Source: Arabidopsis thaliana (lineage: Eukaryota; Streptophyta; Magnoliopsida; Brassicales; Brassicaceae). From it: a stretch of 64,000 nucleotides of DNA. This document shows positions 1 through 64,000 of this stretch, piece by piece. How positions within the stretch are numbered: position 1 is the first letter of the stretch; the number at the start of each line of letters is the position of its first letter. The position numbers were made by a program, and so were the translations under genes. The notes beneath the pieces are model-generated. The model saw nothing but the letters and a program-made list of their open reading frames with translations. It did no database searches and had not been told where the DNA came from. The DNA lies in NCBI RefSeq assembly GCF_000001735.4, contig NC_003071.7, forward strand, positions 17,087,443 to 17,151,442. Reading direction: 5' to 3'.

Positions 1-380
1 AGGTAAAGACTTCTTCTTCTGTCACTTGTGTGCTCATATTCTCCTGCTATCACCGATGCCCCCTTGGCTCAAACCATGGAATCAACTAACTGATCACTTT
101 TGTCTACTTGGATTTCAGCTTCTATTGTAGAATGACATTTTTTGGTCATCGACTTTTGCAATGTATATGAGAGGTTTGATAAAACTTTCTAAGGCTATGA
201 GTTTATAAAAGGTAAAAAAAAAAAGTTACAGCATTCGGATTCTACATCTGGAAACAAAAACCGGACAACGGTATTAGCTAAGGATATTACGTGATACCAG
301 AGAGCAGGTATTTATTCTTTTACATACAAAGCCTATATGAGAGAAGACCTGCTGATATATGTTTCAATCCTCATATGTCT
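1..380. other. 3' flank of bZIP17, no gene recognised
   Basis: This stretch follows the stop codon of the leftward bZIP17 gene, so its right part is probably the 3' UTR of that transcript. The window begins with AGGTAAAG, which could be an exon end and splice donor of a gene lying further left, but no reading frame supports that. Nothing else is recognised. Confidence 0.5.
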
Positions 381-2884
381 TCAAGTGGTCACAAGATGAG
401 GAGCTCCTGATCGAGGTAGGACACAGGAGTATGTTACATACTTTGCACTGTCCAGAAGCACGACTACAAAAACTCGAGACAGTGATTTTGGTCCCCCAAT
501 CATCCCATCTATATCTCCATCACCTCCTTCTCTGGGATCAACAAGCACAGATACAACCATTGATGAAGCAGGCTTGATTTCTTTGCTACTGCTGTTTCTT
601 TGGTGCTCTTTCGTGAGGTTAAAATCTGATCCTGGGAGTGGAATGGGAAGACCACGAAGGATTCTTCTGTTCTGTTGCTTGTGTGTGTCTGTGGTGTTCT
701 TACCGTGTTCAGCAGAGACGTTGGTAGCTGCAGGAATGATGGCTCCAGAGGTTGAGGATACATCAAACTGAAACACTTCAGTGCACATCCCTGAACTAAA
801 CATGGGACCTACAATATAGTCATTTAACAAACAAAAAAGGTGTTATTATTTAGTGAACAAGAAAGATATAAACGCTACTACTGCGCTTACAGCTTCTGCC
901 GAGAAAGATGAAGAAAAATATACAATATGAGTAACAATTTCACATGTTCCTTATTAGTGTTTAGTATCTAATCCAGATTATACAATACATCTACTCATGA
1001 CCAGAGATTTGCTGAAGGTAAGTTAAGCCTCATTAAAATGTTCTTGTGTCTAATATCAAGATATGATAAGGACTAGTATACCTACAATGCCTGCCTACAT
1101 AACCAAGTCAAGGGAACAGAAAGTAAGATCAAAAACCCATGATTACCTGCAACACCTTCACGGAACCATTGCTGCATTTCACCGTTGGCTGCTTTTGTTT
1201 TGACTTGGTCTTTCAGAGTATCAGCAGAGCCAGAGGATAGAGCTTTCTGTTTTTCAGCCTTAGATCTATAGAGATGCTTAGCCAATTCCTCTGTCCTTCC
1301 CACGTCAGGTAGAGGCAGTGCAGGGGTATAATCTTTAGAGATCATCAAGTCAGCTTTCCTCTCCTTTGATTCAGAAGCCTTTCTCGAAGCCACGGCTTTC
1401 TCACTCGCCAATATAGAATTGATAATCAAATTCCCATCTATCTTCACAAGCTTGTCATTCCTCGGAACAAAGAGTGATGCAACTAGAGGCTCACTACCAT
1501 TTCCAGGAGTGACAGAACTCTCTGTTGCAGATATATTTTTCCTAGCTCCTCGATCAGAATCTCTCCCACGATGCATCCCATTACTATTAGAAACCCCAGT
1601 ACCAGCACCACTACGAGATGTATCCAAAACTCTATCCCTATGCTGACTGTAAATCTGGTCAGTAATATAATTAGATCTATAGTTCCCATAAAAAGCACCA
1701 CTAATTCCTCCATAATTAACGTTCACAATTGGAGCTAATGCACCAAACAAAAATAGACAAAACAGAAGACCCAGAAAACTAATACTAGCCACCTTCTTGG
1801 TCTTAGCTTCACTCTTCTTACTCTCGGACTTCTTAGCCTTGGATGTTCCAAGGGTGTTCTGTGGTTTCAACCTAGGAATAGGAATCAAAGGCACTTGAGA
1901 TCCTTGTTGCTTCACCATATAAGGAGGACAAGGCATCCATGGATAAGGCATTGGAGCCATAGGTGGATACATTCCCATCGGAGGTGGTGGAAGATGCGGC
2001 GGGCACATTCCATTGCCACCCAATTGCTGCCTTAGAGTAGCATTCTCAGCCATGAAATACGATATCTTACCGTTCAAATCCGTAATCGTAGAATGCATAT
2101 TCCTAACCTTTTCTTCAAGCTCCTCGACGTAATGCTTCTTCCTCTGCCTAGAAAGCTGAGCACTTTCACGGTTTCTCATGAGTCTAGCTCTCTTTTTCTC
2201 ATCTTCTTCACCGGTAACAGCACTAGCGTCAGCATCCTCTCCCGATCTCCTGTACTTACTGTTCCTAGACTCGTCAGTCAAATCCTCATCGATCTCTTTC
2301 TTCCTCTTGGTAATAGACGTCGTCGTCGTAGCAGCTTCTTCCACTTTAACCTTCTGGTCGACCGCAACGTTTCTCGATTTAGGCGACGATTCATTTGTAG
2401 CTTCCGAAACATCAGAACCGCAATTACCCGAACCCTGAGAGGACAATGGAGTCGGTAGATCTAAATTATGGTCAGCACCGGAGCAACGATCATCGGAATC
2501 TCTAGGAGATTCCCGGTTAATGCAACCGGAAGTTGTAATAGTCTTATCTGCATCTTTGGGAACAATACAATCACCGGAAATTCCAGAACTTTCAGACTCC
2601 GGAGTGAAATCACCAAACTGTTCTTGATTGGACGTATTGATAGGGATGAGAAACGACTCATTCTCAGCAGGGAAGTAAAGATCGTCCATACCGTCGAAAG
2701 TGAGCTCGAATTCACCATCGGGAAACCCCAGATCGGACATTAGTTCACCAATCGGAGTCTGATCGGAGAAATGATCATCTAACGGAGGGATCGAGATGGA
2801 ATCAAAATCGGACGGAGGAGGGTAGGTGGAATTAGGGTCCGGAGCAGGTGGAGGAGGCTGCTCCTTGGTGATTGGTTCAGCCAT
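381..2884 (-). CDS. BZIP17: bZIP17, ER membrane-anchored bZIP transcription factor
   Basis: Two coding exons, 2884-1147 and 808-381, are separated by a 338-bp GT..AG intron and give 721 residues, the length recalled for Arabidopsis bZIP17. The N-terminus is acidic and proline-rich. The basic region (RLMRNRESAQLSRQRKK, about residues 231-250) runs into a short zipper. One hydrophobic membrane segment (about 365-389) follows, then a lumenal part with an RRIL site at about 627-630 for the Golgi protease S1P. In this family, salt or ER stress moves the protein to the Golgi, where S1P and S2P release the bZIP half to the nucleus. I chose the ATG of MAEPITKEQ; the frame stays open upstream to 2950, but that part looks like 5' UTR. 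Overlapping ORFs on the other strand are shadows. Confidence 0.96.
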
Positions 2885-5159
2885 TTTGAAACTGAGTTTT
2901 AGGGTTAGGGTTTCGAATTTGGGGATGAAGAAGAAGAAGGAGAGATTCAAAAGGAAGAAAGGGGTTATGGAGGAATGAGGTTAGAACACGGGAGAAAGAC
3001 GACGAGGGGTTTAAAGACAAAGAGGAAGAGGAAGTAGAAGGTGCTTGCTTCCGTCTTCGTCTACTGCGCGTGGGTCTTACGCTCCGGAATCATACTCGCT
3101 AACTTACACTAGTGATTCATGAAACTTATAATATCCAAAATTAATCGCTTTCCAAAATAAATGATAAACAGCAAATCTAGAAAAATAAATTGGGAAATTT
3201 ATTTTGAATAACACTTTTCCTAAGAGTAGCTAAATTAAATTTTATGATGTGCTAGTGGGTTTTTTAATTTTGAATTTGTTTTTGATTGACTATTATATAT
3301 GTTTAAGATAGTAAGTAGTAATTTTGATCTTCAAAAAAATATTAAACTGTTATTTTTAAAGAATTGACTTAATAGTTCATTTAATATTTGGGAAAGCAGA
3401 TTTAAATTATTATTTTTTTTTCATAAATTAGGATATCAGTTTTAAGATTTCTTTTAAATATATAATTGACTTAATAGTTCATTTAAAATAATTTACGTAA
3501 ATTACTTGGGGAATATATCATTTATCTCCCAAAAAATAAACTTAGTAATAATTTTTCGCGATTCGTTATATATCTTTTTTTTTTATATAATTACTTTCTT
3601 GATTTCACAAATCTCAAATAGATTGCGTTTAAGGTGACTGCAAAGATATGAATTTCTCACCATACATAATCTCTACAATTGTCTTGATACCAAACTATAC
3701 GTGTTTCGTAATCGAGGGGGCTATAAAAGTAAAACAAAGCATATGGATTAGTTTGACGTTATAGTTATAGTAGTGTCGATTTGGTAGTGAATACAGAATA
3801 CTCATGGTCATGGTGCATGTTGTTGACTTTTTGGGATCGAGCTTTGAGACGGGACACCACCAAGTGATTAGTTTTGTGTATCCAAATTTAATTCTTGGGC
3901 GTCTAAAATATCTTAGTCTTTGGTGCATTATCATTCTACATAGTCGTCATTTCACGATTATGCTGAATATATATTTGGGTACAAAGGGCAAAAGACAAGG
4001 GCGAGTGTAAAACCAAGAAGCAGAGGAAGAGCGTGGGAGATATCGGTATCCACATGTTAAAAGCACGTTGACTTCATTGTGTTGGAGTGAAGGAAGGGTT
4101 TTTGTTTGTCTCCGTTAATCTCTTTCTCTCGAAACTTCTCTCTTCTGATCTAAACCCTAAAAATAATGCTATATTATCTCCTCACTTTCCAACTGTGTGT
4201 CGTTTTTGAGTCTCTTTTCCGTCACGCATGTCTCCTCTCCCCTCTGCATCGCTCATCATTTCTTCTCTCTCACCTCATACTATCACAAATAGAGTATTGT
4301 TTATTGATGCATTTTAAATAGATATAACTATTGGCTTTTCGTTCACGTTCAAAGTTCAAAACTATGAAATAATGAAATCCGCTAGGAAATGAGAAGGTGT
4401 ATATTGGTATAAAGCATCATTTTTTCACGAGAGTTTTGAAAGACACAAGCCAAAATAATGAAAGACTACATTATATTCTTCACAAAAGAACACAAACTCA
4501 TCAAAGACTAACATTATGAAAAAGTAAACCCTCTGATCTGATATACGTACCTTTCTTGGGAGGTGCTTGCAAAGAGAGGTGGTGGTGGGTGCAATGAAAA
4601 TCTAATCCATACTTTGACCACCGTTGAAAATAGACAACTTTGTAGAATTAGAGATAAACATGTGACTGTGGTCCGTTATAAGAAATTAGAATAAACAGGT
4701 TACAGACTAAATGTGTGCTCGTTTACATACATGGTTTTATAAGTTCAACCACAAATAAGCTTACATCTATCGGAATTTTTTTTTCCAAAACAACTTCGAC
4801 TTCTCTCTTATGATCTTATCTAAACCGACTAGTAATTCCAATTTAATCTTATTCGAGTTTTTTTTTTTTTTTTTTTTTTGGTAATAGAAAGAAATAAGAT
4901 CAAACGTTGGTCGCAAACGTGGAATGTGTTGAAATAACCCATCAATCAAACACTCAAGGTGTGAATGGTAACAAACTAACAATGGTAATAAGCTTTAGGG
5001 ATTTTCAATAGCATCATATTATATGCACTAACTAAAAATAGCTCCCACAAGGCCACACCAATTTTTTTATAAAAATAAAAGCAATAAGGTATTTTTACCT
5101 TTTTAAAATTCATTAAAAAAAAAAAATCAACATTAAAATAGTTATCTTCCCTCTCCTTG
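2885..5159. other. Intergenic region between bZIP17 and the R3H gene
   Basis: The right end of bZIP17's promoter and 5' UTR lies at about 2885-3100. The rest is AT-rich with no convincing coding frame. A run of 22 T residues lies at 4858-4879. A pyrimidine-rich stretch with a telo-like AAACCCTAA at about 4100-4300 looks like a transcript leader or promoter, but I cannot link it to an ORF. Confidence 0.5.
2897..2913 (-). promoter_or_regulatory. Telo-box pair in bZIP17 leader
   Basis: On the gene strand the leader just before the ATG reads AAACCCTAACCCTAAAA, two overlapping telo boxes (AAACCCTAA). In Arabidopsis such boxes sit near the start sites of many growth-related and translation genes and are bound by telomere-repeat-binding factors. 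The match is seen directly; its use here is inferred. Confidence 0.55.
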
Positions 5160-5245
5160 GGTTTTGAGGGAGACAGAGATAAGATTTGCATCTATAACGA
5201 AGCACTTCTCTCTTCTCTCTCGTCCTCAATACTTCGGTGTCAATC
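5160..5245 (+). promoter_or_regulatory. Upstream half of the R3H gene leader or promoter, split by the retrotransposon
   Basis: This CT-rich segment ends in CAATC, the target duplicated by the retrotransposon. The sequence continues after the element at 8080 in the same CT-rich style up to the R3H start codon at 8195. Before the insertion the two halves were adjacent, so this was probably core promoter or 5' UTR of the R3H gene. The transcription start cannot be fixed from sequence. Confidence 0.5.
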
Positions 5246-5599
5246 TGATATAGGAAACTAGGCATTGATATATGGTTAGATACGTGGCAATACATGAGTG
5301 GAGACAGTAGCTGTGAGACGTGGCAAGAGAAGATTGGTCGATGGGAGTGTTAGAGGAAGAATCGAGATGCAGAGATATATAGCTAATGAAGATCATTTGC
5401 AGAAGATAAGAAGATTTTGGATTTGTTGTTTATAGTTTCCTTTTGGATTCTCTCTGAGAATCGTTCCTCATCGTTCGCCGGAGTTTCATGTTGAACTCTT
5501 GTAGATGAGAAGTTGATATCGCGTTTCATGAACGTTGTATCAATCTGTCATTTTCATTAATCGAAGCATTCTATTTCGTTACTCTGTTTTCCGTTATCA
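5246..5599 (+). repeat. Left LTR (354 bp)
   Basis: The left LTR runs TGATATAGG...GTTATCA and matches the right LTR over its full length in my reading. It is preceded by the target duplication CAATC. Confidence 0.95.
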
Positions 5600-5600
5600 C

Positions 5601-5612
5601 TGGTATCAGAGC
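5601..5612 (+). other. Primer-binding site of the LTR element
   Basis: TGGTATCAGAGC is the classic plant retrotransposon primer site, complementary to the 3' end of initiator tRNA-Met. It starts one base inside the left LTR. Confidence 0.93.
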
Positions 5613-5650
5613 CAATCGTGTCCTCGGTGGAGATCAAAGCTACTTGCACG

Positions 5651-7690
5651 ATGAAGAGTCGTCGGCGCATATCGTGGGAAGAGATAAACGAGAGCTGGTT
5701 GAATGGCTTATGTGTGTTTTGCAAAGAGCCAGAAGCTCCTGATCACCACATGAAACACAAGAACTTAGGGCTTCTTATGATCTATGGTAATGACGATCAT
5801 CTCTCTAATGGTGGAATTGGTGAATCAATTGATCATCGTTCAATGAATTTGGTACATGAGGAACGAGAGGAGCACTCCAAGTTGGATAATCACAAAGATT
5901 TAGTACAGAGAACTATCATGGAGGAACGAGAGGAGCACTCCAATTCTGAGATTCTGAAAAGTGTTGAACCTAGGGAAGTAAATTTCGGGTTAGAAAATCT
6001 TGATTCTGTGGTGATGAACGAGTATCAGGAGCAAGATTGGGTTAAACAGAACATGAATAAGAGGTTTGAGGTTGAAGATGATGTTGATAGGGGTCAGAAA
6101 TTGTTGAGTATTACAGAAAATTGCAGTGCACACCAAGTGTTCGGTAAAACGTCTCAACATGAAGAAAAGCTGGAAATAAAGAAGAAAGCGAAAGGATTCA
6201 AATCATGGATGTTCAAATTCAAACTTGCTAAGAAAACAATAAGGAAACGAGACAATAAGGGTTGGTTCCACACTTGGAGCAGAAAAGTGGGTTGGAGGAA
6301 GAACAAGCCTATGAAATTGCAGTTTGTTTCACATCAGGTGAAAGAATCATCACATAGGGATAAAGACTCTTTTGCGGGAAAAAAGTCAATTAAGCAAGAG
6401 ATGTGTGTTGAAGTGGAGAGCTTGTTGCAGCAACAGGATTTAAGACGCATTAAAGAGACACAAGCGGATCAGGGAGATTCTTATGTTGTTGTCCGGAAAC
6501 TGTTGCCGCATCTTGAATCGGTTTGTGCTACAAAATCGTTTTTGGACAATGATTCAATGTCCAAACTTGAAGCGGAGTTAACTGACTCAAAGATGAGGAC
6601 GGCTGGTGTTACACAACATCAGGTCTCAATTTTTGTCATGGAAACTAGCCATCATCATCAAGTGTTAGAGGATTTTGATATGCATATGGTCATTGAGGAT
6701 CAACAACCTATCGTGACAGAAGCTTTGCGTCTAATCTCTAATGATTTCCACTCGGACGTGGCTGAGTTGTGTGAGCAGTTAACATGTGACGAGTCTCATA
6801 AACCGAAGCAAAGACTAGCTCCAAAGTCTTGGATGTTTAAGTATAGAAGGGACCATAAGATACTACACAGCCCTACTATGTCTAGGAATGTGAGAATGGT
6901 TGTTTTCAGAAAAATGGAAGCAGCAGAAAGGAGTCAACATTTGGTTACACACAGGTTTCATGTGGGTCCACTAGAAATGGATACTCAAGACTCTGAAATT
7001 GGTATCATAGAGGTTTTAAGAAGAGTGATGATGCTGTTCCAAAACAGTATTGTACAAGCCAAGATGATGGTGACAAAGAGAAAGAAAACGTTTTACAAGT
7101 CTAGGAGATTCAAGTTCAAACATAGAGTTGTACCAAGAGCTTTACAATATGGTTTTGAAGTCAAAATGAAGCAAAAGGTTTCTACAGAGTATCCATGTTT
7201 GTTCTTGATCGGCAAGGAGGCAGAACTTGTTCATATTTTGCTTGGGTATAGGGACGTGATGTTTAACTTGAAGAAAAAGGGGAGATTTAGACTCTTTCAG
7301 TCATTTTCTAAACAACTTCTCTTATGGCTGCGACATGATGCATTGCTAATAAAACCGTTTCTGCTTAGTGATGAGAGGTTCCAAATAAAGCATACATGGA
7401 GAACTAAGTTCATACACTCCGTTTCATCAATTGGTGTTGGGCATTATGAATATTCTATTTGGACACAGAGTGACAAAGGGACGCAGCTCTTTTACAGCAG
7501 GAGATTGGTTGTTTACAAGCTTGGAAGTGAGGCCAAGAATGTTGTAGAGGTGTCTCAACGTGTGTATCAGCTTGTTAAACTGAAATTTGCCAAAGACGAA
7601 CGAAAGCTTGAAGTCATACAGAGCCAAACCTTTGACCCTGGGATTGGAATTGAATCACAAGAGCTACTTGAGAATACCTATTCGAACTGA
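5651..7690 (+). CDS. Internal ORF of the LTR element, gag-like start, function unknown
   Basis: A single open frame of about 679 codons from the first ATG (MKSRRRISWEE) fills the interior of the element. An upstream GTG at 5618 extends the frame but would not be used as a plant start. The first 40 residues (EEINESWLNGLCVFCK, then an APDHH segment and LGLLMI) resemble the zinc-knuckle region of plant gypsy gag proteins. The rest is highly basic with acidic stretches and resembles nothing I know. Three spaced basic-aromatic motifs occur: KSWMFKFK near residue 184, KSWMFKYRR near 392 and KSRRFKFK near 483. A tandem EEREEHS repeat lies near residues 75-98. No polymerase or integrase motifs are seen. 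Confidence 0.7.
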   Translation: MKSRRRISWEEINESWLNGLCVFCKEPEAPDHHMKHKNLGLLMIYGNDDHLSNGGIGESIDHRSMNLVHEEREEHSKLDNHKDLVQRTIMEEREEHSNSEILKSVEPREVNFGLENLDSVVMNEYQEQDWVKQNMNKRFEVEDDVDRGQKLLSITENCSAHQVFGKTSQHEEKLEIKKKAKGFKSWMFKFKLAKKTIRKRDNKGWFHTWSRKVGWRKNKPMKLQFVSHQVKESSHRDKDSFAGKKSIKQEMCVEVESLLQQQDLRRIKETQADQGDSYVVVRKLLPHLESVCATKSFLDNDSMSKLEAELTDSKMRTAGVTQHQVSIFVMETSHHHQVLEDFDMHMVIEDQQPIVTEALRLISNDFHSDVAELCEQLTCDESHKPKQRLAPKSWMFKYRRDHKILHSPTMSRNVRMVVFRKMEAAERSQHLVTHRFHVGPLEMDTQDSEIGIIEVLRRVMMLFQNSIVQAKMMVTKRKKTFYKSRRFKFKHRVVPRALQYGFEVKMKQKVSTEYPCLFLIGKEAELVHILLGYRDVMFNLKKKGRFRLFQSFSKQLLLWLRHDALLIKPFLLSDERFQIKHTWRTKFIHSVSSIGVGHYEYSIWTQSDKGTQLFYSRRLVVYKLGSEAKNVVEVSQRVYQLVKLKFAKDERKLEVIQSQTFDPGIGIESQELLENTYSN

Positions 7691-7715
7691 ACCTTGTGGT
7701 CAAGGTTCTTCCAAC

Positions 7716-7722
7716 AGGGGAG
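7716..7722 (+). other. Polypurine tract of the LTR element
   Basis: AGGGGAG lies three bases before the right LTR, the usual place for the plus-strand primer tract. Confidence 0.75.
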
Positions 7723-7725
7723 TTT

Positions 7726-8079
7726 TGATATAGGAAACTAGGCATTGATATATGGTTAGATACGTGGCAATACATGAGTGGAGACAGTAGCTGTGAGACG
7801 TGGCAAGAGAAGATTGGTCGATGGGAGTGTTAGAGGAAGAATCGAGATGCAGAGATATATAGCTAATGAAGATCATTTGCAGAAGATAAGAAGATTTTGG
7901 ATTTGTTGTTTATAGTTTCCTTTTGGATTCTCTCTGAGAATCGTTCCTCATCGTTCGCCGGAGTTTCATGTTGAACTCTTGTAGATGAGAAGTTGATATC
8001 GCGTTTCATGAACGTTGTATCAATCTGTCATTTTCATTAATCGAAGCATTCTATTTCGTTACTCTGTTTTCCGTTATCA
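7726..8079 (+). repeat. Right LTR (354 bp)
   Basis: This is a direct repeat of the left LTR with no difference found by eye. It is followed immediately by the target duplication CAATC (8080-8084) and then by the CT-rich leader of the R3H gene, so an LTR promoter could read into that gene. Confidence 0.95.
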
Positions 8080-8194
8080 CAATCATCCTCTTCCTCTAAA
8101 TTCTCTTCTTCTCTTTGCTGCTACAGAAAAAGAATCAAGCTTTAGAGGCAAGCAAGGACTCACTCACCCACAAGTATCCTCACCCCATCTACTC

Positions 8195-9926
8195 ATGGAC
8201 ACAGCATTGACCTCAGAATCAGGCTGTGCCGTTATAGCCGATAAGGGATTCAATGTGGATCCTTTTTTGGTCGAGGCTCTTCAAAACCCTCGACATCGTC
8301 TAACGAGTAAGCCTTTTTCTTTTGCCGGTTTATTTTTGTCTCCGATTCGTGTCATCCCCTAGTTTCCTGAAGTTACAATCTGTGTAGAATTGGAACTTTT
8401 GTTTATCTGATTATCGTAATTTAGCTTAGAATCAACTGGTATTGAGGATTGTTTATTCTCTGCCTATCTGTATAGGCCTAGGTTGATTTAGATCTTGACT
8501 AGTGTTATTGAAGTTGGAAGCTTACTTAGCAGAAGATGAATGACAAACTCCATAACTAGTAAAGTGGTTTTGCAATAGCAATGTTTTTAATCTGATGTTC
8601 TGATTGTTAAATGTGAGATTGTTTAGATTTGGAGTTATCTCTCCTTGATGTGTACAAATGCTTCTTTCTTTTCTTAATCGTTTTCTAAGCCATTTTTGCT
8701 CTTGTTATGTCAGTTTTGCGGATGGAACTTGATGTTCAGAGGTTCTTGCAGAGCCCTGATCAGCAGCAATTCGAGTTCCAGCATTTCCCTACATCATACC
8801 TCCGTTTTGCGGCTCATCGTGTTGCTAATCACTATGGACTAATTACATCAGTTCGAGATGGTGGTGCAGATGGTAATGAGAGCAGAATTGTCGTGACTAA
8901 ATCTAGTGATAGCAGATTTCCTGCTGCTCGACTATCTGAAATCCCTGTGAAACAGTCAGAAACTGGCAAGTTTGAGCATATGAAAGTTGTTATAAAGCCA
9001 AGACCTACTAAAGGATCTGGAATGGAAGGTGATGAACTGAAAGGTGGTCTTCTGAAAAGTGTTGAAGAGAGGAAAGAAGATTACGACAGGGCTCGAGCAC
9101 GCATATTTAACGGTCTTGTGAACATTGATTGTAACGATTCTTCATCTGAAACTAATCCTTGGAGGGTGAATTGTAGTTCTAGCAGAGATGAAAATCAAGT
9201 GTTGAAGAATGGTAATATCGAAGCAGACAAGAACAATATCTCTAGGAAGAGCAATCCTGCATCTCGTATTGCAATTCTCAGAGACAGAGAGAAAGATCGA
9301 TATGACCCTGACTATGACCGCAGCAATTACAGGTATGTAAAGCATTGCTAAACCATTATAATTGTTTGTGGATAAAAATGAATAGTTGAAACTTGTTCTG
9401 TATCTTTAAAAACCTTTTGGCTTTCAGGTACATTAGTAACCTCCCAGTCGATCAAAATTTATGCGTGGCACACTTCAACATTCAGACAATGGGGACACCA
9501 ATCTATGATATGGGATTTAGAGGGTATAGTCCAACTGCTCCTCCATCTCTTAACTTGGGTCAACATTCTGTCATGAGCCCCTGCGTCACCACAGGTTTAA
9601 ACCAGCCTTCAAGAGATGCTGCTATGTACATGCAATGGCCAAATGCAGCAGCTGTGATGTATACTCATTCATATGACCACTTCAGAAACTCCCCTTTTCA
9701 GGTAAACAAATTTTTTCCCTTTTTCCTCTCTTTTCTTTAGCCTTTTTGTTAATTGTGTAAATGTTGGTTGTCGACCTTCCTAGATCACAATGTCACACTT
9801 AAGAGTGAATGTGGATTTTATATCACATCTGAATTAGTGAATATCAAGTTTTAAAAGTGATTGTTGTCTCTGCAGGCGCAGTTCTATCCGCAGCCCCTTA
9901 GTTTCGATTACATGCAGAACCGGTAA
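8195..9926 (+). CDS. R3H and SUZ domain nucleic acid-binding protein
   Basis: Four exons (8195-8306, 8714-9332, 9428-9701, 9876-9926) sum to 1,056 nt and encode 351 residues. The R3H domain is near residues 45-105, with the diagnostic Arg-x3-His at 68-72 in LRFAAHRVANHYG; this fold binds single-stranded nucleic acid. A SUZ-like basic stretch (NPASRIAILRDREKDRY) lies near 217-240, a combination known from RNA-associated proteins. The C-terminal 110 residues are rich in Pro, Gln and Met. The LTR retrotransposon ends only 115 bp before the start codon and splits the gene's CT-rich leader, so its expression may differ from that of the empty allele. I recall the locus as At2g40960; its targets are not known to me. 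Confidence 0.9.
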
Positions 9927-10329
9927 TTACTTTTCTCATCATGGCTAAGGATTTGTGTAATCCAGATTTTGAGACAGTTTGATGTCAAAAATAGACAAAC
10001 TTAACCTTTTGATTAGTGTCATTGCCTTGTCTTTTTGTTTACTACTATTTATGCTTCAGCTTTGACGTGACTTCAAATTAGGCGCAACAAATGATAATCA
10101 AACTTGTCCAGGGAAACTAATGAATAGACGAAAGAAATAAAAACAAGCTACTGTGTTGTAGTGAATTCAAATGATAACATCATACAAAGGTTAAATTGTT
10201 CGCGTAACAAATAATATACACTAACAATAGATTATTGATCCTGACGACAAATGCAAATTACAGAGATAATCCACATACCTTAAACATTATTACTTCCATA
10301 AAAATGAAGTTAAGAATTCAAATATTTCA
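9927..10329. other. Convergent 3' UTR region
   Basis: This is the space between the tail-to-tail R3H and MYBC1 stop codons. It is AT-rich and holds only the two 3' UTRs as far as I can see. Confidence 0.5.
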
Positions 10330-11076
10330 TTAATTTCCGGCAGGGAAGAGCTTAAGCATCTTCATACTACCATGACCATATTCCGAATCTTCATACCTCA
10401 GATTACGAACCACTTGGTTTTGCTGCGTAATCACATGTTTCCCCATATACGAATGCTCTAATGGCGGCATCAAGTAATCCGGGCTCAAGAAATGAGCTGG
10501 AACCGGTGAGCTAGCAAATAGCCGATCAGTAGCCGAATCAGAGACGATGACGTGTCCTCCAGTGATTCCGTTACCGTTCCCGCCTTGCATTCTCCTAAGG
10601 TAAAGACGATATTTCTGAAGATGACTCGCAACGTTCTCTCTAGTCAATCCTTCAACGCTCATAAGCTGCATTATAGTCTTTGGAACTGCGTTTTTGATCC
10701 CTAAGTGTCCAACCGCATCCACGAAACGTTTGTGTAGCTGAGGCGTCCACACTAGACGCGGCCGTTTCAACGTTCTTGCTGGCTCTCCTCCTATTGATCC
10801 TGAACCAAGATCCGTGGAATCGCCACCGCCGAAATCAGAATTCATCATCATCGGTGGAGGAGTTGGAGTTGGAGTTGTTGGAGTGGTGGAGGATTGAAGC
10901 TTCTGGTGATAAATCGCGGTGGTTCTCTTTGATCCGAGATGATGATTAGGACTTCCGATTTGGAAAGCGAGAGCTAGATGAGGAGTGATTAAGGTTTGAG
11001 AGATAGGGATGAGTTCTTCTGGAGATGGAAGCTCTTCTTCCCATCTAAGGAACCAATTTGGATTATCTTCTCTCAT
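10330..11076 (-). CDS. MYBC1: MYBC1, GARP-type MYB-like transcription factor
   Basis: A single uninterrupted exon encodes 248 residues. The GARP/MYB-like DNA-binding domain spans about residues 104-160 ([20 protein letters not shown], then [10 protein letters not shown] and [14 protein letters not shown]); the LVWTPQLH and SHLQKYR signatures are typical of this family. A Thr/Pro-rich stretch precedes the domain and the C-terminus has no clear domain. Length and sequence fit MYBC1 (At2g40970), reported as a negative regulator of freezing tolerance. The ATG at 11076 starts [17 protein letters not shown], a motif shared with LUX/BOA-like relatives, which supports this start. Confidence 0.95.
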
Positions 11077-14000
11077 TCTAGCTGCGGTGATAGTGACGGC
11101 GGCTGCGGAGGAAGACGGAGGAGAGAGGTTCGAGGTGGATCTTTTGGTAAGGAAAAGAACGAAGGAAGTAGTTATTATTTGTGAATATTGGCTAGATTTT
11201 ATATATGGAGGAAAGAGAGTGATTGGCTGATTCCATTTCTCTCGAATAATGTGTTCATGGGGTTATGGAACACGGAATAAATTGTTGAGTCTTTATTAAA
11301 AATACAAAGAGGATAATTGAGAAATCATAACTCAAAAGTAGTAAGAAAATAGTAATAATGTGAGCATATGAACTGTCATTGTCATTCACGGTTCGGTTCA
11401 TGGCATCCAAATTGCCAGTTTTTGTTTTCCATGCGAATTGTTTGCCTCTAGTTTTTTTAATTTATTTGTAGTGACTAAATTGCAATAATTCTTAGGTAGA
11501 AAACAATAATCGATAGTGTGTGAGTATCAATTTTGATCAATAAATTAGTAACATAAGAATTGATCGCATAAGAATGCGCCAATAGTTGAGCCGACATCAT
11601 TTGAATAAAAAGTATATGATTAGATTACACCGAAGGCAGAGAACCTTATGAGTTATGACAGAAAGAAGAAATCTCAATCTTACATTAAAATAATAATCAT
11701 TGTGTCCTCATTAAGACGAAAACCATAAATCCCGAATATTTCTCTAAGTTTAAAGAGAGATGATTATTAATTAAGGATATCTCAAGCTGAAAGTGTGATA
11801 AGAAAGAAAAAGGAAGACGACAAAAACAGTTAAAGTTGATAATTGAAGGGGATTGGTTTTACTTTTTGTTTGTTTGGATCTGTCATTGTCTTATGTGTTT
11901 CGGAGTTATGGTCCGAACCATCAGAAAGATTCTTGGTTTTCCACGTGGCGCGTGGTTTTTCACGCGTTCATTTTGCGGGTGGAGTAATTGGAAACAGCAC
12001 CCTGTCGTACAATTGGTCTGAAGTACGCATGAGATTCCACGCGCAGACATGGATTAGGTTAGGCAACTTTTTAAATGATTTTAAATTAACTTCATTTAGT
12101 GGGTTAGTTGTCCGTAAACCATGCGTGTTAGTACTTTTTTCCATTTTTCTTTTTTTCTTACTAGTATGAACTATAATAATTTTTATTTTATTTTTTGTAA
12201 TATCCATATTGTTACTTATTTTAGATATCACAAGCTTCAAAATAAATTAAACACATTTTGTTTTAGGTATTTTGTAGTATTGGTTTTTCATAAATTGTGC
12301 AAAATAACTTACAGTAAAATTTCGAGATGCATGAAAATTTAATTGTATAAATGAACTATCATATACAGATATTATAATACAAAGGTATGGGCAGAGAGTG
12401 GGACTTGTGCTGCCATAACATATAAATCAGAGACCTTTTTAGGTATGAACTATGTACAAGTAGTAGAGTGTTGTGAAATGATTAATATTCCAAATTTAGG
12501 TTCGGCGTGTGATGTGAATAAGGAAGCTAAATCTGATAGCTAAAATGTCAAATTGATTTCTTTAACTACAATGATCCATTCGCAATAAAAAAGGTCAAAT
12601 TGTCTTTGTTTAATTAAAATGATTTTTGTTAAAGAAACTATCCGTTCTATGTGAAAAACAACGTTCCAATTTTATCTAGGAACTCGCACACCATATTTGA
12701 TTAGAATTTCTCAAAACATTATTTTTATTTTTACTTAAATCAATTTCTCAAAAACTTTATATATGCCAAATGAATAGAGCATAAAGTTTTATTTTTATTG
12801 GTTTTAGTGTTATGGATAGAGCATATTTTATACATTATTTTTGAGTGAAAGTAAATCTAGAACCCAAAATCCTAAATGGTCGAATGGTCGGCTGATCATC
12901 GGAGAGTCACTTTTCAATAAGCGAACTAGCAACTTGTCGACTTGGTAAATTGACCTAATTTTTCTTTTAAAACAACTTGGTTTTCTAACCTAAATATTTT
13001 TCCATTCATAACATTAAAATTTTAGAAAGAAGGCCAAATTTAAATAGACTAAAATTGTCTAGTGGCCAACCCCTCAGCACCATCTCGTATACTTTAGAAA
13101 ATAAGAAAATTGAGATAAGGAATCTTCTTCCGAAGTCACGAAGACAATAAGTGAAAGCAGACAAGAACTGTCCCCCTGATTTCTTTTGCACCAAATTATT
13201 ATGGATTTGTATAAGGGAACCTCACTTAAGGCCAGTTAAGCACAAAAGAAGGTTTTTATGCACTATCCTTTTTGAACTAATAATGTTAGCTTTTTAAAAC
13301 AACAACTTGAAAACTTTTTTAATTCTTGAAAATACATTGCGAAAAGCAGAATGATTTTTAAAGCGGGGAATCTTTTTTTTCTTTTTAATTGTGGGAAAGA
13401 TTAAGATAATTCATGAACCATGTGATGGCCATGTTTTATTACAACTGCATGGGCTCGGGGCTTTCTTTTTTCTTTATTTGTTAAGGGTCCAATTTCGAGA
13501 GTAGTGTAAATCCATGTTTATGTCCTCGATCAGTGACAATAAAATGTGTGTAGTTTCACAGACATATAAATAGTCAGAGAATTCATTGTTTCTGTTTTGT
13601 TTTGTAGTATATATTGTATGGAAAAAGGGTGAATTGTGTAGTCTAGTCTCATTAATATAGTAAGTATAGACTGTATAGTTGTTTTTAATTCATTGTTGTT
13701 GTTTCTAAGAAAGTAGAAACATATTATTGCATTAATCAATAACAATAATTATATCAACAAAACAAAAATAGTCAATTGTATCATTGTATGATACATATAT
13801 GTATATAGAGTATTACGAATATGGAATTTCTTGTAAAGCCAGATGAAAGAACATCCATGAAGAATTCTCTTCCATATGTTTACAAACAAACCTTTAAATG
13901 CCATCACATCATCTCTTTGACCCAATAAATATGACCTTAAAGATCTTCGGTTAGGAAAAAAAAATATCAGTTCGAGTTGGAGATCTTGATCAGCTGAATC

Positions 14001-14647
14001 CTGATGTGGGACAAGACAAGTAAAGGAGAAGCTGCACAATTAATTCCATAAATTTGGAGCATAAGTGGGCCGTCATTGGGTAAGATCTGGGCCCATAATC
14101 TCTGAAAATTGTCTAAAGTATTTAACTAGGATCTCAAATGATTTGATGATTCTCAATCATTTTATAATGTTGTTTATATTTTGGTGTTAATGTTTTCCTT
14201 TACAAATGAAATGAAATGTTAAAACAATGAGAAAACATGATTGGGATTTATTCATAAAATGTTTCAGATTCTGCAAACGACGATTCAATGCCTAATTTCA
14301 TATTACAATAAAGTTGGAGAATGAATGAATGAATATACAGTAAGAACGAACTAAGAAGACCGCAGTCTTTCATCGGCCCCTACTAATTTTATTATTGGTT
14401 TTTTAATAATTGTTATTGTTAGTGTTTCGTACTTTTGACCTGTCTTGTAATTAAAATATATTTATTTATTCCCCAAACAAACTACCCAAATAATTTATTT
14501 ATATAAAAAAAGGTAAGAACACAGGTCAGCGAGTTGGACTCATCAAGCTTAGGGAGAGAAGAATCGTAGAAGAAAACTCGAAGACGAAGCAATTGGTAAA
14601 GACTATCAGCAGAAGAAGCTTGCGGATTGGGGTTTTCATTTTCTGTA
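11077..14647. other. Long intergenic region between divergent MYBC1 and the kinase-like gene
   Basis: About 3.6 kb of AT-rich DNA without a convincing gene. A G-box-like CACGTG occurs in TTCCACGTGGCGCGTGG near 11940, with further CACGCG motifs up to 12045. Paired TGGGCC boxes (TGGGCCG and TGGGCCC) lie at about 14065-14095, but 550 bp before the next gene. The frame on the minus strand at 13749-14039 has no family features and I do not call it. Confidence 0.45.
11198..11206 (-). promoter_or_regulatory. TATA box of MYBC1
   Basis: On the gene strand CATATATAAAA lies about 125 bp before the ATG, a suitable place for a TATA box with a short leader. No competing TATA element is closer. Confidence 0.5.
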
Positions 14648-17001
14648 ATGGAAGGTTTGTTGCTCTTTGTTCATATCTCTTCCCAGATTTCCTTTTTCCC
14701 CGTCTGAGAAAACCCTAGATTTGGCTTCTTCAGAATTGGATTCCTCACTAATCTATTAATACACACTTGTGTTTCTTCTTACTGTCAGCATTATTGTCTC
14801 TACCCTAAATCTGATTTCGTTGGTCAATCTCATACTTTTAAGAGACACCCGAATTAAGGGGAGATTTGAATGTTGAGATTGCCACTAACTTCAGTTTGAA
14901 ATCTTGCTTGTTCATGCTCATTGCCTGATTTAGATCTGATGAGACTAAAGTAGTCTTCTTTAGAACCATTATAGTAACAATTATGCAAAGAAGATTAAAG
15001 TTTTTTTTGTTCTTACAGGTAAATCTCCAGACCTGGAATCGATAGGGTCTGGTACAACAACAAAGAGGTCAAGTGTTTCATCAGGAAGTCGATCTCGTAC
15101 TCGTAGAGATTTCCTTAGCAGATTCACTGACTCTGCACATTTCACTGAAAAGCTTGAAGATTGGTTTGCTTCAACATTAGAAAACTCGGCGAGCGAAGGA
15201 CCGGTCTTTGATGTTCCTTTTGAGTTGGTTGAGCTTCAAAAGTTTGATTATGCATTAGAAGGGATTTCTTTCCAGCAGCTTACTCGGATGCCAAGTCCTG
15301 TTTACGCTTCTTCGTCTAATGCTCTGGAGGCTAAGGCTTATCTAGCTATTGAGGATTTTCTACACGCCACTGTTAAGAGCTTGTGGGAGGCGTTTTGGAG
15401 TCAGGAAGAGCCTGTTCCTTTCTCTGTTGGTTGTTTATACAATCAGAATCTTAAGTTTTATCAGGCTGAGAGAGCTTTAGCTCTTGGGAAGCTTTGCACA
15501 GGATAGTGATCGTCTGCCTTCTTTACCTGTCTTAGGCGAGGCTCTTTTCTATGCTGTTCGTATACTCATCGCAAGGAGTGTGAGCCGTTTAGATTTTTCT
15601 CAAAGCTCAAACTGTGTCTTCATTCTTCTAGTTGATTCGCAGTATGGAGGTGTTGTAAAAGTTGAAGGGGACGTAAATAAATTGGATTTTGACTTGAACA
15701 ATGTTTATGAGTGCGCAGCAGATTGGATAAAGAAGCATTCTAAGATAGCAGTGTCACCAGTTGACAGAATATGGAACAAGCTGGGAAATGCCAACTGGGG
15801 AGACATTGGTGCTTTGCAAGTGGTGTTTGCCACTTACCATAGTATAATGCAGTACTTTGGGGCACCCAGACATTCCATTGAAGACTTAGCTGCTGACCAT
15901 AGTTCTCGCCTTCACTCAAGACGACAGGAGAGGCAGTTGGGAGATACTAGTCTCAGTGAAAATGGTATGTTTAGGTTCCAGCAGAGTACCATGTCTCCTG
16001 AAATTGTCGAAGTTCAAGAAGAATCAACCAAAATCGAGCCTGAACCTTCGATGAAACTGGAAGTTGGATCGGTTCTATGGTTGGAGGAGTCAAACTATCA
16101 AAAAGGTTATCAGATTAACGAAATATTGACTAATGGTACACTTCCTTATCATATTGCATCGCCAGTGGATGATGCAGGGAAGTCTGTGTTTCTGTATGTT
16201 GGTTCTCCTCCTTCACAGCTTGAGCCAGCTTGGGAAGACATGAACTTATGGTATCAGGTTCAGAGACAGACTAAGATATTAAGTATAATGAAACAGAGAG
16301 GACTCTCTAGCAAATACCTGCCGCAGCTCCATGGGTCTGGTCGGATCATTCATCCAGGCCAATGTCAAAAACCAAGTTCAGGTGGACGATGTGATCATCC
16401 TTGGTGTGGAACTCCCATTCTTGTGACTACTCCTGTTGGCGAGACAGTAGCTGATTTGGTGAACGAGGGTCGGTTTGGTCCAGAAGAAGCTATTCGATGT
16501 TGCCACGATTGCTTATCTGCACTTTCTTCATCCTCTTCAGCTGGAATTCGACACGGTGATATCCGCCCAGAAAATGTAGTTTATGTCACTTCTGGTGTAA
16601 GACATCCTTACTTTGTACTAATTGGTTGGGGTCACGCGGTGCTTGAGGATAGAGATCGACCCGCAATGAATCTTCACTTCTCCTCGACTTACGCACTCCA
16701 GGAAGGGAAACTCTGTGCTGCCTCAGATGCAGAGAGCTTGATATACATGCTTTATTTCTGTTCTGGAGACTTCCCTGAATTGGATTCAGTTGAAGGAGCT
16801 CTTCAATGGAGAGAGACCTCTTGGTCCAAAAGATTGATTCAGCAGAAGCTCGGCGATATCTCAACCGTTTTGAAAGCATTCTCTGACTATGTTGACAGTC
16901 TATGTGGGACACCTTATCCATTAGATTACGATATTTGGTTGAGAAGATTGAAGAGGAATCTTTCAGAAGACCATGGGAAAGAAATTGAATCTTCAGGCTA
17001 A
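14648..17001 (+). CDS. Protein kinase-like (pseudokinase) gene with an interrupted frame
   Basis: The short first exon (14648-14654, MEG) splices to an exon from 15019 with serine/arginine-rich residues. That frame reads conserved-looking protein up to ALALGKLCTG and stops at 15506. The downstream part reads on in the next frame from about 15484 (GSFAQDSDRLPSL...) for 505 codons to TAA at 17001. The C-terminal half is kinase-like: a catalytic loop-like HGDIRPENVV replaces the usual HRDxKxxN, and IGWGH stands where DFG is expected, so it is probably inactive. No good intron explains the frame change, since the candidate donor at 15414 would remove conserved-looking coding sequence. The overlap holds AAGCTT. 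Either the allele is broken or a small HindIII fragment is missing from the sequence. Recalled as At2g40980. Confidence 0.75.
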
Positions 17002-17654
17002 GCTCTTATATAAACATCCGATTTCTTTTGAACATTCTTTCAGGTGCTCTCTGTCTGCTTAACCTGTCCGAGACTGGAAGCCTCACGATGAGATGTATCC
17101 TTCGGTTTTGCCAAGTCTGAAAAGTTTGGGACCTTGTTCTCTTCTTGTACAGGATCTTTGGAATGGATTAGATTCTGTGTTTTTCCCTTCGCTGTTAATG
17201 CTCTGGTCCTTTTTCTTCATTATTATTGTTATCTTGAGAGTGATTCTCTATTATTTTATTGTAAAGGTGAGAGCTTTTGTTCCCATTTTGACTTGTGTTA
17301 AACTTAACGAGTTTTTTAGTTTCTGTGCTTTCTTAACCTAAATGTAACATTGATTTTGTCTCGGCTCCGTTATATTATTTCACGTACTCAGGAAACCAAA
17401 AATGGGTGAAGGACAATGAAGATACTGTTTTGAATAACCCTGTAACGCAAGAAACTCACGCCACAATGACTACACTTGATTCTTTCTGCTATCTTTTTTT
17501 TGTCTGAGTCGAAAAAGTTTACTCGTTGAAGACAAAAAGTGAATCGCTTTAGAAACAAAGAGAGTATAGTTTACACAAGTCAGCAAGCATTGTTCACAGG
17601 CGCAAAGATTCTGTAACAGATCTATGTTCTTATCCAAGGGGTTTTTTGGTTGTC
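17002..17654. other. Convergent 3' UTRs, no gene
   Basis: The region lies between the tail-to-tail kinase-like and palmitoyltransferase genes. The frame at 17093-17341 has low complexity and no family features, and is probably 3' UTR. Confidence 0.5.
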
Positions 17655-19277
17655 CTACCTCGATCTCACATCAATGCTCGAGTTTCTTGTTATATTCGCG
17701 GGTTCTTGAATCCCCGGGATGTAAAACGCGGCGGTTTCTTCGCTTACACCTTTCTTCTTGACAGTTTCTTCGCTGCTGTTGTTGTTGTCATACTCCAGTG
17801 TATGGAGTTGTAAACCGACCTTACTGTTTTTGCAACCGCCAATTTCCATTTCCATATCATATTTATCTCCTCGGGGTCCAAAAGTTCGGTCTAGCTCAGA
17901 TGCAATGGATCCAACCTCCTCGTCAGGTTCCTCTGGAGCCCAGTCTCTGAAGTTGATCATGGGAGGTGGAATTCTGGCAAAGAACAACTCATATAGGTTC
18001 TTGAAGAGACCCTTTCCATAAGGGTTTTCTTTCTTGTCATACCGATACCGGAAATTCTCATAAGTTGTCTGCAAAATAGTAACAAAAGAGTCAAAAATTT
18101 GCAAAGTTATAGCACAAAACAGAGCAGCAATAGTCAAATAAAGGTTAAGGATCTTGCCTGATTGGTGCAGATGAGGTAGAGATGGAAAACAGTGAGCCCG
18201 CCGACAAACCAGACAACGACGAAGCAGTAGAGGATGAGAACAACAAATACTAAGTCGTTTGTGATGACCATTAACAACATCTTGCCGTGTACCTCAAGCA
18301 TACTGACCCATGAGAAGACAAAGACGTACAAGCAGAGGAGTGTTGAAGTTGATATGAAACAGATGAAGTATGGATAGTTTCGCTGCAAAGAGCTATTATG
18401 TTAATCACAGTTTTTGTTGCATGAGATTCAAAAATAAACGTTTTGGAAGACTTACTAAGGCTATGCATTGGCCAACCCATGGACAATGATGATCAAACCT
18501 TTGAACACAGTTGTTACAGATTGAACAGTGAGAGGCGCGAGGAGGACGGTAAAGCAAACATGTATCACAAAATTTAACTTTGACAGTGTAGCCATTCACC
18601 AATATATCCTTCGTTCGAGGTATCTTTGTATTACCGAGTTTGTTGTTTACCCACTCTGAGGATTGAGTGATCATATCAAGCCCTTCTGCTTCAGGTGCTT
18701 CTTTGTTTCTAGGGATAATCCCGGGGTCTCTCGATGATGTTAAGAAGAGAAATGTAAAATCCTGTAAGGAAGAAGCATGAATATGATGCAGAAAGGGCAA
18801 CGAAATCTCAGAAAGAAAGAAACATGTTTTTAGGGTTTTACCAGGACAGTGAGCAAAAGTGCACCCAACAATATAAGAGAGTGGAACAAAGGATAGCGTT
18901 TTCCGATCAAAAAAACCATTCGTATGCAGAAAGTGAGAGCAGGACCTCCAATCATAGCTGTTGTCAGAAGGAGAGACGATGCATCTGGACCAAAGACTAG
19001 TCTCCCTCCACAATAAAATCTCTGAACGAACAAAACAAGTCAAGCTAGTTCAGACATTGCAGAACATAATCTCAGCTTTCAATTGTTCAAATCTAATTCA
19101 GGCCATGATGCGTGGTTTGCAAGGCAAGTTATTATGTCACGCATTACAAAAACGCTTTCTTTTTGTCTGTAAAATTCAAAAACAAGAGAAAAACTTGCAT
19201 TGGCAAAAGAAAAGGCATACATTGTTGCCGGGCCAGAGTTGGTAGATTCTCTTGGGTTTATGATCTTGAGAAAACAT
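17655..19277 (-). CDS. DHHC-type protein S-acyltransferase
   Basis: Five exons (19277-19221, 19021-18842, 18761-18456, 18382-18158, 18068-17655) give 393 residues. The start [19 protein letters not shown] is the typical plant PAT N-terminus. Two membrane segments follow, then the cysteine-rich domain ending in [17 protein letters not shown] with the catalytic DHHC. Two more membrane helices and the conserved [11 protein letters not shown] (TTxE) motif come next, then a polar tail. Such enzymes attach palmitate to cysteines of membrane-associated proteins. The fourth intron begins GC, not GT (CAG then GCAAG); the protein across the junction ([10 protein letters not shown]) is conserved, so this is a genuine GC-AG intron. 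A long GA repeat lies in the leader. Recalled as At2g40990. Confidence 0.93.
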
Positions 19278-19523
19278 TATATCGTCATCGGAAGGAGCAT
19301 TATGGACATGACAGCTTTTCTTCCTCCCCATCACCACCTTCTTCTTCCTCAAGCCTCAGACTCAACGACGAAACGCCCAAAGCGTAATCTCCATTGCCTG
19401 GTTTGTGTGTCGTCGTTGTCGCAGCCAGCGAACGAAACCGGAGATTTCAAATCGCTGCCGCCGGGCTTTTGGCTCGTTTCTTCCTCCTCGTCGCAAAATC
19501 TCTATCCTCTTTGGCTCCACTCT

Positions 19524-20427
<904 letters not shown>

Positions 20428-20438
20428 TTTGACTATAC

Positions 20439-20710
20439 TTTTTTTTTTTTTTTCCGACAAACGTTATTCATTACTTAAACAGAGTCATTACAAAGTTGTT
20501 ACTCAAGTCAAAAAGGTAAAGTACCAGTATCAGAATAAAAGCATGTAGAAATACAACCAAACTTGGCCAAGTCATGTGCTAACTTATTTCCCCGTCTACG
20601 AACAAAGCTAAAATGAATATTTGAAAATTTTGAAGCCCAAAAATGTATATCCTCTTAAAGGTTGGCAATAGAACTGTGAGATGTTGATCCGTTGGCTAGA
20701 TTTATCAGTG
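20439..20710 (-). mobile_element. 5'-truncated LINE 3' end (RNase H tail)
   Basis: On the minus strand the sequence encodes the end of a plant LINE RNase H domain (WASKFSNIHFSFVRRGNK, then LAHDLAKFG), then a stop, a short 3' UTR and a 15-A tail (seen as T at 20439-20453). One in-frame stop interrupts the remnant just before EDIHFW. It is flanked by a 10-bp target-site duplication TTTGACTATA at 20428-20437 and 20711-20720. The rest of the LINE is absent, the usual result of aborted target-primed reverse transcription. Confidence 0.9.
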
Positions 20711-20859
20711 TTTGACTATATATAATGGAATAATTAGGTGAAAATTTCGAAATGCATCTTAGCAGAGATGGTGATGACTTAATAAATTATATCTTATTAA
20801 TTTTGGGTAAAAAAGAAGAAAATATATATTTGTGGTCAACATCTGTTTGTATAGGAGAA

Positions 20860-21200
20860 TTATGTTCTTTATTCTAACTTTGACCAGAAAATTTACCTTT
20901 TACAAGAAAGAACTTACCCCTTTATATTACAAGATCATGCCTACTTGATATGATCCTATTACAACATAATGAAGAATCATAGGGATTTGTCGTGATACAC
21001 ATATCCCAGTAGCCTTCACACTATATAATCAGTCTAAACAAAGAAGAAGAAGAAGAAGAAGAAGAAGAAGAAGAAGAAGAAGAAGAAGAAGAAGAAATGA
21101 ACAAAATCTCAAATCATTAATTAATGAACAAAATCTCAAATCAAACCGAAATTACTTTGATTAATGATTTTAGAAATGTTATTATGAATTGTTCAGATTT
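20860..21200 (+). other. Relic of a third cysteine-rich-peptide locus (flanks only)
   Basis: Blocks such as CTAACTTTGACCAGAAAATT and ATAGGGATTTGTCGTGATAC, then a TATA region and TCTAAACAAAGAAGAA, repeat the promoter of the peptide gene at 21946. Sequence just after the GAA repeat (GAAATTACTTTGATTAAT) resembles the flank downstream of that gene. The coding part between is absent. It is best read as an old tandem duplicate that lost its gene. Confidence 0.7.
21042..21096 (+). repeat. (GAA)18 trinucleotide repeat
   Basis: About 55 bp of GAA repeat. It expands the AAAGAAGAAAC motif found unexpanded in the leaders of both neighbouring peptide genes, so it arose within the relic leader. Confidence 0.95.
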
Positions 21201-21945
21201 AGAGTTTGTATGTTTTAACTAATGTAATCCTCTAAAATCTCATTAAATACAAAAAAAATTATTCGTAATTACTAATTCCTTATCCACAACAAATTCCTTG
21301 ACAAATTAGAAGAGAGTCTAAATTGTAAAAAAACAATACACCCAGTTATCAAAACCAACGATAATTTGATCTCTCAATACCATACAAATTGTATTATAAG
21401 AGAAAACAAATTTAGCATTGGTTGATTTTACAATATAATCTAAACGGAAAGAGTTTTTTATACATATAATTGTAAGAAAGATTTTAACCGTATAATAAAA
21501 TAGTAAAAAGAATAATTGAAAATTAACTACAGCTTAACAGAGATATAAAAAACAGTACACATTGATTCAAGGGGCAATATACAACTCATTAAATCGTGAA
21601 AACTTGTTTAATGACATTGTTTATTAGCTATTTATTTTAATATAAAAAATTGGTCAACGTGTTGATATAGAAAAATGTATGGTTTTTTCTAACTTTGACC
21701 AGAAAATTTCACTTTTTTACGGGAAATAACTTATACCCCTTTCCTTTTATATGACAAGATCATGTCTACTTTGCAAAACTAATTGATCCTATAGTAACTA
21801 CAACATCATGATGACGATTTCCTAATCACCCCAATTAATCATAGGGATTTGTCGTGATACACATACTCCAATACACACTATATATATATATATAATCAAT
21901 CTACACAAAGAAGAAACAAAAAAAAGAAAGAAGTAAGAGATTATT

Positions 21946-22270
21946 ATGAAAATGGCAATCACCATGAAAACTTTAATTGCATATGTTTTCACTGTCCTCC
22001 TCATCATCTCTTCTGTTCATTGTCGTATGACAACAACAACTAGTCCAGGTATTGGTTTATCCTTGTACCCACATTTTATAATTATCGTTTTGTTTTAATA
22101 ATCATTTTTATCAATAAATAGGTTTTGGAATAAAGCAGCAGGATAGACAATGCTTCGAGCATGCACCATATTTATGTCGTGGCGGAGAAGGCGACTGCCG
22201 TATGTATTGTAGAGATCTTGATTTTTCTTTTGGCACATGTTTTTCTGGTGTATGCTGTTGTCAAATTTAA
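21946..22270 (+). CDS. Secreted cysteine-rich peptide, defensin/thionin-like, copy 1
   Basis: Two exons (21946-22048 and 22122-22270) encode 83 residues; the second is too short to stand out as an ORF. The first exon is a signal peptide (hydrophobic core [16 protein letters not shown]), and the intron sits just after it, as in most plant defensin-like genes. The mature part has eight cysteines ending in CCC. A close paralogue follows 1.4 kb downstream with the same structure. An alternative ATG at 21952 would shorten the protein by two residues. TATATATA about 60 bp upstream is a likely TATA box. Expression and target are unknown; the family includes antimicrobial and reproductive signalling peptides. 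Confidence 0.8.
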
Positions 22271-23385
22271 ATACAAGTATAAGCAAAAAAATAAACCAAT
22301 TTACTATTTGGTATCTGCTTGGAAATTAACGTATCAATATTTATCAAATGTTTTGATTGTCCTATACATCTGTTATTATTATTTTTACGTCGAAATTGAG
22401 ATATATTGATTAAAAATGATTAAAGTCATAGTACAATTGTTCAATTATCCCAGAGGATAGACACAATCAGAATTGATGGAAAGAAAAAGACACATACAGA
22501 GTTGAAATTACATTATAGACACCCAAATTTACGTTTTGCCCACCCAGATATGAATGTCTTGGCATAAGCTTGCTATAGACGTATCATAATTACCTTCATT
22601 GTCTGATACATAATACTTTGAACGAGATAAATAAATATAATATCGAAATTACTTTGATTAATATAAACAATAGCTTTTGCAATTCGAAAGAAATCTCAAA
22701 TCAAGTCGACAAACAATTTAATGATTTTAAAATAGTTGATTGTAGAAAAATTGTTATGATTTGTTGTAAAGTCTCCCTAAACCAGTAAATCCTACTTAAT
22801 AAAACCAAAAGATTTGTTTTTTTCATCTAAAATCTTTTAAAATCATTAAAGATTTAATGCTTAAAATTTGAAATATTTCTATCCAACAACAGTGTATTTT
22901 AAATCAGTTTTCCAAACAACTAGTTTCATAACATCGGATTTAGAAGATATTCTAAAATCCCTAGTTGAATGACATATGATTATGTTCTTTTTCAAGAATT
23001 TGAATACACCTTCTAAGTACTGTATACGGGGAAAACAAATCACATATTTAACTACTATATCGCCAATGTTTATAATCAGGTACAAAATTCTTGAATACAC
23101 CCTTCTAAATATATCAGGAAAACAAATCATATTCTACTATACATAAAAGAATATATACCATATTATTTGCCAGAAAAAAAAACCATATCACCAATGTATA
23201 CACGTAACTATAGGTTAAAAAAAATTAAGCAAATAGATACTCCCTCGATCTTCGTTGGTGTATACAGTATACATACCCCAATATAAATAGTTTGTGTCAC
23301 ACTATAAGTATGATCAGTCTAAACAAAGAAGAAACATTTAAAATAAAAACAGGTTAAGAGATTATCATAAAAAAGGGCAATCAAC
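22271..23385. other. Intergenic region between the two cysteine-rich peptide genes
   Basis: AT-rich, with an imperfect tandem duplication of about 100 bp near 22991-23180 (GAATACACCTTCTAA, then AAAACAAATCA and ATATCACCAATG in both copies). The last 100 bp repeat the leader of the first peptide gene in diverged form. No further gene was seen. Confidence 0.5.
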
Positions 23386-23765
23386 ATGACAAGTTTAATT
23401 GCATTTCTTTTCACTGTCCTTGTCATCGTATCTTCTGTTCATTGTCGTATGACAACTGCTAGTACTCCAGGTATAAATTGTTTTTTTCTTCTTCTTATAT
23501 CCCCATTATGAACAAGGTTTTGTTTTGTTTTTAATTAATGTACATACTACATTGTGTTAATAATTTTTATCAACCACTAGGTTATGGGATAAAGCAGGAG
23601 GATCGTCTATGCATCCAAGGACAAGAAGGAACAAAGTTATGTAGTTCTGGAACAAGTCGCGACTGCCTTAACTTTTGTTTAATTCGTGGTTATGCTGGTG
23701 GCTCGTGTTATGCTTATACTCTTGATCAATGTTGTTGTCGTATTCCTCCTCCAAAACTAAAATAA
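23386..23765 (+). CDS. Secreted cysteine-rich peptide, defensin/thionin-like, copy 2
   Basis: Two exons (23386-23470 and 23581-23765) encode 89 residues with a signal peptide ([17 protein letters not shown]) and eight cysteines in the mature part, the last three as CCC. The intron is phase 1 in the same place as in copy 1, and the residues around it ([13 protein letters not shown]) are shared, so the two are tandem duplicates. The mature sequences have diverged strongly apart from the cysteines, as is usual for this fast-evolving class. Recalled as At2g40995. Function is not known. Confidence 0.85.
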
Positions 23766-23928
23766 TGTATTGGTTACATCATATCCAGAACGAAATATAT
23801 AAATCAATTTGGGCAATAGTTTCTGAAAAATTTGAACAAAATCTAAAATCAAATCGAAATACAACTTAAGGAATGTAAAATAAATAGGAAGTCAGTCCAA
23901 TAACACAAATTATTATGTAACACATTAT

Positions 23929-23942
23929 TGGGCCGCGGCCCA
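23929..23942. promoter_or_regulatory. Palindromic double TGGGCC box
   Basis: TGGGCCGCGGCCCA is a perfect 14-bp palindrome joining two site II elements (TGGGCC/GGCCCA), 290 bp before the J-protein start codon. Site II boxes are TCP-factor targets in promoters of constitutively expressed plant genes. Confidence 0.6.
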
Positions 23943-24230
23943 GCTCAATATCTACTTAACATTACTAAACAAGTAATTGTAATTGAGAGGTGTTTCGTCT
24001 TGGAGGAAGCGGCCATTGAAGCGCCACGAAGTCTCATTCTTCTTTCTCCAATAATAACAGAGAGCGATTCTTTTTACTATTCCAATTTCATTTTCAATGT
24101 TACCAACACGAGCTCAGATTTTCATACACCAATTTTTCTATATGCATCGTTATACACAGAAGCAGTCGCGGATCTCAATTTCAGGTGTTTGCGATTCCGA
24201 TTTAGGTTTGATCGGTTGAAATTTTTTCCG

Positions 24231-25805
24231 ATGGTGGATCATTACCAAGTTCTAGGCGTTACGAGAAACGCGACGAAGAAGGAGGTTAAAGATGCGTTTA
24301 GGAGATTGGCGATTAAGTATCATCCGGATAAGCACGCTCAGTCTCCGGAGCATGTTCGTCATAACGCCACCGTGCGGTTTAAGCTTGTATCGGAGGCGTA
24401 CGAAGTTTTGAATGATGATCTGAAACGCGCGTCTTATAACGCTGGTAGCGATTCTGATTGCTTTCGCCGTACGAGCGGTTCGTATAGTAATCCGTATGGA
24501 AATCGTGGTGGCAGAGCGCAAGGTTCTGGTTACGGTTATGGTTATGGTTACTCTACGAGGAATCGTCAGGCCTCTAGCTTCAGCAGCGGGTTTGATTCGA
24601 CGTTTCGTTATTTGACTACGCGAGCGTTTCTATTGAATCTCGCATTAGCTGGGTATGTGACAACTTCTTGCTTAGCCTATTGTTAGATAATAGATTGGTA
24701 TCTGAGTATTTTTGCTGTAATTGGTGAATTGGCTTACTGTTGATTGCGGATTCATATTTCACAGCGTTCGTGATTAGTTTTTTGGCTGCTTCTTAGTTAT
24801 GGTCTTGTTTATGGGGCTTTTATCTGCTCAGTGTTGTATCCTTACTAAAGTGGTTCTCTTATCTTTGATATTCCAGTGGTCTGTACTTTGCGTTTACTGC
24901 GATTGATACAAGCGGAGAAACACTATGGAAAATGCGTAACTCAGGGGTGAGTATCATATTTTCCATCAATGATCGTGTTAAGCTATTGGCTGTGTTGATA
25001 ATCTTGCATTCTTGCCTTTTTTTATCCTGTGATATACATACATTGGTGTTTTTAACTGGGGTTTTTTTCCTGTTGATGGATGCATTTTAGTGTATGAGTT
25101 CTCAAATTTATCAAATTGAACTTCTTGTGAACTAAATGCGCTTGATGATTATATCTCTGCACCTCTTATTCGTGTCGCCATAGGTGTAGCTAGAATGAAT
25201 TCCAAAAATTGTAGCAGCTAATGGTGTCCACATATATGCACACTAGATAGCTTTAGAAGTGTGACAAAGGAGAATATGTTCAAACTTCAAAACATTGACT
25301 AATGACTAGTGTATAAGATTGGTGTTGCAGGTCATTGACTACTGAGAATGATCAGTAACCTATATGCTCTTTGTAAAATATAGAACCGTCTATGAGAACA
25401 TTTTTGACTCATGGTAGGGTTTGCAAGAAGTTATAGATGCAAAATGTGTATTTTGAAGCAATGATCTTTGTTTCCACATCAGTAGGATAGAGAAAAAGTA
25501 TCTTGTTAGAAAACCTCACATGTGTAGGATTCTATAACCGTAGAGTAAAATGAGCATACTTATTGCTGAGGATATTAAATTATTAATGGTTGGTTTCCAA
25601 TTTCCGTTAATAGGAAAAACAAAAGCATGTGCATCTCTGTTTGTTTACATGCTACATGGATATTCGCCTCTTCCTGATTGGGTTTCCTTCATCTGTATTT
25701 ACACCACAGCTAATAACTGATACGACTTTTGCATATTATCAGAAATCATTCGAAGAAGCAATGGAATCAATCGAGAAATCAAAGTCACATAAAGATGAAG
25801 GGTGA
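24231..25805 (+). CDS. J-domain (DnaJ-type) co-chaperone with C-terminal membrane segment
   Basis: Three exons (24231-24652, 24877-24946, 25743-25805) encode 184 residues. The J domain fills residues 1-70 ([19 protein letters not shown], the Hsp70-contact HPD in KYHPDKH, and YEVLND). A Gly/Tyr/Ser-rich linker ([10 protein letters not shown]) and a hydrophobic segment near residues 132-155 follow (FLLNLALAG, then [11 protein letters not shown] after the splice). It should recruit an Hsp70 at a membrane surface. I start at the ATG of MVDHYQ because the J domain begins there, although the frame is open upstream to 23928. Recalled as At2g41000. Confidence 0.88.
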
Positions 25806-26572
25806 AAGAGAAGAATCAAAGGTACTTCTAAAGACTTTGACTTTTTAAGCTGCTTCTGTGGGCCTGGTGGGTTTGTGTGGGTCATTGCTAGGGACTTTTA
25901 TAGATTTCACTCTCTTAGACAGGAGATGTGAAAATGTAAGTAAATTTATCAAAAATGAACCATGAGAAGTTGAAAACCCTAATTTATCATGAAGTGTAAT
26001 AGATAGGTTTTTATGTTCTTGTAACAAATATTCATCTCTCCAGATAATAATCGATTATGAGAGAAGTCCTAGTACACGCAATTGTATTTGAATGCATAAT
26101 GGGCAAGCAGAGATGGGATGTTGTAATAAAACAAAAACTTATTTTGGCTTTGTATCAGTAATGGAGACATTATTGTATTAGTGGTCGTAACGTATTTGAT
26201 TGTCTTAATAGAAAAGATGCTGACATGATATTTACCCTCCTCCCTTAAAAAATATATTATGATTATTATATAGTTCTTCTCTATTTTCAACGGTGAGAAG
26301 ACTCCAACGCTAATGCGCATTATCAACTTTAGCTTCAGTTTCCTTTACCAACTAACCCCAACTTAGAATTTTGTATTATCTCATTCGATTAGCTGAATAT
26401 TTTTAATAGATAGATTTGTGACTTATCCTCTAAATAGTTTTAAAGTCAAAAGAACTCAGATTTGATCCATTACATCGATAAACAAAAACTATGAACAAGA
26501 TTATTCATGAAGGGATGCAAAGAAAACAAACCTAAAAAGTTAAAGATTACGTCTAAGACTGAAAGAAACAGA
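25806..26572. other. Convergent 3' region between the J-protein gene and CAMBP25
   Basis: Both genes end into this AT-rich interval. The short frames seen have no family features. Confidence 0.5.
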
Positions 26573-27289
26573 TCACATAACCTTCCACGATTCAAGCGTT
26601 GGAAATGTTGGGTAATTATCAAACTCCACGGCAGAACCACCGGGGTCGGCCGTTGCACTTGGCTTCCCCGACGGTAATCCTACACTGCTGCTGTTACCGG
26701 AGAAAGCATTTCCCACTGCGAGATTCTCCTGGTGATGATTAGACAAAAATGCTGATGTGTCGAGCATTGGAACCGCCGTGGATCGATCCGAAGGACCACA
26801 AGGCAGTTTGTTAACGAACCTAAGCGGCTCCGGCTTGACAATCGGATCGAAAATACCAAAGGAAGAAGAGTCATCGATGTACTTGGCGCCAGTCACTTGC
26901 TGAACCATCTGACGAAAGTTGGACGGATCCGCCGTTATGAAAGTAGTCTGAGATTTCTTGGAAGCACGAGCGCGGCGCTTGGCGGCTTTACCGTCGGTAA
27001 GAAGGCAGTTACGTTTCCGTTTAGCTCCTCCGCCGATGATTTCTGGATCAGAAGCACCGGAGACGGTAGAGGAGAGTGTGTTAGTGGAAGAAGGGTGAGA
27101 AACAGCGGAGGAATCGAAGAAAGCAGAGGAAGGAGTGAGAGTATGAGGGGCTGTGACGGTGGTATGGAGAGCTCTTGCGAGCAAATCGTTGTCGTGAGAG
27201 AAGGTATCAGAAAGCAACCATGAATCAACGTTGAAACCTTGGCGATATAACCAAGAATCAACGCTTGCTAATCCCTCCGAAGTCACCAT
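26573..27289 (-). CDS. CAMBP25: CAMBP25, VQ-motif calmodulin-binding protein
   Basis: A single exon of 238 residues with the VQ motif FRQMVQQVTG (FxxxVQxxTG) near residue 125. Just before it is a basic stretch (AKRRARASKKSQ) that may act as nuclear signal and calmodulin-binding helix. A KRKRN cluster lies at about residues 91-95, and the rest is rich in Ser, Thr and Pro. VQ proteins bind WRKY factors; CAMBP25 (At2g41010) is described as a nuclear calmodulin-binding protein that lowers tolerance of osmotic stress. It lies 26 kb from the calmodulin gene CAM2. The intron-less structure is usual for VQ genes. Confidence 0.95.
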   Translation of the reverse strand: MVTSEGLASVDSWLYRQGFNVDSWLLSDTFSHDNDLLARALHTTVTAPHTLTPSSAFFDSSAVSHPSSTNTLSSTVSGASDPEIIGGGAKRKRNCLLTDGKAAKRRARASKKSQTTFITADPSNFRQMVQQVTGAKYIDDSSSFGIFDPIVKPEPLRFVNKLPCGPSDRSTAVPMLDTSAFLSNHHQENLAVGNAFSGNSSSVGLPSGKPSATADPGGSAVEFDNYPTFPTLESWKVM

Positions 27290-27390
27290 AACCGGTGAAG
27301 AAGATGGTCGCTGGGTTTCTGAAAGGAGAAGAAGAAGAAGTTAGAGAAAGAAAGAGAGAGGTGAGAAATGAAAAATGGGGCCGAGGAAGT

Positions 27391-27397
27391 TTATATA
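27391..27397 (-). promoter_or_regulatory. TATA box of CAMBP25
   Basis: CCTTATATAAAC on the gene strand lies about 100 bp before the start codon, consistent with a short leader and inducible expression. Confidence 0.6.
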
Positions 27398-29796
27398 AGG
27401 ACGGCGAGAAGCGATGGAAACCGCGTTGAGCGGAGATTGAAAGGGACACGTGTCACAGCTTACTCGTACGGAACTTTTATTCAGCTAACGAGTGAGAGAT
27501 TATCATAAAACAAATTAGATTATTGAATTATGTCACAGATTTTTTTTTTTTTTGTTAAAGATGAATTATGTCAGACTTATACAAAATCGAATGGATAACA
27601 TGTGGATAGTATGTATGTACTCTGTAACAAGCGAAAGAAATTTTTTTTTATTGCGTATATCCAATATTCAGACAATCTCCTTTGCAATATTGATTGATCC
27701 AATAAGAATATCTTCAACTTTTAGATACATCCTTTCTACGCGGTGAGACATGCAAATTAGCCCCAAAAAGAAAAAGAAAAATGAGGAAGGTCAATATCCA
27801 ACGGCTGATGTTTACTTACTTAAACGCTTGTTGCTCTCAGTGGGACCAAAAGAGTTAGAGAAATAGAATCGGTCGTTTTCAGCTTCGGTCTTTCTTTTGT
27901 ACCCTCCTATATCTTTCTGTATATCATACTCATAGTGGCTTTAACAAATATTTTAAACAATATATGAAGGTGATTTGCGTATTCTATTTTTTTTTTCATT
28001 TAGATAAGACGCTTACTCTAAGTTTTACATGGTGTTAAGTAAGTACAAGTTTGAGCTATAATTTTTAATACAAACCAAAATTAATAACTATGTTTAGGAG
28101 TTCAAAACTTCAAATTATATGCAATGAATTGGCTTATGTGAAGGGTCAAACAAAACAAATGTCAAAATTGATTATAACTTTATTTTAAAGACAACAAAAA
28201 TGCGTTTATATGTATATTTTATCCTTTTATGACAATGATATTTTCATCCTTTTTATGGAGAAAAGTAAAAGAAAATTTTGAATATTGTTTATTTTTGTTT
28301 GCTTGTTTAAATAACACGAATATATATATATATATTCAAAATTCCAGGTAAGCCCAAAAGAACTAACTGTGTTAAATGAGTTTTTTTCAACGCGTTAATA
28401 TGATTATACAGTTATAGAGTGAAGATGAACGCCATTCAAAGTAATCATAAAGACTGTTGAAATAGTTTTTTTTACAAGTTGTTTCACCACTCTCAACTGC
28501 ATACAAGAAAAATGTTTTCAATAAAATGGATTTCTAGTTTAATCGACAAGTAAAACTAGATAAATGTAGTGCACACAATAGTTTTCTATATATTACAATG
28601 ATTTAATTATTTTTCTTATGAAGATGATATTTTAACAGTTTACGTCTTTATAATGCCACGATAATAGCAAAATAAGTCTGCTATGGTCGAACGACGCTTA
28701 AGTAGCACATCAAAAACATAGTTTTTACAAGCCCATATATACTTTCTTCAAGTTGCAAAACATCCAACTGAATAAATGTACCAGCATACCAAAAAAATGA
28801 TTCTTGAATTTCACCTGTCATATAACATTTTAAAAAGTTCACAACGCATACATGTACCACTCGCACTCAGCACACAAGATCTAAGATGTCAACTGTTGAC
28901 TCACACGGTCACACCGTTTATTACGATTACTGATTTGTACGAGTCGTCGTCGTTTACAAAATGCAAAAAAACAATACCAATTCTTATATATATATAAAAG
29001 ATTCAAAAATATAAAAGACAGGTGAAATAATTAATCAGATTGGTTTCCGCGACGTTTCTTTTGCATTTTAGTATTTTCGTGATATCAACTTTAGCACATT
29101 AACATTATACATTGACGAGACGACTCTCATGAGCTTCACTTGTTCATTCTTTAAAAAGACATATCTGGTACGTATATAAGAATTTGTTGGAAATTTCTAT
29201 AATTTGTGGTCTTAAAGACTCAGATTAGTCAGAAAAAATAAATAAAGAAAATGTCTTTATTCTTATAGAAGAAGAACAAAGTCAAAAGCCGCCAACGGTG
29301 ACGTGAGCATTTTTATACGATGTAATGATGATGGTATGATGACGAGACCGAACGGAAGCATGTGATGAAGGAAGAAGCGGTCGTGTGTGTGTGTCTTCTT
29401 CTTTCTTCTTTTCACCGAAAGCTTTTCTCTCATTACTTTATTTCCAATACATTACTGACTCTGACACTCCTCTCTTGTCTCCCATGTTTCTTCCTACTGC
29501 CTTGCTTCGGCTCTATAGCTTCTTCATTTGATCTCTTAATCCGAAAAGTAAAAATACATTGTTTTATCATTTAGTTTACATATAATTAAGTAAAGATCAC
29601 AACTTGACGTTTGTTAACAATCCATTACTTCAAACTTTCCACAATAGTCTTGTAAATTTATCCCCACATGATGTCTGTTAACAATCCATTATTTCAAACT
29701 TTCCACAATAATCTTATAAACCAAGATAGAGCCAAACTTTAGCTTCCATTTTTATTTCTTCGGTTTATGATCTCTACTTGACCAGCCAGTTAATAT
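27398..29796. other. Intergenic region between divergent CAMBP25 and the WW-domain gene
   Basis: About 2.4 kb of AT-rich DNA. A 64-bp-offset tandem duplication lies at about 29600-29723 (TGTTAACAATCCATTA and TTCAAACTTTCCACAATA in both copies). Short (TA)n runs occur near 28320 and 28987. The frame at 29362-29574 looks like a chance hydrophobic ORF. No gene is supported. Confidence 0.45.
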
Positions 29797-29820
29797 ATGG
29801 GCTTGGGCCTTATGGGCCTA
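29797..29820 (+). promoter_or_regulatory. Three TGGGCY boxes of the WW-domain gene
   Basis: ATGGGCTTGGGCCTTATGGG followed by CCTA holds three site II-type boxes in 24 bp, about 165 bp before the start codon. Confidence 0.6.
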
Positions 29821-29982
29821 ATTGCTTATCGCAGAAATTATCTAGGGCTCGGATTCCGATTCTCTCTGTGACTCACATCGACATCGTACTGGTTTGTTGA
29901 TTTTGATTGGTAATCGGAAGTAAATTACGACGTTGAAGCTCCCTCAGTCTAAAGGATTCGGAGGTTGACGCTGAACTAAATA

Positions 29983-32900
29983 ATGGGAGAAGAGCTGCAA
30001 TATCAGCAGAATGGTTCATCTGTGACATCTAATTATGGTTATGGAAGTTCGCTTGCTTACGATCAATCTCAAGACATTGAATCTGCCGCAAACACTGCTC
30101 TTCTCCGAGAACAAGTACACTTTTTTTTGTCTTCTTCTTCTTCAATATAAGCTTCTAAATTCCATTCCCGGACTTTGCCAATGGTTACCATGTTGATTTG
30201 GTTTTGTGTGTTTTCAGGAAATAGAAACGCAGAAGATTATACAAGGTCAAAGGTTCTGTCTTTCTCTTGGTTTGTTCTTTATATCCATCTGTTATATATG
30301 CTTAATGCTTGTATTGATCATCTTGCTGTTTCTCATTCTTGGGCAATGAGAAATTTCGTGTGTTTAGGTGCTTTGTCTAACAATTTGTGTTTAATTGGAA
30401 ACGTTCTCCTATTTTCAGAGAAGCTGGGACTTCAGTAGCCGGAGACTCTAAGCATAACACTGATATTCTTCGAGATCGTGCTGACCCCAATGCTCTAAAG
30501 GTTCTGATTCACTATTTTTTTTGTTTATCATCAAGCGGCTATTGGCTTAATAAGTCCTATAATCACATGAAGTTTTGATACATATTATCTTTATGCAGGA
30601 ACATTTGCTAAAGTTCACTGCAAATCATAGAGCAGAAGCAGCGGCAAAGCGTGGTGGGAGTGTGAGTACATGCGGAGAAGGTTAGTCATAATAGCTTACG
30701 AGCTCAGTCATTTAGGAAAATTCAGGAAACTGATCCAATTATCGACTTTATTCCGTTCTAGGTAATGTGGATGTTGGAAACGGTTATGGTATACCGGGTG
30801 GAGTTGCATACGCGGGTCACTCCGAGCTCAGTGGGAAGCCTGAACCTACCAATGCTTCAAACAATTTGCCTGAATATCTCAAACAAAAATTAAAGGCCAG
30901 GGGAATTCTCAGAGATGGTGCAGGGGCTGTTACATCCAACCCAGAAGATGTAATTATTCATCCCTCAGACTGTAATCCAGGGTGACATATGTCTGCAATG
31001 ACTTGTCCATATTTCAGCCCCTTTGTTTCAGTTTATCTTATTAATATTTGTTAACCTTTTGACGTTTTTGTTTGCTTGTGTTTCTTCTCTTTTCCAGACA
31101 TCAGCGGTTAGTTGGAATAGACAGGCAACTTTACCTTTTCAGGCTAATGCAAGCACCTTACCATTAGGATGGGTATGAATGAGATACACTTAAAAGTCTT
31201 TTCTTCTTCATTTTTGTCTTTGCTTTACTATCTGGTGCAGCAATATTTTCTGCTGTGAAAGTGCGGTAATCGTTTGAGATTCTCCAAATGCATGTGATAA
31301 TGTGGTCATACACAAATAGTCTTTAGATCTCAATCCTTAAGGATGACCACTTATGGTTCTGATGATGTGTTTATAGTTGTTATACCACTTAAATTTGTTC
31401 TGTTTCATTCAGGTAGATGCAAAAGATCCTGCCAGTGGTGCTACCTATTACTATAACCAGCACACTGGAACATGCCAGTGGGAAAGGCCTGTTGAGCTTT
31501 CTTATGCCACTTCAAGTGCACCACCTGTACTTTCTAAAGAAGAGTGGATTGAAACATTTGATGAAGCATCTGGTATGATTTTCACACATTTAGTCATCAT
31601 AATGACTAGCTCGTTGCTACAATATTCATATCAAAGATTATAAAAGTATGATATCTTTCTCCTTTTCTTATTGTGGTATTATGCTGTTAGCAAAATGAAT
31701 TTAATAGCTTATGATCTTTTTCATCTTGGAAAGAAACTTACATCATCACATGTTAGAAATAAGAATGAGGAAATCCTTGTGTTTTCTGCTGGAAGTTTTT
31801 GCCTCTTATTGACCAGCTTCTTCTGATTTCTGTTGTACTGTACACGCAATGCTTGCTTAATCTTTGGATCTGTTGGTTGCATCTTTGAACTCTGAACCTT
31901 TTGATTCCTATGCACAGGCCATAAGTATTTCTACAATACAAGGACACATGTGTCTCAGTGGGAACCTCCAGCTTCTTTACAGAAGCCCGCTGCCACAAAC
32001 TCTAACAACGCTGTTACCCAAAGTACGGCTAATGGGAAGGGGGAGCATCCTCCATCTCAGCTGCCAAGATGCAGCGGATGTGGGGGCTGGGGAGTGGGCC
32101 TTGTCCAGAGATGGGGTTATTGTGTTCATTGTACCAGGTAGGAACCCTTCCATTTCTTGTTATGCTTTTTGAGTTAGATTGCTGCATAGAGACTGCTTCG
32201 GTTGAAGACTGTTAATAATGTATATACCTCTAGTCCTCTACCATGACTCCCTTTTTATTACTGGCTCAGATTTGTGTTATAGGAAGCATTTATTAGTGTG
32301 CATCAAGACCTTAAATACACTTTGTTTACTTGCATATTTTGAGGCTTAAGCCCCTCTGCCTTTGGTTAACGGGACTCATATTATATGGGATTCAGGGTTT
32401 TCAATCTCCCAGAAAAGCAATTCTTGCCAGCACATTTAAACCATTTCACAAATGCAGGCGATTCTGGCCAAAAGGATCCGAATCAGAGGTACGCATCTCT
32501 CAAAATCTTAGATTTAGAAAAAATATTCTTCTATGCCCGTCATCTTTCTAAAATACATAGTGTTCCATAAGAGAGCTATTGGTGGACTCTGGTCATCTTC
32601 TTAACATCTGTTACCAGATATTTAGACAACCCATTTGGATACAAATGTTGCCCCTCTTTTCGGAGGGACATAATTTCTGTTAAAAAGCATTCCATTTATC
32701 AGCAGTAAAATGAAGATGGAACACATTACATGTAGTAGTGAACCAGGAGGTTCCCATTGACTATGTTTACATTGTACTTACTCTTGTGGTATATTCTTTA
32801 CACATGATGGAAAAATGAAAATGGTTGAAACAGGTCCAGTTCAAAACCTCCCATGAAAAAAGTAATAGGCAAAAAGCGTGCTCATGCCGAAGATGATGAG

Positions 32901-33459
32901 TTGGATCCAATGGACCCGAGCTCTTACTCAGATGCTCCACGGGGAGGCTGGTAATGTCCATAACACCCATTTTAACCACTTCATGAAACGGCATGACCTA
33001 TAATACTGTTCTCTATCTCTCTCTGCTATGTCATCTGAATTGAGGAGAACCAAGTTCTTTTTTGGTTAACAACCAAGCTAATTATGCTCATAGGAATCAT
33101 AATATCAGGTTGATCTGATTGCTTCTCATCTTGTAGGGTTGTTGGACTGAAAGGAGTACAACCGCGAGCCGCTGATACAACTGCTTCGGTAATGGCATTT
33201 ACCTTTTCAGACTGGGATCTTCTTTAAATTCCAAATAACCGACCTCACTAAACCAGATGAAAAAATTGAGGTTCTAACTAAACGAGATCAAATCGTGTTT
33301 CAGGGTCCTCTGTTTCAACAACGACCATATCCATCACCTGGAGCTGTTCTGAGGAGAAACGCAGAGGTGGCATCATCACAGAAGAAGAAACCAAACTCTC
33401 AGTTCACAGAAATTACAAAGAGAGGCGATGGAAGTGATGGTCTTGGAGACGCAGATTGA
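29983..33459 (+). CDS. PQBP1-like WW-domain spliceosomal protein
   Basis: Twelve exons (29983-30114, 30218-30245, 30421-30500, 30599-30680, 30762-30949, 31098-31172, 31413-31572, 31918-32137, 32396-32488, 32834-32950, 33137-33188, 33304-33459) give 460 residues. Two WW modules occur, LPLGWVDAKD...WERP and [12 protein letters not shown]...QWEPP. A C-x2-C...C-x2-C finger (CSGCGGWG to YCVHC) follows. The C-terminal motif YSDAPRGGW, then ADTTA and [20 protein letters not shown], closely matches the segment of human PQBP1 that binds the U5 snRNP 15-kD protein. The protein is therefore probably a nuclear pre-mRNA splicing factor. Recalled as At2g41020. The zinc-finger-like insert has no PQBP1 counterpart that I remember. 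Confidence 0.88.
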
Positions 33460-34056
33460 GTGAGAGCTTCCCTCATCTTATAAGTTGGTTACCGTGTCTT
33501 CTTGTGCTTTGTCTGTTGCTTTCTCCATATATGAGATCAAGGAGAGTAGTTTGTTTACTTTTTAGTGAATACAAACAAACCATACTTCTTCATGTGAATT
33601 TTTTTTAACACCAGATTCAAAGTATGTATACATATAATTACTCAGTAGCAAGCAACGGTCTTCAACAATCTCCAAAACCAGGCTTTTGATGCTTTTGCGA
33701 TCCATATTCAAAACATATTTGTCACGTAGCAACAATTTAGTTAGGCCTAGAAGAATCATAAGGTACAAGTACAACGTTGTGACTTGTGAGCAAAGAATCC
33801 ACTCGATCATGTGGATCCTGTTTAACCAAGTAATAATATACCTTTAAAAAATAGATGAAAAAGTGAATGGTGAAAACGAGAAGTGTGCGTCTTTTATTCC
33901 GGCTTAAAACATAGCTCAAAATTCGGACAACACATTTATTGCTCCAGACTCTGTTACAAGAAACGCACAATTTGTCTGAGCAACGAGATTTCGTATAAAT
34001 TGAGCCAAAACATCTCTCTGTGCTCGTTGATTTTTAAGCTCCATTTCTCTGCTCAA
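33460..34056. other. Intergenic region
   Basis: 3' UTR of the WW gene, then the promoter of the methyltransferase gene. No coding frame is supported. Confidence 0.5.
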
Positions 34057-35622
34057 ATGGCGATGGCGGCTCTAACATCTTCTTCTTCTGCTATTACTCT
34101 CCTCAACAAACCTTTCTTACCTAACCGCTCTTCCTTCTTCTCCTCTGATTCACAATCTCCTCTTCTCCGATTCTCTGCTTCTACCTCTGTTCGTTCTCGT
34201 TTTCCATCCGCAGCCATAAGCGCCGTTGCTCCCAAATCGGTGCGTTCTGCTTTTTTGTTAATTCACTTGATTTGATTTACAAGCTTTGTATATGTATGTA
34301 AACCTTGTACAATGGTATTTTCAGGACATAAATAAAAATGAAACTCCAAAGATCGAAATAGAGGAAACTCAAGTGTTCGCGTGTCCTGTTTGCTACGAAC
34401 CACTTATGAGGAAAGGACCTTCAGGTATCAACCTGTAAGTTCTTTACTTACTTCCTCAGATTGTAAAATGATTTCAAAGTTTTGCCCTTTTTCTTATTTC
34501 TCTAAAGCATTTTTGTGAATCTGCTGCAGACAAGCAATCTACAGGTCTGGATTCAAGTGTGGACAATGTAACAAGACATATTCTAGCAAAGATGAATACT
34601 TGGATCTTACTGTCACTGCTGATTTGGATGATTATAATGAAGTCAAACCCATTACTACCGAGCTCTTTCGGTACAATTTACATGATTTTATCAATACTAA
34701 CCATCACTGCTCTCTTAGCTTAAGTGTCATGTGAGCTTCTTCTTTTTTTTTTGGTGTGTGTGTAGGAGTCCATTAGTATCATTTTTGTATGAAAGAGGTT
34801 GGCGTCAAGCCTTTAAGCGAAGCGGGTTTCCCGGTCCAGATGAAGAGGTACTTACATCTTTGGTCTTTCATTTGTCGATGTTGCTCTTTGCTAATGGTCT
34901 GATACTTTGAAATGCAGTTTAGAATGGCTGAGGAATACTTCAAAGAAGCAGAAGGTGGGCTTCTTGTGGATGTTAGTTGCGGAAGCGGTTTGTTTTCCCG
35001 CAAATTTGCGCAGTCTGGCAAATACTCTGGCGTGATTGCTTTAGACTACTCTGAAAACATGCTTCGTCAGTGCAAAGAATTCATTAAAAATGATAATACT
35101 TTCGACAACTCAACTAATATAGCTGTTGTGAGAGCAGACGTTTCTCGCCTCCCTTTCCCTTCGGGTTCTGTTGACGCGGTTCATGCTGGTGCAGCCTTGC
35201 ACTGTTGGCCTTCTCCTACAAATGCTGTAAGTTCTTGAATATGTCAGAGCTTCATGAGTGTATGCAAATGGTCACTTGTTAAATTTGTCTTTGTGTTGTT
35301 GTTTTCAAGATTGCTGAGATCTGTCGTGTTCTAAGAAGCGGAGGTGTGTTTGTCGGGACAACGTTTCTCAGATACAGTCCTTCGACTCCTTGGATTATTC
35401 GTCCTTTCCAATCGGTAAAGAAAATTTATAATGATCAAAAGTGGCTATTTCTATGCATAGATTTTGATCTTTATACATTTTGCATTTTTGCAGAGAATTC
35501 TGCAGAGCTACAATTACTTGATGCAGGATGAGATCAAGGATGTGTGCACATCATGTGGTCTCACAGATTATGAAGATTATATTCAGGATTCTTTTATCAT
35601 GTTTACTGCTCGCAAGCCCTAG
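34057..35622 (+). CDS. Plastid methyltransferase, UbiE/RlmA-like
   Basis: Seven exons (34057-34239, 34325-34434, 34530-34670, 34766-34847, 34918-35226, 35310-35414, 35494-35622) sum to 352 residues. The first 60 residues are Ser/Ala-rich with few acidic residues, as in a chloroplast transit peptide. A zinc ribbon follows (CPVC, then CGQC, about 50 residues apart including the YSSKDEYLDL part), like the N-terminus of the bacterial rRNA methyltransferase RlmA. The SAM-dependent domain has motif I LLVDVSCGSGLFSRKF and a later HAGAALHCWPSP. I recall At2g41040 from plastoglobule proteomes. The substrate (quinone or RNA) is not settled by the sequence. Confidence 0.92.
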
Positions 35623-35945
35623 AGAGCCCTCTCTTCATGTAACTAAATCTCTATACAGAATACAAAATTATAGTGATAAACAAGTTGATGTGAGTGATAT
35701 TATTGTTGTTGTGAAATTTTTCTCTGTGAAGAAAACAAACAAGATTTGGGGCAAGTCATTCATATCTAAGGAGTTGAAACAACTTTATATTATTAAAACT
35801 CAAAATCCAAGAGTAGTTTCATCAGCACAAAAATTGAAAACTCAATCCGATTAAAGAAAGAACTAATTAGAATGAGATGAATCTTGCTGGTCAGATCAAA
35901 TCAAAATTGTATCTCTTTGACGCCTTGTTGAAGTAGTCACAAGCC
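35623..35945. other. Convergent 3' UTRs
   Basis: The short interval between the tail-to-tail methyltransferase and PQ-loop genes; nothing else seen. Confidence 0.5.
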
Positions 35946-38180
35946 TTAGACAGCTTCTGCGGTTTCATGCTTCTTCTTGTCAGTATCTTTGTCTTTGCGA
36001 CAGCGGAAGTGGAAAAACTGAAGCAGAATCTGAAAGAAAGAGATTATATATGAGTAAAGTTAGAGCTCAGTGAAAGGAATCAAAGATCATGGAACTTGAA
36101 GAGAGAGATCGTATACAAGAAAATCAAGCACAACACATCCTCCTGCATCAACAAGCCATGGTAGATTCGGTGCAAGTTTTAACCATTCGACACTGTTCAC
36201 GAGTATGCTGCAACCAAAACATACAAAAAAGAGAGTTAAGAAGGTTCCACCAGAGGTTATTTAGAGAGTTGAGTATAACTATTGTTGATCTTCACCTTGC
36301 AACATAAGTCATATTGCCAACTAATGCAAAGAAGAACATCAATGGATTCAATCCCTGCAGTTACAAAAGAAGAACAGCAAATGGATTCATCAGATACAAA
36401 ACTGTTACTTGACTGTATCTTTGCGTCGTGTCATTTAACTTGCTTACCTCAACATGCCCTCTCCTCATCTGCCAAAAAAAGAGATATCGAAAAGGAACTT
36501 TGCTTTAGCTAAAACTGCTATAAATGATAGATCGAAAGAATAAACTAGTTATAGACAATTAAAAAGCTTACATTGAGACATATTTGGGGAAGCCTTCCAC
36601 CCATGTATATGGCTGCCATTGCCCAACCCAAAAACATTCCAATTCTGCTGCTTTCTCCACCGCTATGTTCTGCTACGTTGCTGCTAGTGACCTGAAATAG
36701 AACCAATAGTATTCACAACTTCCATTAACATGAAGTTGTTTTATAGATTAAGAAAAAGTAACCAGAAATTCCTTTGACAAAAAAGAGCGTGAGTGATTCA
36801 CTGAAGACCGTAGACTCGACATGCATATATGATAATGTGCGACTTATGAGTACCTGCAAAAGCTTTCTTGCTGCTCGAACTACAAATACTCTATCTCCCT
36901 CACCCAAAGCCATAGTTCTTGATTCACTTAGCAAATTGGGAAGGTTGAATGTTCCAAGAAACAAGAACACCGAGACCTGTAAGAGAACAATCAAATTTTA
37001 GATCATAATGAAACTGCTTTATATTGTGAAATCCAAACAAGGCATTGTGGACAAGGCTAACCACGCAAAGCAATGATTTGGTGGAAGGATGCGTGACATC
37101 CTCAGGAAGCAAGGGCTCTTCAAGAGTTGGTTCACTGTAACCACGAGCCATTCTCTGAGCTAAGACAGATCCAGCTGGTGGTGTATGACTACTCGACAAA
37201 GATCTTGCCGACCTGACAAAACAAAAACGCGAAAACACACACACAACCTTTAAACAAATCTCTCGCTTGAAAAGAATTGATTTCATCATAATGCTAGTAT
37301 AGCCTGAGTACAGAATCTAAATGGCACCATTACGTGTAAAATAGTTCTCTTCCGGTAAAACTAGTTCGTTGACTCCCAGGAATCATAGTGATAGGTGTGG
37401 TTTGACCACCACAAGTAGTAGTATCAGAGCTATTTCTCCATCTGCCCGGAATTTTAACATCGCTGATTATGTTTGATATACGTTCTGCTTCAACCTACAC
37501 CAAACATTCACACTCAAGCTGTTTTAGCATACACGCAAAATGAACAGTCTTTAAGAATAAGGAAGAATACTATCCAATAGTATATACCATCTGATCTCTT
37601 CTGTTTTTCAACCGCGGGTAGATATGGCCGTAATATATAGATTGAACATAGAGAACTGATGTAGTCACTGTATACAACTGCAAACAATTTCCACATATCA
37701 AACAATGTAAACACACAGCTGCTTCTAGTCTTTTGTAATTTACCAGTGCCATGTAGAATTGTGTTGGAAGCTGCAAAAGGATTTAAGAAATTCAGAGTTA
37801 GCTAAGCTACTCAAGGTAAGATAACAAGATCGAGGAAACTAGGGTTCTGAAGATTCACTCACAGTAGCTGGTTCCATCAAGCAGCCAAGAAGATTGAAGA
37901 TATCCCTACACGACAAACCAATTCAAAATTTTGCCATTTCTCATCAAAACCAAAAGTCAGTTCACCCTAGGAACAAGTAAAAAGTAAAAGCATTTGTCTT
38001 CTTCTTATGATCATCTTACCCAATCATCCACGTTGTTAAGAAGGTAATAGAGAGACCTTCAGTGGATTTCTCACTGTAATTAGTCATAATCTGAGGTATC
38101 TCAGCAACACCCCAACTGATAACACTGATGATACCAAGAGACAATGACAATCCATCTCTAAAACTGCTGTGGAGAAACAT
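35946..38180 (-). CDS. PQ-loop membrane transporter (lysosomal/vacuolar amino acid type)
   Basis: Twelve coding exons on the minus strand: 38180-38020, 37905-37863, 37770-37744, 37677-37588, 37494-37334, 37212-37062, 36976-36854, 36691-36572, 36468-36448, 36354-36296, 36207-36117 and 36029-35946. They sum to 376 residues. The first PQ loop is AEIPQIMTNYSEKSTEGLS and the second GRLPQICLNMRRGHVEGLNP. Seven hydrophobic segments are split by a long Ser/Thr-rich loop, as in PQLC2/Ypq1, exporters of cationic amino acids from lysosome or vacuole. Two exons are tiny (27 nt LPTQFYMAL; 21 nt MRRGHVE), both in phase 0. I start at the ATG of MFLHSSFRDG. A leader intron ends just upstream, at 38211. Recalled as At2g41050. 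Confidence 0.9.
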
Positions 38181-39459
38181 CTTCTTCACAGCCAAAAACC
38201 TGTTAAACCCAAAAATCAAACAAGTCCCTTAATGAGCAAAGGTAACGTCTTTTTGATTGTGCAAACTAGAAAAAAGTGTTAGAAGACGAAAAGGAAAAAC
38301 ATTTACACTAGAATGACCACATTTGAAAGAGTAGAAAACGAATCCTAGAGAATTAAAAAAGATTTCTAATTCCGACAATAATTCAATATACTAGATTCAC
38401 AAACAAAAAGACCCCACAAAGTGAATATTCCCCCAAAACCCAAATCACACCCTCAGGATTCAGATTCTTCCATTAAAAGCAACAAAATCGAAAACGTTAC
38501 ACAAAATCTGGTTTCGACATTCACATATCAACACCATTGTTAAAATAATCTATTCGCAGCCTGAAATATCCGGTTTCATAAAAAGCAAGAGAAATCGATT
38601 CCCTAATACATTAAGAGAAACGAATTCGTATTCGACTATTCGTTTACACATCAATGGAAGAGAAAGTTGTCACCTTTTATTATAAAAAAAAAACAGAAAA
38701 AAGTTGTCACCTTTTCCAGAAGAAAGAAACGAAACCCGTGAATGAATGAGTCGACGGGTTTATACTTGGAAGAATTATCCGGGAGATTTTAAAGGAGAGG
38801 CCTTTAAGCGTTAAAGAGGTAGCTCTGGTGACTGCTATTCGTTTGTCTCTTTGCTGTTTTATGGCGATTTATATATCATCATCATGTGTTCCTTCTGGAA
38901 AACACAAATCACCATCTGAACGAAATAAAGAGTTAAAAGAGTTTTCTACTCCAATATTCCTTCAAACTACAAATAAATATTTTATATCTTTTTTTCCGTG
39001 GTCTTATTTTTATTAGAGTTTTATTTCTTTAGCATTATTGTCGCTAAAGAGTAGTGGATTTGGTATCATCGATTTTAGTCCTATTCTGTTTGTTTTGAAA
39101 TTGTTTTTCTTTATGTCACGTCGCCGGAAATTTGTTGGCCATAATTTAGTAGGATATATTGGGTGCATGTCTACCAAAATAATGAGATAAATAATAATTG
39201 ATGGAATAATTAGAAATTAATTATATTTTATATCTTTTATTGGAAACTTTTCTCATTATTCTTTTTTTATTTATTTTATATTTCATTGTAAATGGTAAAA
39301 TTTGTGAGGAATCTATTATTTTACCATATAATAATGAGATAAATGGATAATAATTGATGGAATAATTAGAAATAATTAATATTAGTATATCTTTTTGGGC
39401 TAAGCTAATGCAAGACTGGTCAATTGGAGATGAACCCAAAAGTCATGGTACATTCTATA
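38181..39459. other. Leader and intergenic region between divergent PQ-loop and UBA2b genes
   Basis: A leader intron of the PQ-loop gene probably ends at 38211, with candidate donors near 38670 and 38705 that share the sequence AAAAGGTGACAAC on the minus strand. Further left of UBA2b is AT-rich DNA with a duplicated block (ATAATGAGATAAAT and TAATTGATGGAATAATTAG at about 39179 and 39330) around a small hairpin TGGTAAAAT...ATTTTACCA. Confidence 0.45.
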
Positions 39460-39500
39460 TGGGCCTCAAAAGTCCATGTGACATAATAATTCAAGGCCCA
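39459..39500 (+). promoter_or_regulatory. TGGGCC and GGCCCA boxes of UBA2b
   Basis: TGGGCC at 39459-39464 and AAGGCCCAATAGG with GGCCCA at 39495-39500 lie 200-240 bp before the start codon, the usual place for site II elements. Confidence 0.5.
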
Positions 39501-39695
39501 ATAGGCGTCTTCTTGTTATATATTTTTTTTTGTTTCTCAATAAGACAAGAATTGTCTTCACGCTTCCGCGAATCGTTAAGCTTCACAATTTCAAGCGAAG
39601 AGGATCAAAAAATCAATTTTTTTGGAGAAGAACCAGAAATCACAAAACCCTAGAGGGCTCTCTTCAAATCAACCATTAAAACCGCCAATTCCGTT

Positions 39696-41051
39696 ATGAC
39701 AAAGAAGAGAAAGCTCGAATCTGAATCCAACGAAACGTCAGAGCCGACGGAGAAGCAGCAGCAGCAATGTGAAAAAGAGGATCCGGAAATCAGAAATGTT
39801 GATAATCAAAGAGACGACGACGAACAAGTAGTAGAGCAAGACACACTAAAGGAGATGCACGAAGAGGAAGCTAAAGGTGAAGATAACATAGAAGCGGAGA
39901 CGTCGTCCGGATCTGGGAATCAAGGAAATGAGGATGATGACGAAGAAGAACCTATTGAGGATCTATTGGAACCGTTTTCAAAGGATCAACTTTTGATTCT
40001 TCTCAAGGAAGCTGCAGAGAGACATCGCGATGTAGCTAATCGAATCCGGATTGTGGCGGATGAAGATCTTGTTCATCGTAAGATCTTCGTTCACGGGCTT
40101 GGATGGGATACTAAAGCTGATTCACTTATCGACGCTTTTAAACAGTACGGAGAGATTGAAGATTGCAAATGTGTGGTTGATAAGGTATCTGGGCAATCTA
40201 AAGGTTATGGCTTTATCCTCTTTAAGTCAAGGTCTGGTGCTCGTAACGCTCTTAAGCAGCCTCAGAAGAAGATTGGAACTCGTATGACTGCGTGCCAGCT
40301 GGCGTCTATAGGACCTGTTCAGGGGAACCCTGTTGTGGCTCCTGCTCAGCATTTCAATCCTGAGAATGTTCAGAGGAAGATTTATGTCAGTAACGTTAGT
40401 GCAGACATTGATCCGCAGAAGTTGCTGGAGTTTTTCTCAAGGTTTGGGGAGATAGAAGAAGGTCCTTTGGGGCTTGATAAAGCTACTGGGAGACCTAAAG
40501 GTTTCGCTTTGTTTGTCTATAGATCCCTAGAAAGTGCCAAGAAGGCATTGGAGGAGCCACACAAGACTTTTGAAGGCCATGTCTTGCATTGCCACAAAGC
40601 AAATGATGGGCCAAAACAGGTTAAGCAACATCAACATAACCATAACTCTCACAATCAAAATTCCCGTTACCAAAGGAACGACAACAATGGTTATGGTGCC
40701 CCTGGAGGCCATGGACATTTCATAGCTGGTAATAACCAAGCTGTGCAGGCGTTTAATCCGGCCATTGGCCAGGCCCTCACAGCTTTGCTGGCATCTCAGG
40801 GTGCTGGGTTGGGTTTAAACCAAGCATTTGGGCAGGCTTTGTTGGGGACATTAGGGACAGCTAGCCCAGGAGCTGTAGGTGGAATGCCAAGTGGCTATGG
40901 TACTCAAGCAAATATCTCACCTGGGGTCTATCCTGGGTACGGTGCTCAAGCCGGGTACCAGGGCGGTTATCAGACTCAGCAACCTGGTCAGGGCGGTGCG
41001 GGAAGAGGGCAGCATGGTGCTGGGTATGGTGGTCCTTACATGGGTCGTTAG
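39696..41051 (+). CDS. UBA2B: UBA2b, UBP1-associated RNA-binding protein with two RRMs
   Basis: An intron-less coding exon of 451 residues. An acidic Glu/Asp-rich N-terminus is followed by RRM1 (RKIFVHGLGWDT with RNP2 and KGYGFILF with RNP1, about 128-204) and RRM2 (RKIYVSNVSAD and KGFALFVY, about 227-303). A Gln/Asn/His-rich linker and a Gly/Gln/Tyr-rich tail (GYGAQAGYQGGYQTQQPG) end the protein. UBA2 proteins are nuclear, bind U-rich 3' UTRs and stabilise mRNAs in wound, ABA and senescence responses. The coding part is unspliced, but consensus splice sites occur 13 bases after the stop, so the 3' UTR is probably spliced. Recalled as At2g41060. Confidence 0.95.
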   Translation: MTKKRKLESESNETSEPTEKQQQQCEKEDPEIRNVDNQRDDDEQVVEQDTLKEMHEEEAKGEDNIEAETSSGSGNQGNEDDDEEEPIEDLLEPFSKDQLLILLKEAAERHRDVANRIRIVADEDLVHRKIFVHGLGWDTKADSLIDAFKQYGEIEDCKCVVDKVSGQSKGYGFILFKSRSGARNALKQPQKKIGTRMTACQLASIGPVQGNPVVAPAQHFNPENVQRKIYVSNVSADIDPQKLLEFFSRFGEIEEGPLGLDKATGRPKGFALFVYRSLESAKKALEEPHKTFEGHVLHCHKANDGPKQVKQHQHNHNSHNQNSRYQRNDNNGYGAPGGHGHFIAGNNQAVQAFNPAIGQALTALLASQGAGLGLNQAFGQALLGTLGTASPGAVGGMPSGYGTQANISPGVYPGYGAQAGYQGGYQTQQPGQGGAGRGQHGAGYGGPYMGR

Positions 41052-42600
41052 ATTAGCCACTCAGGTAATTATTTTCAGCTTCTTTTCATCTATTTCATTG
41101 ATGTTCTGTATCAGAAGACTTTTTTTGTAGTTCGCTTGGTTCCCTTGTGTATTTCAAGACATGGACTTGCTGTATTTTGACCTTTTCATGGTTACTCCAT
41201 TATGTTAAACTTTTTGCGTTGCAAGATCATTTTGTTTTCAAAGTTCCTGTGACTTTGTTGTGTTTCTGAAGGGTGTTAGGTTTTGCATCAGTTTATAAAA
41301 GTCTTCTCTTAATTTCTTAATTCATTGTGCAGATATTCCAATACAGTACTTTTTAAAATTGGCCTGGTGAATCTTCTGAAGTTATTAAGGAGCTGATGCA
41401 AATGGAGTTGTTTAGTTTTTGGATGAAATGTTACTCTTTCGTGTCTTCAAAATACATGACTCTTCAAACCTTTCAAGAAGTTTTAGTTTTCCCCTACTTG
41501 TTTTCTCAACTCTTTTTATGATATCCCAAATACACTGTTCTGATTTAACAACTATCGTTTCTGTTTTAAACTTTTGGGAACGTTTTCATTTGTAAAACTT
41601 AAACAGTGTTCCTCATGGACACACAAACGCTTTCACTATGTTTGAATCCGTATTTTCCATTTTCTCTTAATCAGACTCGTTTTTATTGGTTCTCGCTATG
41701 TTTCGCGGTTTTGTGGAATTTTTCCATGCACGTAATTCCTCTTAAGATTTTGACCTTGTGAGAGTATGATCACACATCACTATGCATATGTACATAACGG
41801 CTTATCTTGATTACCACATATTATATCTGCTTAATCCTTATTCCTCTTGCAGGTAATTTAAGAGCAAGCTGAACGGTCAACACTTACGCCCAACAAAAAT
41901 CTATGGGGTACCAAATATTTGAATGCCACCTATCTGCTTTTTCTTTTATATATACTGAAAAGTGAAAAGGGATGAATCTATGAATTGGTAGCTTTATAAC
42001 TAAAGAACGAATTAAGCAAAAGTTGTTTTCTTGTTTAACTTAGCTAGGCATCTACCTGAATCCAAAAGAGCAACTTGTTTTGTTTTGTACTAATAAGTAT
42101 CAACAAGTCTTGACCTGCACATGTCAAGTTTTTGACTTGATTTAGAGCAGCTTGTTTCTTGTGTGTCCTTGGAGTTCTCTACTGTTTCTATAGCTTTGAA
42201 TGAGCTTTCCATTTGACCACATCTCAAAAAATTTGGTAATGTGCCTTAGAATAACACCGAGTTTGGTAACACAGCTGGAATTGGTGTTTTGCTGTGGCAT
42301 CATGGGAGCTCTGAAATGTCTTCCCAGTTAAAGGTGAGTATAACTGTTTGCATTGTGAAGATTTGTATTAACTATAGAACATTGAATTGATGGTGTTAAG
42401 TTCTTACACAAGCGTGCTTCTCGGTTTGAACTGTTTCTTTTGTATGTTGAATCAGAGCTTAGTTTATAGGAACCAGAGTATCTACTTAGTCATTCTCTAA
42501 TGCTAAGTGCTAAGGTTCTACCTAGTTGCCCTCTAGGCCCTTATGTTATTGATAACTTATGAAGCTATTTGAACACTTGATTCTTAGGAGACCTAAGTTG
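41052..42600 (+). other. Spliced 3' UTR region of UBA2b
   Basis: A donor-like ACTCAG/GTAATT lies at 41065, with plausible acceptors TTGTGCAG ending at 41332 and CTCTTGCAG ending at 41852. Alternative splicing in the 3' UTR is described for the UBA2 family. A stop-proximal intron of about 270 or 790 nt, with an exon junction well over 50 nt after the stop in some isoforms, would allow control by nonsense-mediated decay. This is inferred from splice motifs only. Confidence 0.5.
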
Positions 42601-43806
42601 GTACAGCCAGATAGAGTGTATGTTCTTGTTCTCTATGTGACAGGATCAAGCTGCCACACATAGTTCAAGGGTATGCTCTGTGTGGGTTTGCTCAGATTGA
42701 GGACAAATCTATACAAGGAAGTAGAGTCTTTGACATTTTGATGTTGTATGATAAGAAGAAGAAAGGAGAGTAATAAAGAAAGAGAAAAGGGAAACAGAAA
42801 CACGTGGGAGAACATCCCAAAGAGGAAGCACACGCGGATCTTCATGCAAAGCTCCCCGATTCTCCCATGTGGTCCCTTTCTCCCTTTGTCCCCCTCCTCT
42901 TTCTTCTTTTCTCATTTTACTCCTTTTTTTACCATTATACAACGAATCTTTTTTATCATAATTTTTTGGTTTTGGTTTATTTTCCAATAACACCTTCTTG
43001 GTTACTTCCCATTCTCACTTTTTCATATAAGAAACTCACTTTGGGAAACTTATGTTTGAGAATGACAAGTCTTTTTAGAGAAAGTGATGTAACAAATCTA
43101 AAGTGATTATATAATAACCTTGCACAATGTTTTTGATTTTTTGTAAGATTCGAATATTAGGTTTATTATTCGTAGGGAATAAACTTACTTTCAAAAGCGT
43201 TCATAAGTTAATACTTTCATATATGATCATAAGTACGGACACTATTGTTTTTTGTTTGTTTGTGTTTATTCTAAAAGAAAGTAGCTTTTAATTGAAATGT
43301 CCTCAGAGGCACAGTTTAAAGTTCGAGTGTAACAGTTTCTAAGGCAAAATAAGCTCTCTTTCTACTATTTCTCTTTCTCTTTCTACTATTTCTCTCCTGT
43401 GGAGAAACTCAGGAGATAGAGAGAGAGAGAGAGAAGAGAAGAGAGCATGTATGTTTGGTTTTATAATCTCTCTACTCATACCAAAGATTTGTCTCAGACC
43501 CACCACTTGGACAGAGAGAACCCAAGCTCCTTTCTCTCTTTTTCTCGATCTACTCCTTCTTAATCTCCTTTTTTGAAACTTGAAGCCACTTTCAACATCA
43601 TCCTTAAACTTTTGTTCCCTTATTCACAATCTCCTGCCACCTCTCATTTCTCTAGTTGAGTTGTTATCTGCGTTTTTAAGCACTCGAATACTGCATGCAA
43701 ATTCCCTGATTGTTTGTTAGTACCTTAGAGATTCTCGATTTTTTAGTTGTTTAGATTGAACCAGGATTACTAAATTGTTATTGTTTTCTGTGTAAAGGCT
43801 ACATAT
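42601..43806. other. Promoter and leader of EEL
   Basis: A G-box CACGTG at 42801-42806 is part of a 12-bp inverted repeat (42801-42812 with 42860-42871). The likely 5' UTR at about 43340-43460 is strongly purine/pyrimidine asymmetric, with CT runs followed by GA runs that can fold back around CTCCTG...CAGGAG. No ORF is supported. Confidence 0.5.
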
Positions 43807-44766
43807 ATGGGTTCTATTAGAGGAAACATTGAAGAGCCTATATCTCAGTCATTAACGAGGCAGAACTCTCTCTATAGCTTAAAGCTCCATGAGGTTCAAA
43901 CCCACTTAGGAAGTTCTGGAAAACCACTAGGAAGCATGAACCTTGATGAGCTTCTCAAGACTGTCTTGCCACCAGCTGAGGAAGGGCTTGTTCGTCAGGG
44001 AAGCTTGACGTTACCTCGAGATCTCAGTAAAAAGACAGTTGATGAGGTCTGGAGAGATATCCAACAGGACAAGAATGGAAACGGTACTAGTACTACTACT
44101 ACTCATAAGCAGCCTACACTCGGTGAAATAACACTTGAGGATTTGTTGTTGAGAGCTGGTGTAGTGACTGAGACAGTAGTCCCTCAAGAAAATGTTGTTA
44201 ACATAGCTTCAAATGGGCAATGGGTTGAGTATCATCATCAGCCTCAACAACAACAAGGGTTTATGACATATCCGGTTTGCGAGATGCAAGATATGGTGAT
44301 GATGGGTGGATTATCGGATACACCACAAGCGCCTGGGAGGAAAAGAGTAGCTGGAGAGATTGTGGAGAAGACTGTTGAGAGGAGACAGAAGAGGATGATC
44401 AAGAACAGAGAATCTGCAGCACGTTCACGAGCTAGGAAACAGGTTAAGAACTTGACATTGTGTTTTTACTTAGTTAATATTTGTTTGTTTGTTGTTAGTT
44501 GGTCTAGTCATCACATTGAAACTTGCAGGCTTATACACATGAATTAGAGATCAAGGTTTCAAGGTTAGAAGAAGAAAACGAAAAACTTCGGAGGCTAAAG
44601 GTAAAAATCCCATCTCTGCAGCTTGCTTCATGATCTAGTGTCGTTTTAGATTTAGTGGTTTTCTTTAATCTGATTATAATGGCAGGAGGTGGAGAAGATC
44701 CTACCAAGTGAACCACCACCAGATCCTAAGTGGAAGCTCCGGCGAACAAACTCTGCTTCTCTCTGA
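43807..44766 (+). CDS. EEL: EEL (bZIP12), ABI5-family transcription factor
   Basis: Three exons (43807-44442, 44529-44600, 44686-44766) give 262 residues, the known length of EEL. Conserved phosphorylation-type motifs of the group A bZIPs are present: QNSLYSLKLHEVQ, then MNLDELLKTV, LTLPRDLSKKTVDEVW and TLEDLLLRAGVV. The basic region KRMIKNRESAARSRARKQ (about 195-212) ends exactly at intron 1, and the zipper (YTHELEIKVSRLEEENEKL) is in exon 2. EEL binds ABA-responsive elements in late-embryogenesis genes such as AtEm1 and counteracts ABI5. Recalled as At2g41070. Confidence 0.96.
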
Positions 44767-45037
44767 TCCTAAAGACTCTTCTTTCTTTCTTCTTCTTTGT
44801 GTTGGTTTATATCAGACCGCTTTGTTCTTTGTATATTGTGTAGACTTTATTGACTTTGAACAGCATGTCTTTATAAACATTTCTTGAGTGTATTCCTCTT
44901 TTGCAGCTAGTTCAAACTTTTTGAGTACAAACACTAGTTCAAGTATGAATTCGACAATAGTTTTAGTACCTTACACAATTAAGCAATAGATTGATGGTTA
45001 TGCTAAACCGTTTTTGATACTTGGTTACTAATACTTA
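44767..45037. other. 3' UTR of EEL and intergenic DNA
   Basis: EEL's 3' UTR runs into AT-rich spacer; no gene seen. Confidence 0.5.
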
Positions 45038-45060
45038 TTGGGCTTCTGATTACGGCCCAA
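45038..45060 (+). promoter_or_regulatory. Inverted TTGGGC/GCCCAA pair of the PPR gene
   Basis: TTGGGCTTCTGATTACGG and CCCAA form an inverted pair of site II boxes 100 bp before the PPR start codon, as is common for genes of organelle-targeted proteins. Confidence 0.6.
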
Positions 45061-45159
45061 TTAAATCGAGTGTCTAATTATTCGTTCCTTCTTCTTCTTC
45101 GAGCAACGACAGTCCCTGAGAATCCAAATCGGAAACAATCTCCGGCAATTCAATAGTAA

Positions 45160-47112
45160 ATGCGTTGCTCAGTTTCCTCTGTTGTTCGTCCACTATCAGT
45201 AGATCCTGCGACAGCCATAGCTACTTTGTGCTCAAAGGGTAACCTTCGAGAAGCTTTCCAGAGATTCCGACTCAACATCTTCACAAACACTTCTCTCTTC
45301 ACCCCTTTTATTCAATCATGCACCACCAGACAATCTCTTCCGTCCGGAAAGCAGCTCCATTGTCTTCTCGTCGTCTCCGGATTCTCCTCCGACAAGTTCA
45401 TATGCAATCATCTGATGAGCATGTACTCCAAGCTTGGAGATTTTCCTTCCGCTGTTGCAGTATATGGACGTATGCGTAAGAAGAATTATATGTCATCTAA
45501 CATACTCATCAATGGGTATGTTCGTGCAGGCGATTTGGTAAATGCCCGGAAGGTGTTTGATGAAATGCCTGATAGAAAGCTCACAACTTGGAATGCTATG
45601 ATTGCTGGTTTGATCCAGTTTGAGTTTAACGAAGAGGGTTTGAGTTTGTTTAGGGAAATGCACGGATTGGGGTTTTCGCCTGATGAATATACTCTTGGTA
45701 GTGTTTTTAGCGGATCTGCTGGGTTGAGGTCAGTGTCTATAGGGCAGCAGATTCATGGCTACACGATCAAATATGGGCTTGAGTTGGATTTAGTTGTTAA
45801 TAGTTCGTTGGCTCATATGTATATGAGAAATGGGAAATTGCAAGATGGCGAGATTGTTATAAGATCAATGCCGGTTCGTAATTTGGTTGCATGGAATACA
45901 CTCATCATGGGGAACGCGCAAAACGGATGTCCTGAAACCGTGCTTTATCTGTATAAGATGATGAAAATCTCAGGTTGTAGGCCGAACAAGATCACATTTG
46001 TAACTGTGCTCAGTTCTTGTTCTGACTTAGCGATAAGAGGTCAAGGTCAGCAGATTCATGCGGAAGCTATTAAAATTGGGGCTAGCTCTGTCGTAGCTGT
46101 AGTTAGTTCATTGATCAGTATGTATTCAAAATGTGGGTGTCTTGGAGATGCAGCTAAAGCTTTCTCGGAACGTGAAGATGAAGATGAAGTGATGTGGAGC
46201 TCAATGATTTCTGCTTATGGGTTTCATGGACAAGGCGATGAGGCAATCGAGCTGTTTAATACTATGGCAGAGCAGACGAACATGGAGATAAACGAGGTCG
46301 CGTTTCTGAATTTACTTTATGCGTGTAGTCATTCTGGCTTAAAAGACAAAGGGCTTGAGTTGTTTGACATGATGGTGGAAAAATACGGGTTCAAGCCAGG
46401 TTTAAAGCACTACACTTGTGTGGTGGATTTGCTCGGTCGAGCAGGCTGTTTGGATCAAGCCGAGGCAATAATAAGGTCTATGCCAATAAAAACAGACATT
46501 GTTATATGGAAAACATTGTTATCTGCGTGTAACATACACAAAAACGCAGAAATGGCACAGAGAGTCTTTAAAGAGATTCTTCAGATTGACCCTAATGACT
46601 CTGCTTGTTACGTCCTGCTTGCAAATGTTCACGCCTCAGCTAAGAGATGGCGCGATGTATCAGAGGTGAGAAAATCGATGAGAGATAAGAATGTGAAGAA
46701 AGAAGCGGGAATCAGCTGGTTTGAACACAAAGGTGAAGTTCATCAGTTTAAGATGGGAGATCGCTCTCAGTCTAAATCTAAAGAGATCTATTCATACCTG
46801 AAAGAACTGACTCTGGAGATGAAGCTGAAGGGATACAAGCCTGATACAGCGTCAGTATTGCATGATATGGATGAGGAGGAGAAAGAATCAGACTTGGTGC
46901 AGCACAGCGAGAAACTAGCGGTTGCATTTGCGCTCATGATATTACCTGAAGGTGCACCGATTAGAATAATCAAGAACTTGCGGGTTTGCAGTGATTGCCA
47001 TGTTGCTTTCAAATATATATCGGTGATCAAGAACCGAGAGATCACGTTAAGAGATGGTAGTAGATTCCATCATTTCATTAACGGAAAGTGTTCTTGCGGC
47101 GATTATTGGTAG
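45160..47112 (+). CDS. PLS-type pentatricopeptide repeat protein with DYW domain
   Basis: One intron-less exon of 650 residues. About a dozen 31-36-residue PPR repeats can be followed (for example NARKVFDEMPDRKLTTWNAM, then AMIAGLIQFEFNEEGLSLF). E motifs and a complete DYW deaminase domain come next, with the zinc-binding HSEKLAVAF and CSDCH and the terminal CSCGDYW. DYW proteins carry out C-to-U editing at defined sites in mitochondrial or plastid RNA. The N-terminus is consistent with an organelle target peptide, but the organelle and the RNA target cannot be read here. Recalled as At2g41080. DNA downstream of this gene is duplicated behind CML10. Confidence 0.93.
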   Translation: MRCSVSSVVRPLSVDPATAIATLCSKGNLREAFQRFRLNIFTNTSLFTPFIQSCTTRQSLPSGKQLHCLLVVSGFSSDKFICNHLMSMYSKLGDFPSAVAVYGRMRKKNYMSSNILINGYVRAGDLVNARKVFDEMPDRKLTTWNAMIAGLIQFEFNEEGLSLFREMHGLGFSPDEYTLGSVFSGSAGLRSVSIGQQIHGYTIKYGLELDLVVNSSLAHMYMRNGKLQDGEIVIRSMPVRNLVAWNTLIMGNAQNGCPETVLYLYKMMKISGCRPNKITFVTVLSSCSDLAIRGQGQQIHAEAIKIGASSVVAVVSSLISMYSKCGCLGDAAKAFSEREDEDEVMWSSMISAYGFHGQGDEAIELFNTMAEQTNMEINEVAFLNLLYACSHSGLKDKGLELFDMMVEKYGFKPGLKHYTCVVDLLGRAGCLDQAEAIIRSMPIKTDIVIWKTLLSACNIHKNAEMAQRVFKEILQIDPNDSACYVLLANVHASAKRWRDVSEVRKSMRDKNVKKEAGISWFEHKGEVHQFKMGDRSQSKSKEIYSYLKELTLEMKLKGYKPDTASVLHDMDEEEKESDLVQHSEKLAVAFALMILPEGAPIRIIKNLRVCSDCHVAFKYISVIKNREITLRDGSRFHHFINGKCSCGDYW

Positions 47113-47219
47113 CTGGGCAGTTAAAGTATGCTATGACTCTCTGCTTCAGAGTCTTTCTGGAGTCTTAAGCACTCAGATTGGATCGGGAAGCCATCTGGGA
47201 CGAAAGCATTCAGCAGCAA

Positions 47220-47680
47220 GGGTAAAATTACACTGCGGGTAGTAGCTTTGTAGTCTACCTTGAGATTGCTCCTGCCTGTGTTATTCTTGAGTCAGGAACA
47301 TGAAGTGGTTTGCTGTCAACTTTACTTACTCAAGCCATCTCCGCAAGGTAGAAACTATGGTTCGCGTTATTTCGTATGTACCATGTTTTTGGTCGTTTGT
47401 GTAGTTTCTAACCTTCCACACCCTTGGCTTGCGATTCTTTCCAAAGCAGAGATGTTAGATCAGAGGATGGAGTGGGTTCTCAAGTAGAATGCACTTGCGA
47501 ATCCCTCAGATCAGATTTTTCATAGGTAAAGTTCGTTAACTTCAACAACACCACTTTAGTAAACATGTGATAATCAATCGTCATAAGCATCTTCGATTCA
47601 TTTTTATCTTATGCAAGTGTTTGCTTTATTATGATTTGTTAAGTTTTGCATAAATACGGACGTTGAAGCACTTCCCAGAA
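47220..47680. repeat. Segmental duplication, copy A (downstream of the PPR gene)
   Basis: Shares long blocks with 49781-50320, such as GTACCATGTTTTTGGTCGTT, CTCAAGTAGAATGCACTTG and AATCCCTCAGATCAGATTT. It marks one edge of the unit whose duplication produced the calmodulin-like genes. The short frames in it are not conserved between copies. Confidence 0.85.
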
Positions 47681-47750
47681 CTCATGAGTGTTTTTATAAA
47701 CTATTTATTAAAAGTTAGTATAAGAAAACTATAACATAAAAGTAAAATAT

Positions 47751-48240
47751 AATTTAGACAAATGTAGCGATTGGTCCAGTTACTCATCCAAAATTCCAAA
47801 TGAATCTTCCACCGTTGATAATTCTATTCCATTGTTTTCTTCTGTAGAAGACCATATATTATTAAGTCTCTAGTCCATTGTCAATAAATGGAAATACAAA
47901 AAAAAAAAAAAAAAAAAAAAGAAGAAGAAGAAAAAGACAGCATTTAATGAACGAAAATAATATTAATGAATTTGGAAGAAGGAACGAACCAACGAGAAAA
48001 ATCAACGAAATAATTTAGACAAATGTAGCGATTGGTCCACTACCCATCCAAAAGTCCAAATGAATACTTCACCGTTGATAATTCTATTCAATTGTTTTCT
48101 TCTGTAGAAGACCATATATTATTAAGTCTCTAGTCCATTGTAAATAAATGTTTCTTTCAAATAAATGGAAATACAAAAAAGAAAAGAAAAAAAAGACAGC
48201 ATTTAATGATGATAACGATTTGGAAGAAGGAACCAACCAA
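47751..48240. repeat. Tandem duplication in the CML10 promoter (261-bp offset)
   Basis: Two adjacent copies begin AATTTAGACAAATGTAGCGA at 47751 and 48012 and share GTTTTCTTCTGTAGAAGACC and ATTAAGTCTCTAGTCCATTG. A single, more diverged copy begins at 52483 in front of CAM2, so the module is an ancestral calmodulin promoter element that doubled here. A run of 20 or more A residues ends copy 1. Confidence 0.85.
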
Positions 48241-48380
48241 TTAGAGTAACAAACCAAGGAGGCGACTCACATGAAAGCAAAAGCTGACATGGCAGTGAAT
48301 TCAGTTTTATAAAAAAGGCTTCAAGGCCGAGAGTTCGTAGTACAAACTCTTCTCTCAGTCATCACAGAAAATAAAAAACA

Positions 48381-49176
48381 ATGGCGAATAAGTTCACTAG
48401 ACAACAGATTTCAGAGTTTAGGGAACAGTTCAGCGTATACGACAAGAATGGTGATGGTATGGTTCATCGTCTCTATTCCTCTAATCGTACATATTGGATC
48501 CTGAATCATCTTCAAAGCACTGAAAATGACTAACACAAGTCCTTGATTACTTCTTGTAGGTCACATTACCACAGAGGAGTTCGGTGCCGTGATGCGTTCC
48601 CTCGGTTTAAACCTGACCCAAGCTGAGCTTCAGGAGGAGATCAACGATTCGGATTTAGATGGTGACGGAACCATCAATTTCACTGAGTTCTTGTGCGCAA
48701 TGGCTAAGGACACTTACTCTGAGAAAGACCTCAAGAAAGATTTCAGACTCTTTGACATAGACAAGAATGGTTTCATCTCAGCTGCTGAAATGAGATATGT
48801 GAGGACTATCCTCCGGTGGAAGCAAACTGATGAAGAAATCGATGAGATTATCAAGGCAGCTGATGTTGATGGTGATGGTCAGATCAACTACAGAGAGTTT
48901 GCCAGGCTTATGATGGCCAAGTGAGATTTAAACAACTTTTCCGCTTCCCCTTTTTTTACTACCTCTTATCTAATTTCATAAAGAATGTTCCTCTCTTGTT
49001 CTTAAATTTCATTCTGAGTTCTTGTGTGTATGGCTAGGAATCAAGGTCATGATACTAAATATGACACAACTGGTGGCACTTTGGAGAGGGACTTGGCGGC
49101 CGGGGTTGCCAAAAATATCATCGCAGCGCCAATGACCGACTTCATCAAAAATTTGTTCGAAGCGTTGTTTTCTTGA
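48381..49176 (+). CDS. CML10: CML10 (CaBP-22), calmodulin-like protein with C-terminal extension
   Basis: Three exons (48381-48456, 48560-48920, 49038-49176) give 191 residues, matching CaBP-22. Four EF-hand loops are visible: [36 protein letters not shown] and [12 protein letters not shown]. The first intron splits a Gly codon in loop 1, as in calmodulin. The second intron begins inside AAGTGAG, where calmodulin has AAG and its TGA stop, and the intron body matches the CAM2 3' UTR. Splicing adds a 45-residue tail ([10 protein letters not shown] ... LFEALFS) shared with TCH3. If the intron is retained, translation would stop at once and give a 146-residue four-EF-hand protein. The TATA-like TTTATAAAA is near 48307. 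Confidence 0.95.
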
Positions 49177-49780
49177 AATGGTACATCAGTAACTTTATGC
49201 CATTAGGGTCTGGCTGGTATGTTAGATCTCTCTAAAAAGGCGTTTGATCTTTGAAAATAATTTCTATGTAATAAATTTATTGTGTTACCATCTTTTCTTG
49301 CATGCAATTTATTAAAATGAGTTTGTAATATGGTTTCAGTATCGAATATAATTGGGGTATCAATGTATCTTTTGAGAAAAACATTTAAAACGTAGCAGAA
49401 CTAATTATTGAAAACTGGTAGCATTACTAAAAATTGATCTAAATCGGTTAATGATTTGGCACATACAGTGATCAAATCAGCTAAGCCTCATATCTCACCG
49501 TCCCAGAGTTCTTCAAGACTCTTATAAGGACTCATCTAATGAATAATGACATGCCTCGCACCAACCTGCCCTGCAACATTGAAAACACACGTCTACAATT
49601 TCGATAACCCAAGTGTTTTGAGCAAAACAAAGGACGCCCTTTGACCCATTTGGACTACAATGTGTGGAAAATTACTGCATGTTCAATATCAGAAAACTTG
49701 GATAACATGTCTTCGATATGGGCTTTTCTTATTTTGTACCCGTGTAATTTCGCTGGCCCAAAATCCAAAGCAACAAGGGT
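49177..49780. other. 3' flank of CML10
   Basis: Blocks such as TGAGTTTGTAATATGGTTTC and GGCACATACAGTGATCAAAT recur behind TCH3 at 52060-52310, so gene and 3' flank were duplicated together. No gene seen. Confidence 0.6.
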
Positions 49781-50320
49781 AAATTTGTATGCAGTACATG
49801 TGGCATGTTGGGTCATATGGAAACAGGTCACAAGACTCAGATTCTTTACATTGCGGCGGGTAGTAGTAGCTTTCTAGTCTACCTTGAGATTGCCCCTGCC
49901 CGTGATTCTTGAGTCGGGCACAGGAAGTGGTTTTCTGTCAACTTTACTTGCTCAAGCCATCCCCGCAAGGTAGAAACTTCTGTGGTCTTTCTCGTTATTT
50001 CTTATGTACCATGTTTTTGGTCGTTTGTGTAGTTTCTTCTAACCTTCCACACACTTGTCTTGCGAATTCCTTCCACAGCAGAGATGTTAAATCAGGAATA
50101 TTCAGGATGTAGAAACTTCTCTGCTCTTTCTCAAGTAGAATGCACTTGTGGAATCCCTCAGATCAGATTTCATTGGTAACGTTCGTTAACTTCAACAACA
50201 ACACTTTACTAAACATGTGCTAATCAATTGTCATACGCTTGTATTTCTTCGATTCATTTTTATCTTATGCAAGTGTTTTCTCTATTATGATTTATTTAGT
50301 TTTGCATAAATAAGGACACT
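49781..50320. repeat. Segmental duplication, copy B (upstream of TCH3)
   Basis: Homologous to 47220-47680 behind the PPR gene, with small insertions such as CTGCTCTTT-type blocks. It shows that the CML10-TCH3 unit was duplicated together with PPR flank. Confidence 0.85.
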
Positions 50321-50688
50321 CCTTCGGAGTCAGTATAAGAAAACTATAACCTAAAATATAAATTAGGCAAATGTCCACTCACCCATCCAAAATTCCATTG
50401 TAAATAAATGTTTCTTTCAAATAAATGAAAAAAAAAAAAAAAAACAAGTTGGAAGAAGGAACCAACCAAGTAATTGCCAGTCAAAGGAGGCGACTCACAC
50501 TTGAAAGGATAAGCTGACATGGCAGACAACGATCCTGCGTAGAAATTGCGTGAACGTGGAAAAGTTTGAGGATATAGCCGTCATTTCAAATAATTCGGGT
50601 ACTATTATATAAGGCTTCAAGTCCTGGTTCGTAGTACAAATTGTCTCACAAACTCTTCTTTCAGTCATCACAGAAAACAAAAAAAACA
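50321..50688 (+). promoter_or_regulatory. Promoter and leader of TCH3
   Basis: TATATAAGG near 50606 is a likely TATA box. GCTGACATGGCAG and GCGTGAACGTG blocks are shared with the promoters of CML10 or CAM2. The positions that are CCGCGT in CAM2 read CTGCGT (50535-50540) and TTGCGT here. TCH3 is known to be induced by touch, darkness and heat. Confidence 0.55.
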
Positions 50689-51964
50689 ATGGCGGATAAG
50701 CTCACTGACGATCAGATTACAGAATACAGGGAATCTTTCAGGTTATTCGACAAGAATGGTGATGGTATGGTTCATCAACTCTTTCCATTTAATCGTAATG
50801 TTGGATCATGATCATCTTCAAAGCAATGAAATGACTAACACAAGTCCTTGATTACTTTTTGTAGGTTCCATTACGAAAAAGGAGCTCGGTACCATGATGC
50901 GTTCAATCGGTGAAAAACCGACAAAAGCTGATCTTCAGGACTTGATGAACGAAGCGGATTTAGATGGTGATGGAACCATCGATTTCCCTGAGTTCTTGTG
51001 CGTAATGGCTAAGAATCAAGGTCATGATCAAGCGCCGCGTCACACTAAAAAAACAATGGCGGATAAGCTCACTGACGATCAGATTACAGAGTACAGGGAA
51101 TCTTTCAGGTTATTCGACAAGAATGGTGATGGTATGGTTCATCAACTCTTTCCATTTAATCGTAATGTTGGATCATGATCATCTTCAAAGCAATGAAATG
51201 ACTAACACTAGTCCTTGATTACTTTTTGTAGGTTCCATTACGAAAAAGGAGCTCCGTACCGTGATGTTTTCCCTCGGTAAAAACCGGACAAAAGCTGATC
51301 TTCAGGACATGATGAACGAAGTGGATTTAGATGGTGATGGAACCATCGATTTCCCTGAGTTCTTGTACCTAATGGCTAAGAATCAAGGTCATGATCAAGC
51401 GCCGCGTCACACTAAAAAAACAATGGTGGATTATCAGCTCACTGACGATCAGATCTTAGAATTCAGGGAAGCCTTCCGCGTATTCGACAAGAATGGTGAT
51501 GGTATGGTTCATCGTCCCTTTCTCGCTAATCGTACATATTGGATCCTGATCATCTTCAAAGCACTGAAATGACTAACATAAGTCATTGCTTACTTTTTGT
51601 AGGTTACATTACCGTGAATGAGCTCCGTACTACTATGCGCTCCCTTGGTGAAACCCAAACAAAAGCTGAGCTCCAGGACATGATCAACGAAGCGGATGCA
51701 GATGGTGACGGAACCATCAGTTTCTCTGAGTTTGTGTGTGTAATGACTGGTAAAATGATTGACACTCAGTCTAAGAAAGAAACGTACAGAGTTGTGAATC
51801 AAGGTCAGGGTCAAGTGCAGCGTCACACTAGAAATGACAGAGCTGGTGGCACCAATTGGGAGAGGGACATAGCGGTCGGGGTTGCCAGCAATATCATCGC
51901 TTCGCCAATTTCCGACTTCATGAAAGATAGGTTTAAAGATTTGTTCGAAGCGCTGTTATCTTGA
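50689..51964 (+). CDS. TCH3: TCH3 (CML12), six-EF-hand touch-induced calcium sensor
   Basis: Four exons (50689-50764, 50865-51131, 51232-51501, 51603-51964) give 324 residues as known for TCH3. The protein is three repeats of the calmodulin N-lobe. Loops are DKNGDGSITKKE and [12 protein letters not shown] twice, then DKNGDGYITVNE and [12 protein letters not shown]. Repeats are joined by [14 protein letters not shown] linkers, each followed by a new start-like MADKLTDDQ or [10 protein letters not shown]. No C-lobe is present: after the sixth EF-hand the frame runs [13 protein letters not shown] and then into the VNQGQG ... LFEALLS tail shared with CML10. Introns 1 and 2 differ at a single base in 100. 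Exons 2 and 3 are therefore a recent tandem copy. Part of the calcium-response machinery for mechanical stimuli. Confidence 0.97.
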
Positions 51965-52936
51965 AATGACACGTCAGTAACTTTATGCCAATAGGGTCTG
52001 ACAATTATGTTAGATCTCTCTCAAAAGGCGTTTCATCTAATGACAATAATTTCTATGTAATAAATTTATTGCATGTGTTAGTGTGTTACCATCTTCAGTT
52101 GTGTGCAATTTATTAAAATGAGTTTGTAATATGGTTTCAGTATCGAATATAATTGGGGTATTAATGTATCTTTTGAGAAAAACATTGAAACGTAGCAGAA
52201 CTAATCATTGAAAACTGGTAGCTCACTACTAAAAATTGATCTAATATGATAAATCGGTTAATGATCTGGCACATACAGTGATCAAATCAGCTAAGCCTCA
52301 TATCTTACCATGTTAATCAATTGTCATAAGCATGTATTTCTTCGATTTGTTTTTATCCGATGCAAATTTTTGCTTTGTGATTGTTATTGCAGAAACAAGG
52401 ACGTTCGATGCACTTCCAAAAAACATATAATGTTACAGACAATGTAGTATTAAAAAGTAGTAGTTAAAAGCAAAATCTTTAATAATTTAGACAAATGTAG
52501 CGACAGCTCCACTTACCATCCAAACGAATACTTCACAATTGATAATTCTAATAAATGTTTTTTTTTAAAAAAGACAGCATTTAACAATAACGAGAAAACA
52601 AATACTAACGAATTGGAACCAGAAACCAACGAACCAAGGAAAATCAAAGGAGGCGACTCACTGGAAAGGAAAAGGTGAGATGGCAAAGTCAACGATCCGC
52701 GTAGAAACCGCGTGAACGTGTGATCCATCTCTTCTCATGTCAACCTGGCGCTTAAATTTAAAACTCAAATTTATGGCATTCTCGTAATTTCATCCCCAAA
52801 CCGAGGTCCTTCCCGACATTAACAATAATCCAGGTAAATAAAACGCCTCAAGTCCGCATTCGTAGCACACGAATCGTCTCACAAACTCTTTCGTTTTTCC
52901 CTTTTTCTCCAATCACAGAAAAGAAAAGAAAAAACA
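51965..52936. other. 3' flank of TCH3 and promoter of CAM2
   Basis: The first 350 bp repeat the 3' flank of CML10. From 52483 the ancestral calmodulin promoter module AATTTAGACAAATGTAGCGA appears once. The leader before CAM2 ends AAAAAACAATGG as in TCH3 and CML10. No other gene seen. Confidence 0.6.
52697..52713 (+). promoter_or_regulatory. Two CGCG boxes of CAM2
   Basis: CCGCGTAGAAACCGCGT holds two CCGCGT motifs (VCGCGB type), the binding site of CAMTA calmodulin-binding transcription factors, 225-240 bp before the start codon. The aligned positions in TCH3 are altered and in CML10 missing. Confidence 0.65.
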
Positions 52937-53750
52937 ATGGCGGATCAGCTCACAGACGATCAGATCTCAGAATTCAAGGAAGCCTTCAGCTTATTCGACA
53001 AGGATGGTGATGGTATGCTTCATCCTCCCTTTCCCTCTATCATCGTAGGTCTTGGCCGTATAATTCTGATTTAGTTTCTGCTTGATTTGGTTCCCTTTTG
53101 ATATGTATCGATTACCGTGGTGACGGATCCATTGTTCGTATCCTCGCATTGACTCTTTTCGTTTTCGATGTTCCAAATCATTATTGAATTCAAGGATTTG
53201 TTTGTGCCTTTGTTCAAATTAAAGATCTATGTAGTTCGGATGAAATATTTGTGAATCAGCCCTGTGGTGTTAGTGATGATTCATGTTTTCAATTCGTATT
53301 TTGACCAGTTTTTATTGATTTGTTCTGATTCTGGATTTGCATCGTAGTAACACCAATCTTTGATTACTTTGTGTAGGTTGCATTACCACAAAGGAGCTTG
53401 GTACCGTGATGCGTTCCCTCGGTCAAAACCCAACCGAAGCTGAGCTTCAGGACATGATCAACGAAGTTGATGCGGATGGTAACGGAACCATTGATTTCCC
53501 GGAGTTCTTGAACCTAATGGCTAGGAAAATGAAGGACACTGACTCTGAGGAAGAACTCAAGGAAGCTTTCAGAGTTTTCGACAAAGACCAGAACGGTTTC
53601 ATCTCAGCTGCTGAATTGAGACATGTGATGACTAACCTCGGCGAGAAGCTTACTGATGAAGAAGTTGATGAGATGATTAAGGAAGCTGATGTTGATGGTG
53701 ATGGTCAGATCAACTACGAAGAGTTTGTGAAGGTTATGATGGCTAAGTGA
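52937..53750 (+). CDS. CAM2: CAM2, calmodulin
   Basis: Two exons (52937-53012 and 53377-53750) encode the standard 149-residue calmodulin. The four EF-hand loops are [36 protein letters not shown] and [12 protein letters not shown], and the C-terminus is KVMMAK followed by TGA. The single intron splits the Gly codon in loop 1 in phase 1, the calmodulin-family position. Ca2+-bound calmodulin controls many enzymes and transcription factors. CAM2 is the likely parent of the neighbouring CML10 and TCH3; its 3' UTR sequence reappears as an intron in CML10. Recalled as At2g41110. Confidence 0.98.
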
Positions 53751-54011
53751 GGATTGAAACAACTTCTTCGGCTTTCTCCTTTTTTTTTTTTGACTACCTT
53801 CTTATGTAATTTCATAAAGAATGTTCCTTCGCTTTGTTCTAAAATTTCATTCATGGCTGGTTTTTGCTGGTTAAAAAGACAGGAATGTTATGTGTTTTTA
53901 CCTTTTGTCTAAATGACTCATTGTTCATGTTATTGACAGGTTCAGAACCTGATTCTTGAAATATAACAGTAATGAGATCTTCTTCTATTATCTTCGTATT
54001 GATCATTCTCT

Positions 54012-54977
54012 TTAGAATCTGTCGTCGTATGTAGAAGCAAGAAGATGCTTATCGGTTGCGGTAAGGGTAGGGAGCTTAACCCGAGTTGGCTCAGACGATG
54101 AATGTAAAGGAGAGAAGAGTATAGAAGTTGTCTCAGACATTCCATTGTTGAAGTCAAGCACAGTCTCTAAGCTGTAAATACTCTCTCCAGCTGCATAACC
54201 ACCTAAGAGTTGATACGATCTGTCTGATTGATCCATCGTCAAACACATATCTTCTGAACCTATCATCAATCAATTCAGATTTCTTGAGTGTCACAATTAG
54301 GTTCAATTTGCTAAATGGTTTCCTCAATCAAAAATTCAAAATTCAAAACTTACAGGCAGCAAGTTCAAGCTGAGTTTGATAAACGAATTCAAGAACTGCG
54401 GAGACATCTCGCTCGAATTCATGAAACGGTCCGTCTTCGAAATTCATCTTCCTTAGCTTACATACTCCTTCTCCTAACTCCATCATCGCTCCTTTATGGT
54501 TCTTCAAATCCCAAAACACTCACTAAAATTACCTCAAACGTGAACGAAAACGAGCAATAGATGGAGTTAAAAGGAGAGTAGATTTACGTTGTTGAATAGA
54601 TGGTGAAATCCAACAGCACATTGAAGAATTCCATGGATTAAGGTACGAGTTGGTTCCTCTGCTTGAATCCAAAGAGCTTCAAGCGCGTCATGACTTTTGT
54701 AATAATCCCTCTTGTTGAAGAGAGTCACTGCTTCCTCAAAGCTCCAATATTCTTCCTTATCCTCGTCACTATCCTCTTCGTCTTCTCCGGCGTGGTCGTT
54801 GTATCTGACGATTGATCTTCGACTGAAACGGACGCGTATGGAGCTAAATTTTGTGGAGGCTCGAATCGTTGAAGCAGTAACAGAGATTGGAGAAGAAGGG
54901 ATTAAGGAGCTGAAGAAAGAAGATGGAGGAAGCGTGAAAGATGAAGGAACCTGGAAATGTTTCGAAGAAACTGCCAT
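54012..54977 (-). CDS. DUF309 domain protein, plastid-targeted
   Basis: Three exons (54977-54588, 54501-54354, 54259-54012) give 261 residues. The first 60 are Ser/Thr/Arg-rich with almost no acidic residues, as in a chloroplast transit peptide. An acidic patch (EDEEDSDEDKEE) is followed by the DUF309 domain: YWSFEEAVTLFNKRDYYKSH, DALEALWIQAEEPTR, LIHGILQCAVGFHHLFNNN and HKGAMMELGEG. That family has a helical bundle with conserved H-x3-E/W positions and unknown function. The C-terminal 80 residues (CSEDMCLTMDQSDRSYQLL...) are outside the domain. I start at MAVSSKHFQ; the next upstream in-frame codon in the ORF is not ATG. Recalled as At2g41120. Confidence 0.87.
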
Positions 54978-55917
54978 TATCAAAGTCAAAGGTCGAGCTC
55001 TGTCTCTACTGCATGGTTCTGGCTTGCGCCAGTTTTGTGGTCACCGTTTTACCAAAACTTTGTAATTGGGCCACTATTTGGGTCCTTATTTTTTATATAA
55101 TTTAGGCCCATATTTTATGGCGAAGCCTTCCTCATATCATATGGTTGTCTCATTCGTAAATTATTTTTCTGCAGTAGCTTTCTCTTATGATTATCAAATT
55201 TGTTGATTATTTAGGGCTTTTATGTTGTCAAAAAAAAAAAATTAGGGCTTTTGAATACTCAAGTTTTTCCAGACATTAAGTTAAAACAAATACTGTATAT
55301 TATTTAATTTTTGTTAAATAACAAATTTATGTTATCGCATTGCACTGTGTGAGATTTATCCGGACAAAACACAATGATAGAAGCAGCATAAATCATATCA
55401 GGATATGCCTTTTATTGTTTATCTTTAATACCTTAGAAATGGTATCTTATCATAATAACTTAAAGGATCATTATTATGGTAGTGGTAAAACATCATTATT
55501 ATTCATAAGTAAAGATTTAAAGAATGTTCAATTTTTTGAGATTTGTTTTTGAATTTTTGAATTTTGGAAATGCAGTAATATACTATATAGTCCCAAAAGT
55601 CCGTATGTATCTTCAGTTCAATTGATGGATCATATAGAACTATTTAGAATGATGATGGTGGCAAGACAATGACCTAATTAAGGACCCTTCCTAAAAATTT
55701 CAAACTCTATAGCAACTTTTTCCCCACCAATATATATATAAATACAAAAATCAAGTATTTAACATCTAAAATAAAAAAAATAAAAAAAATAATCTACACT
55801 CTCTACCCTCTCATTTCACGTATATATAATCCATCTTTTAGGACAGAACCCACCGAAAGCTCCACAAACCCCATTAATTAACAAAAAACCAAAAGAAGGC
55901 GGCGCAAACAAAAGATA
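54978..55917. other. Intergenic region between divergent DUF309 and bHLH106 genes
   Basis: The DUF309 side holds TGGGCC at 55067-55072 and GGCCCA at 55105-55110 (site II boxes). The bHLH106 side has TATATATAAATAC near 55733 and GTATATATAATCC near 55822 as TATA candidates. The frame at 54712-55065 is the reverse shadow of DUF309. Confidence 0.55.
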
Positions 55918-57244
55918 ATGCAACCAGAGACCTCAGATCAGATGTTGTACTCGTTTCTTGCCGGAAACGAAGTCGGCGGTGGAGGGTACTGCGTCTCCGG
56001 CGACTACATGACGACTATGCAGAGCTTATGTGGGTCTTCGTCGTCGACGTCATCGTATTACCCACTGGCGATCTCCGGCATCGGAGAAACGATGGCTCAA
56101 GACAGAGCTTTAGCTGCTTTGAGGAACCACAAAGAAGCTGAGAGAAGAAGGAGAGAGAGGATCAATTCTCATCTCAACAAGCTTCGTAACGTACTCTCTT
56201 GTAATTCTAAGGTAATATAAACTTTTGATACTTTTTCATTTGGCGTATGTATCTCTCCTCGTACATATGATGTTTATACATCTGTACGTATATATTTCTT
56301 TGAAATTTTAAGAAAAGATTTTTGAAATGGGTATATAATTAGGGTTTTGCATCTTCTCTAACCCAGAGTTTACATCTTTAAAATTTTCTCATGTTTCATT
56401 CGATTTGGTGTTAGCTCATGAATACTGTACTTTTTCATGATAACATTTTATAATCATTTGGTTTCAATTGAGTCTTTTTTGTCTTACTATTCTTACTTAT
56501 TAACAAGCACATATTTATCAAAGATGATCCCTAATTTTCTACATTTATAATTCTAAAGATTGATATATATTTTGATTTGAATATTCAAAACTGGCGAGTA
56601 GTGATCAGATGAGAAAAACGAAAAGCTTCATGGCCTTTTTGTGAAGCTCGTTGGGATAGTATATCACTTTTTGGGAAAGTTCTCAAGCTTTTTCAGTTGA
56701 TTTGATTTGATACAAACATCAAATTTCAACTTCTTGATCCAAACTTTTCATTGTAATTTCATGTTTCTATTTTCAGACCGATAAAGCCACACTGCTCGCC
56801 AAAGTAGTTCAACGAGTCAGAGAACTTAAACAGCAAACCCTAGAGACCTCCGACTCCGACCAAACATTATTACCATCAGAGACCGACGAAATTAGTGTTC
56901 TACACTTTGGAGACTATTCAAACGACGGTCATATAATCTTCAAAGCCTCTCTATGTTGTGAAGATAGATCAGATCTCTTGCCGGACCTTATGGAGATTCT
57001 CAAGTCTCTTAACATGAAGACTCTCCGAGCTGAGATGGTAACCATTGGTGGTCGGACAAGAAGTGTTCTTGTCGTAGCTGCTGACAAAGAGATGCACGGC
57101 GTCGAGTCTGTGCATTTTTTGCAAAATGCTCTCAAGTCGCTGCTTGAGCGGTCAAGCAAGTCGTTGATGGAACGTAGTTCTGGTGGTGGAGGAGGAGAAC
57201 GGTCAAAGCGGCGTCGTGCGCTGGATCACATCATAATGGTGTGA
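55918..57244 (+). CDS. BHLH106: bHLH106 transcription factor
   Basis: Two exons (55918-56211 and 56777-57244) encode 253 residues as known for bHLH106. The basic region HKEAERRRRERIN (residues 71-83) has the H-E-R residues of E-box binders. Helix 1 follows (SHLNKLRNVLSCNSK), and exon 2 starts with TDKATLLAKVVQRVRELKQQ, helix 2. An ACT-like domain occupies the C-terminal half (about 140-210) and ends with a basic KRRRALDHIIMV tail. The protein is reported as a salt-tolerance regulator acting through E-box and G-box genes. Recalled as At2g41130. Confidence 0.95.
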
Positions 57245-60200
57245 AATGATGAGAATTGAGCACACTAAAAAGTCTATAATTGATTAATATATATAGGGTA
57301 TGATCATAATTAACTTGGTTATAATTACCAAAACCTTTTTTATTCCTCTTTAATAATATATATGTTATATGGTTTTAGTTACTAAGTCTTGGGAGTGTAA
57401 GCAAATGTTGTAAGTAGGTTTGGTGTGTTCTTTTTCTTTTCTTTTTTTTTTCTTTTTCAAGAAAAAGAAAAAGATCTATATTATATATAAAGAATATTTG
57501 TCATGTTATTTTCCTCTATTTATATATATCTTTTTGGTTGTTGGTGTGATGACTAGGGTTTTGAGATTGTGGGAATATTTGTCGACGTAGAAGAATCTAA
57601 GTAACAGATGTGATTGGTGAAGTCCAAAAGAAACTAGGGTACTTCGATTTACATATACACACTATACATGTGAATATATATGTATATATAGTGAAGAGAA
57701 GGTCTATGTTTGTATGCTGTGAGTTTCAAAGCGACCCTTATGTCACCTTTGTCCCCAAATGAATCCAAACTCTCCTATCTCTTTCTTTGTTCATGTCTTT
57801 CTAAATGTGTACATTTGACCACATTTTTCAGACCAAAGAATATAAGCAGTGCCTGGTTTTCTTTCTTTCTTATATATTCGTATATATCCATGTGATTATG
57901 ACGAACTGTTTTACTTTTAGTTGAGATTAATTAAGTGTTAGCGAAATGTCTAGTCTACTGTTTTTGTTGATCATATGGAAAAGACGTGCATTTATGCATG
58001 ACACAAAAATGCTTAAACGTATATTCGAAAAAGTAACACTTTATATACGTTGTATATTTAGGACGCCAAATTTCATATTATGTACGGCTACATGTACAAT
58101 GAAAGTGTGATGAGACTTGAGAGGATTAACCAAAAATACTGAAAACTTACTTTAATTTACTTTCTTTTAGTTTATTTTACTAATCGAATTTTGGCTCTAA
58201 AGTTTCGTGTGAATAAGAAGAATATGTTAGAATGTATAATGATGTGTATCCGTATCTAGTGAGGTTTGTACATATCTGTTATATTTATAATGAAAGTGTT
58301 TTGAAATATTGTAGAGATACTATGTTTGCTATGTATCTCTATTCTGGTTTCTTCAATAGGTATCCGTTTTGTTTATAGAAAATGGCTCACCAACTTGCCT
58401 CTATGGGAGGCTGGGGATATATGAACCAAATGACTCAATAATATAGCCAATTAGACCATTAGTAAATTGGAATATATATGAAGAAGAAGGTGAATGTGGG
58501 ATTAAAGGAAGAGGAAGCGTGAGAAAAGGAGACTGACAAAAGGAAATAAAATTGATGGGCCATTGGCTCTATGAGACAAAAAGGACCGACTCTTCTCATC
58601 ACTCTCCCTTTTCCCTTTCTCTCTTTTTTAATAATTGTTTTCTATAAACTATAATTTTATGGCGAATTTAATAAAATAATATTGAAGAAAACTAAGAGAA
58701 GAAGAAGAAGGAAAAAAAAAGGTGGAGAAAGTTTGTCCATGGAGCGTGATGGTTTTGGGGCAGCTGGTGTCCCCTCTATACTCAACCTCTCGACCAAAAA
58801 GTATATCTTATAGAAATATTTTTAGCTTTTGCACTATATATTATTGTTAAAGTTATATTTGTATTCAACTCAAAAGAAACTATAGAAAAACTTCTAATTT
58901 TTTTAAAAATTCCTTCTGAAGTTTATGGGTAGTGTGGCAAAAGCAATCATTAACCTCACACGTTAGTGTTCCATCGTGTGAACATGTGAGTGCCCTTTCT
59001 TATCTCACCACACAATTTTGACCATCCTATTTCCTTTTTGAATATCACTATTTTTTCTTTGTGTTTACTTTGTTTTATCTACATTTCACAAACAAGCAAA
59101 TAGAAGTTATCATATTATATGTCAAATATGTGTTTGTTTTCATGTGTTCTTATTGTCTTTCTTGGTCAAGTGTTCTTGTTTACCTACACAGACAAATGTG
59201 GGAACCTTTTCACTTACTTCGGGGTTTTACCGGAAAGTTAGAAAACCTTACTAAATTATTGCTTTGCTATTAACAAAGATATCTTACTCATTCTTTAAAC
59301 CAGTGTTTCATTTTGTCCATTGTCAGAACTTATATTCATTTTAACGTTTTAATTGATCTATCGTAGTAGTGAACCATCTCTAAAATAAAAATTCAATACT
59401 AATTGAAAATCTAAAACCAATAGATATTAAGAAATCATTTGTTAAATTAACTTACATCTATACATCTATATATGCGACTACTGTCTAGTTTATCTGGAAT
59501 CCACAATATGTTTTTTGTTTCTCCAAAAACTTTTTGATAACTTTAAAAATCTAGTAAATGCAACATTTTCTAACCTTTTAAAGTATATTTGAGGGTTAAA
59601 CCGAGAATTAAGACTTACAAGTCTTGGGATAATCACTCTATAAGAAACACTTTATTGTGGTTTGGTTCACTTTTAAACCTTACTAGATATTTTCTAAAAG
59701 TTAGTATACATAAAAGTTTACAAATTGTATCTATCTATAAAAAAAATTATTTTATAGTTTACAATTGTTATTAAGTAACGTCTTGCCAAACCCGTCCCGC
59801 CAACCCGTCCCGTAAAAAACTATTTATTTTATTAATATTGATCTTATTTATGATATGTTTATGAATTATTGTCTAAATATTTTGTAATTTTGTAGTAATT
59901 AAATGCTATCAAATATCTCTGCGGTTTGATGATTATAATCGAATTATTATAGTCATGGAGAAAAGCAATATCAAAAATAATAATTTTGTAATAATTAAAT
60001 GATATTAAATATTTTGCAAGTTTTATTTTAGTAACTAATCGTGTAGTTAATGTTGAGAGATTTAGGGAAGATTGTTAAATGTCAAATATTTAATTATTCA
60101 AAGATTTTTTTTTCTAATTATCAAAAACAAACATTAAAATCTAGTGGCAGTTATTGTAAATAATTCCCAACTATAGGATTTATTTCACAAAATGGCTGCT

Positions 60201-63049
60201 ATATAGATTTTTTAGATAAAACCGATCAAACTCTTTTTCTTTTCAATTATTAAACTCTTTGATGGGTTAAGAAACATAAAAACAAAAAGGAAAACAGAGG
60301 AGAAGAATCGAGGATCCAAAAGCCCATCTAAGGTGAGAGAAGAGGGGTCCAAACTGAGATTGGAACAAAATCGGTTTTAGGGTTTCAGAAAGGCCCAAAT
60401 TAGATTCGAGTAGAGCAGTCCCACAGTGACTCCGACATGACAACACTTGAGTTACACAAGACCACCACGTCTCTATACTCTAAGTCTATGCCGTACGTCA
60501 AAGGCACCAACTCTTTCATCACATATATTATTAATCAATTTATACAAAACTCCAAATAATTCACGGGACCAATACTGAATCGAAACTAAACGAATTTGTT
60601 AAAATCGGACTTTGTAGATGCAACCGAAACAGAGTAAGTACATGAAAATACGTACAACTGCATGTGATTTATTGTGAAATTCTATGGGAAAAAATTGAAT
60701 TGACATATTATGCAAAATGCCCGTATGTTACATAAACTTTTATTTTTGTGTGTGTGACTTAACATGAGTGTATAAATGGAACTTTTTTTGTTTTATTTTG
60801 TTTCATATAAGAATTTACGATGTAGGAAAAAAATTAGAAATGAAAAGAGGTGGCAAAAGAAAAAGAAGTGGGAGAAAATAGATGTCAAGGAATATTGATA
60901 TTCTTCTTTTCTCCGATACATTACTTTTCCTTCCATTATCTTCTAGTAATAATTTAGGCTTTTGCTGCCAAATAACTCACAACCAAAAAAGCCCACCGAG
61001 GAAGATGGTTGTTAGGGTTTTTCTCTGTTTTATACTTTCCTTGGGCTATCTTACGTACGTAAAATATTTCTTTATATATTTGTCTAGTTTCATCTTCAAT
61101 CTGAAAATATTATTCAAGTTTCAGGTACGATTCATCAATCTTTGTATTGTAAATTGACTCTTCTACAAAAAAAAAAATGAAAATAGAAATAAGAACCAAT
61201 AACTAAACTTAAAGAATTAAATATGCTAATTTCAATTCCAATGTGCCAACAATGAACGCAATTATTTGATCTTAGACTAAAATAATCACTCGAGGAACTC
61301 GTTTCAAAAGAAAGAAACCAATCAAATCATTGCCTTCCAACTACGGATACTGAGTTTTTTTAACTCATTATAACACGTGAGATCGTCACTATCTCACGCA
61401 TTTTTCTTTTTGGGTGGGTAATTCACTATCTCACGGATTACATAAATGTTTATGGATTATGACGATTGGCTGCATTGGAAGATGTATAGCCCAAGAAAAC
61501 ATATTTAATCCAGTATGATAGCCTTGTGATGCTCTATAATTTAAAGCATGGTTTTATATATAACTGTGACGTAAATATCAAGGTCTAAAAGCATTGTCAT
61601 TTTATTTTTATTTCGTATAAATGAAAACTTTAGTCTAAAACACCCGGTCATGTAAAAGTTAAAGGAAAAAGAAAAGAATGATAGCTGATTAATTATGGCA
61701 ATGTCGTACTATACTACGTCGAGAACTATTCATGATTAGATATTCATCGGTATGATAAATCATATATATGTGATGTGCCTAGTGCAGAAACCCAAACTAT
61801 TATTTATTTATCTACTCCTTTGGGCTTTGACGTGCAAGTAAATTCTTAGATGTTGTTTTCGAAGTTTATGGGTAGGCAAACCAAAATCTGGAATGAGATA
61901 TAGAAGAAACAAAAAGAATTTCGAGAATGAAAATTATGTCTCATTTTAAATTCAAATGAACTATAATTCATAATAAGAACATATGTTAAATGATGTTTTT
62001 ACAACTTGATATGGATTTAAATTACATAAAAGAGAAAACACAACTTTTACCTACTCCTTCTCACAACTCATTCATTTTTGGTGTAAAGTTGATATATGTG
62101 GTGGACAAGTGAAATTTGGCAAAACTTGGTTTAACAATTGGCTAACCCTATGAAACAAATTAGGCCTTTGGGTAGAGCTTTCTTTTATCAAGTACCAACT
62201 TCGAGGTTATATATATGCTCTGCTTTTATATATTTTGGCATGATTCTAGGACTCTTTTGGATCCTTCGATTGATATTTGTAGACATAGCAAAATTGGCAG
62301 TGCAAAGATAAGGTTGCTGTGTAAGTCTTGATAGAATTTAGCAAATATAGAGACTACTCATCTCGTCTATTCTCTCTCTATAAGTTAAAATTGATGGGTT
62401 TGATATCAACAAGACATTACAATATTTCTAAAACATAAGAATATCTATACATTAGCCATCAATTAGCAACAAATTTTTTAATAATCAATTTACCATCATA
62501 ATTTTGTAGCAAGTTGGTGAAGGAAGACTCTTTTCTTGGCAGCCAAACATCACATTAATCCCATTTTAACAATAAAGTGATTAAAAACTAAAAGAACTGA
62601 ATAAAATAAAAACAAAAGAAATGAATGAAGCCTTTGGCTTTGCTTTTTCTCTTTTTGATTCTCTCCACTTTATTTTTCTTGTTGCTACTGCTAAAAAAAG
62701 CATCTTCTTCTTCCTTTTTTCATTCTTAAGAGTCTTTTGCTTTTCCTTGTTCGACTCTCTCTTTTCACTTATTTAGCTTTTGCTTCTGATTGGAACTAAA
62801 CTCAATTCTCTCCTTCTTCCTCCTCTTTGCGTGTGGTTTATCTTCCTCTAATTAATCTATTGATCTCAATTCTCAACCTTTTTGTTAATTTCAATTTCCT
62901 TACCCCTCTCTGCGTTCTGGGTTTCCGAGTCTCGATTTCTGGGATTTCTTGCTTCTCACATGAATCTGTTTCGCAACCTAACTTATTCATCGGAGTGATA
63001 TCGATATTCTTCTCAAATTTTGAAGCTTTTCGTTTCGAATTGACAATTC
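57245..63049. other. Gene-poor 5.8-kb region between bHLH106 and CRK1
   Basis: No coding frame with family features. It holds the bHLH106 3' UTR and, from about 62500, a CT-rich leader and promoter of CRK1. A GC-rich block of tandem AACCCGTCCCGCC near 59787-59812 resembles the subterminal sequence of plant hAT elements. A telo-like TTTTAGGGTTTC with AGGCCCAAAT lies at 60375-60400 but has no gene after it. A small inverted repeat GTGAGAT...ATCTCAC lies near 61377-61397. Confidence 0.45.
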
Positions 63050-63969
63050 ATGGGGATCTGTCATGGAAAACCCGTCGAGCAACAATCAAAAAGCCTCCCA
63101 GTTTCCGGCGAAACTAATGAAGCTCCGACGAATTCACAGCCACCGGCGAAATCCTCTGGCTTTCCGTTTTATAGCCCGAGTCCTGTACCTAGCTTATTCA
63201 AATCCTCACCATCTGTATCTTCTAGCGTGAGCTCAACGCCTCTTCGTATCTTCAAGAGACCTTTCCCTCCTCCTTCTCCTGCTAAGCACATACGAGCTTT
63301 CCTCGCGCGTCGCTATGGCTCTGTCAAGCCTAATGAGGTTTCGATTCCCGAAGGTAAAGAATGTGAGATCGGTCTCGATAAGAGTTTTGGCTTTTCAAAA
63401 CAGTTTGCTTCACACTATGAGATTGATGGTGAGGTGGGTCGTGGACATTTTGGATATACTTGCTCTGCTAAGGGTAAAAAAGGTAGCTTGAAAGGTCAAG
63501 AAGTTGCTGTTAAAGTTATTCCTAAATCAAAGGTTCGATCTTTGAAACTGAAAATCAATTTCTCTTAATTCTGTATTCGTTATGTTGTTTTGAAATATAT
63601 GACAATGATTTCGAATTCTAGTTTTATCGCCATGTGTTTATAGAAGTATACAGCTTGTTTCTCGACCCCGAGTCATTGCTTAGTGTTGAATGGTTTTGAC
63701 TGCAGATGACAACTGCAATTGCGATTGAGGATGTTAGTAGAGAAGTGAAGATGTTGCGGGCTTTGACTGGTCATAAGAACCTAGTCCAGTTCTATGACGC
63801 GTTTGAAGATGATGAAAATGTTTATATTGTCATGGAGTAAGTATACATTTCTCAGTGAGATGTCTTAAGATCATTTGATTTTCAATTCCAGGATTGCAAT
63901 AAATATATTGTAATCTCCTTTTACCAGATTATGCAAAGGTGGTGAACTCTTGGACAAAATACTTCAAAG
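63050..63969 (+). CDS. CRK1: CRK1, CDPK-related protein kinase (5' part, cut by window end)
   Basis: Three exons are visible (63050-63532, 63706-63836, 63928-63969), and the gene runs off the window. MGICHGKP at the start carries the N-myristoylation glycine plus a palmitoylation-type cysteine, so the kinase should sit on membranes. A Ser/Pro-rich spacer ([16 protein letters not shown], then [21 protein letters not shown]) is typical of CRKs. The kinase domain begins [16 protein letters not shown] (glycine loop), followed by [10 protein letters not shown] with the ATP-binding lysine. Then come [18 protein letters not shown] with the helix C glutamate, [19 protein letters not shown], and the break. 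CRKs have degenerate EF-hands; CRK1 has been linked to calmodulin binding and heat and salt responses. Recalled as At2g41140. Confidence 0.95.
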
Positions 63970-64000
63970 GTAATTGCTAATCACACATGGCTCTGTATCT

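Follow-up and report, generated by a model that had tools for sequence, protein, structure and literature searches.

Plant calmodulins that carry an additional tail are the closest described counterparts of the gene considered here. The extended calmodulins, namely petunia CaM53, rice OsCML1/OsCaM61, OsCML2, and OsCML3, and Arabidopsis CAM5 and CAM7, consist, like CML10, of a calmodulin and an extra tail. Specifically, the excerpted rice study describes for OsCML1-3 an additional intron at the codon of the last calmodulin residue, and its authors propose that Cam genes fused to additional exons (PMC1797041), while extended splice variants of CAM5 (At2g27030.3) and CAM7 (At3g43810.2) are given in the excerpted part of a second publication (PMC12609287). 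The tails of these proteins are basic and end in a CaaX box (CVIL or CTIL in the rice excerpt, CRIL in CAM5, and a CSIL candidate in CAM7), unlike the tail of CML10, which is of the TCH3 type, ends in FEALFS, and has no CaaX box; it lacks a cysteine at the fourth-last place and is not a basic CaaX tail of the CaM53/OsCML1 type. The second related system is intronization, as modelled in the excerpt of PMC9612004, which CML10 resembles in that formerly exonic sequence is now intronic and latent splice sites are used. In that model, however, the process takes place within the coding sequence of one gene, whereas the splice sites of CML10 would derive from two recombined genes, and its unspliced product ends at the original stop codon. 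Intron 2 of CML10 combines these two known kinds, the terminal introns of extended calmodulins and the introns made from exonic sequence.

The window, i.e., the whole stretch of 64,000 nucleotides of Arabidopsis thaliana DNA that was analysed (chromosome 2, C2:17087443-17151442), contains CML10, TCH3, and CAM2 as a tandem trio on the + strand, with the following features:

48381..48456, + strand: CML10 exon 1 (hand gene model, 191-aa translation).
48457..48559, + strand: CML10 intron 1, TCH3-type (alignment to TCH3 introns).
48560..48920, + strand: CML10 exon 2, with an N-lobe part that is a patchwork of CAM2 and TCH3 types and a CAM2-type C-lobe at 48709-48920 (dS, informative sites).
48683..48708, + strand: EF-hand 2 end, TCH3-type, at its coding position in CML10 and repeated at the end of intron 2.
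48921..49013, + strand: 5' part of CML10 intron 2, CAM2-type 3' UTR sequence (alignment, shuffle control, genome search).
48922..48924, + strand: former calmodulin stop codon TGA inside the donor AA/GTGAG (direct reading; aligned with the CAM2 stop at 53748-53750).
49014..49037, + strand: 3' part of CML10 intron 2, TCH3-type EF-hand 2 end with the acceptor TAG/G (BLAST block).
49038..49176, + strand: CML10 exon 3, the 45-aa TCH3-type tail and stop codon (genome search, alignment).
49177..49500, + strand: CML10 3' UTR and downstream flank, TCH3-type (alignment to the TCH3 downstream region).
50689..51964, + strand: TCH3 (CML12), relative of the CML10 acceptor, tail, and flank (hand gene model, 324 aa).
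52937..53750, + strand: CAM2, closest relative of the CML10 C-lobe (hand gene model, 149 aa; dS).
53751..53852, + strand: CAM2 3' UTR segment homologous to CML10 intron 2 (alignment; assigned to the UTR from its position past the stop).

The hand models of the three genes all translate cleanly. CAM2 is taken to be At2g41110 and TCH3 to be CML12, and the names of the remaining CaM genes are likewise our assumption. The identifiers At2g41090 for CML10 and At2g41100 for CML12 agree with the table in the excerpt of PMC5983762. The CaM set used for comparison comprises seven full-length matches with 97-100% identity, which rank first among 103 listed entries, and the genome searches covered the 119.66-Mb genome.

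Intron 2 of CML10 spans 48921-49037 (117 nt, phase 2, AA/GTGAG...GGCTAG/G) and, from the DNA and the frame only, is present at the codon of the last calmodulin residue. Its donor reads ATGGCCAA/GTGAG at 48920/48921, and CAM2 ends ATGGCTAAGTGAGG at the corresponding place, in agreement with the earlier note, according to which the calmodulin stop codon lies inside the donor. Of the seven Arabidopsis CaM genes compared, four read AAGTGAG at the stop, and the match to CAGGTAAGTAT is 7 of 11 for CML10 intron 2, 7 for the stop context of CAM2, and 6 for the four ordinary introns checked. A stop at this place is unremarkable on its own, since a GT(A/G)A donor turns the first full codon of any phase-2 intron into TAA or TGA, as stated in the excerpt of PMC2809761.

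The body of the intron matches the CAM2 3' UTR, as had been proposed, and this holds for the first 93 nt. When the intron is aligned without its first 7 and last 25 bases, the stretch 48930-49012 pairs with 53757-53850 at a local score of 58.5, and a stricter alignment of the 93-nt 5' part gives 82 identities in 87 aligned bases, with a longest identical run of 22 bases (from 48971 against 53807) and six indels (1, 1, 6, 1, 3, and 1), four of which are single-base. Both stretches are 45% T (T content 0.45, compared with 0.25-0.26 in the exons) and a poly-T run falls within the alignment, so that a chance likeness of two T-rich stretches comes to mind; the score nevertheless lies far above the 2000 dinucleotide shuffles that served as the control (mean 15.9, sd 2.4, maximum 29), the 22-base run is unbroken, and the similarity extends without a break into the coding C-lobe within one BLAST block, which together make chance a negligible explanation, rejected on the shuffles. 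The block in question, from a self-BLAST of 45000-56000, pairs 48531-49014 with CAM2 53348-53852 (81% of 505 columns) and runs unbroken through the N-lobe, C-lobe, stop, and UTR. The relation is also specific: as a genome query, the intron segment finds only CAM2 besides itself and the CAM2 UTR finds only CML10 in return, in a DNA search that scores the best candidates only and skips simple repeats. Comparison between genes relies on the scores of the gap-tolerant local aligner, because its identity fractions are high even between unrelated genes; by score, the intron reaches 64 with CAM2, 18-22 with the six other CaM genes, and 18 with TCH3, the latter values being in the background range.

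At 49014, the BLAST source switches from CAM2 to TCH3. The stretch 49014-49053 matches TCH3 50988-51028 at 93% of 41 columns with one gap and a second TCH3 stretch, 51355-51395, at 88%, and 49054-49499 matches TCH3 51827-52309 at 83% of 484 columns, all by self-BLAST. The matching TCH3 stretch encodes the last part of EF-hand 2 and then the linker NQGHD, and its match takes in the last 24 nt of the intron and the acceptor, in keeping with the earlier proposal that the 3' end of intron 2 matches TCH3 coding sequence. The homologies, this change of source, and the reading frame are direct observations, and intron 2 is homologous to exonic sequence of its relatives, the CAM2 3' UTR and TCH3 coding sequence. 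The tail had been called foreign, a description that does not hold: TCH3 is the only other genome match of the 45-aa tail (58% identity) and also matches the acceptor and the flank, and therefore the tail is that of the adjacent gene. Exon 3 agrees with TCH3 in 121 of 139 aligned bases, by the aligner whose identities are high even for unrelated genes, and the downstream flank in 299 of 323 (K=0.078). The tail has no Pfam match at E 1 or better, and its divergence from TCH3 (dN 0.19, dS 0.17) is without sign of purifying selection; the two indels of the tail alignment from 49054 (3 and 12) are both multiples of three, although two events prove little, and those of the 3' flank alignment are 1, 12, 1, 2, and 8. 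TCH3 shares with CML10 the tail family, the MAK-NQGHD junction, and the 3' flank, but has three N-lobe units, no full C-lobe, and no intron at that junction. An A-to-G change creating the acceptor GCTAG/G from a TCH3-like GCTAAG was considered and dropped, as the EF-hand 2 end of CAM2 itself reads GCTAGG.

TCH3 is made up of three N-lobe units (50689-51964), and the linkers between them close with AAAAAACAATGG. This resembles the gene's own 5' UTR and start, as though in-frame duplications had copied exon-intron-exon units along with part of the 5' UTR. The surroundings of CML10 and TCH3 are also repeated: 47239-47661 and 49863-50317 agree at 84% over 459 columns, a segmental duplication, and a direct duplication upstream of CML10 (47749-47992 and 48010-48240) agrees at 84% over 244 columns.

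Upstream of the intron, the C-lobe of CML10 is closest to CAM2, with the lowest dS among the seven CaM genes (0.25; 8.5 changes, 40.5 sites), followed by CAM3 (0.72). As CAM2 and CAM3 differ by 0.62, the CAM2-type source of CML10 postdates the CAM2-CAM3 split. CML10 is also fast-evolving, its C-lobe having a dN of 0.15 to CAM2 compared with 0.01 between CAM2 and CAM3. The 5' half is more mixed. Intron 1 agrees with TCH3 intron 3 in 94 of 100 aligned bases and with TCH3 intron 1 in 92 of 99; the N-lobe part of exon 2 has a dS of 0.15, 0.11, and 0.40 to TCH3 units 1, 2, and 3 and of 0.26 to CAM2 (about 31 sites). Informative sites of the 5' UTR and exon 1 agree with TCH3 unit 1 in 17 of 22 and with CAM2 in 5 of 22, those of 48570-48642 are CAM2-type (9/11), and those of 48650-48707 are TCH3-type (12/13); a duplicate CAM2 row labelled CAM3 was taken into this alignment and left uncounted. 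Moreover, CML10 has two copies of the EF-hand 2 end (48683-48708 and 49014-49038), which agree in 22 of 27 columns. The gene is not the complete calmodulin plus tail of the earlier note: TCH3-like sequence makes up its 5' UTR, intron 1, and some of the N-lobe, and CAM2-like sequence other parts. Four stretches of the 191-aa product match Pfam EF-hand_1, in line with four EF hands of the calmodulin type. The 5' half looks like the product of repeated gene conversion, and conversion among CML10, TCH3, and CAM2 may have shifted the apparent sources and ages.

Introns at the same codon can be read elsewhere in this genome. CAM5 (L030, 2558-3677) has, like CML10, a donor, AA/GTGAGG, that contains the calmodulin stop, and this donor can be joined in frame, through an acceptor TAG/G, to an exon about 1 kb downstream ending in CRIL; the tail is read from TAG/G because this agrees with what we take to be the CAM5 isoform. 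CAM7 (L031) has lysine-rich tail candidates ending in CSIL. A mechanical scan for acceptors 40-1800 nt behind the stop, followed by a tail of set length and a C-x-x-x-like end, gives six candidates for CAM5, four for CAM7, and two for CAM3, and none behind CAM2, CAM6, CAM1, CAM4, and CML10. The two CAM3 candidates were set aside, as they lie about 1.2 kb downstream in a repeat of the CAM3 3' end, which comprises the last codons, the stop, and the 3' UTR and is 88% identical over 356 columns; the two copies occupy 2476-2828 and 3690-4026 of the reverse complement (L029, reverse strand), and TTTAACAG, which precedes the second copy, looks like a splice acceptor. The case foreseen earlier as a refutation, that of outgroup genes already having an intron there with unrelated sequence, holds in part within this genome: CAM5 has a donor in the same codon that can be joined in frame, and CAM7 has a published extended variant. 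The CML10 intron body scores at background with CAM5 (22) and CAM7 (22). These precedents show plant calmodulins making repeated use of this intron position, and CML10 is the less novel for it. They do not explain its UTR-derived body and TCH3-type acceptor; the CML10 intron is 117 nt of identifiable UTR and coding sequence, whereas that of CAM5 would be about 1 kb.

The origin that we consider probable is a recombination that joined a CAM2-type C-lobe, stop codon, and 3' UTR to a TCH3-type EF-hand end and tail. CML10 would be a mosaic of its tandem neighbours, in which recombination linked a CAM2-type segment (C-lobe, stop codon, and the first ~95 nt of the 3' UTR) with a TCH3-type segment (EF-hand 2 end, tail, and 3' flank). 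The stop context AAG-TGA-G, which already fits the 5' splice site AA/GTGAG, would have become the donor and the T-rich CAM2-type UTR the body of the intron, with the T/G-rich stretch and the acceptor coming from the TCH3 EF-hand end (CTGAGTTCTTGTGTGTATGGCTAG/G). The donor ATGGCCAA/G and the acceptor ATGGCTAG/G interrupt homologous EF-hand ends at the same codon, which keeps splicing in frame. The order of events and their direction, from UTR to intron, are inferred by parsimony. The donor may have been co-opted and not new, given the intron at the last calmodulin codon of rice OsCML1-3 and the like reading of CAM5; by the same analogy, the position of the intron may predate CML10, in which case the body alone would have been replaced, as CAM5 can be spliced in frame from the same codon and CAM5 and CAM7 have extended variants in print. 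The absence of BoCML10 and BoCML12 from the excerpted main text of a cabbage CaM/CML paper weakly fits a young gene. A contig search of other genomes with the CAM2 protein gave no plant locus; the single relative among 21 stretches is a calmodulin that shares 68% identity with CAM2. It comes from a bacterial MAG labelled Verrucomicrobiaceae (JAIYDP010000149.1) and may be a eukaryotic contaminant.

A variant of this explanation, which differs in which gene was the frame, has a TCH3-type gene with N-lobe and tail receiving the CAM2 C-lobe, stop, and UTR as a cassette, by conversion or template switching, and we give it somewhat less than even probability. It would leave an EF-hand 2 end on both sides of the insert (48683-48708 and 49014-49037), and the repeat of this end in CML10 is why it remains a serious competitor of a deletion fusion; the TCH3-type sites of 48650-48707 and of the 5' UTR with exon 1, as well as the TCH3-type intron 1, speak for it too. 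The CAM2-type sites at 48570-48642, conversely, mean that later gene conversion can explain the 5' TCH3 signal equally well, and a single deletion running from an upstream CaM gene into TCH3 accounts for the 3' junction. A deeper origin, in which the ancestor of CAM2 and CML10 already had an intron of the CaM53, OsCML1-3, and CAM5 type, would have CML10 keep the intron and change its tail exon while CAM2 lost splicing, its present 3' UTR being the former intron. The rice introns, the published CAM5 and CAM7 variants, and the in-frame joining of CAM5 to its CRIL tail agree with this reading; it is nevertheless improbable, because the acceptor region of CML10 is TCH3-type coding sequence and not an old intron end, the mechanical scan of 1.8 kb behind CAM2 gives no in-frame tail with a CaaX-like end, a tblastn with the CAM5 tail reaches CAM2 only at E 1.3 or worse among the matches listed, and the CML10 intron body is at background with CAM5 and CAM7.

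Removal of intron 2 leaves an open 191-aa reading frame, in which the exon 2/3 join reads MMAK-NQGHD, while TCH3's own reads MAK-NQGHD. Retention would give, as had been claimed, a tail-less protein, which on paper has 146 aa and ends at the old TGA, going by the reading frame alone; the unspliced mRNA would be translated to this product. The predicted masses are 21.7 kDa (spliced) and 16.9 kDa (unspliced). A T-rich body suits plant intron recognition, and CTGAG, which lies in the TCH3-type part 21 nt before the intron end, is one of four branch-point-like words in its last 60 nt. A retained last intron with a stop is not expected to trigger junction-dependent decay, and since intron 2 is the last intron of the model, none is expected for CML10. 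We infer that splicing is dominant over retention. If the "22" in the name CaBP-22 stands for kDa and the name derives from a cDNA, as we presume, the existence of the spliced form is supported indirectly, given that 21.7 kDa fits the published name. The CML10 gene is listed as CaBP-22 in the excerpt of PMC2559843, and, according to Cho et al. 2016 (cited in PMC10069634), CML10 binds phosphomannomutase when Ca2+ is present and increases the Vmax of this enzyme by about 28%. CML10 mRNA is reported there to be induced by H2O2.

More generally, it is possible, though rather unlikely, that recombination between internally repetitive EF-hand genes gives rise to introns in frame from birth and that CML10 is a live switch between a 146-aa calmodulin-like and a 191-aa tailed protein. 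In this scheme, the stop-embedded donor and the homologous EF-hand acceptor would already be matched in codon phase, and the old stop would keep the unspliced mRNA productive. No earlier account of the origin of CML10 intron 2 was found in the literature searched, although one may exist. Most spliceosomal introns can no longer be traced to their source, their starting sequence having decayed. In CML10, every part of intron 2 can be assigned to a living neighbour, the donor and body to CAM2 and the acceptor to TCH3, which would make it a detailed case of a gene gaining both an intron and a new protein end. As the unspliced transcript ends at the normal stop, a tail could be tried without losing the original protein, and this, together with the AAG-TGA-G that is a possible donor in four of seven CaM genes, suggests a reason for the repeated gain of tails in plant calmodulins.
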